NCBI RefSeq assembly: GCF_003990445.1 | Contig: NZ_REEZ01000011.1 | Span: forward strand, 62,001-126,000 | From: Pararhodobacter zhoushanensis | Lineage (GTDB): Bacteria > Pseudomonadota > Alphaproteobacteria > Rhodobacterales > Rhodobacteraceae | Reading direction: 5' to 3' | DNA length: 64,000 bases | In this document: positions 1-64,000 of the stretch, one piece after another | Layout of the letters: every line of letters begins with the position of its first letter | Position numbering within the stretch: position 1 is the stretch's first letter | Made by a program: the position numbers and the translations under genes | Notes under the pieces: model-generated | Databases searched by the model: none | The model's input: only the letters and a program-made list of their open reading frames with translations | Told to the model about the DNA's origin: nothing

Positions 1-165
1 GGCCGTGTCGAGCACGGTCGAGATCAGCCCGCCGTGCATGTTGCCGTGCCGGTTGGTGTGGTCTTGCGTGACGCGCATCGACACCGCCGGGCGTTCGCCG
101 CTGGTGTCAATGCGCAGGCCCAGCAGTTTCGCTGTGCCGGTGGCATCATGCCAGGGACCGCTCAT
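1..165 (-). CDS. PaaI-type hotdog thioesterase (partial, cut by left edge)
   Basis: Only the first 55 codons are inside the window. The translation ends with a HGNMHGG segment followed by LISTVLDTA, which is the signature of PaaI/YbgC-type hotdog-fold acyl-CoA thioesterases (the HGG turn and the following Asp helix line the active site). These enzymes hydrolyse acyl- or arylacyl-CoA and relieve CoA sequestration. The ATG overlaps the stop codon of the upstream acyl-CoA dehydrogenase as ATGA, so it is translationally coupled and is the last visible gene of the leftward beta-oxidation operon. The substrate cannot be inferred from this fragment. Confidence 0.8.
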   Translation of the reverse strand, partial: MSGPWHDATGTAKLLGLRIDTSGERPAVSMRVTQDHTNRHGNMHGGLISTVLDTA

Positions 166-1175
166 GCACTCAGGCGCATGAAGCGGGCGAGGTGCCAGTC
201 CTCATCGCCAAAGCGGTGATCGACGGCGATCAGACGGCGGGCGATCGGGGCCAGCGCGTATTCCTCGGTCATGGCGATGCCGCCGTGCATCTGGATCGCC
301 TCTTCGGCGACCAGATGCGCGGTGCGGCCCACCAGGTTCTTGGCGGCGCTGACGTGGCGGTCGCGGGTCGGGCCGTGGTCATGCAGGTGACCGGCGAGGT
401 TGATCACCGCCGAGCGTGCCATCTCGATCTCGATCGCGACATCGGCCATGCGGTGCTGCAGCGCCTGAAAGCTGCCAATAGGCCGGCCGAACTGGGTGCG
501 GGTGCGCAGGTAGTCCAGCGTCATCGCCTTGGCGGTTTCCATCGCACCCAGTGCTTCGGCGCAGACCGCCAGCGTGGCGGCGGCGATGCGGGCGTCGAGT
601 GTCTCGGCGCTGCCCAGTTTCTCGGCCTTCGCGCGGTCGAAGGTGATCTCGCTGATCGAGCCGCCCATCAGCGCGGGTGTGGTGTGCAGCGTCACGCCCG
701 GGTCCGCCGGATCGACGGCGAACAGGCAGGGTTTGGCGTCTTCCAGCGCCGTGACCAACAGCAGATCACAGCCCTCGGCATTAGTGACAAAGCTTTTGCG
801 TCCGCTGATCGTGCCGCCGTCCATGCTGGTGGTGATCGGCCCGGTATCATAGCGCAGCCCCGGCTCGGCATAGGCCAGCGCCGGTTTCAGCGCGCCGCTG
901 ATCACCGCCTCGACCCGTTCGGACTGGCCGCAATCGGCCAGCAAGCCGCCTGCCAGTCCGGCCTCGATCACCGGGGCGGTGGCACCGGCGCGGCCCAGTT
1001 CCTCGAACACCACGGCGATGTCGAAGCCGTTGCCGCCAAAGCCGCCCTCTTCCTCGGTAAACAGCGCGCCCAGCACGCCCAGATCTGCCAGTGCTGCCCA
1101 GTCAGCCCCGCGCGTCAGCGTGCGGCGCAGCGAGTCGGCGAGCATCGTGCGCTCTTCGGTATGTTTGAAATCCAT
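162..1175 (-). CDS. acyl-CoA dehydrogenase, small (PimD/FadE27-like) subunit
   Basis: A 337-residue FAD-dependent acyl-CoA dehydrogenase. The C-terminal domain has the usual helices (FGRPIGSFQALQHRMAD, then EEAIQMHGGIAMTEEY). It is shorter than the usual 380-400 residues, because the N-terminal helical domain is compact. Together with the absence of a YEGT-type catalytic Glu near the C-terminus, this is typical of the second subunit of heteromeric dehydrogenases such as PimC/PimD or FadE26/FadE27. It directly follows another dehydrogenase gene (11-nt gap), supporting an alpha2beta2 enzyme; that pairing is inference. It has a good ribosome site (GAGGAAA, 8 nt before ATG). Expected role: the first, alpha-beta desaturating step of beta-oxidation, passing electrons to ETF. 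Confidence 0.85.
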   Translation of the reverse strand: MDFKHTEERTMLADSLRRTLTRGADWAALADLGVLGALFTEEEGGFGGNGFDIAVVFEELGRAGATAPVIEAGLAGGLLADCGQSERVEAVISGALKPALAYAEPGLRYDTGPITTSMDGGTISGRKSFVTNAEGCDLLLVTALEDAKPCLFAVDPADPGVTLHTTPALMGGSISEITFDRAKAEKLGSAETLDARIAAATLAVCAEALGAMETAKAMTLDYLRTRTQFGRPIGSFQALQHRMADVAIEIEMARSAVINLAGHLHDHGPTRDRHVSAAKNLVGRTAHLVAEEAIQMHGGIAMTEEYALAPIARRLIAVDHRFGDEDWHLARFMRLSA

Positions 1176-1186
1176 GGTCGTTTTCC

Positions 1187-2380
1187 TCAGAGCCCGAGAA
1201 TTGCTTTGGTGATGATGCCGCGCTGCACCTCGTTCGAGCCGCCGTAGATCGAGATCTTGCGGTTGTTGAGATACGTGTTCGTGGTGCGGGCGGCGTATTC
1301 AGGGCCCGGGTGGTAGAGGTTGGTGTCGTCCAGCCCCTCGGCCACGAAAGGCTGCGCCCAGGGGCCGATCGCCCGGCGGGCCAGATCGTTGATCTGCTGG
1401 CGCAGGATCGAGCCCTTGACCTTGAGCATCGAGCTTTCCGCCCCCGGTGCCTTGCCGCCATCCGCCGCTGCAACGACGCGCAGGTTGGTGGTGGCCATGG
1501 CCATCAGGTCGATCTCGATCCGGGCAAGGCGCGCGGCAAAGAGCGGGTCTTCGATCAGCGGGCGGCCGTTTTGCAGCTCACTATGCGCCATGCGCTTGAG
1601 GGCCTGCAGCCCGGCATTGGCAAAGCCGACGCCCGCGATGCCGGTCCGCTCATGCGTCAGCAGGTATTTGGCATAGGTCCAGCCCTTGTTCTCTTCGCCG
1701 ACCAGATTCTCGACCGGGACTTTCACGTCGGTGAACCAGACCTCGTTCACCTCATGCACGCCGTCGATCAGGATGATCGGGCGGACCTCGATGCCGGGTG
1801 TGTCCATGTCGATCAACAGGAAGCTGATGCCCTGCTGGGCCTTGGCATCGGGGTCGGTGCGGACCAGACAGAAAATCATGTTGGCGAACTGACCCAGCGT
1901 GGTCCAGGTCTTCTGGCCGTTGACGATATAATGGTCGCCATCGCGCACGGCGCGGGTCTTGAGCGAGGCCAGATCCGAGCCAGCGCCCGGTTCGGAATAG
2001 CCCTGACACCACCAATCCTCACCCGACAGGATGCGGGGCAGGTAATAGTCCTGCTGTTCTTTCGAGCCAAAGGCCTGCAAGACCGGGGCCAGCATCGCCA
2101 CGCCAAAGGGCACGATGCGCGGCGCATGGGCAAGCGCGCATTCTTCTTCGAAGATATGCTTCTGGACAGCGCTCCATTCCTGCCCGCCAAAGGCCTTGGG
2201 CCACGCCCCGGCCAGCCAGCCTTTTTCGTTGAGCCGCCCGTGCCAGAGGTCATATTCGGCCTTGGTCAGGGACTCGCCGTCGCCGACGTGACCGGCGATT
2301 TCCGCGGGCAACTGGTCGCGCAGAAAGTCGCGGACTTCTTCGCGAAAGGCGGTATCTTCTGCGGTGTAATTCAGGTCCAT
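1187..2380 (-). CDS. acyl-CoA dehydrogenase, large (PimC-like) subunit
   Basis: A 397-residue acyl-CoA dehydrogenase starting at MDLNYTAED; a longer reading frame reaches 2422, but the inner ATG has a ribosome site (GAGGGA) and the family's normal start. Middle beta-domain motifs include CQGYSEPGAGSDLASL and VNGQKTWTT. The C-terminus is ISIYGGSNEVQRG, so the Glu of the YEGT motif is absent. The LTHERTG helix carries an LxxER Glu of the kind used as base in isovaleryl- and long-chain-type enzymes. It lies between a thiolase and a second, shorter dehydrogenase, an order matching pimB-pimC-pimD. Substrate is probably a medium- or long-chain fatty or dicarboxylic acyl-CoA, by context only. Confidence 0.88.
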   Translation of the reverse strand: MDLNYTAEDTAFREEVRDFLRDQLPAEIAGHVGDGESLTKAEYDLWHGRLNEKGWLAGAWPKAFGGQEWSAVQKHIFEEECALAHAPRIVPFGVAMLAPVLQAFGSKEQQDYYLPRILSGEDWWCQGYSEPGAGSDLASLKTRAVRDGDHYIVNGQKTWTTLGQFANMIFCLVRTDPDAKAQQGISFLLIDMDTPGIEVRPIILIDGVHEVNEVWFTDVKVPVENLVGEENKGWTYAKYLLTHERTGIAGVGFANAGLQALKRMAHSELQNGRPLIEDPLFAARLARIEIDLMAMATTNLRVVAAADGGKAPGAESSMLKVKGSILRQQINDLARRAIGPWAQPFVAEGLDDTNLYHPGPEYAARTTNTYLNNRKISIYGGSNEVQRGIITKAILGL

Positions 2381-2393
2381 CGTCTTCAGTCCC

Positions 2394-3569
2394 TCAAAAG
2401 ATTTCAAACAGGCCGGCAGCACCCGCGCCGCCGCCGATGCACATGGTCACCACGCCCCATTTCGCGCCCCGCCGCTTGCCTTCCAGCAGCACATGGCCCG
2501 CCATGCGCGCGCCTGACATTCCGTAGGGGTGGCCGATGGCGATGGAACCGCCGTTGACGTTGAACTTCTCGGGGTCGATGCCGAGCTGGTCGCGGCAATA
2601 GAGCGCCTGACTGGCGAAGGCCTCGTTCAGCTCCCACAGGTCGATGTCATCGACGATCAGGCCCGCGCGGTCCAGAAGGCGCGGCACGGCATAGATCGGG
2701 CCGATGCCCATCTCATCCGGCTCGCAGCCCGCGACGGCAAAGCCGCGGAACGCGCCCAGCGGTTCCAGCCCCAGCTGCGCCGCGTCTCCGGCGTCCATCA
2801 GGACCAGCGACGCCGCGCCGTCCGACAGTTGCGAGGCATTGCCGGCGGTGACGAAATTCCCCTCACCGCGCACCGGGGCGAGCGAGGCCAGCCCTTCAAG
2901 CGTGGTCGAGGGGCGGTTGCATTCGTCCTGCCGCAGGGTGACGGCCTTCTCGCTGATCTCGCCCGTCGCCTTGTCCTGAACGCCCATCATCACGTCCATC
3001 GGCACGATCTCGTCATCGAAGATCCCGTTGGCCTGCGCCGCCGCGATGCGCTGTTGCGAGCGCAGGGCGTATTCGTCCTGCGCCTCGCGGCTCACGCCAT
3101 AACGCTGGGCGACGATGTCGGCGGTGTCGATCATCGGCAGGTACAGCTCGGGTTTGTTGGCCAGAATCCACGGCTCGGGCGTGTTTCGCGGCGAGGGTTG
3201 GTTCAGGCTGATGCTTTCCACCCCGCCGACCAGCATGGCCCGCGCGCTGTCTTGCGTGATCATCTGCGCGCCCATGGCGATGGCTTGCAACCCGCTGGCG
3301 CAAAAGCGGTTCACCGTGGTGCCCGCCACGCTGACCGGCAGACCGGCACGGATGACCACCTGACGGCCCATGTTGTTGCCGGTGACGTTTTCCGGGATCG
3401 CGCAGCCCCAGATCGAATCCTCGATCATTGCGGGGTCGATCCCCGCCCGCTCGACTGCGTGGCGGGCGGCATGGGCGGCGATGGTAACGCCGTGGGTCTT
3501 GTTGAACGCGCCGCGATAGGCTTTGCCGATGGCAGTGCGGGCGGTCGAAACGATGACAGCTTCTCTCAT
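2394..3569 (-). CDS. acetyl-CoA C-acyltransferase (beta-ketothiolase, PimB/FadA type)
   Basis: A 391-residue thiolase, the usual length. It begins [16 protein letters not shown]. The nucleophilic Cys is in [11 protein letters not shown] (about residue 90), the active-site His in [16 protein letters not shown], and the second catalytic Cys in [10 protein letters not shown] near the C-terminus, so all key residues are present. It cleaves 3-ketoacyl-CoA with CoA to release acetyl-CoA, the last beta-oxidation step. It is 11 nt downstream of the multifunctional hydratase/dehydrogenase and 13 nt upstream of the large dehydrogenase gene, clearly in one operon. Confidence 0.93.
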
Positions 3570-3580
3570 GGCCGGTTCCT

Positions 3581-5665
3581 TCAGTTCAGGCTGTTGAAAT
3601 CGCGACCCTCGGCCACGAGCGTTTTGAGCAGATCGGCCGGTTGCCAGAAGAACGCGTCGTCCTTGGCGGCAGCCTCGATCGTGGCCAGCACATTCGCCAG
3701 CCCGATGTGATCGGCGTAATGCATCGGGCCACCGCGGAAGCGCGGGAAGCCGTAGCCATAAAGCTTGGTCACATCCACATCGAGCGGACGCAGGGCGATG
3801 CCCTCGCTGACCACCTTCGCGCCCTCGTTGATCATCGCGGCCATGTAGCGCTCGACGATCTCTTCGTCGGTAAAGTCGCGGGCGTTGATGCCCTTGGCCT
3901 TGCGCTCGGCGGCGATGATTTCTTCAACCTCGGGGTCGGGGCGGCCCTTGGGCGAGGCGTCATCATAGATGTAATGGCCATGCCCGGTTTTGCGACCCAG
4001 ACGGCCCAGTTCATAGAGCTTGTCGCCCCAGTCGCCCCAGCGCTCGCCTTTCTGACGGGTGGGCAGCAGCCGTTTGCGGGTCAGATAGCCGATGTCGATG
4101 CCCGCCAGATCGGCCACGGCATACGGCCCCATCGCAAAGCCGAAATCGACCAGCGCCTTGTCCACCTGAAACGGCGAGGCGCCTTCCAGCACCATGATAT
4201 CCGCCGCCGTGCGGTAGGTTTTCAGAATGCGGTTGCCGATGAACCCGTCGCAGACCCCGGCGCGCACCGGCACCTTTTTCAGCGCCTTGGCCAGCGCGAA
4301 GCCGGTGGCGACCACCTCGGGCGAGGTCTTGGCGGCCACGACGATTTCCAGGAGCCGCATCACATGCGCGGGCGAGAAGAAGTGCAGCCCGATCACATCC
4401 TGCGGGCGGCTGGTCATGGCAGCGATCTCGTCCACGTCCAGATAGCTGGTGTTCGAGGCCAGCACAGCACCCGGCTTGGCCACAGCGTCCAGCTTGGTGA
4501 ACACGGCTTTCTTGACGTCCATCGATTCAAACACCGCTTCGATGATCACATCGGCGGTCGACAGGGCTTCATAGTCATCGGTCGTCACCAGCTTGTCGGC
4601 CAAAAGCTGATCGCGGCCCCCGGCGCTCAGCTTGCCACGTTTCACACTGTCGGCCAGCGTGCGGGCGATGCCGGTATGGGCTTTCTCGACCGCCTCGCCA
4701 TCGCGCTCGATCAGCGTGACCTGCAGACCGTTGAGCAGACAGCTGACCGCGATCCCGCCGCCCATCGTGCCGCCGCCGATCACGCCGACATGGCGGATGC
4801 TGCGTGGGGTGACGCCCTTCAGCTCGGGCAGTTGTGCGGTTTTGCGTTCGGAAAAGAAGGCGTGGATCATCGCCTTGCGCTGCGGGGTGGCCATCATCTC
4901 AAGGAACACACCGCGTTCCATCAGCATCGCTTCATCGAACGGTTTGTCGGCTCCGGCGACAGCGACGTCGATGGCGCGCAGATGGCAGATATGGCCGGGA
5001 TTGGCGCGTGCGACCTTCTTTTTCAGCGCGGCGAGCGAGTCGGCATCGGTCGGCGGCACCGACATTTCCGACAGGCGGCGCACCGGCAGGCCTTCGGCCA
5101 GCACTTTGCGGGCGAAGGCCATGCCAGCCTCGAACGGATCGGCGTTCGACAGCTCATCCGCGATACCCAGCGCGAAAGCATCCTCGGCGCTGACCTGCCG
5201 GGCCGAGGTGAAGATATCCGCCGCCGAGACAATGCCGACCAGACGCGGCAGGCGTTGCGTGCCGCCAGCGCCGGGGATCAGGCCCAGATTGACCTCGGGC
5301 AGACCCACCTTCGCGCCGCGCAGCATCACGCGGTAATGGCAGCCCAGTGCCACCTCGAACCCGCCGCCCAGCGCTGTGCCGTGGATCACGCAGACCACCG
5401 GCTTTTCTTGCGACTCGAGCGCCATGATCGCGTCGGGCAGGTAGGGCTCTTTCGGCGTCTTGCCAAATTCGGTGATATCCGCCCCGGCGATGAAGGTGCG
5501 GCCCTCGGCCATCAGCACGGCGACTTTCTCGGGGCCCTTGGCGAACGCCTCGGCCGCAGCGACCAGCCCCGCCCGCACCGCGTAGCTTGAGGCGTTGACC
5601 GGCGGGTTGTCGATGCGGATCACAGCGATCTCGCCGTGGGATTCATAGCGGACAGGATTGGTCAT
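3581..5665 (-). CDS. bifunctional enoyl-CoA hydratase / 3-hydroxyacyl-CoA dehydrogenase (PimF/FadB type)
   Basis: A 694-residue fusion. The N-terminal crotonase domain (about 1-200) keeps both catalytic Glu residues ([13 protein letters not shown] and [19 protein letters not shown]). The central Rossmann domain (about 290-470) has [13 protein letters not shown] and the catalytic His in [15 protein letters not shown]. The C-terminal helical dimerisation domains follow. It hydrates trans-2-enoyl-CoA and oxidises the L-3-hydroxyacyl-CoA with NAD. The length and the order with thiolase and two dehydrogenases match PimF of the pim operon. The gene lies 11 nt downstream of the IclR regulator gene. 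Confidence 0.92.
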
Positions 5666-5676
5666 GACGGGTCCTC

Positions 5677-6474
5677 TCAGGTCTGTCGGACAGCCGCGCC
5701 CGGACCGGGCGTGGCAAATAACGCGCCGCCAATACGGCGGCAGGTGGTGGCGATATCCTCGCCGATGGCGTGGCGTGCGGTGGCGTCGATCTGCCCGGCC
5801 AATGTAATGGAAGACACGCCGTAGCGGGCGGTTCCTTGTGCATCGGTCACAATCGAGCCAACGACGTCCACGCCGATGTACAGCTCCCCCAGATCGACAG
5901 CGTAGCCCAAGCGCGCCGCTTCGGCCACGGAGTCGGCGTAGGAGTCGAAGCTGGGCGGCAATTGCCAGCGCAAGGCGGCGAAGGGCGCGCGCAGCGCGTC
6001 GCGCGTCAGGCCACGATGCGCGGCCAGCGCGCGGCCAACGCCGCCGGAATAGGCGGGCAGGCGTTTGCCCATCGGCAGGTCGACGCGGGTGGCGGCGGGG
6101 TCATAGGCACGCTCGATCAGCACGATGCGGTCGTCGCCGGTGATGTGCCAAAGGCACATCAGCGCGCTGTGCTGCAAGGACAGGCGTTCCAGCTCGGGCC
6201 GGATCATGTCGGCGGGGTTGGCGCCCAGCACGCCGACCGCCAACTCGACCAGACCCAGGCCGGGGCGATAGGTCTTGTCGCGCTCGTCGAAGACCAGCAG
6301 CCCCTCGGCCACCAGCGTGCGCAGAAGGTTGAAACAGGTCGAGCCATTCACCCCGGTCGCGCGCGCGATGACACTGACGCCTTCGGGCCGTCCACGCGCC
6401 GAAAGATAGCGCAGGATGCTCAGCGCGTGGACCAAGGCGCCCACGGGTCGGGTCTGGGTGATTTCGTCAGTCAC
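5677..6474 (-). CDS. IclR-family transcriptional regulator
   Basis: A 265-residue regulator with an N-terminal winged helix-turn-helix (about 10-70: ALSILRYLSARGRPEGVSVIA, then GVNGSTCFNLLRTLVAEGLL) and a C-terminal GAF-like ligand domain (GKRLPAYSGGVGRALAA). It is the first gene of the leftward beta-oxidation operon and most likely controls it in response to an acyl-CoA or organic acid. Two overlapping palindromes start 19 nt upstream of the start codon, consistent with autoregulation. The ligand is unknown. Confidence 0.92.
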   Translation of the reverse strand: MTDEITQTRPVGALVHALSILRYLSARGRPEGVSVIARATGVNGSTCFNLLRTLVAEGLLVFDERDKTYRPGLGLVELAVGVLGANPADMIRPELERLSLQHSALMCLWHITGDDRIVLIERAYDPAATRVDLPMGKRLPAYSGGVGRALAAHRGLTRDALRAPFAALRWQLPPSFDSYADSVAEAARLGYAVDLGELYIGVDVVGSIVTDAQGTARYGVSSITLAGQIDATARHAIGEDIATTCRRIGGALFATPGPGAAVRQT

Positions 6475-6493
6475 CAGCGGCTATTCTCTCACA

Positions 6494-6517
6494 GGAATGG
6501 CATTCCGTATGCAGAAT
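6494..6517. promoter_or_regulatory. candidate IclR operator (two overlapping palindromes)
   Basis: Positions 6494-6506 read GGAATGGCATTCC, a perfect palindrome. Positions 6502-6517 read ATTCCGTATGCAGAAT, 12 of 16 positions symmetric, with ATTC/GAAT ends like many IclR-family sites. They sit just upstream of the IclR start (6474) and face the divergent sigma-factor gene. Binding is inferred from position and symmetry only. Confidence 0.5.
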
Positions 6518-6560
6518 ATCCCTAGCCAGCGCAGTCCGTGCTGTCCAGCGTCATATTACA

Positions 6561-6592
6561 CTGGACCTTTGGTGACGTAGCGCTACGTATTT
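6561..6592 (+). promoter_or_regulatory. possible weak ECF-type promoter of the sigma-factor gene, with 14-bp palindrome
   Basis: CTGGACCTT at 6561-6569 matches 7 of 9 bases of the CTGAAACTT element found before both fasciclin genes. CGTATTT follows at 6586-6592, but with one extra spacer base. A perfect palindrome ACGTAGCGCTACGT spans 6575-6588, inside this spacer. Autoregulation of the ECF sigma gene is plausible; the palindrome could instead be an operator for another factor. Confidence 0.35.
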
Positions 6593-6635
6593 GTGAACGA
6601 CCGGCCCCACGGCCGGGATGCCAGGGGGAGGCACC

Positions 6636-7205
6636 GTGCCGGACGACATCATAGGCTCTTTGTTGCAACGCACCGCAACGCAAGACCGCTCTGCCTTTCA
6701 GCAACTCTATTCCGAGACCGCGCCGAAACTTTCCGGCGTGCTGTTCCGTATCCTCGGCAATAGAACCGAGGTAGATGACGCCATGCAGGAAGTTTATATC
6801 CGCGTCTGGCAACGCGCAGCGCAGTACCGGCCAGACCGGGGGCAGGGGATCAGCTGGCTGATCGCCGTGACCCGCAATCATGCGCTGGACCGGCTGCGCG
6901 CCCGCCCCGAACGGGCAGGGATGCGGCAAGAGGTGGCGCGGGACGAAGACGGGCAAGACCCGCTCGATCGCATCGCCGACCCCACCGCCGGGGTCGAGGC
7001 CGGGCTGGTGGCCAAGGGCGAGGCGCGACGCGTCGTCAATTGCTTTGACGAGCTGGAAGAAGACCGTGCAGCCGCTGTCAAAGGCGCTTATGTTCAGGGC
7101 CTGTCGTATCAGGATCTGGCCGAGCGTCATGGCGTTCCCCTGAACACGATGCGGACCTGGCTGCGCCGGGGCCTGCTGCGGCTGCGGGAGTGCATGGACA
7201 GATGA
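6636..7205 (+). CDS. ECF-family RNA polymerase sigma factor (SigK-like)
   Basis: A 189-residue ECF sigma factor with region 2 (FQQLYSETAPKLSGVLFRI, then DDAMQEVYIRVW and the -10 recognition helix around GISWLIAVTRNHALDRLR) and region 4 (LSYQDLAERHGVPLNTMRTWLRRGLLRLR). The GTG at 6636 is chosen because GGGGGAGG lies 5-6 nt before it; an in-frame ATG at 6618 has no such site. The stop overlaps the anti-sigma start as ATGA, so both are made together. The partner is RskA-type, which places it near the SigK class. Two fasciclin genes downstream carry a shared candidate promoter for it. Confidence 0.93.
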   Translation: MPDDIIGSLLQRTATQDRSAFQQLYSETAPKLSGVLFRILGNRTEVDDAMQEVYIRVWQRAAQYRPDRGQGISWLIAVTRNHALDRLRARPERAGMRQEVARDEDGQDPLDRIADPTAGVEAGLVAKGEARRVVNCFDELEEDRAAAVKGAYVQGLSYQDLAERHGVPLNTMRTWLRRGLLRLRECMDR

Positions 7206-7873
7206 GCGATACATTTGACGCAGGCGCCTGGCCGCCCGAAGATCACGACGACCTCACCGCCGCCGAATACGTGCTGGGCGTGCTGCCGCATCGCGAACGT
7301 CAGGCCGCCCAAGAGCGGGCTGAACTGGATGGCGGTTTCTCGCGCCGGGTCTCGCAATGGGAGGGACGGCTGGCCGTCCTGAATGCCGCCTATGAAGACG
7401 GGCCGGTGAATGCCGCCGTCTATCCGCGCATTGAGTCCGATCTGTTCGGCGCGCCACAGGCTGCCGCTGCACCCGCGCGCCGTGTCCCGGCGTGGCGCCT
7501 GTGGCTGTCGGGCGGGGTGGTCGCCGCGACCGTGGTGCTGGCCGTGATCTTCTGGCCGCAGACCGAGCCACCGCTCAGCGCTCAGCTGACCGGGGAGGCC
7601 GTCGCCTTCAACGCCAGCTTCGACGGCGCGGTCCTGCAGATCGCGCGGGCAGGGGATGCGGCTGACGCGGACCACGATTATGAGCTCTGGGCGATTGGTG
7701 CCGACGGCGTGCCGCGCTCGCTGGGTCTGCTGCGCGGCGAGAGCGCGCAGATTGCCGCGAGCGATCTGGAGCCGGGCGTAACGCTGGCGGTCAGTCTTGA
7801 GCCACTGGGCGGCGCGCCGGATGGGTCGCCGACAGGGCCGGTGCTGGCAGCCGCGGCGCTGGCGGTCAACTGA
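7202..7873 (+). CDS. RskA-type membrane anti-sigma factor
   Basis: A 223-residue single-span membrane protein. The cytoplasmic N-terminus (about 1-95; DLTAAEYVLGVLPHRERQ) is the anti-sigma part. One transmembrane helix (WLSGGVVAATVVLAVIFW, about 100-118) follows, then a periplasmic RskA-like domain (YELWAIGADGVPRSLGLL). In known systems such a protein holds its ECF sigma at the membrane until regulated proteolysis frees it. The start is the ATG at 7202 in the ATGA overlap with the sigma gene; an upstream in-frame ATG at 7190 lies inside that gene. Confidence 0.9.
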   Translation: MSDTFDAGAWPPEDHDDLTAAEYVLGVLPHRERQAAQERAELDGGFSRRVSQWEGRLAVLNAAYEDGPVNAAVYPRIESDLFGAPQAAAAPARRVPAWRLWLSGGVVAATVVLAVIFWPQTEPPLSAQLTGEAVAFNASFDGAVLQIARAGDAADADHDYELWAIGADGVPRSLGLLRGESAQIAASDLEPGVTLAVSLEPLGGAPDGSPTGPVLAAAALAVN

Positions 7874-7944
7874 GCCAAGGCGGAGTGACTTGGGAAACGG
7901 CGTCGGGAAACCGGCGCCGTTTCGCGTTGCGGCGGTTGGCGGAA

Positions 7945-8021
7945 GGTGCGGTGAAACCGCACCCTACGGGCGCTTCACGCGCTGCCCTAAACGCCACCGT
8001 AGGGTGCGGTTTCACCGCACC
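7945..8021. repeat. 25-bp perfect inverted repeat built from two palindromic units
   Basis: The arms at 7945-7969 and 7997-8021 are exact reverse complements separated by 27 nt. Each arm contains an internal hairpin GGTGCGGT-(3 nt)-ACCGCACC followed or preceded by a CCGTAGG-type flank. The unit recurs with one compensatory base-pair change at 28467-28489. It lies between the anti-sigma gene and the first fasciclin gene and could terminate or attenuate read-through, but no T-run follows. It looks like a small dispersed palindromic (REP-like) element. Confidence 0.8.
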
Positions 8022-8073
8022 GTTGCAGGCCTCCTGCCTCTCACGCGACCGTGATCGCCAAAAATCGCCGCGC

Positions 8074-8103
8074 TGAAACTTGCGCACGAATCCTCCCGTT
8101 TCT
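8074..8103 (+). promoter_or_regulatory. ECF sigma promoter of fasciclin gene 1
   Basis: TGAAACTT at 8074-8081 (-35) and CGTTTCT at 8097-8103 (-10): GAAAC to CGTT spacing is 17 nt. The same elements with identical spacing precede the second fasciclin gene, with a shared TGATC...AAAAATC stretch just upstream. The -35 AAC core and CGT-type -10 are typical of ECF promoters. Recognition by the adjacent sigma factor is inferred. Confidence 0.65.
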
Positions 8104-8152
8104 GGAGCATGGGCCAAACAGCCCGACCAACAGATCCAACGGGAGAACCACC

Positions 8153-8704
8153 ATGAAAACCATCCTCGCCGCCGCTGCCCTTGCCGCCACTGCGCTGGGC
8201 TCGACCGTCGCCTTCGCCGCCAACCCCAATGTCGGCGGTGCCGCGATGTTCGAGAACCGCAACATCGTCGAGAACGCTGTGAACTCGGCTGACCACACCA
8301 CGCTGGTCGCTGCCGTTCAGGCCGCCGGTCTGGTTGAAACGCTGCAGGGTGAGGGTCCTTTTACCGTCTTCGCCCCCACCAACGACGCTTTCGCGATGCT
8401 GCCCGCCGGTACCGTCGAGGATCTGCTCAAGCCCGAGAACCTCGAGACCCTGCAGACCATCCTGACCTGCCACGTCGTGCCGACCCGCGCGCTGTGGGGT
8501 GACATCAACGGCATGATCCGCGCCGATGGTGGCAGCCATGTGATCAACACCGTCGGTGGCTGCGAATTCACCGCGACCAACCGCAACGGCGTGATCACCA
8601 TCGAAGACGGCCGGGGCACGCTGGCCCATGTGACCATCGCCGACGTGATGCAGTCCAATGGCGTGATCCACGTCATCGACCACGTCCTGCTGCCCGCCAT
8701 GTAA
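8153..8704 (+). CDS. secreted fasciclin (FAS1) domain protein 1
   Basis: 183 residues: an N-terminal signal peptide (MKTILAAAALAATALGSTVAFA, cleavage expected after AFA) and one FAS1 domain (NIVENAVNSADHTTLVAAVQ; GPFTVFAPTNDAFAML, the H1 box; GVIHVIDHVLLP, the H2 box). FAS1 proteins are extracytoplasmic adhesion or ligand-binding modules. The start is ATG at 8153, preceded by GGGAGA; an upstream in-frame ATG gives an implausible extension. It has a close tandem paralogue 127 nt downstream. It contains two Cys in positions shared with the paralogue, possibly a disulfide. Confidence 0.93.
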   Translation: MKTILAAAALAATALGSTVAFAANPNVGGAAMFENRNIVENAVNSADHTTLVAAVQAAGLVETLQGEGPFTVFAPTNDAFAMLPAGTVEDLLKPENLETLQTILTCHVVPTRALWGDINGMIRADGGSHVINTVGGCEFTATNRNGVITIEDGRGTLAHVTIADVMQSNGVIHVIDHVLLPAM

Positions 8705-8755
8705 ACGACCCGGCGGAGGCTTCACGGCCCTGTGATCAAAGAAAAAATCAGAGCC

Positions 8756-8785
8756 TGAAACTTCCGCCCCCAGCCTTTCGTTCTT
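8756..8785 (+). promoter_or_regulatory. ECF sigma promoter of fasciclin gene 2
   Basis: TGAAACTT at 8756-8763 and CGTTCTT at 8779-8785, with GAAAC to CGTT spacing of 17 nt exactly as in the promoter at 8074-8103. The distance from the -10 to the start codon is also close to that of copy 1 (about 46 versus 49 nt). The conserved block includes a TGATC...AAAAATC stretch upstream, so the promoter was probably duplicated with the gene. Confidence 0.65.
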
Positions 8786-8831
8786 AACCCATAGGCCACC
8801 GAGCCTGATGACCACTAACAGGAGATCTACG

Positions 8832-9386
8832 ATGAAAACCCTTTTTGCCGCTGCCGCCGTTGCGATGACCGCTCTGGGCTCGAGTGTTGCTTTCGCCGAA
8901 AACCCGATGGTGGGCGGCGCCGAGATGTTCGCCGACCGCAACATCGTCGAGAACGCCGTGAACTCGGCTGACCACACCACGCTGGTTGCCGCCGTGCAGG
9001 CCGCTGGTCTGGTTGACACGCTGTCGGGTGAAGGCCCGTTCACCGTGTTCGCGCCGACCAACGAAGCTTTCGCCATGCTGCCCGAGGGCACCGTCGAATC
9101 GCTTCTGCTGCCGGCCAACCTGAGCCAGCTGCAGCAGATCCTGACCTGCCACGTTGTCGCGGGTGACGTCATGAGCGGTGCGATCCGTTCGATGATCGAA
9201 AACGATGGCGGCAGCCACCCGTTCACCACCGTTGGCGGCTGTACCTTCACGCTGATCATGGACCCCAACAACACGATCCAGATCCGTGACGGCATGGGCA
9301 ACATTGCCGACGTGACCATTGCCGACGTCGAGCAGTCGAACGGCGTGATCCACGTGATCGACCACGTCCTGATGCCGCAAATGTAA
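8832..9386 (+). CDS. secreted fasciclin (FAS1) domain protein 2
   Basis: 184 residues, same architecture as the preceding gene: signal peptide (MKTLFAAAAVAMTALGSSVAFA) and a single FAS1 domain with GPFTVFAPTNEAFAMLPEG and GVIHVIDHVLMP. Long stretches are identical to paralogue 1 (NIVENAVNSADHTTLVAAVQ), while the middle of the domain (residues about 95-150) has diverged. The start ATG at 8832 follows AGGAGA. It probably belongs to the same sigma-factor regulon. Two terminators close the locus. Confidence 0.93.
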   Translation: MKTLFAAAAVAMTALGSSVAFAENPMVGGAEMFADRNIVENAVNSADHTTLVAAVQAAGLVDTLSGEGPFTVFAPTNEAFAMLPEGTVESLLLPANLSQLQQILTCHVVAGDVMSGAIRSMIENDGGSHPFTTVGGCTFTLIMDPNNTIQIRDGMGNIADVTIADVEQSNGVIHVIDHVLMPQM

Positions 9387-9449
9387 GCGGCCAAGGATAC
9401 CCCGAAAGGGTTGGCTGCCTGTCCCCCAATCACAGGTGGTCGATCCCCG

Positions 9450-9479
9450 GCCCCGGCGCTCTGCGCCGGGGCTTTTTTA
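9450..9479 (+). terminator. rho-independent terminator of the fasciclin locus
   Basis: Perfect 10-bp stem GCCCCGGCGC / GCGCCGGGGC with TCT loop, followed directly by TTTTTT. It is a strong intrinsic terminator 63 nt after the second fasciclin stop codon. Confidence 0.92.
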
Positions 9480-9491
9480 TTGATCAGAAGT

Positions 9492-9516
9492 CCCGGCGCT
9501 CTGCGCCGGCATTTTT
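9492..9516 (+). terminator. second, partly duplicated terminator
   Basis: Repeats the core of the preceding terminator (CCGGCGCTCTGCGCCGG) followed by CATTTTTAA. It looks like a tandem duplication of about 40 bp that has shortened on the 3' side. Confidence 0.75.
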
Positions 9517-9572
9517 AATGATCACCAGCCCCGGTGCCGGGTGCCGGGGGGAACATCACTGAAAGGGAAAGA

Positions 9573-9648
9573 TGGTGGGTAATGACGGGCTCGAACCGCC
9601 GACATTCTCGGTGTAAACGAGACGCTCTACCAACTGAGCTAATCACCC
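9573..9648 (-). tRNA. tRNA-Val (anticodon UAC)
   Basis: On the minus strand the 76-nt sequence begins GGGTGATTAGCTCAGTTGG and ends ATTACCCACCA. The acceptor stem GGGTGAT pairs with ATTACCC (one G-T). The D-arm is GCTC...GAGC, the anticodon loop TTTACAC gives UAC, and the T-arm contains GGTTCGAGCC. The 3' CCA is encoded. All cloverleaf elements are present. Confidence 0.95.
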
Positions 9649-9737
9649 GCGCGGCTCTCTTAGCGCAAGCCGGGTGGGAATCGCAAGACGTGTTGTTGTT
9701 AAGTCTGCGTTAACTATCGGTATGCCAAAGTGCCGGT

Positions 9738-10055
9738 ATGCGTCTTGCCCTTGCCCTTGTTGTCCTTCTTGCCGCCTGTGCCTCGCCTGACCGGGCGTTC
9801 TGGGGCAGCGAAGAACAGCGCATCACCATCGACGGGCGCGCCTATGCGGTCTTTGTCCGGCGCACGCCGGGCGAATCGCGCCCGCGTGTGCAGGTGATCC
9901 GTCTGGGCTATGCCCGTCGCCCCGAACATCCGGCGATCCTGATCGCCATGCGGCAGGCGGCGGAACAGGTCAGTGGTTGCCTGCTGATAGAAGGCAGCGC
10001 CGAAGGGGACAGCGGCGTGATGACCGCGCGGCTGGCCTGCGATGCGACAGGCTGA
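9738..10055 (+). CDS. small lipoprotein of unknown function
   Basis: 105 residues with a short hydrophobic leader and a lipobox (VVLLAAC, Cys at residue 14), so it is predicted to be lipid-anchored. The rest is a small soluble domain (ITIDGRAYAVFVRRTPGE, later SGCLLIEGSAEGDSG) with an alternating beta pattern that I cannot assign to a family. It has no close neighbour on the same strand: tRNA-Val is upstream in the opposite direction and a tiny membrane protein gene is 104 nt downstream. Confidence 0.75.
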   Translation: MRLALALVVLLAACASPDRAFWGSEEQRITIDGRAYAVFVRRTPGESRPRVQVIRLGYARRPEHPAILIAMRQAAEQVSGCLLIEGSAEGDSGVMTARLACDATG

Positions 10056-10087
10056 GCGTCACGTTCCTGCAGATACCTGCGGTCTAT

Positions 10088-10101
10088 TTGCGCGAGATCA
10101 A
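10088..10101. promoter_or_regulatory. candidate FNR/FnrL box
   Basis: TTGCGCGAGATCAA matches 8 of the 10 defined bases of the FNR consensus TTGAT-N4-ATCAA. It lies 58 nt before the start codon of the 60-residue membrane protein at 10160, a position compatible with activation under low oxygen. It is a single site, without other evidence. Confidence 0.4.
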
Positions 10102-10159
10102 GGAAAACTGCGGCTCGCTGGCCTAGTCTGCTGACTGAACGAGGTCAGGGGACAGCAAA

Positions 10160-10342
10160 ATGCTCAGATTGATGATGCTCATCTACTCGATTGCGGGTGC
10201 CACCATGGCCGGGATCGGCGTCATCGTCGCAGTGACCCTGAATCTGTATGACTTCCAGTCGATCATCGTCGCTGCAGCGCTGGGCGCACTACTGGCCCTG
10301 CCAGTGTCCTGGCTGGTCGCCCGGAAGCTCGAAGGGATCTGA
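10160..10342 (+). CDS. small two-helix membrane protein (often mislabelled CTP synthetase)
   Basis: 60 residues that are almost entirely two transmembrane helices (LMMLIYSIAGATMAGIGVIVAV and IIVAAALGALLALPVSWLVA) separated by a short NLYDFQS turn, ending KLEGI. Very similar short proteins are common in Rhodobacterales and are sometimes annotated as CTP synthetase, although they have no relation to PyrG. AGGGGA precedes the ATG. An FNR-like box upstream and a strong terminator downstream suggest a monocistronic unit. Function unknown. Confidence 0.8.
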   Translation: MLRLMMLIYSIAGATMAGIGVIVAVTLNLYDFQSIIVAAALGALLALPVSWLVARKLEGI

Positions 10343-10390
10343 GCGAATACCGCAATAGCGCGGCCGCGCCAACCACATGGCCGTGCTTGG

Positions 10391-10427
10391 CGCCGGGGAC
10401 CTGAGGAGGGGCCCCGGCGTTCTTATT
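10391..10427 (+). terminator. rho-independent terminator
   Basis: Stem CGCCGGGG (10391-10398) with CCCCGGCG (10412-10419) followed by TTCTTATTT. It terminates the small membrane protein gene; its T-tract overlaps the stop codon of the convergent hydrolase gene. Confidence 0.8.
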
Positions 10428-11205
10428 TGGCGGCCCCCAGAAACACCCGCAACGACGCTTCGAAATCGCGCGGTTTCTCGGCATGCAGCCAATGGCCGGC
10501 GCCGGGAAGCTTGGCCATCCGCGCCTGCGGGAACAGCGCGCGGATCAGGGGGCGGGCCTCGGCCTGCACATAGTCACTGTCGCCGCCGGACAGGAAAAGC
10601 ACCGGGCCTTCATAGGGGACAGGGTTCTGCAGATCCGGCCAGCCGGTGATCAGATCCATCTGCCGCTCAAGCGCGTCCAGATTGAGCCGCCAGCATGGCG
10701 GTTCGGCCTTGAGATCCAGAGACTGCAGCAAGAACGCCCGTACTGACGGGGTGTCGACCTCGGCACTCAGCCGCCTGTCGGCTTCGGCCCGGCTGTCCAG
10801 CCCGGTCAGATCCAGCCCTCGCATGGCGGCGATCAGGTGGTTCTGGCTGTGCGGGTAGCGCACCGGCGCGATGTCGGCCACCACCAGCCGGTTCACCAGT
10901 TCGGGCCGGGTCAGCGCCAGCAGCATCGACGCCTTGCCGCCCATCGAGTGACCGACGACATCCATCGCGTGGCCCTCGGCCTCGATCACCGCGGCCAGAT
11001 CTCCGGCCATCGCGGCGTAGGTGTGGGTGTCGTCCCAGAAACTGCCCGCGTGGTTGCGCATGTCGACGGTGATGACCTCGCGGTCATTCGACATCCGCTT
11101 GGCGATCGCCCCCCAATTGCGGGCCGAGCCAAAAAGGCCGTGGACGATCATGAGAGGCGGCAGATCGCCGGGTGTGCCAAAACGGATCAAATTCAGCAGG
11201 GGCAT
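10423..11205 (-). CDS. alpha/beta-fold hydrolase (YbfF-like esterase)
   Basis: A 260-residue alpha/beta hydrolase. It has the oxyanion segment HGLFGSARNW near the N-terminus, the nucleophile elbow GHSMGG (Ser about residue 92), an acidic residue in the FLSGGDSDYV region and the catalytic His in LPGAGHWLHAEKP. Length and motifs fit the YbfF/ABHD11-type esterases that cleave short acyl esters or acyl-CoA. ATG 11205 is preferred over the GTG at 11211 because GTGAGG is 5 nt upstream. It is the last gene of the glyA-DUF817-hydrolase unit. Substrate unknown. Confidence 0.88.
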   Translation of the reverse strand: MPLLNLIRFGTPGDLPPLMIVHGLFGSARNWGAIAKRMSNDREVITVDMRNHAGSFWDDTHTYAAMAGDLAAVIEAEGHAMDVVGHSMGGKASMLLALTRPELVNRLVVADIAPVRYPHSQNHLIAAMRGLDLTGLDSRAEADRRLSAEVDTPSVRAFLLQSLDLKAEPPCWRLNLDALERQMDLITGWPDLQNPVPYEGPVLFLSGGDSDYVQAEARPLIRALFPQARMAKLPGAGHWLHAEKPRDFEASLRVFLGAAK

Positions 11206-11212
11206 GGGCACC

Positions 11213-12031
11213 TCACAGAGAGTCGCGTGTCACAGGCGCGCGCCGGGTCGCGCCGGGCAGGACGATAAGCGCCACCATCAGCGCCACGCACAGGAACAAA
11301 AACCACGAGCCCATGGTGGCCAGACTGACCCACTCATAGGTCCGCTGGCCGTCATAGAGCCACGTGCCGGTAATCGTGCCAAGGTTCTCGGCCAGCCAGA
11401 CGCCCAGCGCTGACAGGAACAGGGACAGCAACATCGGCATCCACCAGCGCCGCCCGGTGAACGGGGTGAACCAGATCCGCGTTCGGGCGAACAGCGCCAC
11501 GGTGGCGACGAACAGCGCCAGCCGGATATCGACGAAGAAATGCTGGGTGAAGAAGTTCATGTAGATCAGCGCGGCCAGCCCGATGGCGGCCCAACGCGGC
11601 GGGAAGGGGGCAAAGACCATCTCGAAGATGCGGATCATGCGCAGCACGCAAACCCCGACCGCGGCATACATCGCCCCGACGAACAGCGGCACATGCGCAA
11701 TGGCAAAGACGCCTTCCTCAGGATAGGCCCAGTTGCCGGCGGCGGTGTTGTACCACTCCATCCCCAGCCCGAGCACCGAAAAGGCCACCAGCGCGGCGAC
11801 CTCTTCGCGCGATTCCAGCCGGAACAGCAAGAACAACGCCTGTGCGCTCAGCGCCACCAGAAACAGCGCGTCATAGCGCGCCATCGGCCAGTCGTTGTTC
11901 CAGAACACGGTCGACAGGGCGATGGCAACCATCAGCACGCCACCAAAGAGCCCGGCCCACAGGTGCTTGAGCACGAACATGCCCGGCTCTTCGATGGCGG
12001 CAGGAAGCCGCGCGCGGACGAAATCGCCCAT
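11213..12031 (-). CDS. DUF817 family integral membrane protein
   Basis: 272 residues with seven to eight predicted membrane spans and the characteristic segments LGLGMEWYNTAAGNWAYPEEG and INFF-like YMNFFTQHFFVDIR of the DUF817 family. Acidic and aromatic residues in these segments are conserved in the family and may line a pore or active site. It starts 38 nt downstream of glyA and ends a few bases before the hydrolase gene, so the three are co-transcribed. Function is unknown for the whole family. Confidence 0.82.
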   Translation of the reverse strand: MGDFVRARLPAAIEEPGMFVLKHLWAGLFGGVLMVAIALSTVFWNNDWPMARYDALFLVALSAQALFLLFRLESREEVAALVAFSVLGLGMEWYNTAAGNWAYPEEGVFAIAHVPLFVGAMYAAVGVCVLRMIRIFEMVFAPFPPRWAAIGLAALIYMNFFTQHFFVDIRLALFVATVALFARTRIWFTPFTGRRWWMPMLLSLFLSALGVWLAENLGTITGTWLYDGQRTYEWVSLATMGSWFLFLCVALMVALIVLPGATRRAPVTRDSL

Positions 12032-12069
12032 CGCGCGTTCCAGTTTCCGTGTGGCCTGACCGCCCAGGA

Positions 12070-13356
12070 TCAGAGACCGGGGTAAAGCGGGAAGCGGTCA
12101 CACAGGGCTTTGACCTTGGCGCGCACGGCTTCTTCCACCGCACCGTTGTCAGCCTCGCCATGCGCAGCCAGCCCGTCGACGACTTCGACGATCCAGTCGG
12201 CGATGTCGCGGAACTCGGCCTCGCCGAAGCCACGGGTGGTGCCCGCCGGGGTGCCCAGACGGATGCCCGAGGTCACGAACGGCTTTTCGGGGTCAAACGG
12301 CACGCCGTTCTTGTTGCAGGTGATATGCGCGCGACCCAAGGCAGCCTCGGTCGCCTTGCCGGTCACGCCTTTGGGGCGCAGGTCGGCAAGCATCAGGTGG
12401 TTGTCGGTCCCGCCCGAGACGATGTCGATGCCACCCTTCATCAGCTGGTCGGCCATCGCTTGCGCGTTCTTGACCACCTGCGCGGCGTAATCCTTGAACG
12501 AGGGGTCCAGCGCCTCGCCGAAGGCCACGGCCTTGGCGGCGATGACATGCATCAGCGGGCCGCCCTGCAGGCCGGGGAACACGGCCGAGTTCATCTTCTT
12601 GGCGATGGCCTCGTCATTGGTCAGGATCATCCCGCCGCGCGGACCGCGCAGGGATTTATGCGTGGTGGTGGTGACCACATGCGCATGCTCCAGCGGCGAG
12701 GGATGCACGCCACCGGCGACCAGACCGGCGATATGTGCCATGTCAACGTGCAGATAGGCGCCGACCTCATCCGCGATCTCGCGGAAGGCTTTCCAGTCCC
12801 AGGTCCGGCTATAGGCGGTGCCGCCGGCAAGGATCAGCTTGGGCTTGCATTCCAGCGCCTGCGCGCGGATGGCGTCCATGTCCAGAAGCTGATCCTGCGC
12901 GCGCACGCCGTAGGACACCACGTTGAACCACTTGCCCGACATGTTCACCGGCGAGCCATGCGTCAGGTGCCCGCCCGAGTTCAGGTCCAGCCCCATGAAC
13001 GTGTCGCCCGGTTGCAGCAGAGCCAGGAATACGGCCTGGTTCATCTGGCTGCCCGAGTTGGGCTGCACGTTGGCATAGTTGCAGTTGAACAGCTGCTTGG
13101 CGCGCTCGATCGCCAGCTCTTCGGCGATATCGACGAACTGACAGCCGCCGTAATAGCGCTTGCCCGGATAGCCTTCGGCGTATTTGTTGGTCATGACCGA
13201 GCCCTGCGCCTGCATCACGGCCTTGGACACGATGTTTTCGCTGGCGATCAGCTCGATCTCGTCGCGCTGGCGACCCAGTTCGAGGTCGATGGCCCGGGCG
13301 ATCTGCGGATCACGGGTGGCGAGGTCTTCGGTGAAGAAACCGTTCGAGGGGGTCAT
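12070..13356 (-). CDS. glyA: serine hydroxymethyltransferase
   Basis: A 428-residue PLP enzyme with the full GlyA signature: [35 protein letters not shown], and the PLP-binding Lys in [16 protein letters not shown]. It interconverts serine plus tetrahydrofolate with glycine plus 5,10-methylene-tetrahydrofolate in the cytosol, supplying one-carbon units. It is divergent from nadK across a region of about 170 bp holding both promoters. I saw no recognisable glycine riboswitch in that region. Confidence 0.98.
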
Positions 13357-13529
13357 GCGCGTCTCCGGCGGTTGGACGGGTCGGGATGTCCGGTCTTTAT
13401 CGCAGCGTGCGCTCTACGAAAAGCGATGAAAACGCCGCATCGGGCATCGGAAGCGAAATGCCCTTTCCGATTGCGAGCCCGGCGCGCATTTGCGAAACCT
13501 GTACCACGGAACGCGAAGGAGAGCGGACA

Positions 13530-14312
13530 GTGCCAGAGCAGCAGCATCCCCTGCGGGGAGCGATCGTCTTTCTGGCCAGCCAGACCGATGCCGCGCAGCA
13601 GGCGCGCGCCGAACTGGTCGCGCTTTACGGCGACGCGCCGCTGTCTCAGGCCGGGGTGATCGTCGCGCTGGGTGGCGACGGGTTCATGCTGGAAACCCTG
13701 CACGCGACGCAATCGCGCGACGTGCCGGTCTACGGGATGAACCGCGGCACGGTGGGGTTCCTGATGAACTCGTACACCACCGAGGATCTGCCTGAACGGC
13801 TGGCGGCAGCGCAGGAGACGGTGCTCAACCCGCTGGCGATGCGCGCGACGGATCGTAAGGGCCATGTCCACGAGGCGCTGGCGATCAACGAGGTCTCCCT
13901 GCTGCGCTCGGGACCGCAGGCGGTGCGGCTGCGGATCTCGGTCGACGGGCGCGTGCGGATGGAGGAACTGGTCTGCGACGGCGCGCTGGTCTCCACGCCT
14001 GCGGGCTCGACGGCGTATAACTATTCGGCTCACGGCCCGATCCTGCCGATCGAGGCGGATGTGCTGGCGCTGACCGCCATGGCCGCCTTCCGCCCCCGCC
14101 GCTGGCGCGGCGCTTTGTTGCCCAAGTCTGCCACCGTACGCTTTGATGTGCTCGACCCCGAGAAGCGCCCCGTGATGGCTGAAGGCGACGGACAATCGGT
14201 GCGCGATGTCGTCACCGTCGAGATTCGCTCGGAACCGGCCGTGCGCCACCGGCTGCTGTTCGATCCCGGGCACGGGTTGGAAGAACGCCTGATCCGCGAG
14301 CAGTTCTTCTAG
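13530..14312 (+). CDS. nadK: NAD kinase
   Basis: A 260-residue ATP-NAD kinase with LGGDGFML (GGDG motif), GMNRGTVGFLMN (NE/D-type motif region) and STPAGSTAYNYSAHGPILP. It phosphorylates NAD to NADP. The GTG at 13530 is chosen because AAGGAG lies 8 nt upstream and the protein then has the normal length; the open frame continues upstream to 13386 without family similarity. It is divergent from glyA. A composite repeat starts immediately after its stop codon. Confidence 0.95.
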   Translation: MPEQQHPLRGAIVFLASQTDAAQQARAELVALYGDAPLSQAGVIVALGGDGFMLETLHATQSRDVPVYGMNRGTVGFLMNSYTTEDLPERLAAAQETVLNPLAMRATDRKGHVHEALAINEVSLLRSGPQAVRLRISVDGRVRMEELVCDGALVSTPAGSTAYNYSAHGPILPIEADVLALTAMAAFRPRRWRGALLPKSATVRFDVLDPEKRPVMAEGDGQSVRDVVTVEIRSEPAVRHRLLFDPGHGLEERLIREQFF

Positions 14313-14313
14313 G

Positions 14314-14581
14314 GGCTCCCGCCCGTCGCGACAGGATCAAAGATCCAGCCGCTCCCGTTGGGCCGGGCGCGCCGCTGACGCGGCGCGCAAAGGGGGGCTT
14401 TCCGCCCCCCTCTTCGGCTGACGCCGAATTCACCCCCCGAGGATATTTAAGGCATAAAGTTGTACGGTTAACGGAACGTTGCGCTCCAACTTTATGCTTC
14501 AAATATCCACGGGGGGTTTCCAAAGGGGGGCGCGTGCGTCCCCCTTTGGCGAGGGGGTGCGGGGGGCGAGCAGCCCCCCGC
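14314..14581. repeat. composite intergenic repeat: three modules, terminator-like hairpins
   Basis: Almost the whole nadK/MFS gap is repeat. Module 3 (14314-14370, inverted) has GCTCCCGCCC, GGATCAAAGATCC and CTCCCGTTGGGCCGG, matching the reverse complement of 54986-55038. Module 1 (14389-14448, inverted) has AAAGGGGGGC...GAATTCACCCCCC...GATATTT, matching 26685-26740. Module 2 (14501-14581) has AAATATCC...GGGGGGTTTCCAAAGG and two hairpins, matching 54905-54982. Between modules 1 and 2 is an 11-bp inverted repeat, GCATAAAGTTG (14452-14462) and CAACTTTATGC (14487-14497). No gene is seen in 14313-14674. Confidence 0.85.
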
Positions 14582-14674
14582 TTTCCCGCCGTCGCCGAAA
14601 TTCGACACGGTCGGCGTCGCCTTTGGAAGCGACAGCGCCACCGCTTTGCGGTCCCGTCGCCGTCGGAGGCCCCG

Positions 14675-15907
14675 ATGTTTGAACGTTCCATTCCCGAGTG
14701 GCTGCGCCACCCGCCCTCTGCTGCCGCCCACAAACCCGGCGCGCGGGCCTTTGCCACGCTCTCGGGCGTTGAGGCGATGATTCGCGGCAGTTTGCTCTCG
14801 GTGTTTCCGCTGGCGATGTATGCCGCCCTTGGCGATGCCGCCACGGTGTCGACCGTTTATTTCGCCGTCGGGCTGACCTCGCTCTGCGTGGGTCTGTTGT
14901 TGCCCTGGGTCAATCGGCTGATCCCGCGGCGCTGGCTCTATACGTTGGGTGCCAGCCTGTATGTCGTTGGCGGGATTTGCGGGGCGATGGGCGGGCTGAT
15001 GGTCATCGCGGCGCTGGTGTGCTGCACGCTGGCGACGGTGACCTGTTTCATCTGCCTGAATGCCTATGTGCTCGACTATGTCGCCAAGAACGATCTGGGC
15101 AAGACCGAGACCCTGCGCATGTTCTACTCGGCGCTGGCGTGGAGCGCCGGGCCGGTCAGCGGCGTTGCCCTGATGAAGCTCTGGCCGCCCGCGCCCTTCC
15201 TGCTGGCGGCGGTGTTCGCGCTGGTGCAGATCAGCGTGTTCTGGTGGTTGCGGCTGGGCAATGGCAAGCTGATCCAGAAGGCGCGCGACGCGGCCCCCAA
15301 TCCGGTGGCGTTTCTGGGCCGGTTCTTTGCCCAGCCCCGGCTGATCGCCGGCTGGCTGTTTGCCGTGCTGCGCTCGTGTGGCTGGTGGGGCTATATCGTC
15401 TATCTGCCGCTTTATGCGATCGAGAGCGGGCTGAACCCGGAACTGGGCGGTATCCTTGTTTCGACCACCAACGCCTTCCTGTTCATCACGCCGCTGATGC
15501 TGCGCTGGGTGCAGCGGCATTCGGTGCGGACGGCTGTGCGGACCGGGTTCTTTTGCGCCTCGGTCGGGTTTCTGCTGGCGGCCCTTTCGCCGGTGCCCGC
15601 GCTGGCCGTGGCCTGTCTCTTCGCAGCTTCGGCCTTTCTGGTGTTGCTCGACGTGTCCGGTGGGTTGCCGTTCCTGATGGCCGTCAAACCGTCCGAGCGC
15701 ACCGAAATGGCCGCCGTTTATTCCAGCTTTCGCGATGTCTCGGGGGTGATGACGCCGGGTCTGGGGGCGGTGATCTTGCTGTTTGCGCCCATTCAGGGGA
15801 TTTTCGCCGCCGTCGGCCTGGGGCTGGGGGTGATGTATCTGGTGGCCGGGCGGTTGCATCCGGCGCTGGGCGTTGCCCCTTCGGCGCGGGTGCGGCGGGC
15901 GGCCTGA
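14675..15907 (+). CDS. MFS transporter
   Basis: A 410-residue, about 12-span permease of the major facilitator superfamily. It starts at MFERSIPEW (GGAGG 6 nt upstream); a longer frame to 14534 crosses the repeat and is not real. The protein has an N-terminal half with GLTSLCVGLLLPWVNRLIPRRWL (MFS-like loop 2-3 with basic residues) and a C-terminal half ending near LGLGVMYLVAGRL. The substrate cannot be inferred. Its stop codon is directly adjacent (0 nt) to the stop codon of the convergent reductase gene, leaving no intergenic terminator. Confidence 0.85.
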   Translation: MFERSIPEWLRHPPSAAAHKPGARAFATLSGVEAMIRGSLLSVFPLAMYAALGDAATVSTVYFAVGLTSLCVGLLLPWVNRLIPRRWLYTLGASLYVVGGICGAMGGLMVIAALVCCTLATVTCFICLNAYVLDYVAKNDLGKTETLRMFYSALAWSAGPVSGVALMKLWPPAPFLLAAVFALVQISVFWWLRLGNGKLIQKARDAAPNPVAFLGRFFAQPRLIAGWLFAVLRSCGWWGYIVYLPLYAIESGLNPELGGILVSTTNAFLFITPLMLRWVQRHSVRTAVRTGFFCASVGFLLAALSPVPALAVACLFAASAFLVLLDVSGGLPFLMAVKPSERTEMAAVYSSFRDVSGVMTPGLGAVILLFAPIQGIFAAVGLGLGVMYLVAGRLHPALGVAPSARVRRAA

Positions 15908-16918
15908 TCAGGCGCCCATGGCCACCAGCGCCGCCGCGCAATCCTTGATCGCGGTCTCGACCGGGACAAAGCGCATCCCCAGTTCTTGCTGTGCGCGGCT
16001 GGTGTCCAGCACGCGCCGCTCGCCAAGCATGGCTGCGCTCTCGCGCACATCGGCATCGACCAGACCCAGCAACCGGATCACCCAGTTCGGGGCCTCGCGC
16101 CGCACCAGTTTGCGGTCGGGATAGGTCTGTTGCAGCAGCCGCGCGATGTCGATCAGCCAGAGCGAGCCCGAAGCCCCCAGATACCGCCCGCCAATGCTGG
16201 CGTCCGTTTCCAGCGCCGCCAGATGCATGCGCGCGATGTCACGCACATCGGCGACGGGCAGGCCCATATGGGGCAGGGCGGGGTCTTTGCCGGACAAGAG
16301 CCGCCGGATCAGCGCAACCGACGACCCGAAGTTCCCGTCCAGCGGCGGGCCCAGCACCCAGCCCGGGTTGATCGTGCTCAGCGCCAGATCCCGGTCTCCG
16401 GCGATCTGCCAGGCAAGGCGTTCGGCGATGGTCTTTGACGCCTCATACGGCCCGATGCGCCGGTCGGCGGGATCGGTCCAGTCCTTCTCGGTCGCGGGTC
16501 TGCGGGCGCGCACCTGGCCCCAGACAGCGGCACAGGAGGAGGTCAGCACGACCCGCCGCACCCCGGCATCGGCCGCAGCGGTCAGCGCGCGGCGGGTGCC
16601 ATCGCGGGCGGGGGCAATGACCTCGTCGGCGTTGCGCGGGCGGGCGACTGGAAAGGGCGAGGCGGTGTGGATCAGCGCATCCTGCCCCGTCAGCGCCGCG
16701 CGCCAGCCGTCATCGCGGGTCAGGTCCAGCGCGGCGAAATCAAGCCGTTCGATGGCGCGAAAGCTTGACAGGAAGGGGGCGATGGCGGCGCGGACCTCAT
16801 CCGCGCGCTCAAGGTTGCGCAGCGAGCCGGTGACGCGATGCCCGGCCTCAAGCGCCTGCAACGCGATGTGTTTGGCAATGAAGCCCGAAACCCCGGTGAT
16901 GAAAGCCCGCTGTGCCAT
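15908..16918 (-). CDS. NAD(P)-dependent epimerase/reductase (extended SDR, dihydroflavonol-reductase-like)
   Basis: A 336-residue extended short-chain dehydrogenase. The N-terminal cofactor motif is TGVSGFIAKHIA (GxxGxxA). A TSSCAAVWG segment supplies the Ser, and the Tyr-x3-Lys is YEASKTIAE. The architecture and the NPGWVLGPP segment fit the 4-dihydroflavonol reductase/cinnamoyl-CoA reductase-like group, whose bacterial members reduce aldehydes or ketones. ATG 16918 has GGAG 6 nt upstream; the frame extends to 16963 but the inner start fits the Rossmann fold. Convergent with the MFS gene and downstream of mcd. Confidence 0.87.
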   Translation of the reverse strand: MAQRAFITGVSGFIAKHIALQALEAGHRVTGSLRNLERADEVRAAIAPFLSSFRAIERLDFAALDLTRDDGWRAALTGQDALIHTASPFPVARPRNADEVIAPARDGTRRALTAAADAGVRRVVLTSSCAAVWGQVRARRPATEKDWTDPADRRIGPYEASKTIAERLAWQIAGDRDLALSTINPGWVLGPPLDGNFGSSVALIRRLLSGKDPALPHMGLPVADVRDIARMHLAALETDASIGGRYLGASGSLWLIDIARLLQQTYPDRKLVRREAPNWVIRLLGLVDADVRESAAMLGERRVLDTSRAQQELGMRFVPVETAIKDCAAALVAMGA

Positions 16919-16952
16919 GCCGTCTCCGCTCGCGGCGTCCATGAAACGCGGA

Positions 16953-16976
16953 ACGCCGGGCAAAAGTGCCCGGCGT
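16953..16976 (-). terminator. hairpin between mcd and the reductase gene
   Basis: Perfect 10-bp stem ACGCCGGGCA / TGCCCGGCGT with a 4-nt loop, 23 nt after the mcd stop codon on the minus strand. The following tract is only weakly T-rich, so termination may be partial. Confidence 0.55.
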
Positions 16977-16998
16977 CCGGTCTTTGGTCAAGCGTTGC

Positions 16999-18672
16999 TC
17001 AGTCCAGAAGCCGCCGCGCGATGACCTGCGCCTGAATTTCGCCCGCACCTTCAAAGATGTTGAGGATGCGCGCGTCGCACAGGATGCGGCTGATGGTGTA
17101 TTCCAGCGCGAACCCATTGCCGCCGTGGATCTGCAACGCGTTATCCGCCGCCGCCCAGGCCACGCGCGCGCCCAGCAGTTTGGCCATGCCCGCCTCAAGA
17201 TCGCAGCGCTTGTCGTGGTCTTTCTGCCAGGCGCTGAAATAGGTCAGCTGGCGCGCCACCATGATTTCGACCGCCATCATCGCCAGCTTGTCGGCGACGC
17301 GGGGGAAGTTGATCAGCGCGCGGCCGAACTGCTTGCGGTCCTCGGCATAGCCCATGCCGACCTCAAGCGCGTTCTGCGCCACGCCGATGGCGCGGGCGGC
17401 GGTCTGGATGCGCGCACTCTCGAAGGTCTGCATGAGCTGTTTGAAGCCCTTGCCCTCTTCCCCGCCCAGCAGGTTCTCGCCCTTTACCTTGAAGCCGTCA
17501 AAACCCAGTTCGTATTCCTTCATGCCACGGTAACCCAGCACTTCGATCTCGCCGCCGGTCATGCCGGGGGTGGGGAAGGGCTCGGCGTCGGTGCCGGGGA
17601 TCTTTTCGGCCAGAAACATGCTCAGGCCGCGGTAATCCGTGGTGTTGGGATCGGTGCGCGCCAGCAGGGTCATCACATGGGTCCGCGCGGCATGGGTGAT
17701 CCAGGTTTTGTTGCCGGTGACTTCGTAATCGCCGCTGTCGGTCTTGACCGCGCGGGTGCGCAGGCTGCCCAGATCCGAGCCTGTGTTGGGTTCGGTGAAC
17801 ACCGCTGTCGGCAGGATCTCGGCCGAGGCGATGCGCGGCAGCCAGCTGGCTTTTTGTTCATCGGTGCCACCCGCGAGGATCAGCTCGGCGGCAATCTCGC
17901 TGCGCGTCCCCAACGAGCCGACCCCGATATAGCCGCGCGAGAGTTCCTCGGACACCACGACCATCGAGGCTTTGCTCAGACCAAAGCCGCCGAATTCCTC
18001 AGGGATGGTCAGGCCGAAGACGCCCATTTCCGCCAGCGATTCGATGATTTCCATCGGGATCAGCTGGTCCTTCAGGTGCCACTCATGCGCATAGGGCACG
18101 ACCTGTTCATCGGCAAAGCGGCGGAACTGGTCGCGGATCATCTCCAGCTCTTCGTCCAGCCCCGAGGCGCCAAAGGTCGCGCGGCCATGGTTGTCGCGCA
18201 TCAGGTCGACCAGACGCGCCCGTGCGGCAGGCGCGTTGCCCGCCAGAATGGGTTGACCGGCCAGCGGAGCCATGTCGGCAGGGGTCAGGCCGATGTCGCC
18301 GGGGCGCAGGATCTCGCCCTGCGTCATCGGGATACCGCCCAGGATCTGCGCCAGATATTCGCCGCAGCCGATCTGCAGGATCAGCGCTTCCATCTCGCCA
18401 AAGCGGCCCTCAGCGTTTAGCTTCTCCGCCCATGCGCCCATCTGCTTGATGCTTTCCACATAGGTCGCCAGCCACGCCAGCCCATGCGCGGCGCGCTGGT
18501 TCTGGTCGATCAGCTTTGCCTGCACCTTGCCGCCGTCACTGACCAGCGTGCGCAGACGCTCGGTCGCGGTGGCCAGCAGGGCGGCCAGCGGCGCTTGCAG
18601 GGCGGCGACATGCGACGTCAGGCCGTCCATCAGGGCGGTGTCTGCGGTCATGGTCTGTCCATCATGGGGCAT
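16999..18672 (-). CDS. mcd: (2S)-methylsuccinyl-CoA dehydrogenase (ethylmalonyl-CoA pathway)
   Basis: 557 residues: an acyl-CoA dehydrogenase of about 380 residues preceded by a helical extension of about 165 residues. That layout and length are characteristic of Mcd, which converts (2S)-methylsuccinyl-CoA to mesaconyl-CoA during acetyl-CoA assimilation. FAD/substrate motifs include TAVFTEPNTGSDLGSLRT and TGNKTWITHAART, and the C-terminus NIFEGAGEIQAQVIARRLL carries the catalytic Glu. ATG 18672 follows AAAGGAG. The family assignment rests on length and architecture; another extended acyl-CoA dehydrogenase cannot be fully excluded. Confidence 0.75.
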   Translation of the reverse strand: MPHDGQTMTADTALMDGLTSHVAALQAPLAALLATATERLRTLVSDGGKVQAKLIDQNQRAAHGLAWLATYVESIKQMGAWAEKLNAEGRFGEMEALILQIGCGEYLAQILGGIPMTQGEILRPGDIGLTPADMAPLAGQPILAGNAPAARARLVDLMRDNHGRATFGASGLDEELEMIRDQFRRFADEQVVPYAHEWHLKDQLIPMEIIESLAEMGVFGLTIPEEFGGFGLSKASMVVVSEELSRGYIGVGSLGTRSEIAAELILAGGTDEQKASWLPRIASAEILPTAVFTEPNTGSDLGSLRTRAVKTDSGDYEVTGNKTWITHAARTHVMTLLARTDPNTTDYRGLSMFLAEKIPGTDAEPFPTPGMTGGEIEVLGYRGMKEYELGFDGFKVKGENLLGGEEGKGFKQLMQTFESARIQTAARAIGVAQNALEVGMGYAEDRKQFGRALINFPRVADKLAMMAVEIMVARQLTYFSAWQKDHDKRCDLEAGMAKLLGARVAWAAADNALQIHGGNGFALEYTISRILCDARILNIFEGAGEIQAQVIARRLLD

Positions 18673-18835
18673 GGGCGGCTCCTTTGAATGCTGGTGCAGC
18701 GATAGCTTTTTCGCAGTCGCAGCGCAACAATAATTCAACGAGATGCTGTGTTTCGCATGAAAGTGTCGCGCCCATTTTTGCCGTGCAGCCGGTTTTGCCG
18801 CGCGCTAAGACGATGCCGGCATAAGGATTTCTGAC

Positions 18836-19606
18836 ATGGATACCATCGTCGCGGGCCTCCCGCTCTGGGCATTTCTTGCGGCCTGCGCGGTCACGCTGTT
18901 CGCCGGTTTCGTCAAAGGTGCGATCGGTTTTGCCATGCCGCTGATCCTGATCGCGGTGCTGCCGTCCTTCATGTCAGCGCAAACCGCGCTGGCCGCGCTG
19001 ATCCTGCCGGTGCTGGCGTCAAACTTGCACCAGTCGCTACGGCAGGGGATGGCCCCCGCCTTGGCCTCGGGGCGCAAGTTCTGGCGGATCATTCTGGCGA
19101 CGATGGTGGGCATCGTGATCTCGGCCCCCTTTGTCGTGGTGCTGCCGCAGCAGATCCTGTTCTTGCTGCTGGGCGTCGCGGTCTTCGGCTTTGCGCTGCT
19201 GCAACTGAGCGGCTGGTCGCCCGACATCCCGCCCGGTCGCCGCAACATCATCGAGCTGGGCACCGGGCTGATCGGCGGGCTTTACGGCGGGATCGCGGGC
19301 ACCTGGGGTCCGCCCGCCATCGTCTATCTGCTGGCCGCCAAGGTCGAAAAGACCGAGATGGTCCGCGTGATGAGCGTGATCTTCACCATGGGCGCGGTGG
19401 TGCTGACGCTGGCGCATCTGCGCTCGGGCGTGCTGAACGCGGTGACGATCTGGCTGTCGGCGGCAATGCTGGTGCCTGCGGGGCTGGGCATGGCGCTGGG
19501 CTACCGCGCGCATGACGTCATGGATCAGGCGCGCTTTCGCCGCTACACGCTGATCCTGTTGCTGCTCAGCTCGCTTAACCTGCTGCGCCGGGGGATCTTT
19601 GGCTGA
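18836..19606 (+). CDS. TauE/SafE family sulfite/anion exporter
   Basis: 256 residues with about eight membrane spans and the two family repeats, each beginning with a Gly-rich motif: FAGFVKGAIGFAMPL near residue 22 and GLYGGIAGTWGPP near residue 148. Members export sulfite, sulfoacetate or related small anions. There is no sulfur gene nearby, so the substrate is open. Its last 32 bp overlap the 3' end of the convergent DUF3859-like gene. Confidence 0.9.
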   Translation: MDTIVAGLPLWAFLAACAVTLFAGFVKGAIGFAMPLILIAVLPSFMSAQTALAALILPVLASNLHQSLRQGMAPALASGRKFWRIILATMVGIVISAPFVVVLPQQILFLLLGVAVFGFALLQLSGWSPDIPPGRRNIIELGTGLIGGLYGGIAGTWGPPAIVYLLAAKVEKTEMVRVMSVIFTMGAVVLTLAHLRSGVLNAVTIWLSAAMLVPAGLGMALGYRAHDVMDQARFRRYTLILLLLSSLNLLRRGIFG

Positions 19607-20192
19607 GCAATGACAGCAGCGCGTCGCCCTGACAGAGCTGCGCGAGGGCAGGGAGTTCGGCGGGCGTGGTCACGGTGAACAGCACCGAGAACAGCAGCTC
19701 GCCCCCGGCCTCGGCAGTAAAGGTCCACTCGCCGGGTTGCAGCTCTTCGGTCGTGTCGAACTGGAAGAACACGGTGTCGATGGTGCCGACCACCAGCGAA
19801 CCGGTCCAGCTTTGCGAGGTCGTCGCACTGGGCGGCATCGGCGGGTGCGTGACGGTGTAGTGCGTCGGCAGCACCATTCCGGGGGCCAGCGACGGGTCCG
19901 ATAGCTGATAGCGCACGCCAAAGCCCAGACCGATCACGGCAGGGGCCGCGTTGCCTTGCGCGACCATCTCGACCGGGCTGTCAGGCACATGCACCCAACC
20001 CGCCATCGTATCGGGGGCAGGGCGGCGGTCGCCTTCGGGCGGCGCGCAGAACAGGCCCGGGGTCAGGTTCTGCACTCGCGGTGACACGGTCCCCATCGGC
20101 TGCGCGATGGCCACTGCGCCAAACAGGCAAAGCCCCGCAACCAGTGCGGGGCCTGCCAGAGCGTAGAGCGACCGTGCCAAGGGCTTAGCCAA
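19575..20192 (-). CDS. exported protein, probable DUF3859 family
   Basis: 205 residues: an N-terminal hydrophobic segment ([16 protein letters not shown]), then a beta-rich domain with [31 protein letters not shown] and [12 protein letters not shown], which resembles the DUF3859 family of Rhodobacterales. The start is a TTG that overlaps the pckA stop region by 8 nt, implying translational coupling; the exact start is uncertain. The C-terminus overlaps the convergent TauE gene by 32 bp. Function unknown, probably periplasmic. Confidence 0.7.
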
Positions 20193-21783
20193 TCGCAGCC
20201 GCTTTCACGTCGTCGTCGATATAGGGCACGTATTGCGCGAAGTTCTCGCTGAACATGCTGACCAGCTTCTTGGCCTGCGCGTCATACGCCGCCGGATCGG
20301 CCCAGGTGCTGCGCGGGTCGAGCAGTTTGTCTTCGACGCCGGGGCAGGACACCGGAACCTCGAAGCCAAAGTTCGCATCCTTGCGGAACGCGCCCTTGGT
20401 CAGCGAGCCGTTCAGCGCGGCGGTCAGCAGCGCGCGGGTTGCCTTGATCGGCATCCGCTTGCCGGTGCCGAAGGCGCCGCCGGTCCAGCCGGTGTTGACC
20501 AGCCAGCATTCCGAGCCGAACTCGGCGATCTTGGCTTGCAGCAGCTTGCCGTAGACCTCAGGACGACGCGGCATGAAGGGCGCGCCAAAGCAGGTCGAGA
20601 AGGTCGGGGTCGGCTCGACAATGCCGCGCTCGGTGCCCGGCGTCTTCGAGGTGAAGCCCGACAGGAAGTGATACATCGCCTGCGCCGAGGTCAGCCGCGC
20701 GATCGGCGGCAGAACGCCGTAGGCGTCGCAGGTCAGCAGGATCACGTTCTTGGGGTGACCGCCAAGGCCGTTGTCCGACGCGTTCGAGATGAAATCGAGC
20801 GGATAGGCGCAACGCATGTTCTCGGTCAGGCTGCTGTCTTCAAAGTCCAGATCCAGCGTTTCGGGATCGAAGACCATGTTCTCGACCACGGTGCCGAATT
20901 TGGTCGTGGTCGCGTAGATTTCCGGCTCGGCCTCGGCCGACAGGTTGATCGTCTTGGCGTAGCAGCCACCTTCAAAGTTGAAGATGCCCTTTTCCGACCA
21001 GCCATGCTCGTCATCGCCGATCAGCGTGCGCGAGGGGTCGGCCGACAGCGTGGTCTTGCCGGTGCCCGACAGGCCAAAGAAGACGGCGGCGTCATCGGGA
21101 TCGCCAATCGCGTGGTTGGCCGAGCAGTGCATCGCCATCACGCCCTTGCCGGGCAGGATGTAGTTGAGCAGCGTGAAGACCGACTTCTTGTTCTCGCCGG
21201 CGTATTCGGTGTTGGCGATCAGGATGATCTTGCGGTCGAAGTTCAGGGTGATGACCGTGTCGCTGCGGCAACCGTGACGCTCGGGATCAGCCTTGAACGA
21301 GGGGCAGTTGATGATCGTCCATTCGGGCACGAAGCTGTCGAGCTCTTCACGCGAAGGGCGGCGCAGCAGGTGGCGGATAAACAGGCCATGCCACGCCAGC
21401 TCGGTCACGACACGCACGTCAAGACGATGATCGGCATCGGCACCGCCGAACAGGTCTTGAACGAAATAGTCGCGGCCCGCCATATGGGCGATCATGTCGT
21501 CATAGAGACGATCGAAAGCCTCGGGGGTCATGGGGCGGTTGTTGTCCCACCAGATGGTATCTTCCACCGACGGGGTGCGCACGACGTGCTTGTCCTTGGG
21601 CGAGCGGCCAGTGAACTGGCCGGTCGTCACGAGGAACGAGCCGCCCTTGCCCAGCGTCCCTTCGCCACGATCAAGTGCGGCTTGCACCAGCGCGGGTTCG
21701 ATCAGGTTATAGGCAACCGAACCCAGTCCGGTAATGCCCTGATCTTCGAGCCGTTGAGTGGGGTTGACGCGTCCTGCAGTCAT
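20185..21783 (-). CDS. pckA: phosphoenolpyruvate carboxykinase (ATP)
   Basis: 532 residues, the normal length, starting at [12 protein letters not shown] (AAGGAG 8 nt upstream). It has the ATP-type signatures: [26 protein letters not shown], the kinase-1a P-loop [11 protein letters not shown] and the metal/adenine segment around [21 protein letters not shown]. It converts oxaloacetate to PEP, committing four-carbon acids to gluconeogenesis. The gene is divergent from chvI, an arrangement conserved in many alphaproteobacteria where ChvI-type regulators can influence pckA. Confidence 0.97.
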
Positions 21784-22134
21784 TTGATCGCTCCTTAGCC
21801 TTGCCGCGTGGCTTGGAAATAGAAAAAACCCGGACCAGCCCCCTGCCTTGGGCGTTCCGGCGACTGGTCTCCTCAACCGTCATGTGGCCTATATCATGGC
21901 GATTTCGCGGAGGAACAGGACACATTTCCCCCTTTAGCGCCAACATGGCCGTGTTAACGCAAACTGTCGCAGCCAATCGGAACGCGATGTGCCGATAAGC
22001 GAATTCTTCACCCAAAGCGCGCTATTTTGGACTCAGTGCGTCACGCACTCTTGACTATTCAGTTGATTCTCTACGCGGAAAACACCACAATGATTAACAA
22101 AAAAGACCATTGAGCAGCATACAAGGACAGGCAA
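21784..22134. promoter_or_regulatory. pckA/chvI divergent promoter region
   Basis: A 351-bp gap. It holds an inverted repeat AGTGCG-TCA-CGCACT at 22035-22049, immediately followed by TTGACT (22051-22056), a plausible -35 for the chvI operon; I could not assign a clear -10. The 90 bp before chvI are AT-rich. I recognise no coding sequence or riboswitch here. Confidence 0.5.
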
Positions 22135-22836
22135 ATGTCAAAGATAGCCCTTGTCGATGACGACAGGAACATCCTGACGTCGGTGTCGATCTCGCTTGAA
22201 GCCGAAGGCTTCGAGGTCGAGACCTACAACGATGGTCAGTCAGCGCTGGACGCGTTCAACCGCAAATTGCCGGATATGGCCGTGCTGGACATCAAGATGC
22301 CCCGCATGGACGGCATGGAGCTGCTTCAGCGCCTGCGCCAGAAGACGCAGATGCCGGTTATCTTCCTGACCTCCAAGGATGATGAGATCGACGAGGTGCT
22401 CGGCCTGCGCATGGGGGCGGACGATTACGTCAAGAAACCCTTCTCGCAGCGCCTGCTGATCGAACGGATCCGCTCGCTGCTGCGCCGTCAGCAAGCGGTC
22501 GAAACCAACGAGGTCGGCACGACCGAAGACACCAAGGTCATGACGCGCGGCTCGCTGTCGATGGACCCGCTGCGCCACGCCGTGACGTGGAAGGGCATGG
22601 ATGTCACGCTGACCGTGACCGAATTCCTGCTGCTGCAGGCGCTGGCCCAGCGTCCTGGCTTTGTGAAAAGCCGCGACCAGCTGATGGACGTGGCCTATGA
22701 CGATCAGGTCTATGTCGATGACCGCACGATCGACAGCCATATCAAGCGCCTGCGCAAGAAAATGCGCTCGGTCGACGAAGACTTCTCGTCCATCGAAACG
22801 CTTTACGGTATTGGCTACAAATACAACGAAGCCTGA
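22135..22836 (+). CDS. chvI: response regulator ChvI
   Basis: A 233-residue OmpR-type regulator: receiver domain (1-120) with acidic pocket DDD at 8-10, phospho-acceptor Asp52 (VLDIKMP) and the conserved Lys in DDYVKKPF, then a winged-helix DNA-binding domain (about 135-230; [21 protein letters not shown] and [12 protein letters not shown]). It forms the ChvG-ChvI envelope/acid-stress system that controls cell-surface and metabolic genes in alphaproteobacteria. It is the first gene of the operon running to HPr. Confidence 0.95.
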
Positions 22837-22879
22837 GTTTCAGGTACGCCCACGATAACACAAGGCGGTGGGGGCATAG

Positions 22880-24574
22880 GTGAGCACGCAGACCGGGGTA
22901 CCCGGCGCTGAAGTCGTCCTTGGGGACGATTGGGTTCGGCCGCAGAGCGCGGTCGATACGGAAGTACGCATTCACCGTGCCCGCCGTGGGTTGTTCTCGA
23001 TCTTTCACTCGCCTCTGGCGCGAAAGATCATCCTGTTCAATATGCTTGCGCTTGTGTTGCTGGTGGCGGGGGTGTTGTTTACCAACCCTTTCCGCGACTC
23101 GCTGGCGCGTCAGCACGAACTGGGACTGGTCTCGCAGGCCGAGGCGATCGCCGATGTCATGGGCGCGCTGCCCGCGCTGTTGCCCGGTCAGCCGGGCTAT
23201 GCCAGCGTTGAGGCGCGGCGCGCGCGGGTGCAGGCCGTCGACGGCCTGACCCTGAACACCGAGACCGAGGTTCTGGTGCTGGCCAGCGACAGCACCATCG
23301 AGACGGCGCGCCGGGGCACGGGCACCCGCAGCGCCGGCGATCTGGATGAGGGCAGCGCCCCGCACACGCTGATCTCGGACACGCTGGACGCTATCTGGTC
23401 CGCCATGTCCGCCGTCGTGCCGGGCGACCGATCACCGCAGCCGGACCCTGCCACCCTGCTGGCCGATCTGCACGCCGAAGCGATGAGCGGGGTTTCCTCG
23501 AGCCGCGTTCTGCGTCTGGATGACGGTTTCCGCATGCTCGCCGCCGCCCCGGTTCTGCAAGACGGGGTGCCGGTCGGTGTGGTGATCATGCAGCAGATCC
23601 CCGCGGCGATAGAGAACATGCTGCGCTCCGAGCGCGAGCAGGTCTTGCAGATGTTCATTGTCGCGCTGTTGGTGTCGGTCGGCCTGTCGCTGGTGTTGGC
23701 CTCGACCATCGCCAACCCGCTGGCCGATCTGGCCACTGCCGCCGAACTGGGCCGCGACAAGAACGCCCGCCGCATGTCGCCGGGCCGCGTACGTATCCCC
23801 GATCTGGCCGGTCGTCCTGATGAGATCGGCCGCCTGTCGGTCGCCATGCGCGGCATGGTCACGGCGCTGTATGACCGCATCGACGCCAACGAACAATTCG
23901 CCGCCGATGTCGCGCATGAGATCAAGAACCCGCTCGCCTCGCTGCGCTCGGCCGTCGGCACCCTGCGGGTCGCCAAGCGCGAAGATCAGGTCAACCGCCT
24001 GCTCGAAGTGATCGAGCATGACGTGCGCCGTCTCGACCGGCTGATCTCGGACACCTCGAACGCCTCACGCCTCGACAGTGAGCTGGTCAAGGAAGAGGAA
24101 GAAACCTTCAACCTGTGCAAGACGCTGGAAAACCTCTCGCAACATCTGGGGCAGGAGGCCGAGGCGAAGGGCGTCGAATTCATCAGCGAACTGCCGCGCG
24201 AAGCCATCCTGATCCAGGGGCTTGAAGCGCGTCTGGCGCAGGTCTTCGTCAACCTGATCACCAACGCGATTTCCTTCTGCAATGAGGGCGACGCCGTGCG
24301 CATCTGGGCGCGCAAACGCGAAAACCGCGTGCTGGTGGTGGTTGAGGATACCGGGCCCGGCATCCCCGACGCGGCGCTGTCCAAGGTGTTCAAGCGGTTC
24401 TATTCCGAACGCTTGCAGGATTTCGGCAACCATTCCGGCCTTGGGCTGGCGATCTCCAAGCAGATCGTCGAAGCGCATGGCGGGGTGATCTGGGCCGAGA
24501 ACATCCGCCCGACCAACGCCGACCGCAATTCGCCGCCGCTGGGGGCTCGTTTCGTCGTCGGCTTGCCGCTGTGA
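22880..24574 (+). CDS. chvG: sensor histidine kinase ChvG
   Basis: 564 residues. A cytoplasmic N-terminus is followed by membrane span 1 (about 50-68), a periplasmic sensor region (about 70-250), span 2 (about 255-275), HAMP, a HisKA domain with the phospho-His346 (DVAHEIKNPL), and a HATPase domain with N box (VNLITNAISF), G1 (DTGPGIPD) and G2 (SGLGLAISK). It phosphorylates ChvI. The start is GTG at 22880, 43 nt after chvI. The stop overlaps the hprK start as GTGA. Confidence 0.95.
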   Translation: MSTQTGVPGAEVVLGDDWVRPQSAVDTEVRIHRARRGLFSIFHSPLARKIILFNMLALVLLVAGVLFTNPFRDSLARQHELGLVSQAEAIADVMGALPALLPGQPGYASVEARRARVQAVDGLTLNTETEVLVLASDSTIETARRGTGTRSAGDLDEGSAPHTLISDTLDAIWSAMSAVVPGDRSPQPDPATLLADLHAEAMSGVSSSRVLRLDDGFRMLAAAPVLQDGVPVGVVIMQQIPAAIENMLRSEREQVLQMFIVALLVSVGLSLVLASTIANPLADLATAAELGRDKNARRMSPGRVRIPDLAGRPDEIGRLSVAMRGMVTALYDRIDANEQFAADVAHEIKNPLASLRSAVGTLRVAKREDQVNRLLEVIEHDVRRLDRLISDTSNASRLDSELVKEEEETFNLCKTLENLSQHLGQEAEAKGVEFISELPREAILIQGLEARLAQVFVNLITNAISFCNEGDAVRIWARKRENRVLVVVEDTGPGIPDAALSKVFKRFYSERLQDFGNHSGLGLAISKQIVEAHGGVIWAENIRPTNADRNSPPLGARFVVGLPL

Positions 24575-24993
24575 GCGCGGCCAATCTCCACGCCTCGGCG
24601 GTGGCCTTTGGCCCCGCGCGCGGTGTGTTGATTCTGGGGCCCTCGGGGGCGGGAAAATCGCGGCTGGCACTGGCGCTGATCGGCTGCGGCGCGCAGTTGG
24701 TCGCCGATGATCAGGTCTTCCTTGCCGCCGATAACAACGCCCTCTTTGCCCGCGCTCCGCGCAGCACCGAAGGGCTGATTGAAGCGCGCGGTCTGGGTCT
24801 GGTGCGGCTGCTCGCCCGCCGGTTGGCGCGCATCGTGGTGGCCGTTGACCTCGCGGTGCCAGCCGCGCGCATGCCCGAGGCGCAGACGCGGACATTGGCC
24901 GGGGTCACGATAGAGTGTCTTCCGGGTCGCCCGGATGGCTCTTTCGCCCGCGCCCTGACACATTATGTGCTGACGAAACGGACTCAAGGCTGA
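24571..24993 (+). CDS. hprK: HPr kinase/phosphorylase (short alphaproteobacterial form)
   Basis: 140 residues corresponding to the catalytic domain only: Walker A GPSGAGKS (residues 23-30) and ADDQV near residue 50. The N-terminal domain found in Bacillus HprK is absent, as is usual in alphaproteobacteria. It phosphorylates HPr on the regulatory Ser and links carbon status to transcription. The GTG start overlaps the chvG stop; the rapZ start follows 3 nt after its stop. Confidence 0.93.
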   Translation: MSAANLHASAVAFGPARGVLILGPSGAGKSRLALALIGCGAQLVADDQVFLAADNNALFARAPRSTEGLIEARGLGLVRLLARRLARIVVAVDLAVPAARMPEAQTRTLAGVTIECLPGRPDGSFARALTHYVLTKRTQG

Positions 24994-24996
24994 CGG

Positions 24997-25896
24997 ATGC
25001 AAGATTCTCCCCCTCCCATGCGCGTCGTGATGGTTACCGGCCCGTCGGGTGCCGGGCGGTCCTCGGCGATCAACGCGCTTGAGGATCTGGGTTTTGAATC
25101 CATCGATAACCTGCCGCTGTCGCTGATCCCGCGCCTGCTGGACGGACCGCCCCTGCCGCGCCCGCTGGCACTGGGACTGGATGCGCGCAACCGCGACTTC
25201 TCATCCGAAGCGCTGATCGAGCTGGTCGACCGGCTGCACCGCTTGCCGGGCGTGGCCTCGGATCTGCTGTATCTGGATTGCGACGCCGACACGCTGGTGC
25301 GCCGCTATTCCGAAACCCGCCGCCGCCACCCGCTCAGCCCTGAGGGCGCGCCGATGCAGGGGATCGAGCACGAGCTGGAGCTGCTCCAGCCGGTACGCGA
25401 GCGCGCCGATGTGCTGATCGACACGACCAGACTGACCCCGCACCAGCTGCGGGCAGAGATCTCGCAATGGTTCGCCCCGCGCGACGGGCGGCCGATGTCG
25501 CTGGCGATCCAGAGCTTTTCGTACAAACGCGGGCTGCCGCGCGGCGTTGATATGGTGTTCGACTGCCGGTTTCTGGCCAACCCGCATTGGGTGCCCGAGC
25601 TGCGCGACAGGGATGGCCGTGACCCGGCGGTCGCCGAACACGTTGCCGCCGATCCGCGGTACGACGATTTCTTCGAACGCGTGCGCGGGCTGATTTCGTC
25701 GCTGCTGGATGCGTTTGTCGATGAGGGGAAGACCTCGCTCACCATCGCTTTTGGGTGTACGGGGGGAAAACACCGTTCTGTTGCACTTGCAGAAAAAATG
25801 TCGCGGGTGCTTGCAGAGCAGGGCTGGCGAGTGTCAAAGAGACACAGGGAGCTGGATCGGCGCGGCCTTATGGCGGGCCCCGGGAAGCAAAGGTAA
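24997..25896 (+). CDS. rapZ: RapZ/YvcJ-family nucleotide-binding protein
   Basis: A 299-residue P-loop protein with [19 protein letters not shown] (Walker A at 15-22), SIDNLPLSL and the C-terminal [17 protein letters not shown] segment, all standard for the RapZ/YvcJ family. In enterobacteria RapZ senses glucosamine-6-phosphate and guides RNase E. In alphaproteobacteria the role is less clear, but the gene is constantly placed between hprK and the PTS genes, pointing to carbon or cell-envelope precursor sensing. Confidence 0.93.
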
Positions 25897-25901
25897 CGGG
25901 C

Positions 25902-26303
25902 GTGATCGGAATCGTGATCGTCGCACATGGTGGACTGGCCCGCGAGTATCTCGCGGCCGTGGAACATGTTGTCGGCAAACAGGCTGGCATAAAGGCGATT
26001 TCTATCGAGTATGACCACGACCGCGGCGCCAAATCCGCCGAAATCCGCGCGGCCGCCGATGAGGTGGATCTGGGCGACGGGGTGGTGGTGGTGACCGATA
26101 TGTTCGGCGGCTCGCCGTCGAACCTGTCGATGCCCGCCTGTTGTGCGCCCGATCGGCGTATTCTGTACGGTGCCAACCTGCCCATGCTGATCAAACTGGC
26201 CAAATCGCGCCGCCTGAGCGTCGCCAAGGCCGCTGCCCTGGCGCTGGACGCGGGCCGCAAATACATCAATTCGTATGAGATGAGTGGGGGGGGCGGGGTG
26301 TGA
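25902..26303 (+). CDS. PTS EIIA component, mannose/fructose family
   Basis: 133 residues beginning VIGIVIVAHGGLA, with phospho-acceptor His at residue 9, and VVVTDMFGGSPSN further on. It is a stand-alone EIIA(Man) domain. There are no EIIB or EIIC genes in the operon, so it is probably part of a regulatory phosphorelay and not sugar uptake. GTG 25902 is the family start, 5 nt after the rapZ stop; the open frame extends upstream inside rapZ but that part is spurious. The stop overlaps the HPr start as GTGA. Confidence 0.93.
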   Translation: MIGIVIVAHGGLAREYLAAVEHVVGKQAGIKAISIEYDHDRGAKSAEIRAAADEVDLGDGVVVVTDMFGGSPSNLSMPACCAPDRRILYGANLPMLIKLAKSRRLSVAKAAALALDAGRKYINSYEMSGGGGV

Positions 26304-26572
26304 GCGCCGAGAAGGTTCTGAAGATCGTCAACGAAAAGGGCCTGCACGCGCGCGCCTCTGCCAAGTTCGTCGAGGTGGTCGAGGCCCATGACGCTGCCGC
26401 CGAAGTCGAGAAAGACGGCATGAGCGTTTCGGGCGATTCGATCATGGGCCTGTTGATGCTCGCCGCCTCGCGGGGCACCGAAATCCGCGTGCGCACCTCG
26501 GGTGAGCAGGCAGCCCCGCTGATTGCCGCGCTGGAAAAGCTGGTGGCCAACAGGTTCGGCGAACCGTTCTGA
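26300..26572 (+). CDS. ptsH: phosphocarrier protein HPr
   Basis: 90 residues with the EI-dependent phosphorylation site His16 in KGLHARASAKFV and the HprK target Ser in VSGDSIMGLLML. It accepts phosphate from enzyme I (ptsP/ptsI not in this window) and passes it to EIIA(Man). The presence of both sites agrees with hprK in the same operon. GTG start, overlapping the EIIA gene by 4 nt. Confidence 0.96.
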   Translation: MSAEKVLKIVNEKGLHARASAKFVEVVEAHDAAAEVEKDGMSVSGDSIMGLLMLAASRGTEIRVRTSGEQAAPLIAALEKLVANRFGEPF

Positions 26573-26684
26573 GCGTTGTCTGATGAAAAGCGGGGGCTGC
26601 CGCGCCCTTTGGACCGCCCCGTGGATACTCAGAGACAGAAAATGCGGCTTAACGCCTCATTAACCCTGCGCCTCTTTGCTCTTC

Positions 26685-26740
26685 AAATATCCCGGGGGGT
26701 GAATGCGCTTTAGCGCAGAGGGGGGCTGGCCCCCTTTCTT
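26685..26740. repeat. dispersed repeat module 1 with terminator-like hairpin
   Basis: AAATAT...CGGGGGGTGAAT, then an imperfect GCGCTTTAGCGC hairpin, then GGGGGC-TG-GCCCCC followed by TTTCTTTT. It matches the inverted copy at 14389-14448 in layout, with different sequence in the central hairpin. It lies between convergent HPr and hbd and abuts the hbd stop, so it can serve as a terminator for HPr. Confidence 0.75.
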
Positions 26741-27616
26741 TTATCGCGTAGGGACCGGGACCTCGCCGCGGTAGTCATAAAACCCGCGCTGGGTTTTGCG
26801 GCCCAGCCAGCCGGCTTCGACATATTTGGTCAGCAACGGGCAGGGCCGGTATTTGGTGTCCGCCAGCCCGTCGTGCAGCACGTTCATGATGGCGAGGCAC
26901 GTATCCAGCCCGATGAAATCCGCCAGTTCCAGCGGTCCCATCGGATGGTTCGCGCCAAGCTTGAGCGATTCGTCGATCGACCGGACATTGCCGACGCCTT
27001 CATAAAGCGTATAGACCGCCTCGTTGATCATCGGCATCAGGATACGGTTGACGATGAAGGCCGGGAAATCCTCGGCGCTCGCGGCCGTTTTGCCCAGTTT
27101 TTCGACGACAGCCAGCAGCGTTTTGTAGGTCGGTTCGTCCGTAGCGATACCGCGGATCAGCTCGACAAGCTGCATGACCGGGACCGGGTTCATGAAATGG
27201 AAGCCCATGAACCGCTCAGGGCGGTCGGTGCGGCTGGCCAGCCGGGTGATCGAGATTGACGAGGTGTTCGACGTCAGGATCGTGTGCGGCTTCAGATGTG
27301 GCAGCAGGTCTTCGAAGATCGCGTGTTTGACCATCTCGCGTTCGGTTGCGGCCTCGATGATCAGGTCGCTGGGGCCGATATCCGCCAGCCGGGAGGTGGT
27401 GCGGATCCGCTCCATCGCGGCGGCCTTGACGTCGGCCTCGATCTTGCCGCGCTGGACCTGACGCTCAAGATTGCGATCAATCAGGGCAACAGCGTTGGTC
27501 AGCGCTTCTTCCGAGATGTCGTTGAGCAGCACATCAAAGCCTGCAAGGGCAAAGACATGGGCAATGCCATTGCCCATCTGACCCGCTCCGACGATGCCAA
27601 CACTTTGAATATCCAT
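26741..27616 (-). CDS. hbd: 3-hydroxybutyryl-CoA dehydrogenase
   Basis: A 291-residue stand-alone 3-hydroxyacyl-CoA dehydrogenase: Rossmann motif GIVGAGQMGNGIAHV, catalytic His in FMGFHFMNPVPVMQLVE, Asn in ILTSNTSSIS and the C-terminal HPMGPLELADFIGLD. It oxidises 3-hydroxybutyryl-CoA with NAD(P). It lies close to etfBA, a common Rhodobacterales neighbourhood, and would serve short-chain beta-oxidation or the acetoacetyl-CoA/crotonyl-CoA branch feeding the ethylmalonyl-CoA pathway. Confidence 0.95.
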   Translation of the reverse strand: MDIQSVGIVGAGQMGNGIAHVFALAGFDVLLNDISEEALTNAVALIDRNLERQVQRGKIEADVKAAAMERIRTTSRLADIGPSDLIIEAATEREMVKHAIFEDLLPHLKPHTILTSNTSSISITRLASRTDRPERFMGFHFMNPVPVMQLVELIRGIATDEPTYKTLLAVVEKLGKTAASAEDFPAFIVNRILMPMINEAVYTLYEGVGNVRSIDESLKLGANHPMGPLELADFIGLDTCLAIMNVLHDGLADTKYRPCPLLTKYVEAGWLGRKTQRGFYDYRGEVPVPTR

Positions 27617-27765
27617 TCCGGTCCCCTGTCTGACGTGCGGTGACCTTATGCTTGCCGGCGGCGAGGGTGCAAGGGCCGGACGCGGCTGCGCGGTCTGCCG
27701 GTAAGCGGATCGTAACGTTTTGCGGCGAGACTCGGTATCGGGTGACGAAAAGGGGACTGGGGTCC

Positions 27766-28425
27766 ATGCAACAAGGTCTGCATCATTTTGCAGGCGACCG
27801 CCCGATTGTGCCGATGATGCGGGACACTCGGGCTGAAGTCGTTCTGCGCCATCGCGCGCTATTGCTGATTGGAGAGCGGGGGCCGGGGCGGATTACGCCA
27901 CGGTTAGCCCGGCGCGCGCTGGATCGCCTGCTGGCACCCACCGCGCAGGTTGAAGGGGTCGACTGGCACCTTGCCGACCCGCTTCTGGCTGAGGCTGCGC
28001 AGGCGGCCAGCACCTATGTGCTGGTGCTGCCACCCTTGGGCAACCTGTCCAACGCCTTCTATACCGTGCATCCCCGGCGCAATGATCGCTTCGTGGCGGC
28101 ACGTCCCGTGCTCAAGGCGCTCTACCCGGACGTGGACTTTGCGCCCTTCACCTTCACCGGGCACGCCCTAGACACGCTGGCAGGCGTTTGCCCTGAGCGC
28201 TTCATGCTGATCCGCCGCGCGCTTGAGCAGCATTGGGCCGGACGCATGCGGCACTTGCTGGATCGCTTTCCGCGCCGGGGGGTGTTGATCGAACTGCCGG
28301 CGCAGGCCTGGCTGCAACGTCCTGCCATCGCGGGGGAGGGGCGTCACCGCATCCGTCTGGATCCTGACAACCGGGCGTCGGGATGTGACGCCGTCTGTGC
28401 TGCGCTGCAACGACGCGCTGCCTGA
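27766..28425 (+). CDS. conserved protein of unknown function, DUF6473-like
   Basis: A 219-residue soluble protein. The central segment SNAFYTVHPRRNDRFV followed by ALYPDVDFAPFTFTGHALDTL resembles a family of Rhodobacterales proteins (DUF6473) of unknown function, some near surface polysaccharide genes. The start MQQGLHHFAG is chosen because AGGGGA lies upstream; the frame is open to 27640 but has no such site. It is divergent from hbd and convergent with etfA. The family name is from memory of its motif and should be treated as tentative. Confidence 0.6.
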   Translation: MQQGLHHFAGDRPIVPMMRDTRAEVVLRHRALLLIGERGPGRITPRLARRALDRLLAPTAQVEGVDWHLADPLLAEAAQAASTYVLVLPPLGNLSNAFYTVHPRRNDRFVAARPVLKALYPDVDFAPFTFTGHALDTLAGVCPERFMLIRRALEQHWAGRMRHLLDRFPRRGVLIELPAQAWLQRPAIAGEGRHRIRLDPDNRASGCDAVCAALQRRAA

Positions 28426-28430
28426 CGCGA

Positions 28431-28456
28431 AAGGCCCGCCACTGATGGCGGGCCTT
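28431..28456. terminator. bidirectional hairpin between convergent genes
   Basis: Perfect 10-bp stem AAGGCCCGCC / GGCGGGCCTT with a 6-nt loop between the ends of the unknown gene (28425) and etfA (28495). No clear T-run on either side, so function as terminator is probable but not certain. Confidence 0.6.
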
Positions 28457-28466
28457 GGTGGCTGGC

Positions 28467-28489
28467 GTAGGGTGGGGTTTCACCCCACC
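28467..28489. repeat. third copy of the GTAGGGTG palindromic element
   Basis: GTAG followed by GGTGGGGT-TTC-ACCCCACC. It is the same as the element at 7997-8021 except that one C-G pair of the stem is G-C here, a compensatory change that keeps the hairpin. It sits just past the etfA stop codon. Confidence 0.7.
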
Positions 28490-28494
28490 GTGCC

Positions 28495-29421
28495 TTACAG
28501 CTTTTCAGTCAGTTCCGGCAGGACGGTGAACAGATCGCCCACCAGACCGTAATCCGCGACCTGGAAGATCGGCGCTTCTTCGTCCTTGTTGATCGCGACG
28601 ATGACCTTGGAGTCCTTCATCCCGGCCAAATGCTGGATCGCGCCGGAAATACCGACCGCGATGTACAGCGCAGGAGCCACGACCTTGCCGGTCTGGCCAA
28701 CCTGCCAGTCGTTCGGTGCAAAGCCCGAATCGACCGCGGCGCGCGAGGCGCCAACGGCGGCGCCCAGCTTGTCGGCCAGTGCTTCGATGATCTTGAAGTT
28801 CTCTTCCGAACCCACACCACGACCGCCCGACACGACGATCCCGGCCGAGGTCAGCTCGGGGCGATCAGACGCCGCGACCTTGTCTTCCAGCCAGTTCGAC
28901 AGACCCGGATTGGCCGCAGCGCCCACGGTCTCGACCGGGGCCGAGCCGCCGTCACCGGCTGCCTCGAAGGTCGAGGTGCGGATGGTGGCGACGATCACGC
29001 TATCGGAAGATTTCACCGTCTGGATCGCGTTACCGGCATAGATCGGGCGCTCGAACGTCTGCGCATCAACCACGCCCGAGACATCCGACAGCACCATCAC
29101 GTCCAGAAGGGCGGCGACGCGCGGCAGCACGTTCTTGGCGTCCGTAGTCGCGGGCGCGAAGATGTGGCTGTAATCGCCCGCCAGCGACACGATCAGCGCA
29201 GCGGTCGGCTCGGCCAGACGGTGGCCGAGCGAGGCATCCTCGGCGACCAGCACCTTGGACACACCGGCAATCGTCGCCGCTTCAGCGCCCGCAGCGGCGG
29301 CCGAGGCACCGGCGCAGAGCACGACAACATCGCCGATTTTCTTGGCGGCCGTCACGGCCTTCGCAGTGGCGTCGCGGTTCAGCGCGCCGTCGGTGACTTC
29401 ACCCAGCAGCAGAACGGCCAT
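28495..29421 (-). CDS. etfA: electron transfer flavoprotein alpha subunit
   Basis: 308 residues with the FAD-binding C-terminal signature: [49 protein letters not shown] and [22 protein letters not shown]. With EtfB it forms the soluble carrier that takes electrons from the acyl-CoA dehydrogenases of this window to ETF-quinone oxidoreductase. Its ATG shares one base with the etfB stop (TGATG). Confidence 0.97.
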
Positions 29422-30182
29422 CAGATTACCCCCGCTTCGTCTTTGAGTTTCGCAATCAGCTCATCGACCGAGCCAACCTTCACACCAGCCTTGCGGGCGG
29501 CGGGTTCGGTGGTTTTCACCACCGTGTGGCGCGGTGCCACGTCGACGCCGTAATCGGCGGGCGTCTTTTCATCCAAAGGCTTTTTCTTTGCCTTCATGAT
29601 GTTGGGCAGCGAGGCATAGCGCGGCTCGTTCAGGCGCAGATCGACGGTAACGATGGTCGGCATCGTCACTTCGATGGTCTGCAGCCCGCCGTCCACTTCG
29701 CGCGTGACCTTGCACTTGCCGTCGGCAATATCGACTTCGGACGCAAAGGTGGCCTGCGACCAGCCCAGCAGGGCCGACAGCATCTGCCCGGTGGCGTTCA
29801 TGTCGTTGTCGATGGCCTGCTTGCCGGCCAGAACCAGACCCGGCTCTTCTTCCTTGACCACCGCGGCCAGCAGCTTGGCGACAGCCAGCGGCTCGATATC
29901 GGTGTGCACGTCGTCAGCAGCCACGATCAGGATCGCGCGGTCAGCGCCCATCGCCAGCGCGGTGCGCAGGGTTTCCTGCGCTTGCTTGACGCCGATCGAC
30001 ACGGCGACAACCTCGGTCACGACGCCTTTTTCCTTGAGACGGATCGCCTCTTCGACGGCGATTTCGTCGAACGGGTTCATCGACATCTTGACGTTCGCAA
30101 GATCGACACCCGAGCCATCGGCCTTCACGCGGACCTTCACGTTATAGTCGATCACCCGTTTTACGGGCACCAGAACTTTCAT
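29421..30182 (-). CDS. etfB: electron transfer flavoprotein beta subunit
   Basis: 253 residues: [36 protein letters not shown] and the AMP-binding [19 protein letters not shown] motif followed by the EtfB signature [12 protein letters not shown]. Partner of EtfA in one electron carrier. The gene is first in the etfBA pair. A partial match to the MerR-type operator discussed below lies about 140 bp upstream (30321-30334). Confidence 0.97.
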
Positions 30183-30331
30183 GGGTGGTGTTCTCCCTTT
30201 CTCAACGCTTGCCGGTCATCGACAGACAAGCTGTTTGACGCTGCCCGTTTTCCTAGCCTCTCTGCAGCGCGGAAAACAGGGAAAAAACGACCCTGCACCC
30301 GTTAGGAACGCCGCGTCGGATACCGTTAGCG

Positions 30332-30904
30332 TCAACGATTGGCGCCGGGCACCCAAAGCACATCGCCCGCGCCGTTTTCATTGGCGGCACGGCTGGCGAC
30401 AAAGAACCAGTCCGACAACCGGTTCAGGTATTTCACCGCCGCCGGGTTCACGTCGCCCTCGCGCGCCAGCGCCACCGACAGGCGTTCGGCCCGGCGGCTG
30501 ACGGTGCGGCACAGGTGCAGGTGGGCGGCCAGCGCCGAGCCGCCCGGCAGCACGAAGCTGCGCAGCGGCGAGAGGCTGGCGTTCATCGCGTCGATCTCTG
30601 ATTCCAGCCGGTCCACCTGCGCATCGATCATCCGCAGGGGCGGGTATTCGGCGGATGCGTCCCCGGCCATATCGGGACGGCACAGATCGGCACCCAGATC
30701 GAACAGATCGTTCGAGATGCGCATCAGCGCCGCGTCCATCTCACCGCTGGCGTGCTGGCGGGCCAGTCCAACGGTGGCGTTGGTTTCATCGACGGTGCCA
30801 TACGCCTCGACCCGCAGATCGTCTTTGGGCACGCGGCTGCCATTGCCCAGAGCCGTGTCGCCCTTGTCGCCGGTGCGGGTGTAAATCTTGTTCAGAACAA
30901 CCAT
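30332..30904 (-). CDS. cob(I)alamin adenosyltransferase, PduO type
   Basis: 190 residues: N-terminal KIYTRTGDKGDTALGNGSRVPK (ATP-binding loop), VDETNATVGLARQ, and the C-terminal RTVSRRAERLSVALA...VKYLNRLSDWFFVASRAAN. It makes adenosylcobalamin from cob(I)alamin and ATP. The coenzyme is needed by methylmalonyl-CoA mutase and ethylmalonyl-CoA mutase, matching the propionyl-CoA and ethylmalonyl-CoA genes in this window. It follows the HIG1 protein gene by 14 nt and precedes etfBA. Confidence 0.94.
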   Translation of the reverse strand: MVVLNKIYTRTGDKGDTALGNGSRVPKDDLRVEAYGTVDETNATVGLARQHASGEMDAALMRISNDLFDLGADLCRPDMAGDASAEYPPLRMIDAQVDRLESEIDAMNASLSPLRSFVLPGGSALAAHLHLCRTVSRRAERLSVALAREGDVNPAAVKYLNRLSDWFFVASRAANENGAGDVLWVPGANR

Positions 30905-30918
30905 GAAATGCCCCTTTG

Positions 30919-31125
30919 TCAGTGCCGCGAACGGATCCAGGCGAAGCCGACGATCAGGATCACGGCAACGAATTGCGCACCCAGACGCCAGCGCATGATC
31001 TTGTTGGCGTTGCGCAGGTTGAATGCCCCGCCCTTGGCAAAGCTGCCGATGCCGAACAACAAAATGCCCAGCACGATGAGCGAGGCAATGGCGGCGATGA
31101 TAAAGAGCGGATCGTTGAGCAACAT
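30919..31125 (-). CDS. HIG1-type twin transmembrane protein
   Basis: 68 residues: helix 1 (FIIAAIASLIVLGILLFGIG), a loop with FAKGGAFNLRNANKIMRWRLG, and helix 2 (AQFVAVILIVGFAWI). The loop matches the HIG_1_N signature of hypoxia-induced proteins; bacterial and mitochondrial relatives associate with terminal oxidases. Located 14 nt upstream of the adenosyltransferase gene. Role here is inferred from family only. Confidence 0.83.
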   Translation of the reverse strand: MLLNDPLFIIAAIASLIVLGILLFGIGSFAKGGAFNLRNANKIMRWRLGAQFVAVILIVGFAWIRSRH

Positions 31126-31197
31126 GGCGGGCCTCCGGGGTTGGTCTTTGACTTAGCGTCTCTGCGCCAAGATACCAGCCCCCAGATCGTCGCGCCC

Positions 31198-32034
31198 CTA
31201 TTGTCGCGCCAAAAACCAGCGAATCGTGCGCTCGGGAAACAGGCGCATCACCCAGCCCATCACCTTGGTCGGCGTGGTGATCTTGTAGCTGGGGCGCGGG
31301 TTGGGGTGATCCAGTGCGGTGACCAGCGCTGTCGCCACGGCCTCAGGGCCCAGTTCCCAGCGATCCTTGGGGCCGGGCTGGTACAGGCGCTGCAGCAGAT
31401 CGCCCTCGTATTGCGCGCGGCGCGGGCTGGCGCGCCAGTCCACCCAGCGCTCGAAATGCGGGATCGAGTTCACCCGGATTTTCGAGCTGATCGGCCCCGG
31501 TTGCAGCAGCACCACCTTGATCGGCGTGTCGGCCATTTCCAGCTGCAAGATGCGGCTCAACCCCTCAACCGCGTATTTCGACGCGCCGTAAGCCGCCCGC
31601 CAGCGGTAGGGCACAAATCCCAGCACGCTGGAGCATTGCACGATGCGCCCGTGCCCCTGCGCCCGCATCACCGGGATCACGCGCCGGGTCAGCTCGTGCC
31701 AGCCAAAGACATTGACCTCGAAGATCTCGCGCAGCGCGTCGGTTGGCAGATCCTCGACCGCCCCAGGGCAGGCATGCGCGCCGTTGTTATAGAGCGCGTC
31801 CAGCGTGCCGCCGGTTGCCGCCAGAACCTCGGACAACGCGGCCTCAATGCTGGCCGTGTCGGCGTAGTCCAGACGCGGGCTGTCAAACCCCTCGGCGCGC
31901 AGGCGCTCGCAGTCGGCCTCGGCCCGGCACGAGGCAAACACCCGCCAGCCGCGCGCCCGCAGGTCATGAGCACAGTGGTATCCGATCCCCGACGATGCGC
32001 CGGTGATTAGGATCGCGCGCGGCGATGGTGTCAT
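31198..32034 (-). CDS. short-chain dehydrogenase/reductase (classical SDR)
   Basis: A 278-residue SDR with TGASSGIG (cofactor), LYNNGAHACPG (NNAG variant), Ser in QCSSVLGF and the catalytic YGASK. The C-terminal 70 residues (PNPRPSYKITTPTKVMGWVMRLFPERTIRWF) resemble the membrane-associated tail of sterol/retinol-type SDRs. ATG 32034 overlaps the stop of the response-regulator gene as ATGA, so the enzyme is made from the same message as the phosphorelay, an unusual partner. Substrate unknown. Confidence 0.87.
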   Translation of the reverse strand: MTPSPRAILITGASSGIGYHCAHDLRARGWRVFASCRAEADCERLRAEGFDSPRLDYADTASIEAALSEVLAATGGTLDALYNNGAHACPGAVEDLPTDALREIFEVNVFGWHELTRRVIPVMRAQGHGRIVQCSSVLGFVPYRWRAAYGASKYAVEGLSRILQLEMADTPIKVVLLQPGPISSKIRVNSIPHFERWVDWRASPRRAQYEGDLLQRLYQPGPKDRWELGPEAVATALVTALDHPNPRPSYKITTPTKVMGWVMRLFPERTIRWFLARQ

Positions 32035-33428
32035 TTGCGGCCTTCGGCTTTGTCCCAAGCTTCGCGTTTGCGATAGAGGGTCGAGGCTGACACGTCCAGT
32101 TCCCGCGCTGCCTTGGGCACGGAATCCCCGTGCCGGGCCAGCGCATCCTCGATCACGATCCGCTCGATCTGGGCCAGCGTGCGCCCGGCCAGTTCGCCCA
32201 GACTGATACCTGTCCGCTCTGGCGTGGCCTCGGTCATGCGGGGCTGGTCGGCCAGCAGGTCCGGCGGCAGCATGTCGACGGTGACCACCGGCCCCTCATT
32301 CAGCACCACCACGTTGCGCAGCACGTTGATCAGCTGGCGCACATTGCCCGGCCATGGCAGCGTGCGGAACAGCTCACGCACACGCGGCGAGATGCTGTTG
32401 AAGACATGCTCTTCCTCAGCCGCCATTTCGGCGACCAGACGCTCGGCGATCTCGTTCACATCGTCGCCGCGGTCGCGCAGCGGCGGCATGTGGATCGGCA
32501 CGACGTGCAGGCGGTAATACAGATCTTCGCGGAACCGCCCCCGTCGGACTTCTTCCAGCGGGTTGCGGTTGGTGGCGCAGATGATGCGCGCGTTGACCTT
32601 GCGCGGTTTGATCGCGCCGACGGGGGTGATGGTCGAGGTCTGCAAGAAGCGCAAAAGCTTGGTTTGCAGGTTCAGGTCCATCTCGCAGATTTCGTCCAGA
32701 AACAGCGTACCGCCATCGGCCGCCGCCGCCGCCCCCATCTTGTCCGAGATCGCCCCGGTAAACGAGCCGCGCAGATGGCCGAAAACCTCGCTTTCCAGCA
32801 GATCGACCGGGATCGCCCCGCAGTTCAGCGCGATGAACGGCCCGCCCGCGCGGGCCGAGGTGCGGTGAACAGCTTCGGCGCACAGCTCCTTGCCGGTGCC
32901 GCTTTCGCCGGTGACAAAAACTGTCGCCATCGAACGCGCAACCGAACTGATCTTGTCATAGACCGCCATCATCGGTGCCGAGCGCCCGATGAAAGGCGGC
33001 AGCACCAAGGCTTCGGCTGCATCTCGGGTCGGGGCAGGGGGGCGATGGCGCAGCGATTTGCGCGCATTCTCGATCGCCCCGATCAGGCGCTGATCGTCGA
33101 AGGGCTTGACCAGAAATTCATGCGCCCCGGCGCGCATCATCTCGACCGCCTTGTTGATCGAGCCATTGGCCGTGATGACGATCACACAGGTCTGCGGCGC
33201 TTCGCGCAGAATGTCGATCATCACCTCCAGACCGGTGCGGTCAGGCAGCATCAGATCCAGCAGAATGATGTTGGACTTCAGTCGCCGGAAGGCCGCCAGA
33301 CCCTCGGCCGCAGTGCCGCAGGTCTCGACCTCGAAACCGGCGCGTGCCAGTGCCGCCTTGTAGATCATTTGCAGCGACGGCGTATCCTCGACCAGCAGGA
33401 TCGTATCGGCAGGAAGGGAAGAGTTCAT
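32031..33428 (-). CDS. sigma-54-dependent response regulator (LuxO/NtrC type)
   Basis: 465 residues: receiver (about 8-122, phospho-acceptor Asp58 in LLDLMLPD), AAA+ domain with Walker A GESGTGKE (174-181), the sigma-54 contact loop GSFTGA (221-226, in place of the usual GAFTGA), Walker B GGTLFLDEI (239-247), R-finger region, and a C-terminal Fis-type helix-turn-helix (VPKAARELDVSASTLYRKR). The gene overlaps the Hpt gene by 4 nt. The pair looks like LuxU-LuxO. The target genes are unknown; the coupled SDR may be one product of its operon. Confidence 0.93.
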   Translation of the reverse strand: MNSSLPADTILLVEDTPSLQMIYKAALARAGFEVETCGTAAEGLAAFRRLKSNIILLDLMLPDRTGLEVMIDILREAPQTCVIVITANGSINKAVEMMRAGAHEFLVKPFDDQRLIGAIENARKSLRHRPPAPTRDAAEALVLPPFIGRSAPMMAVYDKISSVARSMATVFVTGESGTGKELCAEAVHRTSARAGGPFIALNCGAIPVDLLESEVFGHLRGSFTGAISDKMGAAAAADGGTLFLDEICEMDLNLQTKLLRFLQTSTITPVGAIKPRKVNARIICATNRNPLEEVRRGRFREDLYYRLHVVPIHMPPLRDRGDDVNEIAERLVAEMAAEEEHVFNSISPRVRELFRTLPWPGNVRQLINVLRNVVVLNEGPVVTVDMLPPDLLADQPRMTEATPERTGISLGELAGRTLAQIERIVIEDALARHGDSVPKAARELDVSASTLYRKREAWDKAEGRK

Positions 33429-33805
33429 ACGTCTGTTGGATCCTGTGCCGCCGCGCGCAAATGCGCCATGACTGCGTCGATCTCTCGTTCGATCGGCACA
33501 GCGACGGCATTGCGTGCAGCGGGTGCCATGCCTTCGGCAATGGCGTCGAAACGGCGGGCCATATCCGCCAGACGCATCGCGCCTACGGTTGCGGCAAGGC
33601 CCTTGAGCTCATGCGCAGCACGGCTGACTTCCTTGCCGTCTTCCCCCGAAATAGCGCCACGCAGTCGATCGAAATCGATCAGAAACTGCTGGCAAAAAGC
33701 TTGCTTGAGGGCGGCATCGCCCATCTCAAACAGGCGTTGGAGCACATTGTCATCCACTGCCGGGGGGGTCTGGCCGTGGGTACTCATGATGAAGCGATCA
33801 TCCAT
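33425..33805 (-). CDS. histidine phosphotransfer (Hpt) domain protein
   Basis: 126 residues forming a single Hpt four-helix domain with phospho-His65 in AAHELKGLAATVGA. It should relay phosphate from an unlinked hybrid kinase to the response regulator encoded downstream (4-nt overlap). Two in-frame ATGs (33805 and 33787) are possible starts; neither has a clear ribosome site. No sensor kinase gene is adjacent. Confidence 0.88.
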   Translation of the reverse strand: MDDRFIMSTHGQTPPAVDDNVLQRLFEMGDAALKQAFCQQFLIDFDRLRGAISGEDGKEVSRAAHELKGLAATVGAMRLADMARRFDAIAEGMAPAARNAVAVPIEREIDAVMAHLRAAAQDPTDV

Positions 33806-33899
33806 TTGCGTTTGTATTCACACCTTTAACCCCTACGGTCGGAGATTGCTTTCTTAACGCGACACAATCAAGGGATGAATTGTATTTTCTATATACAAG

Positions 33900-33925
33900 T
33901 GCCCCGCCAACGTGTTGGCAGGGCA
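33900..33925 (-). terminator. terminator hairpin after prpE
   Basis: TGCCCTGCCAA / TTGGCGGGGCA on the minus strand, an 11-bp stem with one G-U pair and a 4-nt loop, 28 nt after the prpE stop codon. The following sequence is AT-rich (CTTGTATATAG) but not a pure T-run. Confidence 0.6.
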
Positions 33926-33953
33926 ACTTTACGCGTGTGGTTTTGCAAAAAGC

Positions 33954-35846
33954 TTAGCGTTTTGCGTATCCAATGGATTTTAGGGCTGTTTCAATCTCAT
34001 CCAGGATTGCGGGGTCGTCAATTGTCGCGGGCATTTTGAAAGATTCGCCGTCGGCGATCTTAACCATGGTCGCACGCAGGATCTTGCCCGAGCGGGTCTT
34101 GGGCAGGCGGTCCACCACCACCGCCAGCTTGAACGCAGCGACCGGGCCGATCTTGTCGCGGATCAGCGCGACGCACTCCTTGATCACCGCATCGGGGCTA
34201 CGATCCACACCCTTGTTCAGGCACAAGAAGCCCAGCGGCATTTGTCCCTTCAGCGCATCCGTCACCCCGATCACGGCGCATTCGCCGACGTCGGGATGGC
34301 TGGCCAGAACCTCCTCCATCGCGCCGGTCGACAGGCGGTGTCCGGCGACGTTGATCACGTCATCGGTGCGCGCCATGATATAGACATAGCCGTCCTGATC
34401 CAGATAGCCCGCGTCGCCCGTCTCGTAATAGCCGGGGAAGGTGGTGAGGTAGCTCTTCTTGAACCGTGCCTCGGCGTTCCACAGGGTCGGCAGCGTGCCC
34501 GGCGGCAGCGGCAGCTTGATGGCGATTGCGCCCAGTTGTCCGTTCGGCAGCGGGTGGCCGCCTTCGTCCAACACCTTGATGTCATAGCCCGGCATCGGCA
34601 CCGTGGGCGAGCCGACCTTGATCGGCAGCAGCTCGATCCCCATCGGGTTGCCGGCGATCACCCAGCCGGTTTCCGTCTGCCACCAATGGTCGATCACCGG
34701 CACGCCCAGCTTTTCGGCGGCCCAGTTCACCGTGTCGGGGTCGGCCCGTTCACCGGCCAGAAACAGCGCCTGCAGGTTCTTGAGGTTGTAGTCCTTGATG
34801 AACGCGCCGGTCGGATCTTCGCGCTTGATCGCGCGCAGCGCGGTGGGGGCGGTGAAGAAGCTCTTGACCTTGTGGTTCTGGATCACCCGCCAGAACGTCC
34901 CGGCATCGGGCGTGCCGACCGGCTTGCCCTCGAACACGATGGTCGTCGCCCCGGCGATCAGCGGGGCGTAGCAGATATACGAATGACCCACGACCCAGCC
35001 CACATCCGAGGCCGCCCAGAACACATCCCCCGGCGCAATGTTGTATTTCGCCGTCATCGTCCATTGCAGCGCAACCAGATGCCCCGCCGTCGGGCGTACA
35101 ACGCCTTTGGGCTGGCCCGTCGTGCCCGAGGTATAGAGAATATAGGCCGGATGATCGCCTGAGACCGGCACGCATTCCGCAGGCTCGACCCCGTATTGAA
35201 ACGAATGCCAGGCGAAATCGCGACCTTCGATCAGCTTGGCGACTTCTTGTTCGCGCTGAAAGATGACGGTGAAATCCGGTTTATGCGTTGCCGCGTCAAT
35301 CGCCGCATCCAGCAGGGGCTTATAATGCACCACCCGGCCCGGTTCGAGCCCGCAGGACGCCGCGATAATCGCTTTGGGCGTGGCATCGTCAATCCGCACG
35401 GCCAGCTCATTGGCGGCAAATCCGCCGAACACCACCGAATGGATCGCGCCCAGCCGGGTGCAGGCCAGCATCGCTTCCAGCGCCTCGGGGATCATCGGCA
35501 TGTAGATGATCACCCGGTCGCCCTTTTCGATCCCCTTGGCCCGCAGTGCTCCGGCCAGCGAGGCGACCCGGGACTGCAATTCACGGTAGGTGATGCCTTT
35601 GGTCGAATGGGTGATCGGGCTGTCATGGATGATCGCCAGCTGATCGCCGCGCCCGGCCTCGACATGGCGGTCGACGGCGTTCCAGCAGGTGTTGACCTGC
35701 GCGTCCTTGAACCATTCGTACAGGGGCGCGTTGTCCGCGAAGAGGGCTTTGGAAGGGGGCTTTACCCAATCAATGGTCTCAGACTGCTCCATCCAGAACC
35801 CTTCGGGATCCTCGATCGAGCGGCGATACACGTCTGCATAGGTCAT
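33954..35846 (-). CDS. prpE: propionyl-CoA synthetase
   Basis: A 630-residue AMP-forming acyl-CoA synthetase of the acetyl/propionyl class: YTSGTTGQPKGVV (phosphate loop), DHWWQTETGW, YYETGDAGYLDQDGYVYIMARTDD and the acetylatable catalytic Lys in KTRSGKILRATM. The N-terminal YRRSIEDPEGFW segment and HSVVFGGFAANELAVRIDD are typical of PrpE. It activates propionate to propionyl-CoA. The upstream region contains repeated TTTGCAAA-type sites, the motif used by the RamB/PrpR/PccR regulators of short-chain acyl-CoA metabolism. Confidence 0.93.
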   Translation of the reverse strand: MTYADVYRRSIEDPEGFWMEQSETIDWVKPPSKALFADNAPLYEWFKDAQVNTCWNAVDRHVEAGRGDQLAIIHDSPITHSTKGITYRELQSRVASLAGALRAKGIEKGDRVIIYMPMIPEALEAMLACTRLGAIHSVVFGGFAANELAVRIDDATPKAIIAASCGLEPGRVVHYKPLLDAAIDAATHKPDFTVIFQREQEVAKLIEGRDFAWHSFQYGVEPAECVPVSGDHPAYILYTSGTTGQPKGVVRPTAGHLVALQWTMTAKYNIAPGDVFWAASDVGWVVGHSYICYAPLIAGATTIVFEGKPVGTPDAGTFWRVIQNHKVKSFFTAPTALRAIKREDPTGAFIKDYNLKNLQALFLAGERADPDTVNWAAEKLGVPVIDHWWQTETGWVIAGNPMGIELLPIKVGSPTVPMPGYDIKVLDEGGHPLPNGQLGAIAIKLPLPPGTLPTLWNAEARFKKSYLTTFPGYYETGDAGYLDQDGYVYIMARTDDVINVAGHRLSTGAMEEVLASHPDVGECAVIGVTDALKGQMPLGFLCLNKGVDRSPDAVIKECVALIRDKIGPVAAFKLAVVVDRLPKTRSGKILRATMVKIADGESFKMPATIDDPAILDEIETALKSIGYAKR

Positions 35847-35941
35847 GAAACCCTCCTCCTCGTCCTGAGCAGCAGTTACGCAGCGACACGCTGGCGACGC
35901 AACTCTGTTACCGGCTGACAGTCCGGCAGTCGGCGGGAGAA

Positions 35942-36031
35942 TTTGCAGAAAAGGTCAAAGTGTCGCAGCTAATCTTTGCAAAGCCTCAAGGAATGCACGC
36001 GGTTCTGTGCGGGGCTTTGCAGGTTTGCAAA
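35942..36031. promoter_or_regulatory. cluster of TTTGCAAA sites upstream of prpE (PccR/PrpR-type operator)
   Basis: Perfect TTTGCAAA at 35975-35982 (within CTTTGCAAAG) and at 36024-36031. An imperfect TTTGCAGG (36016-36023) abuts the second site directly, and TTTGCAGA is at 35942-35949. All lie 96-185 bp upstream of the prpE start. The RamB/PrpR/PccR (short-chain acyl-CoA regulator) family is known to bind TTTGCAAA repeats; its gene is not in this window. Confidence 0.6.
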
Positions 36032-36069
36032 GTGTTGCGACGGGAATCACTTTGCCGGGGCTGCGGCAT

Positions 36070-36100
36070 AAAGAAAGGGCGCGACCGGCTGGCCGCGCCC
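36070..36100 (-). terminator. rho-independent terminator of the outer-membrane protein gene
   Basis: Minus-strand stem GGGCGCGGCC / GGTCGCGCCC (one G-U) with a 4-nt loop, followed by TTTCTTTAT, 32 nt after the stop codon at 36132. Confidence 0.85.
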
Positions 36101-36131
36101 TCTCGGGTCTCAGGTTTACGAGGTCCTGGGA

Positions 36132-36899
36132 TTAGAAGCTGTAGTTCAGGAAGACGCGCGCGGTGTGGATCGAGGCGTCGAAGCCAGCGTTCAGCGTGTC
36201 GCTCGCAGCCAGACCGAGGGGGCCGTTGTAAAGCTCGTAGCGGCCCATGTGGTTGTAGCGGTACTCAACACCCAGCGTGGTCCGCGCGCTCAGGCGGGTT
36301 TCCATGCCGACGCCGATCGCAGCGCCGTCCATCGAGAACGAATAGTCGTCCGCAAAGACCGACGTGCCGTTGATGCTGACGTTCAGATCGCCCGAGTAGT
36401 TGGCGCGGCTATAGCCGAGCAGGCCGTAAACCATCGTGTCCGGCGAGGTCAGATAGCCAACGCGTGCAGCCAGCGTGTAGATCGTGCTCGGCGACAGGTC
36501 GTAGGTCGCGCTCAGCGTGTTCGTACCCAGCGTTGCATTCAGCGCGGTATCGTTGGTGATGCCGGTGAAAGTGCCGTCCAGTTGCAGGCCGACGACGATG
36601 CGGTCGGACATCTGGTGGTTGTAGCCCGCTTGCAGGCCGACAAACGCGCCTTCGCCGCCGAGATCCGGCAGGTTCAGGTCCACGTTCAGCGGGGGCGTCG
36701 GTGCGTCATAGGCGGCGCTCATATCGTAGTTGCTGGCGCCGAAGCCGAGCGACCCACCGAAATACAGGCCTTGCCACGGGGCAGGCGTAGTCATCGCGAC
36801 CGTTTCAACGACGGTCTCGGTATACAGTTGCGGTCCGCTGGCAAATGCGGCGGATGCGCTGATCGTCAGGGCCGTCGTGACCCAAAGCAGTTGTTTCAT
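36132..36899 (-). CDS. outer-membrane beta-barrel protein (OmpA/Omp25-like porin-type)
   Basis: 255 residues: signal peptide (MKQLLWVTTALTISASAAFA), then alternating amphipathic strands (GLYFGGSLGFGASNYDMS; GAFVGLQAGYNHQM; YGLLGYSRANYSGD; TTLGVEYRYNHMGRYEL) ending in RVFLNYSF, with the terminal Phe that the BAM complex recognises. It fits the 8-stranded OMP_b-brl family. ATG 36899 follows GGAGAGGG; the 7-residue upstream extension is unlikely. It has its own terminator. Role (porin or structural) unknown. Confidence 0.88.
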   Translation of the reverse strand: MKQLLWVTTALTISASAAFASGPQLYTETVVETVAMTTPAPWQGLYFGGSLGFGASNYDMSAAYDAPTPPLNVDLNLPDLGGEGAFVGLQAGYNHQMSDRIVVGLQLDGTFTGITNDTALNATLGTNTLSATYDLSPSTIYTLAARVGYLTSPDTMVYGLLGYSRANYSGDLNVSINGTSVFADDYSFSMDGAAIGVGMETRLSARTTLGVEYRYNHMGRYELYNGPLGLAASDTLNAGFDASIHTARVFLNYSF

Positions 36900-37082
36900 G
36901 GTTCTACCCTCTCCGAACAAAAATCACCTTGGCCGAATAGCTCGGTGCCTTCGTCCACCCGCGAGAGTTGTAACAAAGAGTTTTGTAAACATTAGTCGCA
37001 AAATTTGGCGACAACGCTTGCCTTTTAGGGCGCGCGCACTAAGCGGCCGTGGCGGTGCCACAGCCGCCTGTCGTGTCAGGTG

Positions 37083-39374
37083 TCACCCGTATTGCGAGAC
37101 GGGCGTTCCGGCGATGGCCGCCACGTTCAACAGCCCGCGCGCGGTGATCGAAGGCGTCACGATATGGGCGCGGTTGCCCATGCCCATCAGGATCGGCCCC
37201 ACCTCAAGTGCGCTGCCGCGGGTCTTGAGGGTGTTGCGCACAGCGCTGGCGGCGTCGGTGTTGGCGAAGACCAGAATATTCGCCGGACCTTCCATGCGCG
37301 AATTCGGCATGATGCGCTCGCGCACCGCCGGATCCAGGGCGGAATCGACGTGCATTTCACCTTCGTATTCAAAGTCCAGACCCATCTGGTCCAGAATGGC
37401 CAGCGCCTCGCGCATGCAGCGCCCTGAGGCCGTGTCCAGCGTGCCGAACTGCGAGTGCGAGCACAACGCGACCTTGGGCGTGACGCCAAAGCGGCGGGCG
37501 TGACGCGCAGCGCCCAGCACGGAATCCGCCACCTGTCGCGCGGTCGGTTCGGGGTTCACCTGCGTGTCGGCGATAAACAGCGGACCTTCGGGCTGAATCA
37601 TCAGGCTCAGCGCGCCGGTCGGGCACAGCCCGTCGCGGGCCAGCACTTGCCGCACATAGTTCAGGTGCCACGAGTATTGCCCGATGGCGCCGCAGATCAG
37701 GCTGTCGGCTTCGTTCCGGTGAACCATGATCGCGCCAATGGCGGTCGAATTGGTGCGCAGAATGGCGCGTGCGGTGTCCGGCGTGACGCCGCTGCGCGCC
37801 ATCAGGGTGTAATACGTCTCCCAATAGTCGCGATAGCGCGGGTCGTTTTCCGGGTTTACCACCTGAAAGTCGATACCGGGCCGGATTGGCAGGCCGAAGC
37901 GCTCGCAGCGCCGTTCGATCACCTCGGGGCGGCCGATCAGGATCGGCACCTCGGTGGTTTCTTCCAGCACCGCCTGAGCGGCGCGCAGGATGCGCTCGTC
38001 CTCGCCCTCGGCGAACACCAGACGACGCGCGGCGCTGCGCGCGGCCTCGAACACCGGGCGCATCAGCAGGGCCGAGCGGAACACCGATTGGTCCAGCTTC
38101 TGCTTGTAGGCCGCCAGATCTTCGATCGGCCGCGTCGCGACGCCGGTTTCCATGGCGGCCTTGGCCACCGAGCTGGCGACCACGCCCATCAGGCGCGGGT
38201 CAAACGGTTTGGGGATCAGGTACTCGCTGCCGAATGTCAGCTTCTCGCCCTGGTACGCCGCCGCCGCCTCGGCCGAGGTCGTGGCGCGGGCCAGCTTGGC
38301 GATGCCTTCGACACAGGCGATCTCCATCTCGTCATTGATCATCGTCGCGCCGACATCCAGCGCGCCGCGGAAGATGAACGGGAAACACAGCACGTTATTG
38401 ACCTGGTTGGGATAATCCGACCGGCCCGTCGCCATGATCGCGCCGGGCGCGACGGCTGCAACCTCATCGGGCATGATTTCCGGCGTCGGGTTGGCCAGCG
38501 CGAAGATGATCGGGTCTTTGGCCATCCGGGCGACCATCTCGGGCTTGAGCACCCCCGGTCCTGACAGCCCCAGAAACAGATCCGCCCCGTCGATCACCTC
38601 GGTCAGATCGCGCAGCGCGCTGGGCTGGGCGAAGGCGGCTTTCTCAGGGTTCATGTCCTGCTCGCGGCCTTCATAGACCAGCCCGTGAATATCGCACAGC
38701 CAGACGTTTTCGCGCTTCACGCCCAGTTTCAGCAGCATGTTCAGGCAGGCAATCCCCGCCGCCCCGCCGCCGGTCGACACCACCTTGATGTCTTCGGCTG
38801 CGCGATTGCTCAGGCGCAGCGCGTTGACCGCAGCAGCCCCCACAACAATCGCCGTGCCGTGCTGGTCGTCGTGGAAAACCGGGATGCCCATGCGCTCGCG
38901 GCAAATTCGTTCAACGATGAAACAATCGGGTGCCTTGATGTCCTCAAGGTTGATCGCCCCAAAAGTCGGTTCCAGCGCACAGACGATATCGGCCAGCTTG
39001 TAGGGGTCGGGTTCGTTCAGTTCGATGTCGAAACAGTCGATGTTGGCGAATTTCTTGAACAGGACCGCCTTGCCCTCCATCACCGGCTTGGATGCCAGCG
39101 CACCGATGTTGCCCAGCCCCAGCACGGCGGTGCCATTGGTGACCACGCCGACCAGATTGCTGCGGATGGTGTAGCGGGCGGCAGCTGTGGGATCCGCCTT
39201 GATTTCGAGGCAGGCCTCGGCCACGCCGGGCGAATAGGCGCGGCTCAGATCGCGGCCATTGGCCAGCGGCTTGGTGGCGCGGATTTCCAGTTTTCCGGGG
39301 CTCGGAAACTCGTGATAAAACAGCGCCGCTTGCCGTGCTGCCTGCTTGACGTCGTCCTTGTGTGCGTCGGTCAT
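37083..39374 (-). CDS. maeB: NADP-dependent malic enzyme with phosphotransacetylase-like domain
   Basis: 763 residues. The malic enzyme half (about 1-430) has [34 protein letters not shown] and the NAD(P) site [18 protein letters not shown]. The C-terminal half (about 440-763) is phosphotransacetylase-like ([24 protein letters not shown]) and in this family is regulatory, not catalytic. It decarboxylates malate to pyruvate, making NADPH. Near pckA and the acyl-CoA genes it completes the C4-to-C3 outlets needed for growth on acetate or fatty acids. Confidence 0.95.
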
Positions 39375-39750
39375 GAGTCCCTCCTCGAATGTGGTTCAGC
39401 CTTAAACCATTTTTCTCAAAATGCCAGTGCCGGGTCTGTGATCCTGCTGGCAAGGCCGGGTTGCAGGGGTAACATAGCCACATCGGACCACCTTGCGCGC
39501 AGCGTTCGCGCGACGGGCGGGGCATAAGGTGCCGCAGGGCGTGTCCGTTTCAACCATTCTGCGTCCTTGGGTTCAGACAGCTAGATACCACGGATTTTGG
39601 CAAGTCGCGCGGTCTTGCGGTCGGGCAGCACCCCACTCTGAGCGCGACGCGGCAGCGCTGTCAAACGCCGCCGAGGCCCGGTGGTATCGCTTGCATCCCC
39701 CTTCGTGCTGGGTAAAGCTCGATCAAATGGTCAATTCTCCGGGGTGTCAG
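39375..39750. other. maeB/cdd divergent intergenic region
   Basis: 376 bp with no recognisable gene. The cdd reading frame stays open back to 39493, but that part has no family similarity and no ribosome site. It must contain promoters for maeB and the nucleoside operon; I could not identify a convincing operator or -35/-10 pair. Confidence 0.6.
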
Positions 39751-40143
39751 ATGTCCTTGCTCGAAGCTGCTCTTGCCGTTCAGAAGAATGCGTATGCGCC
39801 CTATTCCAAGTTTCGTGTCGGGGCGGCGATCCGGTCGGGGTCGGGGGCTGTCTATCGGGGCTGCAACGTTGAAAACGTTGCCTATCCTGAGGGAACCTGC
39901 GCCGAAGCCGGGGCGATTGCGGCGATGATTGCGGGGGGTGATACGGCGATTGCCGAAATCGTCGTGGTGGCGGACTCGGCCGAGCCGACCACGCCCTGCG
40001 GCGGGTGCCGGCAGAAGCTGAAGGAATTCGCCGCGCCCGAGGTCAAGGTCATCATGGCCACGCTCGATGGTGCGTCGCTGACGATGACGGTGGCCGATCT
40101 GTTGCCTGGTGCGTTCAGCGCATCGCATATGGACCGTGCGTGA
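39751..40143 (+). CDS. cdd: cytidine deaminase
   Basis: 130 residues, the normal length for a tetrameric CDA: YAPYSKFRVGAA (substrate binding), CNVENVAYPEGTCAEAGAI with the zinc Cys and catalytic Glu, and PCGGCRQKL with the two further zinc Cys. It deaminates cytidine and deoxycytidine. ATG 39751 gives the standard N-terminus; an ATG at 39727 is an alternative. First gene of the salvage operon; its stop overlaps the deoA start as TGATG. Confidence 0.94.
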   Translation: MSLLEAALAVQKNAYAPYSKFRVGAAIRSGSGAVYRGCNVENVAYPEGTCAEAGAIAAMIAGGDTAIAEIVVVADSAEPTTPCGGCRQKLKEFAAPEVKVIMATLDGASLTMTVADLLPGAFSASHMDRA

Positions 40144-41444
40144 TGGATGCGCGCGCGGTCATCGAGGCCACGCGCGACGGACGCGCCACGGCTGAGGGCA
40201 TGGCGTGGTTCGCGCGCGGGCTTGCCGATGGCGCGGTGACCGACGCGCAGGCCGGGGCTTTTGCCATGGCCGTGCTGCTAAAGGGGTTGAGCGAGGACGC
40301 GCGTGTCGCGCTGACCCGCGCCATGCGCGACTCGGGTGACGTGCTGCGCTGGGATCTGCCCGGCCCGGTGGTGGACAAGCATTCCACCGGCGGGGTGGGC
40401 GATTCCATCTCGCTGCTGCTCGCCCCCGCGCTGGCCTGTTGCGGGGCCTATGTGCCGATGGTCTCGGGCCGCGGGCTGGGCCACACCGGCGGCACGCTGG
40501 ACAAGCTGGAAGCCATCCCCGGTTTCAACGTCAATGTCAGCGAGCCGCGCCTGCGCGCGCTGATGCGCGACACCCGGTGCGCGATTGTCAGCGCCTCGTC
40601 CCGCATCGCGCCTGCCGACAAGCGGCTCTATGCGATCCGCGATGTCACCGGCACGGTGGAAAGCCTCGATCTGATCACCGCCTCGATCCTGTCCAAGAAG
40701 CTGGCGGCAGGGCTGGGCGTGCTGGTGCTGGATGTCAAAAGCGGTTCGGGCGCGTTTCTGCCGGATGCCGAGCAGGCGCGCGCCCTGGCCCGCTCGCTGG
40801 TCGACACCGCGAATGGCGCGGGCTGCAAGACTACCGCGCTGATCACCGATATGGACCGCCCGCTGGCCCTGACCGCCGGCAACGCACTTGAGGTGGCCGA
40901 GGTTCTCGATACCCTGACCGGCAAGGCTCCCACCACGCGGCTTGTCGATCTGACCTGCGCGCTGGGCGGTGAGATCCTGAGCGTTGCCCAGCTCGCCCCC
41001 GACGCAGATGCGGGCGCGGCCAAGATCCGCGCCGCGCTGGAGAGCGGCGCGGCAGCAGACCGCTTTGGCGAGATGATCGAGGCGCAGGGCGGCCCGGCTG
41101 ATCTGGTGGAACACTACGCGACCCATCTGCCCACCGCCCCGGTGATCCGCGATGTGCCCGCCCCGAGCGCGGGCACCATCGCCCGCATCGACACCCGTGC
41201 TATTGGCATGGCGGTGGTGCATCTGGGTGGCGGGCGGCTCAAGGGCGGTGATGTCATTGACGCCAGTGTGGGCTTTTCGGCGCTGGCAGCACCCGGCGCA
41301 CAGGTCGGCCCCGGTGTCCCGCTCGCCCGTGTCCACGCGGCCAGCGACGCTGCCGCCGATGCCGCGATTGCCGCCTTGCAGGCAGCGTATCATCTGGGCG
41401 ATACGCCAGCCTCCGTGTCGCTGATACAGGAGCGCATCGCATGA
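40143..41444 (+). CDS. deoA: thymidine phosphorylase
   Basis: 433 residues. Signature VDKHSTGGVGDSISLLLAPALA (phosphate loop), SGRGLGHTGGTLDKLEAIPGF (thymidine phosphorylase signature), and a C-terminal alpha/beta domain. It splits thymidine to thymine and deoxyribose-1-phosphate, which DeoB then isomerises. The start shares a base with the cdd stop and the stop overlaps deoB as ATGA, so translation is coupled both ways. Confidence 0.96.
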   Translation: MDARAVIEATRDGRATAEGMAWFARGLADGAVTDAQAGAFAMAVLLKGLSEDARVALTRAMRDSGDVLRWDLPGPVVDKHSTGGVGDSISLLLAPALACCGAYVPMVSGRGLGHTGGTLDKLEAIPGFNVNVSEPRLRALMRDTRCAIVSASSRIAPADKRLYAIRDVTGTVESLDLITASILSKKLAAGLGVLVLDVKSGSGAFLPDAEQARALARSLVDTANGAGCKTTALITDMDRPLALTAGNALEVAEVLDTLTGKAPTTRLVDLTCALGGEILSVAQLAPDADAGAAKIRAALESGAAADRFGEMIEAQGGPADLVEHYATHLPTAPVIRDVPAPSAGTIARIDTRAIGMAVVHLGGGRLKGGDVIDASVGFSALAAPGAQVGPGVPLARVHAASDAAADAAIAALQAAYHLGDTPASVSLIQERIA

Positions 41445-42652
41445 GCCGCGCTTTCATCGTCGTGCTGGATTCCGTCGGCTGCGGCGGTGCGCCCGATGCC
41501 GATCAGTTCTTCAACGATACCCGCCCTGATACCGGTGCCAACACGCTGGGCCATATCGCACAGGCCTGTGCCGAAGGCCGCGCCGAAGACGGGCGCAGCG
41601 GGCCGCTGAAACTCCCCACGCTTGACGCGCTGGGCCTTGGCCGGGTGATTGCGCTGGCCTCGGACCTGCAAGCGCCGGGTCTGGGCGCGCAGCCCCAAGG
41701 CCGCTGGGGTGCCGCGACCGAGGTGAGCCGCGGCAAAGACACGCCGTCCGGCCATTGGGAGCTGGCGGGCGTCCCGGTGCCGTGGAACTGGACCTATTTC
41801 CCCGACGCCACCCCCGCTTTTGACGACGCGCTGGTGGCCGAGGTCTGCCGCCTCGCGGGAACCAAGGGCATTCTGGGCAACTGCCACGCTTCCGGCATCG
41901 CCATCATGAACGAGCTGGGGGCCGAGCATCTGCGGACCGGCTGGCCGATCTGCTACACCTCGGCGGATAGCGTGTTCCAGATCGCCGCGCATGAAGAGGC
42001 GTTCGGGTTGGATCGGCTGCTCAAGCTGTGTACCGACCTTGCACCGCTGTTGCATTCCCGCCGCGTTGGCCGGGTCATCGCCCGGCCTTTCACGGGGGGT
42101 GAGGGCGCATTCAAGCGCACCTCGAACCGCCGGGACTATGCCATCGAGCCGCCGAAACCGGCGCTGATGGACTGGGCGCAGGCCGACGGGCGTGTGGTGC
42201 ATGCCATTGGCAAGATTGGCGATATTTTCTCGCACCGGGGCGTCGGCCAGTTGCACAAAGGCAAAAGCGACGCCGATCTGGTGCAGCATCTGCTGCGGCT
42301 GGCGGATGAGGCCGAAGACGGCGCGCTGACCTTCTGCAACCTCGTCGAATTCGACAGCCTCTATGGCCACCCGCGCGACGTGTCGGGCTATGCCCGCGCG
42401 CTCGAAACCTTCGATCTGGCGGCCGCCGATTTCCTTGCCCGCCTCAAACCCGGCGACATCGCGCTTTTCACCGCCGACCACGGCAACGACCCCACCTGGT
42501 CCGGCACCGACCACACGCGCGAGCGTGTGCCGGTGCTGGTCGCCGGGGCAGGGCAGGGCGAGATCGGCCTGTGCGCCTTTGTCGACGTCGCTGCCTCGGT
42601 CGCCACCCACCTTGGCCTGTCTGAAACCGGCCCCGGACGGAGTTTCCTATGA
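41441..42652 (+). CDS. deoB: phosphopentomutase
   Basis: A 403-residue alkaline-phosphatase-superfamily mutase: N-terminal metal site VVLDSVGCGGAPDA, the phospho-acceptor Thr region GANTLGH, ASGIAIMNELG, and the C-terminal metal ligands FTADHGNDPTWSGTDHTRE. It interconverts (deoxy)ribose-1- and -5-phosphate. The expected next enzyme, DeoC aldolase, is not in the operon. Confidence 0.96.
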   Translation: MSRAFIVVLDSVGCGGAPDADQFFNDTRPDTGANTLGHIAQACAEGRAEDGRSGPLKLPTLDALGLGRVIALASDLQAPGLGAQPQGRWGAATEVSRGKDTPSGHWELAGVPVPWNWTYFPDATPAFDDALVAEVCRLAGTKGILGNCHASGIAIMNELGAEHLRTGWPICYTSADSVFQIAAHEEAFGLDRLLKLCTDLAPLLHSRRVGRVIARPFTGGEGAFKRTSNRRDYAIEPPKPALMDWAQADGRVVHAIGKIGDIFSHRGVGQLHKGKSDADLVQHLLRLADEAEDGALTFCNLVEFDSLYGHPRDVSGYARALETFDLAAADFLARLKPGDIALFTADHGNDPTWSGTDHTRERVPVLVAGAGQGEIGLCAFVDVAASVATHLGLSETGPGRSFL

Positions 42653-43647
42653 GCGAGAAAATTGATCCGGCCCTGCCCAAGGTCGAACTGCACCTGCATT
42701 TCGAGGGCGCGGCCCCGCCCGCCTTCATCAAGGGGCTGGCGCAAGAGAAACATATCGACATTGCCAAGATCTTCACGCCCGATGGCGGCTATGCCTATCG
42801 CGATTTCTGGCATTTTCTTGAGGTGTATGAGGCTGCCTGCACCACGCTGCAAAGCCCCGAGGACTTCCGCCGCCTGACCCTCGCCGTGCTCGAAGACCGC
42901 GCCAACGACGGCGTGGTCTATGCCGAGACCTTCCTGTCCCCCGATTTCTGCGGTGGTGGCGATGTGAGCGCGTGGCGCGAATACCTGCTGGCCATCGAGG
43001 AAGCCGCCCTTGAGGCGCAGAAAACGATGGGCATCACGCTGAAAGGCATCGTCACCGCGATCCGCCATTTCGGCCCGGACCAATCGCGCGCGACAGCGCT
43101 CTGCGCCGCCGAAACCAAAAGCGATTTCCTCACCGGCTTCGGCCTTGCGGGCGATGAAAAACAATTTCACCCCAAGGACTTCACCTGGGCCTTCGACTGC
43201 GCGCGCGAAGCCGGTCTGCGCCTGACCGCCCATGCGGGCGAATGGGGCGGACCCGAAAGCGTGCGCGACGCGCTGGACCATCTCAAGGTCGAGCGGATCG
43301 GCCACGGCGTGCGCGCGATCGAGGATCTGGCGCTGGTCGATCAGTTGGCCGAACAGGGCATCGTGCTTGAAGTCTGCCCCGGCTCGAACGTCTTTCTTGG
43401 TGTCTATCCCAGCTTTGACAAGCACCCCATCGACCGGCTGCGCGAGCGTGAGGTCAAGGTGACCATCTCGACCGATGATCCGCCCTTTTTCCGCACCACG
43501 CTGACCAGGGAATACGAAACCCTTGCCCGCGCCTTTGGGTGGACAGAGGACGATTTCCGCGCCATCAACCGGGACGCCGCGAATGCCGCGTTCTGCGACG
43601 AGGCGACGCGCGCACGCATACTCCAGATCATTGAGGGCCGCGCATGA
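42649..43647 (+). CDS. add: adenosine deaminase
   Basis: 332 residues: zinc ligands in [10 protein letters not shown], the catalytic [15 protein letters not shown] segment (His zinc ligand, Glu), [11 protein letters not shown] and the C-terminal STDDPPFF with the zinc Asp. It deaminates adenosine to inosine; adenine deaminase-type homologues exist in the same family, so the exact base/nucleoside preference is not certain. Overlaps both neighbours by 4 nt. Confidence 0.92.
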
Positions 43648-44276
43648 CCGAACACCTGACCGTCGTTACCCACCCGTTGGTGCAGCACAAACTCTCGATC
43701 ATGCGGGATCAGGAGACCTCCACCTCGAAATTCCGCCAGCTCTTGCGCGAGATTTCGATGCTGCTGGCCTATGAGGTCACGCGCGATCTGCCGCTGACCA
43801 GCGTCAAGATCCAGACCCCGGTCTGCGAAATGGATGCCCCCATGCTTGAAGGGCGCAAGCTGGCGCTGATCTCGATCCTGCGGGCGGGGAACGGGCTGCT
43901 CGATGGTATTCTCGAGCTGGTTCCGGCGGCGCGGGTCGGGTTTGTCGGCCTGTACCGCGATCCCGAAACGCTGACCCCGGTGCAATACTACTGCAAACTG
44001 CCCGCCGATCTGGCGGAGCGCTGGACGATCGTCGTCGATCCGATGCTGGCGACGGGTAATTCCTCGGTCGCGGCGGTTGATCTGATCAAGGCGCAGGGCG
44101 CGCAGAATGTGATCTTCCTGTGCCTGCTCGCAGCCCCCGAAGGCGTCAAGCGCATGCACGAAGCGCATCCCGATGTCCGCATTGTGACCGCCGCACTGGA
44201 TGATCATCTCAACGACCACGGCTACATTGTGCCGGGTCTGGGTGACGCCGGAGATCGTATGTTCGGCACCAAGTAA
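43644..44276 (+). CDS. upp: uracil phosphoribosyltransferase
   Basis: 210 residues: [15 protein letters not shown] at the N-terminus, [13 protein letters not shown], the PRPP-binding [15 protein letters not shown] and [16 protein letters not shown]. It makes UMP from uracil (released by nucleoside breakdown) and PRPP. It closes the cdd-deoA-deoB-add-upp operon, with a 4-nt overlap with add. Confidence 0.97.
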
Positions 44277-44347
44277 CGGGAAAGATAAGGCTTTACTCTC
44301 GCGAATCGGCAAGGCATCCTTCTGTCAAAGGTAACAGGGGGTTCATT

Positions 44348-45433
44348 ATGGTTGCCAAATTTGTTTCGACTGCTGCCTTGATCGCTATGGTTGCAGCCGG
44401 GTCGGCCACTGCTCAGACCGGGCGCACGCCCGCCGAGATGCCACCGGCAAGCTATGATCAGTCACAATATGTGGATTCCGCCGGTTGCGTGTTCATCCGC
44501 GCGGGCTTTAACGGCGCGACCACCTGGGTGCCGCGCTATGGTGATGACCGCCGCCCGATGTGTGGCTTCGCACCGAGTGCGGCCACCGGGGCCGCGCAGG
44601 TTGCCGCCGCACCGATGCCCGCCCCCGTAACCGTCACCGCTGCGGCACCTGCGCCCGCGCGCGCCGCTCCGCGGCCGGCAATGGTCGCAGAAGCGCCGCG
44701 CACCCGCCGGCCCTATTCCGTTGCCCCGGAAACCCAGCGCGTCCGCGTTCAGGCCGCCCCGGCGCCCGAGGCGCGCGTCTATCAGGCCCAGTCCGGGCTC
44801 GACACCCGCTGGAGCCATTACGACCGCACCGGCCCGTCGCCCTGCACCAACTATTCACCCCACAGCCAGATGTACGCCGTGCCGTCGCCCGCACTGCCGA
44901 ACCTGCCGCTGCGCTGCGGCCCGCAGGCCCAGCACCCGGCCGACGCCCTGCGCGAGCAATCGCCGCGTGGCAACGTCTGGGAACCGTGGGATGGCGCGAA
45001 CCCCTATCCGGCGCATAACAACAACGTCTACATGCTGCCGCGCCCCTACGCGCCGCGCTGGCCCCAGCCCTATCTGCAAGGCGCGTCCGAGCAGCGCGGC
45101 ACGGTGATCCCCTCGACCCGCGCGCCCCGCGCCACGGTCTCGACCATGGGCACCACGGCTGAGATCGACCGCGCCCCGGTGCGCGCTGCCACCTCGGGCG
45201 GCATGAGCAACGGTCGCTTCGTGCAGGTCGGCACCTATGGTGTCGCTTCGAACGCGCAGGCCGCGATTGCGCGTCTGCAAGCACAGGGTCTGCCGGTGGC
45301 ACGCGGCAACGCGACCTCGGGTGGACGCAGCCTGCAAGTTGTGCTGGCCGGTCCGTTCAACAACCAGGCCGAGCTGAACGCCGCCCTCGGTGCTGCCCGC
45401 GCCATGGGCTATTCGGACGCCTACGTCCGCTGA
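44348..45433 (+). CDS. SPOR-domain periplasmic protein
   Basis: 361 residues: signal peptide (FVSTAALIAMVAAGSATAQ), a Cys-containing N-terminal module (YVDSAGCVFIRAG, later MCGFAPS), a long Ala/Pro-rich low-complexity linker (about 75-150), a middle region with YDRTGPSPCTNYSPHSQMY, and a C-terminal SPOR domain (GRFVQVGTYGVASNAQAAIARLQ...VVLAGPFNNQAEL). SPOR domains bind denuded septal peptidoglycan, so a role in division or cell-wall remodelling is likely. A terminator follows immediately. Confidence 0.9.
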   Translation: MVAKFVSTAALIAMVAAGSATAQTGRTPAEMPPASYDQSQYVDSAGCVFIRAGFNGATTWVPRYGDDRRPMCGFAPSAATGAAQVAAAPMPAPVTVTAAAPAPARAAPRPAMVAEAPRTRRPYSVAPETQRVRVQAAPAPEARVYQAQSGLDTRWSHYDRTGPSPCTNYSPHSQMYAVPSPALPNLPLRCGPQAQHPADALREQSPRGNVWEPWDGANPYPAHNNNVYMLPRPYAPRWPQPYLQGASEQRGTVIPSTRAPRATVSTMGTTAEIDRAPVRAATSGGMSNGRFVQVGTYGVASNAQAAIARLQAQGLPVARGNATSGGRSLQVVLAGPFNNQAELNAALGAARAMGYSDAYVR

Positions 45434-45453
45434 TCGCTGACCGAAACGACAAT

Positions 45454-45484
45454 AATCGCGCCGTGCCTGCGGCGCGATTTTTCT
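45454..45484 (+). terminator. rho-independent terminator after the SPOR gene
   Basis: 10-bp stem AATCGCGCCG / CGGCGCGATT with a 6-nt loop followed by TTTTTC. It ends right at the predicted start of the next gene. Confidence 0.9.
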
Positions 45485-46381
45485 ATGCCTGACAGGCTGG
45501 CCCGCATGTCCCCCGTCTTCACCAGCGCGATCTTTGGCCCGGACGGCATGCCTGACCGCGACGACGCGCAGATCTTCCCCTACTGGAGCTTCACCAAAAC
45601 CGCGCTGGCGATCACCGCCTTGTCGCTGGCTGAGGACGGCGTGCTCGACATCGACACGCCGGTGCTCGACGTCACCCTGCGCCAGTTGCTGACGCATACC
45701 GCCGGGATGCCGGACTATTTCACGCTGCCCGCCTACCGTCAGGCCGTGGCGCATGATGAAGACCCGTGGCCCCGTGAGCGCCTGATCCGCGACACCCTCG
45801 CCCAGGGCAGGCTCTTTGCGCCGGGCGCGGGCTGGTCTTATTCCAACCTCGGCTACCTGCTGGCGCGCGAGGCGATCGAGACTGCCAGCGGTCAGTCCTT
45901 CGCCACCCTCTTCAGCACCCGGATCGCCAAACGGCTGGGGCTGCACACCGCCCGTCTTGCTGAAACCCGCGACCAGTTCGCCGCTGTTCACTGGCCGCAG
46001 GCGCATCACTATCACCCCGGCTGGGTCTATCACGGCTGCCTGATCGGCACCGCTGCCGACGCTGCCCGCCTGTTGCACGGCCTGTTCACCGGCAAGCTGC
46101 TCAGCCCGTCGTCGCTAACCCAGATGATGGTCACGCATCCCTTGGGCGGCGCGTTGCCCGGCAGGCCGTGGACGGCGTGCGGCTATGCAATGGGGCTGAT
46201 GAGCGGGCGCATGGGCGCTGCTGGCCGGGGCATCGGTCACAGCGGCGGCGGGCCGTTCAGCGTCAACGCGGTCTATCACTTCCCCGATCTGGACACGCCC
46301 GCCACCGTCGCCAGCTTCACCACCGGCCCGCATGAGGGCATCGCCGAACACGCCTGCGTCAATGCTGCGATAGCGCCCTAG
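45485..46381 (+). CDS. serine hydrolase of the beta-lactamase/penicillin-binding family
   Basis: 298 residues with the three class-C-like motifs: SFTK (nucleophile Ser, about residue 36), YSNLGY (about 120) and HSGGG near the C-terminus. No signal peptide is visible, so it may be cytoplasmic. Family members include esterases and D-aminopeptidases as well as beta-lactamases. ATG 45485 lies at the end of the upstream terminator and lacks a ribosome site; the next ATG (45506) is an equally good start. Its stop overlaps the convergent gene by 4 nt. Confidence 0.85.
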   Translation: MPDRLARMSPVFTSAIFGPDGMPDRDDAQIFPYWSFTKTALAITALSLAEDGVLDIDTPVLDVTLRQLLTHTAGMPDYFTLPAYRQAVAHDEDPWPRERLIRDTLAQGRLFAPGAGWSYSNLGYLLAREAIETASGQSFATLFSTRIAKRLGLHTARLAETRDQFAAVHWPQAHHYHPGWVYHGCLIGTAADAARLLHGLFTGKLLSPSSLTQMMVTHPLGGALPGRPWTACGYAMGLMSGRMGAAGRGIGHSGGGPFSVNAVYHFPDLDTPATVASFTTGPHEGIAEHACVNAAIAP

Positions 46382-47400
46382 TTCGCGCAGATCGCCTGCA
46401 AGGTCAGCCATTCGCCATCGCTGAGCAGCGGCGCGGGGATGCGCTCGACCGCCGGACGATCCGCCAGCGCCTGCGCCAAAGCCGAGCGGTCAGCGGGCAG
46501 GGACAGCGCATAAGGGGTCGAGGATATGCCAATCCCGTCCAGCCAGCTGCCCAGCGCTTCGGCATCCGGCAGGGCAGGGGTGCGCGCGATGCGCCGCCGC
46601 GCGTAGTCGCGCACCGAGCCCTCGGGCAGCTCGCCCGTTGTCAGCAGCGCCAGCGTCGCGCGGGTGCCCGCATAATCCAGCACGTCCAGCAGCGGGTCCG
46701 ACGTCGCGCGCGCCTGGGCCTCGGCCACCATCCAGCCCGCCAGCGCCTCGGGGCTGTCGAGCCGCGCGATCAGCGCCTCGCCCAGCACGATCACCCGGCC
46801 CGGCAGATGCGCTGCCTGTGCGCCCGCCACACCGGCGACAACCGCAACGCGCCAATCGCTTCCCAGCACCCGGTTGCGCAGCGTCGCCATCGCCTGACGC
46901 CCCTCAGGATCGGCGCAGATCCGCTCGGTCGAGGCGCTGAGCGTCAACCCGTCCAGCACCATGCGCCCGATCTCGGCGCGCGCAGCGGGGGGGATGATGG
47001 CGGCGGTGCGGTTGACCAGCACGGCGGGCAGCCACAGGAACCCGGCCAGCACCAGAACCACCACGCCCGCCGTCAGCCCCAGCCGCAACCAGCGTAGCGG
47101 CGGCTTGGGGCTGAGCGCGGCGCGGATCGTCTCAAGCGCCTCGATCAGCAGCGGATCTTCCAGTTCCAGCGTTTCGTCGTCGTCATCGCTGAGCGGGGAA
47201 TAGACCGCCGGGCGCACCCCTCGGTTCTGGCGGTACACGGCAGGCAGCGACCAATGGCTGAGCGCATGGCCCGAGCGCGAATCCGAGATCACAAGGCTCG
47301 AGTCACCAAGCGCGACAACGACATCACGTCGCTGCGCTTCGGGGCCTGCCCGCCAGACACCCGGCCCTTCGAGCCGGGCGTATTTATCAAGCGCCGTCAT
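46378..47400 (-). CDS. M48-metalloprotease-like protein lacking the HExxH zinc motif
   Basis: 340 residues. An N-terminal beta domain (about 1-60; RRDVVVALGDSSLVISD) and an acidic linker (SDDDDETLELED) precede one membrane span (LGLTAGVVVLVLAGFLWLP, about 105-125). The periplasmic part follows the layout of M48 peptidases (PPAARAEIGRMVLDGL; RVIVLGEALIARLDSPEALAGWM), but where HExxH should follow it reads AEAQA. Both zinc His are lost while the helix Glu remains. It is therefore probably an inactive pseudo-peptidase. The family link is my reading of the pattern and is moderately certain. Confidence 0.65.
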   Translation of the reverse strand: MTALDKYARLEGPGVWRAGPEAQRRDVVVALGDSSLVISDSRSGHALSHWSLPAVYRQNRGVRPAVYSPLSDDDDETLELEDPLLIEALETIRAALSPKPPLRWLRLGLTAGVVVLVLAGFLWLPAVLVNRTAAIIPPAARAEIGRMVLDGLTLSASTERICADPEGRQAMATLRNRVLGSDWRVAVVAGVAGAQAAHLPGRVIVLGEALIARLDSPEALAGWMVAEAQARATSDPLLDVLDYAGTRATLALLTTGELPEGSVRDYARRRIARTPALPDAEALGSWLDGIGISSTPYALSLPADRSALAQALADRPAVERIPAPLLSDGEWLTLQAICAN

Positions 47401-47482
47401 TGCCTCAACTGCCGCCCGGTTTTTGTTCTTTGGGTCACGCTCATGCTACCGCAGCCAGCACAGTCGCGCCAGAGCCAGCGCG

Positions 47483-49105
47483 TCACAAGGTTTTGGCCAA
47501 AGCGCGCAGTTCAAACTTCTGGATCTTGCCGGTCGATGTCTTGGGCAACTCGTGGAAAATCACCCGCTTGGGCGTCTTGAACCCGGCCAGCCGCTCGCGG
47601 CAAAAGGCGATCAGCTCGGCCTCGGTGGCCTGCGCGCCCTCTTTCAGCTCGACAAAGGCGCAGGGAACTTCGCCCCATTTGTCGTCAGGCTTGGCAACCA
47701 CGGCGCACAGCGACACCGCCGCGTGATGGGCCAGCGCGCCCTCGACCTCGACCGAACTGACGTTTTCGCCGCCCGAGATGATGATGTCCTTCGAGCGGTC
47801 AGCGATCTTGATATAGCCGTCGTCATAGCGGAACGCGATGTCGCCGGAGTGGAAGTAGCCGCCCTTGAAGGCCTCGGCCGTGGCTTCGGGGTTGCGGAAA
47901 TAGCCCTTCATCACGCCATTGCCCCGGTGCATGATCTCCCCCAGCGCCACGGTATCGCGCGCGACGGGGGCCATCGTGTCGTCCAGCACGGTGATCTCTT
48001 CCATGAACGGCATCAGCACCCCGGTGCGCGCCTTGACCGCCGCGCGGTCGGCCTGCGGCAGCGCATCGAACCCCTCATGCCAGGTGCATTCGGTGGCCGG
48101 GCCGTAGGTCTCGGTCAGGCCGTAAACCTGCGTGACGTTGAAGCCCAAAGGCTCGATCGCGGCCAGCGTCGCGGCGGGGGGAGGGGCACCGGCGGTGAAG
48201 ACTTCGACGATATGGTCGAAGGGCAGGCGGTCCTCCTCCTTGGCGGCAACGATGGTGTTGAGCACAATCGGCGCGCCCCCAAAATGCGTGGCCTTTTCAA
48301 CGGCGACGGCCTGATAGACCCCCTTGGCCGTGATGTCGCGCAGGCAGATGATCGCGCCGCCCATCAGCGGGATCATCCACGGATGGCACCACGCGTTGCA
48401 GTGGAACATCGGCACAATGGTCAGATAGCGCGGGTACAGCGTCATGCGCCAGCTGATCGGCTGGGCCATGGTGCTGAGATACGCGCCCCGGTGATGATAG
48501 ACCACGCCCTTGGGCCGCCCCGTGGTGCCGCTGGTATAGTTCAGCGCCAGCGATTCCCATTCGTCTTGCGGCATGATCCAGTCGAACGACGGATCGCCCG
48601 AGGCAATGACGTCCTCATAAACCAGATGTCGCCCGGTTGCCGGGATACCGGCCTGCTCGTCCGGCACCTCGACAATTTTCGGCCCGCCACCGATGACCAT
48701 CGCTGCGCGCTCGACCAGCTCGATCAACGAGCTGTCCACCAGCGCCACCTTGCAGCCGCTGTGCTCAAGGATATAGGCGACCGTGTCCAGATCGAGCCGC
48801 GTGTTGATCGAGTTGAGAATCGCGCCGCAAGCGGGCACGGCGAAATGCGCCTCGGCATGCGATGGCACGTTGGGCAGCAGCACTGACACAACCTGACCCG
48901 GCGCAACCCCCAGTTTCGCCAGACCCGAGGCCAGCCGCGTCACCCGCTCGAAGTATTGCGTATAGCTCCAGCGCTGGGTGCCATAGACCAGCGCCTCGCG
49001 GTTGGCAAAGATATCCGCCGCGCGGCGCAGATGCGACAGCGGCGTCAAAGGCACGTAATTTGCTGAACATTTCTCCAGCCCCGTCTCGTCTGCCAACCAT
49101 CCCAT
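47483..49105 (-). CDS. acyl-CoA ligase (medium/long-chain, DmdB/AlkK-like)
   Basis: A 540-residue AMP-forming ligase: LNYTSGTTGRPKGVVYHH, the GLTETYGPA adenine motif, FHSGDIAFRYDDGYIKIADRSKD hinge and the catalytic Lys in KTSTGKIQKFELR. The N-terminus (GWLADETGLEKCSANYVPLTPLSHLRRAA) and length resemble the Roseobacter ligases that act on medium-chain acids or methylmercaptopropionate (DmdB). It could supply the ligase step missing from the two beta-oxidation clusters. Substrate not determinable here. Confidence 0.88.
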   Translation of the reverse strand: MGWLADETGLEKCSANYVPLTPLSHLRRAADIFANREALVYGTQRWSYTQYFERVTRLASGLAKLGVAPGQVVSVLLPNVPSHAEAHFAVPACGAILNSINTRLDLDTVAYILEHSGCKVALVDSSLIELVERAAMVIGGGPKIVEVPDEQAGIPATGRHLVYEDVIASGDPSFDWIMPQDEWESLALNYTSGTTGRPKGVVYHHRGAYLSTMAQPISWRMTLYPRYLTIVPMFHCNAWCHPWMIPLMGGAIICLRDITAKGVYQAVAVEKATHFGGAPIVLNTIVAAKEEDRLPFDHIVEVFTAGAPPPAATLAAIEPLGFNVTQVYGLTETYGPATECTWHEGFDALPQADRAAVKARTGVLMPFMEEITVLDDTMAPVARDTVALGEIMHRGNGVMKGYFRNPEATAEAFKGGYFHSGDIAFRYDDGYIKIADRSKDIIISGGENVSSVEVEGALAHHAAVSLCAVVAKPDDKWGEVPCAFVELKEGAQATEAELIAFCRERLAGFKTPKRVIFHELPKTSTGKIQKFELRALAKTL

Positions 49106-49349
49106 CGCGCATTCCCCCCGTTCTGCTCGTCTCGCGTAAGGCGGTATTGTGACCTCAGTTCACGGCGGCGGAAAGGGGGCAACGCATTGGCAAGGGGCGG
49201 CTGCGTCCGGCCTGCGAAATGAGGCATAATATGTCGCCAATTCCGTGCAAAATTCGCAGATTAACCATATTTGGTCCCAGTCTTTGCCATTTCTCGACGT
49301 CCATATGGGGACATGGAACGCGGTGTCGTGTTCGCGAAAGGACAATGGA

Positions 49350-50045
49350 ATGTTGCACAATTGGGTGGGTGGTATGCTGGGCCAGGGATGTTTTGTCCCG
49401 TATTCGTTTGCCGATCGCGGCAACGTTTGGTCCGAACACGAAGCAGCGCATCGGGTGCCGACGCAAAGCTGGCACGAGACGGGGGCGCTGGCCGAGGGGT
49501 TGATCGCGGGAACGCTGGTCGCCACCGAACTGGGCTGGCAACCGGTCGAGGATCTGCAGGTCGGCGACCGGGTGGTGACCTTTGACAACGGGATGCGGCC
49601 GCTTCAGTCGGTACGTGTCAGCACGCTGTGGACGGCTGCGGCTGCCGCGCCGACCGGGCTGTGGCCGTTGCATCTGCCCGCCGGTGCGCTGGGCAACCGC
49701 ACTGCCATGCTGTTGCTGGCCGACCAGCCCGTGCTGATCGAATCCGACGCGGGCGAGGATCTCTTTGGCGATGCCTTCACCCTTGTGCCTGCGGGTGCTC
49801 TGGAAGGGTACAAGGGCGTCACCCGCACCGCTCCGGCGCGCGAGGTGACGATTGTCACGCTGGAATTCGCCGATGATGAGGTCGTCTATGCCAATGGCAC
49901 GCTGCTGGTGCAGTGCCGCAATGGCCACCGTCCGACGGCCAGCACCCCCAACGCGACGTTGACGCTGGGCGACAGCAGCCCCTATCGGTGCCTGACCGAA
50001 ACGCAGGGCCGCTGTCTGGTGGCAGCGATGCACACGACCGGCTGA
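49350..50045 (+). CDS. Hint-domain protein without the catalytic Cys
   Basis: 231 residues. A short N-terminal module (MLHNWVGGMLGQGCFVPYSF) is followed by a Hint (Hedgehog/intein) fold, beginning LIAGTLVATELGWQPVEDLQVGDRVVTFDNG, the usual block A pattern. The residue that is Cys1 in self-splicing inteins and hedgehogs is not Cys here. Similar stand-alone Hint proteins are abundant in Rhodobacterales and have no known function. ATG 49350 follows AAAGG; the frame is open to 49245 but that extension is less likely. No signal peptide is seen. Confidence 0.83.
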   Translation: MLHNWVGGMLGQGCFVPYSFADRGNVWSEHEAAHRVPTQSWHETGALAEGLIAGTLVATELGWQPVEDLQVGDRVVTFDNGMRPLQSVRVSTLWTAAAAAPTGLWPLHLPAGALGNRTAMLLLADQPVLIESDAGEDLFGDAFTLVPAGALEGYKGVTRTAPAREVTIVTLEFADDEVVYANGTLLVQCRNGHRPTASTPNATLTLGDSSPYRCLTETQGRCLVAAMHTTG

Positions 50046-50077
50046 TCCCCGGCACTGCCTTGCGCGATCCCATGCAA

Positions 50078-50107
50078 AACGCCCGCCCCGGTCAGGGGGC
50101 GGGCGTT
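50078..50107. terminator. bidirectional terminator between convergent genes
   Basis: 12-bp stem AACGCCCGCCCC / GGGGCGGGCGTT with a short loop between the Hint gene and the FadB-type gene. On the minus strand it is followed by TTGC. Confidence 0.8.
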
Positions 50108-50130
50108 CTGTCATTCAGCCGTCAGCGGCC

Positions 50131-52323
50131 TCAGGCGACCTTGACTGCCGTCGCGCCGTAAAAGGTCTGGCCCTTGGCTGCCATGTCACGCAGCAGCGCG
50201 GGGCATTTGAACCGAGCGCCGAACTTGGCTTCAAGACCGTCGCAGATCTCGACCGCTTTCGCCGCACCGATGATGTCCAGCCAGCCGAACGGGCCACCCG
50301 ACCACGGCGCAAAGCCCCAGCCCAGGATCGCGCCCACGTCACCCTCGCGGATGTCTTCCAGCACGCCCTCTTCCAGCGCCCGCACTGCTTCCAGCACCTG
50401 CGCCATCATCAGACGGTTCTGCACCTCTTCCAGCTCGGCACCCTCGATGACCGGATACTTCGCCTCGAAGCCGGGCCAGTAGCCCTGACGCTTGCCGCTC
50501 TCATCATAGTCAAAGAACCCGGCCTTGGACTTGCGGCCATAGCGGCCCTGATCGACCATCCAGAACACCACCTCATCAACGGCGTCATCGGGATAATCAT
50601 TGCCCATCGCCGCCTTGGTCGCCTTGGCGATCTTGGCCCCCAGATCGAGCGAGGTCTCATCGACCAGCGTGATCGGCCCCACCGGGAAACCGAGCAACTT
50701 GGCGGCATGGTCCACCATCGGCAACGGCGTGCCCTCAGCCGCCAGACGCATCCCCTCATTGATATAGGGGATGATGCAGCGGTTGGCGTAGAAGAAGCGC
50801 GCGTCATTGACCACGATCGGCGTCTTGCGGATCTGGCGCACGAAATCCAGCGCCTTGGCCACCGCACGCTCGCCGGTCTTGGCCCCCTTGATGATCTCGA
50901 CCAGCAGCATCTTGTCGACCGGGCTGAAGAAGTGGATGCCGATGAACTGCTCGGGCCGCTTCGAGGCCGCTGCCAGACTGGTGATCGGCAGGGTCGAGGT
51001 GTTCGAGGCAAAGATCGCCGTCTCGGGGATCACGGCCTCAGCCTTGGCGGTCACGTCGGCCTTGACGCCGGGGTCTTCGAACACGGCTTCGACGATCAGA
51101 TCGCAGCCCTCAAGATCCGCATAATCGGCGGTGGTCTTGATCAGGCCCAGCACTTTGGCCTTTTTCTCTTCGGTGACCTTGCCGCGCTTCATGCCCTTGT
51201 CCAGCAGGCCCTCGGAATAGGATTTCCCCTTTTCCGCCGACTCGATGGCCGCATCCAGCAGCACCACCTCGATGCCCGCCAGCGCCGAGACATAGGCAAT
51301 ACCGGCACCCATCATGCCGGCACCCAGCACGCCGACCTTTTTCACCCGCTCATCGGGCACATCGGGACGGTTCGCGCCTTTCTCCAGCGCGCCCTTGTTG
51401 ACGAACAGGCTGCGGATCATCGCGCTCGATGACGGGTCCAGCAGCACATGCGTGAACCAGCGCGCCTCGATCTTGAGTGCGGTGTCGAAGGGCACCTGCA
51501 TGCCCTCATAGACCGCGCTCAACAGCGCCTTGGCCGCCGGGTACACGCCCCAGGTGTTGGCGTGAACCATGACCGAGGCGCCCACGAAGGTCGGGAAACC
51601 CGGCGCGGAATAGGGCGCGCCACCGGGGATCTTGTAGCCCTTGGTGTCCCAGGGCTTGACCAGATCGGCATCTTTCGCGCCCAGAACCCACTCTTTCGCG
51701 CGGGCGAGCAGCTGATCGGCGGGCACAACCTCGTCAATGATACCGGCCGATTTCGCCTTGGCCGGGGCCAGCGTCTTGCCCTCCAGCAGCAGCGGTGCCG
51801 CCGCCATCGCGCCCAGCTTCCACGCCAGACGGGTCGTGCCGCCGCCGCCGGGGAACAGGCCGACCTTGATCTCGGGCAGGCCGATCTGCGCGCGCGGGTT
51901 GTCCGCCGCGATGATGCGGTGACAGGCCAGCGGCAGTTCCAGCCCGATGCCCATCGCGGTGCCGGGCAGGGCGGCGACAATCGGCTTGCCGCCCTTCAGC
52001 GTCTTGGGGTCCATGCCCGCGCGCTCGATCTTGCGCGACAGATGGTGCATGCCCATGATCCCGTCGAACAGGCTTTGGGCGGCGTTGCCCTCGATGGTGC
52101 CGCGCAGCTCGGCCAGCAGGTTCAGGTCCATCCCGCCGGCGAAATCCGCCTTGGCGCTGGTCAGGATCACGCCCTTGACCGCGTCATCGGCCAGCGCCTT
52201 GTCGACGGCGGCCTCCAGCTGTTGCAGACCGGGCATGGTCATGACGTTCATCGACTTGCCGGGCAGATCCCAGGTGATGGTGGCAACGCCGTCGGCGTCC
52301 ACGGCATAATGGAATTCGGTCAT
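50131..52323 (-). CDS. bifunctional enoyl-CoA hydratase / 3-hydroxyacyl-CoA dehydrogenase (FadB/FadJ type)
   Basis: 730 residues. The crotonase domain retains LELPLACHR and GLPEIKVGLFPGGGGTTRL (both Glu). The Rossmann domain has GVLGAGMMGAGIAYV and the catalytic His in IGIHFFSPVDKMLLVEI, and is followed by the C-terminal helical repeats. It is longer and clearly different from the copy at 3581, so the two are not recent duplicates. It is the last gene of the second fatty acid degradation block; the start overlaps the cupin stop as ATGA. Confidence 0.94.
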   Translation of the reverse strand: MTEFHYAVDADGVATITWDLPGKSMNVMTMPGLQQLEAAVDKALADDAVKGVILTSAKADFAGGMDLNLLAELRGTIEGNAAQSLFDGIMGMHHLSRKIERAGMDPKTLKGGKPIVAALPGTAMGIGLELPLACHRIIAADNPRAQIGLPEIKVGLFPGGGGTTRLAWKLGAMAAAPLLLEGKTLAPAKAKSAGIIDEVVPADQLLARAKEWVLGAKDADLVKPWDTKGYKIPGGAPYSAPGFPTFVGASVMVHANTWGVYPAAKALLSAVYEGMQVPFDTALKIEARWFTHVLLDPSSSAMIRSLFVNKGALEKGANRPDVPDERVKKVGVLGAGMMGAGIAYVSALAGIEVVLLDAAIESAEKGKSYSEGLLDKGMKRGKVTEEKKAKVLGLIKTTADYADLEGCDLIVEAVFEDPGVKADVTAKAEAVIPETAIFASNTSTLPITSLAAASKRPEQFIGIHFFSPVDKMLLVEIIKGAKTGERAVAKALDFVRQIRKTPIVVNDARFFYANRCIIPYINEGMRLAAEGTPLPMVDHAAKLLGFPVGPITLVDETSLDLGAKIAKATKAAMGNDYPDDAVDEVVFWMVDQGRYGRKSKAGFFDYDESGKRQGYWPGFEAKYPVIEGAELEEVQNRLMMAQVLEAVRALEEGVLEDIREGDVGAILGWGFAPWSGGPFGWLDIIGAAKAVEICDGLEAKFGARFKCPALLRDMAAKGQTFYGATAVKVA

Positions 52324-52820
52324 TCGTCGGTTCCTCCTTGCGGCGCGAGGTCACGGTGTCCCGCCCAGTCGCTGCCGTCGTGATAGGTATAACGGGGCTC
52401 GCCGCCCTCGATGATGAGTTTGAAATCGACCTCGGTGTATGTCGCCACCTCGCGCGGGGCCTTTGAGCCCACGACGAGGAAACTGGCCTGCGCATCGGTG
52501 CGGTTGACGAAGCGATGGCCGACCGGCTCGCCCGCCTTCCACGCCGCACAATCGCCGGGGTGCATCACGGTCTCGCCCGTATCCTCGGACAGGATCAGCT
52601 CGCCGGTCAGCACCATGGCGAATTCGTCTTCGTTGAGGTGCCAGTGGCGCAACGAGGCCACGCCACCGGGCTCAAGATAGACGATGTTCACGCCAAACTG
52701 CGTCAGACCCGCCGCCTGCCCCAGCCGGTGCGACGAGCGCCCGGCCATCTGGCTCGCGTAGGGTTCGGGATAGGTCGAACCCGTCCGCAGCGACAGCGTG
52801 CTGAGGTCGATCTTCGGCAT
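52320..52820 (-). CDS. cupin domain protein
   Basis: 166 residues with a single cupin barrel: VYLEPGGVASLRHWHLNEDEFAMVLTGE (motif 1 with HxH and Glu metal ligands), then MHPGDCAAWKAGEPVGHRFVN (motif 2 with Pro-Gly and His). It is inserted between a thiolase and a FadB-type gene and overlaps the latter by 4 nt, so it is translated as part of the beta-oxidation set. It may be a metal-dependent isomerase/dioxygenase or a small acyl-CoA auxiliary; no function is established. Start ATG 52820, 4 nt after the thiolase stop. Confidence 0.85.
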   Translation of the reverse strand: MPKIDLSTLSLRTGSTYPEPYASQMAGRSSHRLGQAAGLTQFGVNIVYLEPGGVASLRHWHLNEDEFAMVLTGELILSEDTGETVMHPGDCAAWKAGEPVGHRFVNRTDAQASFLVVGSKAPREVATYTEVDFKLIIEGGEPRYTYHDGSDWAGHRDLAPQGGTDE

Positions 52821-52824
52821 GATG

Positions 52825-54036
52825 TTACATCCGCTCGATGATCGTGGCCGCACCCATGCCCGAGCCGATGCACAGCGTGGCCAGACCCGTGCCTTTGCCG
52901 GTGCGCTCCAGCTCATCCAGCAGCGTGCCCAGAATGATCGCGCCGGTCGCGCCCAGCGGGTGCCCCATGGCGATCGAACCACCGTTCACGTTGACCTTGC
53001 TGTGGTCGACGTTGAACGCCTGCTCGAAGCGCAGCACCACGGCGGCGAAGGCCTCGTTGACCTCGAACAGATCAATGTCCTCGATCGACATGCCGCTTTC
53101 GCGCAGGATCTTTTCGGTCACTGGCACCGGGCCGGTCAGCATGATCGTCGGATCGGTGCCGATCTTGGCGGTGGCGCGGATGCGGGCGCGCGGGGTCAGG
53201 CCGTATTTCTCGCCAAACTCCTTGTTGCCGATCAGAATGGCGGCCGCGCCATCGACAATGCCCGACGAGTTGCCGGCGTGGTGGATGTGGTTCACCCGCT
53301 CCAGCTCGGGGTATTTCATCAGCGCGATCTTGTCGAAACCGGGCATCACCTCGCCCATGTCCTTGAAGCTGGGCTTCAGCGCGCCAAGGCTCTGCATGTC
53401 GGTCTGCGGGCGCATGAATTCGTCATGGTCCAGAATGGTCAAGCCGTTGACATCCTTGACCGGCACGACGGTCTTGTTGAAGTAGCCAGCAGCCCAGGCG
53501 GCGGCGGCACGCTTCTGGCTTTCAACCGCCATGGCGTCAGCCATGTCGCGGGTGAAGCCGTATTTCGTGGCGATAATATCGGCGCTGATACCCTGCGGGA
53601 CGAAGTAATTGTCAAAGGCGATCTGCGGATCGACAGCAATCGCGCCGCCATCGGTGCCCATCGGCACCCGGCTCATGCACTCGACGCCACCAGCGACATA
53701 GGCCATGCCCGCGCCGCCACGGATCTGGTTGGCGGCCATGTTGACGGCCTCAAGTCCGCTGGCGCAGAACCGGTTCACGCTGACGCCCGGAACGCTCTCG
53801 TCATAATCCGAGGCCAGCACGGCGGTGCGCGCAAGACAGGCACCCTGCTCGCCGATCTGGGTCACGTTGCCCCAGATGACATCCTCGATGGCGCGGGTGT
53901 CCAGATTGTTGCGGTCCTTGATCGCGTTCAGCGCGACGGCGGACAGACGCGCAGCGGTGACTTCGTGCAGGCTGCCATCCTTGCGGCCCTTGCCGCGGAC
54001 GGTGCGGGCAGCGTCATAGATATAGGCTTCGGTCAT
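52825..54036 (-). CDS. acetyl-CoA C-acetyltransferase / 3-ketoacyl-CoA thiolase (FadA type)
   Basis: A 403-residue thiolase with nucleophile Cys in [12 protein letters not shown], His in [18 protein letters not shown] and the second Cys in LATLCIGSGMGAATIIERM. Its neighbours are a cupin/FadB pair downstream and a glutathione S-transferase upstream (10 nt). Together with the FadB-type enzyme it forms the trifunctional beta-oxidation machinery. Confidence 0.95.
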   Translation of the reverse strand: MTEAYIYDAARTVRGKGRKDGSLHEVTAARLSAVALNAIKDRNNLDTRAIEDVIWGNVTQIGEQGACLARTAVLASDYDESVPGVSVNRFCASGLEAVNMAANQIRGGAGMAYVAGGVECMSRVPMGTDGGAIAVDPQIAFDNYFVPQGISADIIATKYGFTRDMADAMAVESQKRAAAAWAAGYFNKTVVPVKDVNGLTILDHDEFMRPQTDMQSLGALKPSFKDMGEVMPGFDKIALMKYPELERVNHIHHAGNSSGIVDGAAAILIGNKEFGEKYGLTPRARIRATAKIGTDPTIMLTGPVPVTEKILRESGMSIEDIDLFEVNEAFAAVVLRFEQAFNVDHSKVNVNGGSIAMGHPLGATGAIILGTLLDELERTGKGTGLATLCIGSGMGAATIIERM

Positions 54037-54046
54037 GGTGGTCTCC

Positions 54047-54685
54047 TCAGGCCTGGGCCCGGTCGGCAGGCGAGCCGGGCATCATGTCATACGGGTGCTT
54101 CCAACCGGGCAGGGCAGCGAGGCTGCTCAGCCAACGGTCGATATTCGGCCAGTCCGCGCGGTCAAAGCCGAACGGTTCCGGGTAATAGAGATAGCCACAG
54201 CAGGCAGTGTCGGCGATGGTGACGTCGCTTCCCACAATCCAGTCGCGGCCCTCAAGATGGGTGTTGAGCGTGGCATAGGCGGCCTTGAGCCGCGCCTGGG
54301 TGAAGGCGATGACATCCTTGGGGCGCTTGTCCTCGGGCAGGAAGTTCGCCAGGAAACGGGTCATCCCGGCGGGACTGCTGAGCTTGTGGTTGTCCCACAG
54401 GATCCAGCGCAGAACTTCTTCCTGCTCGCCCGGCGCGCCGCCCAGCTTGCCCGTCACCTTGGCCACATGCAGCTGGATCGCGCCCGACTGGCTGAGCACC
54501 AGATCGCCCTCGACCAAAAGCGGCGCCTCACCCATCACATTGAGCGCACGGTATTCGGGCGTGCGGGTCTCGCCGCCGAAGAAATCGACATAGCGCGGGG
54601 TCCAGTCGTAGCCAGACAGCGCCATGGTCAGCGCGGCCTTATACGAATTCCCGGATTCGCCGAAGCAATAGAGCTGTGCCGTCAT
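54047..54685 (-). CDS. glutathione S-transferase family protein
   Basis: 212 residues: N-terminal thioredoxin-like domain (LYCFGESGNSYKAALTMALSG; a Ser near residue 11 is the candidate catalytic residue; MGEAPLLVEGDLVLSQSGAI carries the cis-Pro and Glu-Ser GSH site) and a C-terminal helical domain (GSDVTIADTACCGYLYY). It is inside the beta-oxidation operon, 10 nt before the thiolase gene, suggesting detoxification of reactive enals or a glutathione-dependent isomerase step. Confidence 0.9.
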   Translation of the reverse strand: MTAQLYCFGESGNSYKAALTMALSGYDWTPRYVDFFGGETRTPEYRALNVMGEAPLLVEGDLVLSQSGAIQLHVAKVTGKLGGAPGEQEEVLRWILWDNHKLSSPAGMTRFLANFLPEDKRPKDVIAFTQARLKAAYATLNTHLEGRDWIVGSDVTIADTACCGYLYYPEPFGFDRADWPNIDRWLSSLAALPGWKHPYDMMPGSPADRAQA

Positions 54686-54904
54686 GGCGCTTTCCTTTCA
54701 GGCGGGGTGAGGGTGGAGGCGTTGAAAAGGGCGTATTTGAAACAAGGTGAAAGGGCGCGGTCAGGATTTGTTAACCTTTTCCGCCGAATACTGGCGTCAC
54801 GGTACAGGCTGGCGAGCCGATGACCGTGCAAGGTGAAGCCACCCCGACCCGCCCGAGAGCTTCTGGCACAGGCGGGGAGGGGTGTGCGCCCATCATCTTG
54901 TCGC

Positions 54905-55038
54905 AAATACTCACGGGGGTTTCCAAAGGGGGCGCGTGCGCCCCCTTTGGCGAGGGAGCGCGAGGGGCGAGCAGCCCCTCGCACCCCGGCCCAACGGGAG
55001 GGGCGCGATCTTTGATCGTGCGCACGACGGGCGGGAGC
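54905..55038. repeat. composite intergenic repeat, modules 2 and 3
   Basis: Within the 355-bp gap 54686-55040. Module 2 (54905-54982) has CACGGGGGTTTCCAAAGGGG, a 13-bp hairpin CCAAAGGGGGCGC/GCGCCCCCTTTGG and a second hairpin GCGAGGGGC-GAGCA-GCCCCTCGC. Module 3 (54986-55038) has CCGGCCCAACGGGAGG, a GATCTTTGATC palindrome and CGACGGGCGGGAGC. Both modules occur near nadK (14314-14581), module 3 there in inverted orientation. It starts 2 nt after the stop codon of the dehydrogenase gene. The remaining part, 54686-54904, shows no gene. Confidence 0.85.
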
Positions 55039-55040
55039 CG

Positions 55041-56195
55041 TCACAGCGACCTCCCGATCAGTTCCTTCATGATCTCGTTCGTGCCGCCATAGATCCGCTG
55101 CACCCGCGCATCGGTCCACATCTCGGCCACCGCGTATTCCTGCATGAAGCCGTAGCCGCCGTGCAGTTGCACGCACTCGTCCAGCACCTGGCATTGCAGG
55201 TCCGACAGCCAGTATTTCGACATCGCTGCCATCTCGACCGTCAGCTCGCCCTTCAGATGCGCCTCGATGCAGCGGTCCAGAAAGCTGCGGGCGACGACGG
55301 CGTTGGTCTTGCACTCGGCGAGTTTGAAGCGGGTGTTCTGAAAGTTGATGATCGGCTGGCCGAACGCCTCGCGTTCCTTGCAATAGGCGATGGTCACTTC
55401 CACCGCGCCCTCGATCGCGCCGACCGCGCCGCAGCCGATGATCAGCCGTTCCTGCGGCAGCTGCTTCATCATCTGGTAAAAGCCCTGACCCTCGGCCCCG
55501 CCCAGCACATTTTCCGGCGGCACCGGCACGTTGTCGAAGAACAATTCGGACGTATCGCCCGCCTTCAGCCCGATCTTGTCCAGATTGCGCCCGCGCGTGA
55601 AGCCCTCGGCGCTGTCGGTCTCAACGACCATCAGCGACATGCCCTTCGAGCGCGCATTCGGGTCGGTCTTGGCGGCGACGATGATCAGGTTGGCGTGCTG
55701 GCCGTTGGTGATGAAGGTCTTCGACCCGCTCAGCCGGTACACATTGCCTTCGCGCACAGCGCGGGTTTTCAGGTTCTGCACGTCCGAGCCGCCCGAGGGC
55801 TCGGTCATCGCCAGCGCGCCGACCAGCTCACCCGTCGCCATCTTCGGCAGCCAGCGCTGCTTTTGCTCTTCGGTGCCGTAGTGCAGGATGTAATGCGCGA
55901 CGATTCCCGAATGGATGCCCTGACCCCAGCTGGCCAGATTGACCCGTGCCGCTTCCATCAGGATCACCGCTTCGTGGCCGAAATCGCCACCCGCGCCGCC
56001 GTATTCCTCGGGGATCGAGGCGCAGAGCAGCCCCATCGCGCCCGCCTCGGCCCAGGTCGAGCGGTCCATTTCGCCCTGTTTGCGCCATGTGTCGAACTGG
56101 GGTGCCCATTTCTCGGTGATGAAGCCGCGCGTCATCTCGGCGAGCATCTTGTGCTCGTCGCTCATCCAGGCCGAAGGCATCAGCGGAAATGTCAT
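55041..56195 (-). CDS. acyl-CoA dehydrogenase
   Basis: 384 residues: [18 protein letters not shown] and [21 protein letters not shown] (substrate/FAD region), [15 protein letters not shown], the IQ-type [12 protein letters not shown] segment and the C-terminus [18 protein letters not shown], where Gly replaces the YEGT Glu; an LPQERL Glu of the long-chain type is present. It is probably a long-chain acyl-CoA dehydrogenase. ATG 56195 gives the family N-terminus. The next gene upstream is the small RHH-like gene. Confidence 0.92.
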
Positions 56196-56226
56196 AGGCG
56201 AGGCCCCTCCCAAGGCCGTGGCATGG

Positions 56227-56439
56227 TTATTTCTTGCGGGATTCCAGCTCGGAGTTGAACAGCCGCAGCCGGTGCGACAGGTTTTCCGAATGGGTCACGC
56301 TGTCGAAATGCTCAAACAGAAAGGACAGCGCCTCGCCCTCGTCCAGCCCCGCTTCGGCGGCGAAGCGCTTCAGGCGGCGATAGCCGTCTTCGCTCATCGC
56401 GACGGGAAAACGGCGGGTCAGGCGCAGGCGTTTGGGCAT
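56227..56439 (-). CDS. small ribbon-helix-helix-like protein
   Basis: 70 residues beginning [21 protein letters not shown] basic beta-strand followed by two helices ([30 protein letters not shown]) is the pattern of Arc/CopG-type DNA-binding domains; the assignment is by pattern only. Two adjacent ATG codons exist. The second (56439) has GGAGG 4 nt upstream; the first overlaps the upstream GFA stop as ATGA. It lies between the GFA and acyl-CoA dehydrogenase genes and may be a local regulator. Confidence 0.65.
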
Positions 56440-56885
56440 CATCCCTCCTCGGGCGCTTGAAAGCTCTGAACCTCGGCGACCAGCGCCGGGCTGGTCTCGT
56501 GCCCCGGCCCGGTCAGGCCGGGCAGCCAGTCGACGCGCGATTCCACGCTCGTATTCGCGACCGGCGCAAAACCGGTGCCGGTGGCCAGCGTGCCGGCCAT
56601 CAGCTCGATACTGTCGCCGCTGCGGTAGTAGAGCGGCGTGCCGCAGGTGGCGCAGAACCCGCGCCACGCAACCGTTGAGGACGCCCATTCCCGCGGTGTC
56701 CCGTCCCAGGTCACGCGGTTGGCCTTGACCTCGACCAAGGGCGCGAAGGCATTGCCGGTGGCGCGCTGGCACATCCGGCAATGGCAGACGCAATCCTTGG
56801 CCGGGCCTGCCGCCACCGCGTAGCGGACGGCGCCGCATTGGCAGCCGCCACGGAACGCGGGATGGTCGGTAAAGCCCTTGGTCAC
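56439..56885 (-). CDS. GFA-family zinc-binding protein (CENP-V/GFA domain)
   Basis: 148 residues: FRGGCQCGAVRY (first Cys pair), KDCVCHCRMCQRATGNAFAP (central zinc cluster) and FCATCGTPLYYRSGD (third Cys pair), the full set of the glutathione-dependent formaldehyde-activating (GFA/CENP-V) fold. The biochemical role of most members is uncertain. GTG 56885 is used because GGGAGGG is 6 nt upstream; the longer frame reads into the dehydrogenase gene. Coupled to the next small gene. Confidence 0.9.
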   Translation of the reverse strand: MTKGFTDHPAFRGGCQCGAVRYAVAAGPAKDCVCHCRMCQRATGNAFAPLVEVKANRVTWDGTPREWASSTVAWRGFCATCGTPLYYRSGDSIELMAGTLATGTGFAPVANTSVESRVDWLPGLTGPGHETSPALVAEVQSFQAPEEG

Positions 56886-56902
56886 GGCGTCCCTCCCGGG
56901 GA

Positions 56903-58681
56903 TCAGAAGTTCTCGGCGGCCAGTGCCATCACCGGCTCGGCGCCCGACTGGATGCGCGCAAGGTGCATGCCGGTCGCGGGCAGTTGCCGGGCCATATAGT
57001 AGCGGCCGGTTGTCAGCTTCGTCTCGTGGAACGTGGCGTCTGACGTGCCATCCTGCAAGGCCTGAGCCGAGGCTTTGCCCATCATCGCCCACATCAGCCC
57101 CAGGCAGACATGGCCGAACATGTGCATAAAGTCGGTCGAACCGGCCAGCGCCGCGTTGGGGTTCTTCATGCCTTGCTGCATGAAGTACATCATCGCCGCC
57201 TGCAGATCCTTGGAGGCTGCTTTCAGCGGTTCCAGGAACGAGTCTTTCAGCGCCTCGTTGCCCTCGTTCTCCTTGATGAAAGTCTTCACCATCTCAAAGA
57301 AGGCCATCGCTGGCTTGCCACCCTCAGCCGCCAGCTTGCGGCCGACAAGGTCCAGCGCCTGCACGCCATTGGCGCCTTCGTAGATCATCGCGATCCGCGC
57401 ATCGCGGGCGAATTGCGACATGCCCTGCTCTTCGATATAACCATGGCCGCCGTAGACCTGCTGCGCCTGCACCGTCATGGCAAAGCCGACATCGGTCTGG
57501 AAGCCCTTGATCACCGGGGTCAGCAGCGAGATCAGCCCTTCGGCCTCTTTGTCGCCCAGACGGTGCGCGCGGTCGATCAGATGCGCGCCCCAGAAGGTGA
57601 AGGCGCGCGCGCCCTCGACGAAGGACTTCTGGTCCATCAGCATGCGGCGGATGTCGGGGTGCACGATCAGCGGATCGGCGTTGCCGTCCGGGTTCTCAAC
57701 CCCCGTGACCGCGCGGCCCTGCAGACGGTCGCGGGCATAGTCGACGGCGTTCTGATAGGCGGCTTCGGCCTGGGCATAGCCTTGCAGGCCCACGCCCAGA
57801 CGCGCCTCGTTCATCATCACGAACATCGCGCGCAGACCCTTGTGCAGGTCGCCGACCAGATAGCCGGTCGCCTCGTCATAGTTCATGACGCAGGTGGCGT
57901 TGCCGTGGATGCCCATCTTCTCTTCGATCTTGCCGACCGACACGCCGTTGCGCGCACCAAGCGAGCCGTCTTCATTCACCATGACCTTGGGCACGATGAA
58001 CAGGCTGATGCCCTTGGTCCCCTCGCCACCGCCCGGTGCCTTGGCCAGCACCAGATGGATGACGTTCTCGGCCATGTCGTGATCACCGGCCGAGATGAAG
58101 ATCTTCTGCCCGGTGATCTTGTAGCTGCCGTCGTCCTGCGGCACGGCCTTGGTGCGGATCAGACCCAGATCGGTGCCGCAATGCGGCTCGGTCAGGTTCA
58201 TCGTTCCTGTCCATTCCATCGAGATCATCTTGGGCAGATAGGTCTGTTTCAGCTCATCCGACGCTGCGGCAAGGATCGCGTTGATCGCGCCATGGGTCAG
58301 GCCCTGATACATGTTGAAGGCCATGTTGGCCGACACGAAAACCTCACCGACCGCCGTGCCGACCACATAGGGCAGGTTCTGGCCGCCGTATTCCTCGGGC
58401 AGATCCAGCCCGTTCCAGCCGCCCTCTTTGAGCTGCTCGAAGGCATCCTTGAAGCCGGTCGGGGTGTAGACCACGCCGTTTTCCAACCGGCAGCCTTCGG
58501 TGTCGCCGACAGCGTTCAGGGGGGCCAGAACGCCCTCAGCCAGCTTGCCCGCTTCCTCAAGGATCGCAGCGGTGAACTCGCGGTCAAGGTCGGAATAGCC
58601 GGGGATGCCGGTATCCGTGGCCTTGAGCATATCGTGCAGGATGAACTGCATGTCTTTCACGGGGGCGGTATAGCGGGGCAT
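56903..58681 (-). CDS. acyl-CoA dehydrogenase, long form (DmdC-like)
   Basis: 592 residues: the dehydrogenase core (FDLPEEYGG-like [69 protein letters not shown] with the catalytic Glu) plus a C-terminal extension of about 120 residues ([26 protein letters not shown]). This is the architecture of DmdC (methylmercaptopropionyl-CoA dehydrogenase) and of related FadE-type enzymes in Rhodobacterales; the two uses cannot be told apart here. ATG 58681 follows GGGAGAG. Directly downstream of a MerR gene. Confidence 0.9.
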
Positions 58682-58751
58682 CTTTCTCTCCCTGGTCTGC
58701 CGGGGGGCGCGGGGCCCAACGACGGTTGGTTCTGGGTTCCGGGGCCGGGGC

Positions 58752-59144
58752 TTATTCAGCCGCCTGGCGGAATTCGGCGAGCTTTTCAGCGCCCGATTCA
58801 AGCTGCGCGCGCAGCTCGTCGATCGCTTCGGTTAATTCGTCGCGCTGCTGTTCCATCTGAGCCAGACGCTCGCGCGCAGCGACAACGGTGCGCTTGAGCT
58901 GTTCGCCCTGCTGGTCGCCCCGGTCATAGAGGTTCAACAGCTGGCGCATCTCTTCCAGCGCAAAGCCAAAGCGCTTGCCGCGCAGGATCAGCTTCAACCG
59001 ACCCCGGTCGCGGCGCGTGTACAGACGCTTCTGGCCCTCACGCAGGGGGGTGATCAATTCCTTGGCTTCATAAAAGCGCAGCGTCCGGGGCGTCACGTCG
59101 AACGCCTCGCACATCTGCCGGATGGTCATCAAGTCCTGGTCCAT
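58752..59144 (-). CDS. MerR-family regulator 1 of the fatty acid block
   Basis: 130 residues: MerR helix-turn-helix ([26 protein letters not shown], then [31 protein letters not shown]) and a C-terminal coiled coil ([26 protein letters not shown]). No Cys metal-binding motif, so it is more like the LiuR/CueR-unrelated group that senses acyl-CoA or similar. First gene before the DmdC-like dehydrogenase, 71 nt apart. Two palindromes lie in its upstream region. Confidence 0.92.
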
Positions 59145-59219
59145 ACATCACCTCACAGCGCCGGAGATCGGCTCCGACACAGACTCACATAGCGCAAGTT
59201 TGTACAGGGTGAAGCAATC

Positions 59220-59271
59220 TTGACGTTAACGTAACTCACGACGCTGCGTCACAGGGTGACGTTTACGTCAG
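59220..59271. promoter_or_regulatory. two candidate MerR operators
   Basis: TGACGT-TA-ACGTAA at 59221-59234 and TGACGT-TT-ACGTCA at 59257-59270, the latter perfectly symmetric. Both follow T[GT]AC-N6-GT[CA]A. They lie upstream of MerR gene 1, 76-126 bp before its start. LiuR-type MerR regulators of acyl-CoA degradation are known to use ACGT-containing palindromes of this kind. Confidence 0.6.
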
Positions 59272-59339
59272 GTTCAGGTGACGCAAGGGCAATTCAGGTG
59301 AATTGGCACGTAATCGGCAACCAGAGCGCGAATCGGCCC

Positions 59340-59717
59340 TCAGCTCTCGGTCTCGGCCAGACGCGAGGCTTCTTCGCGCAGGGACTTCAGATCGTCGATG
59401 GTCACGGCCAGCTCCTCGCGCTGGCGCGCCAGCTCGCCCAGCTGGCGGTCGGCCATCTGCACGAAGGCTTCCAGCTGCGATTTGGTGCCATTCTGATCGT
59501 AGATCAGCAGCCATTGACGCAGCTCTTCAAGGGCAAAACCGAAGCGGCGGCCCCGCAGGATCAGCGTCATGCGCGCCACTTCGCGCGGGCCGTAGGACCG
59601 GTTGCGACCGTCCTTTTCGGGCGTGAGCAGCTCGATGTACTCGTAATAGCGCAGGGTTCTCGGGGTGACCTCGAACCGCGCACACATCTCTTTGAACGAC
59701 AGTTTCGTCTCGCTCAT
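59340..59717 (-). CDS. MerR-family regulator 2 of the fatty acid block
   Basis: 125 residues: helix-turn-helix SFKEMCARFEVTPRTLRYYEYIELLTP, wing [33 protein letters not shown], and a C-terminal coiled coil (QLGELARQREELAVTIDDLKSL). Clearly paralogous to regulator 1 in the HTH region but diverged in the coiled coil. ATG 59717 is the family start; the frame extends 10 codons upstream. The pair may form homo- or heterodimers. Confidence 0.92.
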   Translation of the reverse strand: MSETKLSFKEMCARFEVTPRTLRYYEYIELLTPEKDGRNRSYGPREVARMTLILRGRRFGFALEELRQWLLIYDQNGTKSQLEAFVQMADRQLGELARQREELAVTIDDLKSLREEASRLAETES

Positions 59718-59747
59718 CACCCGCCCAATGGCCTCCACGCCGATCAC

Positions 59748-59763
59748 GTTACCTTAGCGTAAG
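59748..59763. promoter_or_regulatory. third MerR-type palindrome, upstream of regulator 2
   Basis: GTTACCTTAGCGTAAG, i.e. TTAC-N6-GTAA, the same half-site spacing as the two sites at 59221 and 59257. It is 31-46 nt upstream of the regulator 2 start codon. Confidence 0.5.
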
Positions 59764-59929
59764 TCGCGCACCGTTCGGGCGCAACCGCCCAATACCACAC
59801 ATGTGCAATAACTGTCGCAAGGCGCACCGTTGCGACGCGTTTCCCCGCGTGAGGACTTGCCTTGCCCGCCGCTTTTGCGCGATGCCTGTGGGAACGGGGC
59901 GGCAACGCCCGGAACCAGCAGGACTTGCG

Positions 59930-60385
59930 ATGACCGACATCAGCCCCGCCCAGCGTTTCATCGAGGCGATCCCTCATTCCCGCGCCCTGAACATGCGGCT
60001 GGAATCCATCGGTGACGGCAAGGCCGAGATTTCCATGCCCTATGACGAGGCGTTGATCGGCGATCCGGCAACCGGCGTGATCGCGGGCGGGGCGGTCTCG
60101 GCGCTGATGGACACCTGCTGCGGGGCGGCGGTGATGTCCTATCCCGGCGCGCGCGGCACCGCGACGCTGGACCTGCGCATCGACTATATGCGCGCCGCCA
60201 AGCCCGGCCAGCGCATCACCGCCCGCGCCGAATGCTTCCACGCCACGCGCACCGTCGCCTTTGTCCGCGCCACCGCCCATGACGAGGACGAGGGGCTGCC
60301 CGTCGCCACCGCCTCGGGTGCCTTCACCATGGAGAGCGTCACCAAGGCCCGCGACAGCGCCAAGAAAGCGGAGGGCGCGCAATGA
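59930..60385 (+). CDS. PaaI-type hotdog thioesterase A
   Basis: 151 residues, one hotdog domain: IPHSRALNMRLESIGDGKAEISMPYDEALIG, then IAGGAVSALMDTCCGAAV, where the usual HGG is AGG (the His is lost) but the catalytic-helix Asp is kept. The usual C-terminal strands (TATLDLRIDYMRAAKPGQRI) follow. ATG 59930 has AGGA upstream; the longer frame is unlikely. The gene overlaps thioesterase B by 4 nt (ATGA). Probably hydrolyses an acyl-CoA, alone or with B. Confidence 0.9.
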   Translation: MTDISPAQRFIEAIPHSRALNMRLESIGDGKAEISMPYDEALIGDPATGVIAGGAVSALMDTCCGAAVMSYPGARGTATLDLRIDYMRAAKPGQRITARAECFHATRTVAFVRATAHDEDEGLPVATASGAFTMESVTKARDSAKKAEGAQ

Positions 60386-60897
60386 CCCGTCCCGCGCCCG
60401 AGCCCGTGCAGGTCGTCAAGGAACGCCGCGACAACGCGCTGCGCACATTGGTCGGCGGCATCCCCTATCTGCGCTTTCTGGGCATCCAGTTCGACCGGCG
60501 CGGCGACGAGCTGACCGCCATCCTGCCCTTTGACGAAAAGCTGATCGGCAACCCGTTCCTGCCCGCCATCCACGGCGGCGTGACCTCGGCCTTTCTGGAA
60601 ATCACCGCGATGATGGAACTCAGCTGGTCGATGCTGTGGGAGGATATGGAGAAAGGCGCGCTTGATCCCCGCGCGCTGGACCCCGCGCATCTGCCCCGCC
60701 TGCCCAAGACCATCGACTTCACCGTCGATTACCTGCGCTCGGGCCTGCCGCGCGATGCCTACGCCCGCGCCCGCGTCAACCGCTCGGGGCGGCGCTATGC
60801 CTCGGTCCATGTTGAGGCGTGGCAAGACAACCGCTCGCGGCTCTTTGCGCAGGCCACCGGTCATTTCCTGATCCCCAGCCGGGACCGACCCGCGTGA
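60382..60897 (+). CDS. PaaI-type hotdog thioesterase B
   Basis: 171 residues, hotdog domain with IPYLRFLGIQFDRRGDELTAILPFDEKLIG and IHGGVTSAFLEITAMMEL, in which HGG is intact but the Asp position is Glu. An insertion of about 20 residues (MLWEDMEKGALDPRALDPAHLPRLPK) separates the central helix from the following strands. Start overlaps thioesterase A and stop overlaps the MATE gene as GTGA. The complementary active-site residues suggest the two proteins could form a mixed dimer. Confidence 0.9.
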   Translation: MTRPAPEPVQVVKERRDNALRTLVGGIPYLRFLGIQFDRRGDELTAILPFDEKLIGNPFLPAIHGGVTSAFLEITAMMELSWSMLWEDMEKGALDPRALDPAHLPRLPKTIDFTVDYLRSGLPRDAYARARVNRSGRRYASVHVEAWQDNRSRLFAQATGHFLIPSRDRPA

Positions 60898-62216
60898 ACG
60901 GTCCGAGCGACGGCCCGATCATCCCGCTGACCAACCGCCGCGTCCTCAGGATCGCGCTGCCTATCGTCGCGGCCAATGTCACCGTCCCCCTGCTGGGGCT
61001 GGTCGATACCGCCGTCATCGGTCAGCTGGGCCTTGCCGCGCCGATCGGCGCGGTGGGTCTGGGGGCGGTGATTCTGTCGGTGCTGTTCTGGATGTTCGGC
61101 TTTCTGCGCATGGGCACCACCGGCCTGACCGCGCAAGCCTATGGCGCGGGCGACAAGGACGAGGCCGGCGCGATCCTCAAACGGGGCCTCTTGATCGCCG
61201 GCGCCGCCGGGCTGGCGCTGGTCGCCCTGCAAATCCCGCTGTTCTGGGCCGCCTTCCAGCTTGCTCCGGCCTCGGATCAGGTCGAATCTCTTGCTTCCGA
61301 CTATCTGCGCATCCGCGTCTGGGGCGCGCCCGCCACCATCGGCATGTACGCCCTGACCGGCTGGCTGATCGCGCTGGAGCGTACCCGCGCGGTGATGGCG
61401 CTGCAAATGATCACCAACGGTGCGAATATCGCGCTGGATGTCTGGTTCGTGCTCGGCCTCGGCTGGGGGGTCGAGGGCGTTGCCTCGGCCACGCTCATCG
61501 CCGAATGGTCCGGGCTGTGCTGGGGCCTGTATCTGTGCCGCGACGGCCTTGCGCGCAGCGGCGCGCGCATCTTCGATGCGGTCAGGCTGCGCCGCATGGC
61601 CTCGGTCAACGGTTACATCATGCTGCGCTCGATCTTGCTGCAGGCCTGTTTCACCGCCTTTTTGTTCCTGTCCTCGGGGCGGGGCGATCTTGCCATCGCC
61701 GCCAACCAGATCCTGCTGCAATTCCTTGAGCTGATGGCCTACCTGCTCGACGGCTTCGCCTTCGCCGCCGAAACGCTGGTCGGGCAGGCCGTCGGTGCCC
61801 GCGCGCGGTCGCGCCTTGCCCGCGCCGTGCGCCTGACCTTCGGATGGGGCATCGGTGGCGCGCTCTTGATGGCCGGTGTCTTCGCGCTTGCTGGTCCCGG
61901 CATCATCGACCTGATGACCACGGCGCCGGATGTCCGCGCCGAGGCCCGCCACTACCTGCCCTGGGTCGTCGCCGCCCCCCTGTTGGGCATCGCGGCGTGG
62001 ATGTATGATGGCGTCTTTATCGGCGCGACCTTCACGCGTGAGATGCTCGTCACCGCTTTCTTCGCCGCCGCCGTCTATGTCGTGGCGGTGGTTGCGACCT
62101 GGGGGATGGGCAATCACGGGCTCTGGCTGTCGCTGATGATCTTCAACGTTGCGCGCGGTGCCTCACAGGCGCTGCTCTACCCCCGGATTTCACGCTCGCT
62201 GGCCTATGACACCTGA
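60894..62216 (+). CDS. MATE-family efflux transporter (DinF-like)
   Basis: 440 residues, 12 predicted spans in two repeats: LRIALPIVAANVTVPLLGLVDTAVIGQLG at the N-terminus (MATE signature, with the DinF-type GLVDTAVIG) and LAIAANQILLQFLELMAYLLDGFAFAAETLVGQAVGA in the second half. It exports drugs or metabolites using Na+ or H+. The GTG at 60894 in the GTGA overlap with thioesterase B is used as start. The 3' end overlaps the next gene by 11 nt. Confidence 0.93.
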   Translation: MNGPSDGPIIPLTNRRVLRIALPIVAANVTVPLLGLVDTAVIGQLGLAAPIGAVGLGAVILSVLFWMFGFLRMGTTGLTAQAYGAGDKDEAGAILKRGLLIAGAAGLALVALQIPLFWAAFQLAPASDQVESLASDYLRIRVWGAPATIGMYALTGWLIALERTRAVMALQMITNGANIALDVWFVLGLGWGVEGVASATLIAEWSGLCWGLYLCRDGLARSGARIFDAVRLRRMASVNGYIMLRSILLQACFTAFLFLSSGRGDLAIAANQILLQFLELMAYLLDGFAFAAETLVGQAVGARARSRLARAVRLTFGWGIGGALLMAGVFALAGPGIIDLMTTAPDVRAEARHYLPWVVAAPLLGIAAWMYDGVFIGATFTREMLVTAFFAAAVYVVAVVATWGMGNHGLWLSLMIFNVARGASQALLYPRISRSLAYDT

Positions 62217-62835
62217 CACCCTGACCCCCGACCAGATCGCCGCCCTGTTCACCCAAGCGGATGGCAGCTACCGCTTTGCCCGCTGGGGGCGGCCCATCGT
62301 GCCCATCGTCTTTGGCACCGACGACGCCACGCTGTCTGTGGTCAAAGGCGCGGTCGAGGCCGTCGTCGGCATGTCCGGGCACAAGATGGCCGAGCACGAC
62401 CCCGAGCTGGGTGCCAACCTGATGGTGTTCTTCTTTCGCGACTGGGACGAGCTGCTCGCCGTCCCTGATCTGGACAAACTGGTCGAGGGGCTGGGCACGC
62501 TGGTTCCCCGCCTCAAGGCGCAGGCCGCCACCCAATACCGCGCCTTCCGCTTCGACCCCGAGGGCACCATCAAGGCCGCCTTCGTGTTTATCCGCATGGA
62601 CGATGCGATGGCCGAGATCCCCGCCGCCGATCTGGCGCTGATGCAGGCGGTGCAGGTGATCCTGCTCTGGGCCGACGGGGCCCTGCGGGTCCACTCCCCC
62701 TTCGCCCGCGCGAACGACCTCACCGTCCTGCGCCCTGAGTTCGCCTCGGTGATCCGCGCCTGCTATGACCGGGTCATGCCGGGGGTGGCGACGGATGCGT
62801 CGCACGCTCTGCGGGTGGCGGCGAGGGTCGGGTGA
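62206..62835 (+). CDS. conserved protein of unknown function
   Basis: A 209-residue soluble protein I do not recognise. It has mixed alpha/beta character, with DGSYRFARWGRPIVPIVFG near the N-terminus, a hydrophobic NLMVFFFRDWDEL strand-turn and IKAAFVFIRMDDAMAEIPAADLALMQAVQVILLWAD in the centre. No signal peptide or membrane span. ATG 62206 lies inside the last codons of the MATE gene (11-nt overlap), so the two are coupled. A TTTCGGGC...GCCCGAAA inverted repeat (62850-62888) follows its stop and may end transcription. Confidence 0.75.
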   Translation: MTPDTLTPDQIAALFTQADGSYRFARWGRPIVPIVFGTDDATLSVVKGAVEAVVGMSGHKMAEHDPELGANLMVFFFRDWDELLAVPDLDKLVEGLGTLVPRLKAQAATQYRAFRFDPEGTIKAAFVFIRMDDAMAEIPAADLALMQAVQVILLWADGALRVHSPFARANDLTVLRPEFASVIRACYDRVMPGVATDASHALRVAARVG

Positions 62836-63591
62836 GCGGGACGCTAAGCTTTCGGGCTCTCTCATTCGCAGGCTCCCGGTGCCCGAAATGATGAACCCAA
62901 CCCGCCCGCTTATTGACCTCGCCTTCTAATAAAAGCGTTGGAATTTTGCGGGTCAGGGATCAGGATGCTTGTGATATTTTCGGAACAATTCTGATTGGAT
63001 TGATTTCAAAGGCTAGAATCGGAAACAATTAAGCCGAGCCCATCCTGAAAAAACGGATTGGCCGCGCATTGCCGATTATCCTTGCCGTGCCAACCTCGCG
63101 ACGGTGTCCAGGAAGGACACTCCTTATCCCGCAACGAGGATCTTTTGCCTTGGCGGCAACCATGCCCGCCAAGCCGGGCCCATGCCGCCGAACCGTTGCG
63201 CGCGAGGTGAGGGCGAGGGCAAGCGGCGACGTCCTGCCCGTCGCTTAGAGAGTTGGAATCACTCGATTGTGTTGCAACTCTTCTGAAAGTAGAGATCGCA
63301 CCCTCCGCCCGATCCCCTGCGCCTCGAATAAACGCCTCCGGTGTCCGTTTCGCTGCACGGGCGCGCAGACCGGAACACTGGTCATGCCCGCATCGGCACG
63401 GTGTGCGATCTCCTTGAACGTGCAAAAATCAAGCGCAACGACGGCCCCCTTAAACTGCCAAAGACATGGTTCCGACCAGTCAAACTGGGTGTTTTTCAAG
63501 TCAGGCAGGGGAACCTTCGCGGAAACTCCCGGTTGGTAAATAGTCGCGTTGCAGTTGTGACGCATCCACTTCACAGATCAGGAGAGTAACG
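62836..63591. other. 756-bp gap, AT-richer, no recognisable gene
   Basis: The part 62920-63060 is visibly less GC-rich than its surroundings (runs such as TTGTGATATTTTCGG and GGAAACAATTAAG). Short minus-strand frames (63006-63425 and 63245-63574) have no recognisable motif, no ribosome site and odd composition. It probably holds a long 5' region and promoter for the gene at 63592 and may be the remnant of a decayed or acquired segment. Confidence 0.5.
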
Positions 63592-64000
63592 ATGAATATC
63601 AGTAATCGAATGGCCATCGCTTTGACCCTCGTCGGTGCAAGCATCCCTCTGCCCGCGCTCAGCCAGAGCTTTTGCGAACAACCTGCCCGCAACCTGACAC
63701 CTTCGCAACTGCGGCTGGTGCTCGCGGGTGACTGCGAGCAGGTGTTCGCGGGCGATCAGGCGGGGCGCGCCCCCGGTCAGCCGGGATCGGGCACTGACCC
63801 CGGTGGTAGCGGGACCGACCCGGATGAAGGCGGTCTTGCCGTGAATATTGGCGGCAACGGCGTCAATATCGGCGCGGGCACTGCGGCTGCCACGGGCAAC
63901 GATGGCGGCATCAATGCAGGTGTCGGCTCAAGCGCGGCCTCGGACAATGGCGGGGGTATCAACGCTGGCATCGGCGACAATGCCGCGTCCGGGAATGACG
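63592..64000 (+). CDS. secreted Gly/Asn/Asp-rich repeat protein (partial, runs off right edge)
   Basis: Open from ATG 63592 to the window end (136 codons, no stop). GGAGAG precedes the ATG. It has a signal peptide (MAIALTLVGASIPLPALS), a short Cys-containing module (FCEQPARNLTPSQLRLVLAGDCEQV), a Gly/Pro/Asp linker (GQPGSGTDPGGSGTDPDEGG) and then imperfect tandem repeats of about 15 residues around NDGGINAGVGSSAAS and NGGGINAGIGDNAAS. Probably a surface or secreted protein with a beta-helical or fibrous repeat region; family not recognised. Confidence 0.8.
   Translation, partial: MNISNRMAIALTLVGASIPLPALSQSFCEQPARNLTPSQLRLVLAGDCEQVFAGDQAGRAPGQPGSGTDPGGSGTDPDEGGLAVNIGGNGVNIGAGTAAATGNDGGINAGVGSSAASDNGGGINAGIGDNAASGND

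Follow-up and report, generated by a model that had tools for sequence, protein, structure and literature searches.

A SigK-like sigma factor, its RskA-type partner and a promoter-like motif before exported FAS1 genes in Pararhodobacter zhoushanensis

The window analysed here—a 64,000-nt stretch of a contig of Pararhodobacter zhoushanensis—contains an ECF sigma factor gene that overlaps the gene of an RskA-type anti-sigma factor and is followed by two genes for exported FAS1 proteins (Table 1). Reading frames and Pfam agree on this layout, as an earlier, sequence-only reading of the locus had described it. The sigma gene opens with a GTG codon behind a strong ribosome-binding site (AGGGGGAGG), where that reading had placed its start, and its stop overlaps the anti-sigma start as ATGA; an alternative ATG start is possible at 6618. 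The anti-sigma factor scored 54.4 bits for RskA_C (Pfam cut-off 29.4) and is most hydrophobic at residues about 100–118. FAS1-A and FAS1-B reached 117.1 and 116.1 bits, respectively, for the Pfam Fasciclin domain (cut-off 22), share 73% identity in an alignment, and carry signal peptides that, judged by eye, both end in AFA. The whole genome holds two FAS1 matches, both at this locus, and two RskA_C matches. Upstream of the sigma gene, the region 2394–6474 carries beta-oxidation and IclR genes (Pfam was run on the IclR gene).

Table 1 Features of the sigma-rskA-FAS1 locus (coordinates refer to the window).
Feature	Position	Strand	Details and basis
ECF sigma factor, SigK-like (ECF18/19-type)	6636..7205	+	Pfam sigma-70 r2 and r4_2; cysteines at residues 136 and 186
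RskA-type anti-sigma factor	7202..7873	+	N-terminal part, one hydrophobic segment, RskA_C domain; Pfam, hydropathy, alignment of 28 homologues
Predicted ECF promoter of FAS1-A	8074..8103	+	TGAAACT-N16-CGTTTCT; G of GAAAC 78 nt 5' of ATG
FAS1-A, 183 aa	8153..8704	+	Pfam Fasciclin; signal peptide ...AFA/ANPNVGG
Predicted ECF promoter of FAS1-B	8757..8785	+	GAAACT-N16-CGTTCTT; G 75 nt 5' of ATG
FAS1-B, 184 aa	8832..9386	+	Pfam Fasciclin; signal peptide; alignment
Intrinsic-terminator-like hairpin and T-run, 3' of FAS1-B	9449..9473	+	

The sequence-only reading had likened the locus to the mycobacterial SigK-RskA-MPT70/83 system, and for the sigma factor this parallel holds. Compared with solved ECF structures, the protein matched SigK (4NQW) with 142.4 bits, as opposed to 96.9 for R. 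sphaeroides RpoE and 84.5 for SigW, and in a tree it fell within a 75-row group including SigK (support 98/86, with a long-branch warning and a bootstrap that had not settled). Its two cysteines were invariant (29/29) and aligned with the SigK cysteines of 4NQW; scored by a simple pattern, the pair occurred in all 75 clade rows versus none of 8 other rows. Equivalents of SigK Cys133 and Cys183 are present in 94% of ECF18, 56% of ECF19 and <2% of sequences elsewhere (PMC7509140, excerpt). Closest structure, tree clade, cysteines and the adjoining rskA gene support its assignment as SigK-like. With 137.1 bits, it stayed under the cut-off (226) of the NCBIfam SigK model PRK09646, which is why we term it SigK-like and not SigK; its best NCBIfam model, PRK12514, was likewise under the cut-off (210.5 bits; 265). 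The anti-sigma consensus stretches xALAAEYVLGLL and ERxAFEARL resemble, by eye only, the AS19-1 helix motifs HTLAGAYALDAL and LDDERAAFERHL (PMC7406223, excerpt).

The neighbourhood was surveyed in 149 genomes of the family (one per genus, P. zhoushanensis included), with FAS1 proteins assigned to the present subfamily at ≥165 bits with FAS1-A; the next match down scored 136. The subfamily occurred in 48 genomes, an RskA_C match in 59 and both in 45 (Fisher p 5e-22, a nominal value given that the genomes are related). FAS1 and RskA_C genes lay within 3 kb of each other in 32 of the 48 genomes, always on the same strand, and 13 of the other 16 had RskA_C elsewhere. Contig ends can mask such linkage. 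The sigma-rskA-FAS1 order recurs in Rhodobacteraceae, and among 80 named loci, sigma and FAS1 genes shared one strand in 33—sigma first in 32—including loci from Rhizobiales, Burkholderiales and a sphingomonad. Neighbour conservation in relatives, as anticipated by the sequence-only reading, is thus borne out. A FAS1 gene of the subfamily was absent, at the 165-bit cut, from nine of 51 genomes with a sigma factor of this clade. Mere chance adjacency, which the 16 genomes without linkage within 3 kb might suggest, is exceedingly improbable in view of the 32 linked genomes and the promoter counts below.

For the FAS1 proteins, the mycobacterial parallel stands in part: exported FAS1 proteins are encoded beside a sigma/RskA pair, but a specific relation to MPT70 is not supported. 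MPT70 matched this longer subfamily with 66 bits, versus 96 for a shorter Rhodobacteraceae FAS1 subfamily, and ranked below human TGFBI domains in the match lists of both. Orthology with mpt70/83 is, from these comparisons, unproven rather than excluded. Members of the longer subfamily have either two cysteines (73/135) or none (62/135); in FAS1-A (AlphaFold2 model, mean pLDDT 90), the cysteine pattern predicts a Cys106–Cys137 disulfide. Neither FAS1 signal peptide showed a lipobox cysteine, in contrast to the lipid-anchored MPT83 type, and the predicted -35 element is GAAACT, as against CCATCC for SigK. A direct copy of SigK-RskA-MPT70/83, vertical or lateral, with orthologous FAS1 genes—the strong form of the sequence-only reading—would account for the SigK clade, RskA_C and FAS1 output, and in Yersinia an mpt83-sigK-rskA cassette carrying a SigK site has been described and tested (PMC7509140, excerpt); but with the MPT70 score, the differing -35 and the missing lipobox set against it, as well as a gene order of sigma-rskA-FAS1 where the name of the published cassette puts FAS1 in front, we regard such descent as unlikely. 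The Yersinia cassette also means that sigK-rskA-FAS1 arrangements outside mycobacteria were already known, and the parallel as such is not new. Common to these systems and ours are a SigK-clade sigma factor with both cysteines, a membrane anti-sigma factor with RskA_C, an exported FAS1 neighbour and a predicted ECF site before FAS1. What the present locus appears to add is a separate predicted promoter for each FAS1 gene, a motif code and recurrent candidate co-targets.

Each FAS1 gene of the window is preceded by its own ECF-type, promoter-like site of the form tGAAACt-N16-CGTnnCT, with a looser end (CGTTCTT) at FAS1-B. Given these individual sites, we rejected expression solely by read-through from the sigma operon. 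Some second tandem FAS1 copies or domains in other genomes lack the motif. Across the family genomes, it preceded FAS1 genes of this subfamily in 50 of 59 cases, 48 of these having a 16-nt spacer, where chance would yield 1.1 for three spacings or about 2 for the five allowed; none of the 34 best-scoring FAS1 genes of the shorter subfamily had it. RpoE-ChrR-like sites (TGATCY-N14-17-CGTA, a pattern loosened after a first look that gave 6/34) preceded 11 of those 34, versus 1 of the 59. The motif was first spotted in the window's two FAS1 promoters and its strict form derived from 48 FAS1 sites, so that FAS1 sites provide no independent test. Searched for genome-wide, the strict form turned up 76 times in the 51 genomes that carry a sigma factor of this clade, against 10 matches of the reversed control, whereas the 90 genomes lacking one had 19 sites against 16 control matches; after removal of FAS1 sites, 53 of the 76 remained, and these are independent. 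Where the motif falls within sigma genes, at the codons for SAKLFGV, it seems to reflect a coincidence of coding. Before the sigma gene, no consistent motif was found, only loose, scattered matches in 6 of 33 upstream regions, and no autoregulatory site was seen, unlike in the Mycobacterium and Yersinia systems.

Co-occurrence suggests that the motif is read by the SigK-like sigma factor. FAS1 genes bore it in 49 of 55 cases in genomes with the sigma clade (counting two contig-edge genomes as positive) versus 1 of 4 in genomes without (nominal p 0.0095). Among the named loci, the motif was missing from 14 of 42 whose stretch included a sigma gene and present in 8 of 38 whose stretch did not. 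Many ECF promoters are of the GAAAC/CGT type, so another ECF factor could read the motif: the P. zhoushanensis genome encodes a second SigK-like sigma/RskA_C pair (contig C6) and two ChrR-cupin domain matches, and in one genome (G113, assembly 90% complete), a FAS1 gene bears the motif and no such sigma is present. That a different factor, from this second pair or of the RpoE-ChrR type, serves the FAS1 promoters while sigma-rskA has another job nonetheless strikes us as improbable, because motif frequency tracks the sigma clade, the RpoE-ChrR-like sites mark the shorter FAS1 subfamily, and a genome with only the paralogous pair (G042; sigma 134 bits) lacks the motif before its FAS1 gene.

The 76 strict sites point to further candidate targets; gene context was inspected for these and, among genomes lacking the sigma factor, for the two sites of G113. 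Classed by hand and not blind, with type II secretion added later, 60 precede a gene class recurring in at least two of these genomes: FAS1 (23), DUF7282 (12), DUF4864 (8), small AKGHDQ-type, by eye (4), type II secretion (4, in 3 genomes), DUF4394 (3), and TPR-small, RTX-repeat and FAD oxidase (2 each). DUF4198, CMAS, DUF4331 and glutathione peroxidase (the latter in G002) had single sites, and 12 sites fell in no class. Among the recurrent targets are FAD oxidase-DUF1365-CMAS operons in G088 and G015, the G015 site falling within the terminal part of a photolyase gene, 131 nt 5' of the FAD oxidase. An MsrB gene in G123 follows a looser motif, with a partial sigma match. Redox genes are few among the motif co-targets. 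In P. zhoushanensis itself, a looser pattern gave five matches: the two FAS1 sites, one DUF7282 site and one each on contigs C34 and C2; inspection of the C34 match revealed no convincing target. The DUF7282 targets are secreted proteins, and the one encoded on another contig of this genome is probably a target, too. A search for DUF7282 in the literature collection consulted found no paper.

From gene identities, linkage, the subfamily-restricted motif, its sigma association and the co-targets, we consider it likely that the locus is an envelope stress module of the SigK type, with a separate promoter code, that drives exported FAS1 proteins. At rest, RskA would tether the sigma factor to the membrane, until a signal from the envelope (oxidative damage being the likeliest) led to loss or remodelling of RskA through regulated proteolysis, possibly tuned by the sigma factor's two cysteines. 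The freed sigma factor would then direct RNA polymerase to tGAAACt-N16-CGTnnCT promoters, yielding FAS1 and a few other exported, membrane or redox proteins, with FAS1 probably serving adhesion, aggregation or shielding beyond the inner membrane. A phototroph-only module was ruled out, the genome itself having no photosynthetic reaction-centre match. The same regulation might instead answer to surface contact or growth phase and serve adhesion or biofilm formation, an overlapping reading we deem possible yet rather less likely: R. sphaeroides Fdp, controlled by Prr, is required for adherence (PMC7561615, excerpt), a fasciclin gene is upregulated in root-attached Delftia (PMC7725335, excerpt) and the motif precedes type II secretion genes in 3 genomes, but MsrB, glutathione peroxidase and CMAS/FAD-oxidase genes are among the targets, and the inducers reported for related pairs are oxidative (PMC7074977, excerpt).

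One such pair is R. capsulatus RpoE/ChrR (RCAP_rcc00699/00698), a singlet oxygen-induced Rhodobacteraceae pair described as SigK/RskA-like, whose neighbours, a glutathione peroxidase and a cryptochrome/photolyase operon, differ from those here (PMC7074977, excerpt). The R. sphaeroides fasciclin RSP_1409 is induced within the RpoE regulon (PMC7074977, excerpt). RpoE-ChrR (ECF11) of that species shares with our locus an ECF sigma/anti-sigma pair with a fasciclin in its regulon and some target types (cyclopropane fatty acid genes), but belongs to another sigma branch with another anti-sigma family. Flocculation of A. brasilense is mediated by a fasciclin under RpoE-ChrR, as stated in PMC10949492 (excerpt), where the study cited for it names photooxidative stress in its title.

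More tentatively, the alphaproteobacterial and mycobacterial SigK systems may be one ancient extracytoplasmic oxidation response, with two FAS1 subfamilies split between GAAACT...CGT (SigK-like) and TGATCC...CGTA (RpoE-ChrR) control and an old regulon core of exported FAS1 and the FAD oxidase/DUF1365/CFA operon. If so, the system to which the tuberculosis antigens MPT70/83 belong would have had oxidative envelope protection as its ancestral job. The motif places the exported families DUF7282, DUF4864 and DUF4394 in one candidate stress regulon, and an environmental alphaproteobacterial version whose promoter-like code is defined and whose target list is short and recurrent would make both the signal and FAS1 function tractable.

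The sequence-only reading had proposed a four-gene locus of ECF sigma factor, RskA-type anti-sigma factor and two FAS1 proteins, and reading frames and Pfam matches bore out its positions and identities. A strong ribosome-binding site precedes the GTG start of the sigma gene at 6636, and the gene's stop overlaps the rskA start (ATGA). RskA has a single clearly hydrophobic segment followed by RskA_C. The signal peptides of FAS1-A and FAS1-B lack a lipobox (by eye). Gaps of 279 nt and 127 nt precede FAS1-A and FAS1-B, respectively. The first also holds a perfect 25-nt inverted repeat (GGTGCGGTGAAACCGCACCCTACGG), a member of a REP-like element family: its core pattern has 47 genome copies with at most two mismatches (control 0), and the copies frequently pair up in inverted orientation. 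A tRNA gene lies just 3' of the locus.

Coordinates of the cassette and of related features in the same genome
Feature	Sequence	Position	Strand
ECF sigma gene	window	6636-7205	+
rskA	window	7202-7873	+
Inverted repeat	window	7945-8021	
Predicted FAS1-A promoter	window	8074-8103	
FAS1-A	window	8153-8704	+
Predicted FAS1-B promoter	window	8757-8785	
FAS1-B	window	8832-9386	+
Terminator-like hairpin	window	9449-9473	
tRNA-Val (tac)	window	9573-9648	-
DUF7282 protein gene, signal peptide	contig C56 (L246)	1359-1796	+
Divergent glutathione peroxidase gene	contig C56 (L246)	668-1252	-
Second SigK-like sigma/RskA_C pair	contig C6 (L146)	2009-3369	

Conservation was assessed in 149 Rhodobacteraceae genomes, one per genus and our own included. 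Window-type FAS1 (at least 165 bits with FAS1-A; next match 136) occurs in 48 genomes, RskA_C in 59 and both in 45; in 32 of the 48 FAS1-bearing genomes the two are at most 3 kb apart and share a strand. The fetched loci read sigma-rskA-FAS1, except in G107, where FAS1 comes first; in G022 and G087 contig ends cut off the sigma gene. Among the best 80 of at least 582 FAS1 relatives' loci in a named collection, which partly overlaps the family set (L158 and L222 are contigs of G121 and G047), sigma and FAS1 share a strand in 33, with sigma first in 32 and FAS1 first in L228; nine have them on opposite strands, and 38 lack a sigma gene in the stretch examined. These 33 same-strand loci come from, among others, Agrobacterium, Rhizobium, Ensifer, Mesorhizobium, Devosia, Paraburkholderia and Comamonas.

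This cassette is best read as a SigK-type module controlled by RskA. Searched against solved structures, a profile of 29 sigmas had Mycobacterium tuberculosis SigK (4NQW; 142 bits) as its top match, followed by Rhodobacter sphaeroides RpoE (97 bits); the NCBIfam SigK model gave the window sigma 137 bits, under its cut-off of 226. In a tree of 83 rows, with long branches flagged (SigK's included) and bootstrap unsettled, the cassette sigmas of Rhodobacterales and Rhizobiales cluster together (62 rows, 99/97) and a larger group of 75, including SigK and others, is recovered at 98/86. Two cysteines, invariant in 29/29 sigmas, align with the SigK pair; by a simple pattern, such a pair is present in 75/75 rows of the SigK-containing group and 0/8 remaining rows. 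PMC7509140 names the SigK pair Cys133/183 and reports, for the Mycobacterium and Yersinia pairs, that RskA inhibits SigK and that truncated or mutated RskA has an activating role. Our genome has a second such sigma/RskA_C pair (Pfam run on the sigma only), directly 3' of a DUF4394-like gene (by eye).

Upstream of the FAS1 genes we found a promoter-like consensus, tGAAACt-N16-CGTnnCT. GAAAC...CGT precedes 50/59 window-subfamily genes, 69-104 nt from the start and with the same spacer in 48; chance predicts 1.1 for three spacings across the 59 upstream regions, hence about 2 for the five allowed. Of the nine motif-less genes, L105, L118 and L122 are second copies or domains that lack a start region of their own, L095, L097 and L127 have a -35 of CAACT form (by eye), and three belong to genomes without a main-clade (window-type) sigma (G042, G052, G117). 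The sigma-negative G113 (90% complete) nevertheless has the motif before its FAS1 gene. In the best 80 of the at least 582 named loci, the motif accompanies 28 of the 42 whose stretch includes a sigma gene and 8 of the other 38. Where a main-clade sigma (at least 240 bits) is linked, 22 of 26 named loci have it within 160 nt; in L170 it is found further 5', under another start, a GCAACT form is seen by eye in two Paracoccus loci, and no clear site precedes FAS1 in Devosia L160. Because the GCATCC...CGTATC found before FAS1 in Paraburkholderia and a sphingomonad (by eye) resembles what we take to be the SigK -35, the sequences suggest that sigma and promoter may have drifted together.

Genome-wide, the strict motif (TGAAACT-N16-CGTNNCT) yielded 76 sites in 51 sigma-positive genomes (match of at least 220 bits) vs 10 for the reversed control, 19 (control 16) in 90 sigma-negative genomes, 3 (control 2) in six with intermediate sigmas and 3 (control 0) in two contig-edge genomes. 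By hand classification, 60/76 sites precede gene classes recurring in at least two sigma-positive genomes: FAS1 (23, leaving 53 without them), secreted DUF7282 (12), DUF4864 (8), small exported proteins (4, by eye), type II secretion (4), DUF4394 (3), and TPR-small, RTX-repeat and FAD oxidase (2 each). Four are single-gene sites (DUF4198, CMAS, DUF4331, GPx), and 12/76 are unassigned. The type II secretion sites (GspL, GspI; G001, G006 and G066 at L289, L304 and L311) have the gene about 150 nt downstream in 2/4 cases; in G001, another sigma of the clade, its second, is 3-4 kb away on contig C8.

In our own genome, the strict motif precedes FAS1-A and the contig C56 DUF7282 gene, a likely further target, and the FAS1-B promoter matches a looser form. 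The neighboring glutathione peroxidase has a signal peptide (by eye). Among eight inspected loci of sigma-positive genomes without window-type FAS1 (G147 left out), three carry the strict motif beside sigma, before an exported-protein gene: DUF4394 in G134 and DUF7282 in both G001 and G079, the last of which has two further sites of this kind. In the remaining five loci, the stretch inspected contains no such site. G123, with a partial sigma match, has a looser site before exported MsrB. In G088, the motif precedes genes for a FAD oxidase (Pfam) and DUF1365-like and CMAS-like proteins (by eye); in G015, it lies inside a photolyase gene end; FAD oxidase, DUF1365 and CMAS genes follow 131 nt later, and a ChrR-cupin gene comes after them. 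Mycobacterial rv0449c to rv0447c is presumably a FAD oxidase-DUF1365-CFA gene set. PMC5547695 groups rv0449c with mpt83, dipZ and mpt70 as SigK-regulated.

The FAS1 proteins themselves differ from MPT70 in the aligned region, being longer (149 profile positions vs 137 residues). MPT70 scores 66 bits with the window subfamily and 96 with a shorter Rhodobacteraceae one, and human TGFBI domains outscore it in both searches. The AlphaFold2 model of FAS1-A is confident (mean pLDDT 90). Across 135 aligned proteins, from slightly overlapping source sets, cysteines 106 and 137 (FAS1-A numbering) are both present in 73, both absent in 62 and never found singly, with no further cysteine after residue 25; given this both-or-neither pattern, the pair likely forms a disulfide where present.

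In the shorter subfamily (30 loci, L003-L032), GAAAC...CGT precedes 0/34 best-scoring genes. RpoE-ChrR-like sites, TGATCY-N14-17-CGTA, precede 11/34 vs 1/59 window-subfamily genes, the pattern having been relaxed after a first look that gave 6/34; we take this form to fit the R. sphaeroides RpoE -35. Two FAS1 subfamilies may perhaps follow two ECF promoter codes.

The sigma/RskA/FAS1 cassette as such is already known. Searches limited to open-licence papers, by listings and excerpts, did not bring up the promoter code, the FAS1 subfamily or the target list of the alphaproteobacterial version; part of this may be described in papers on ECF classification or in the SigK paper of 2008. The fasciclin RSP_1409 of R. 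sphaeroides belongs to the RpoE regulon and an R. capsulatus SigK/RskA-like pair is singlet-oxygen-induced (PMC7074977), fasciclin takes part in Azospirillum brasilense flocculation under RpoE-ChrR (PMC10949492, secondhand), and adhesion is the tested function of R. sphaeroides Fdp, a relative with a FAS1 domain (PMC7561615). Judging from the co-targets and from induction data in related systems, the envelope signal sensed by the module would be oxidative.
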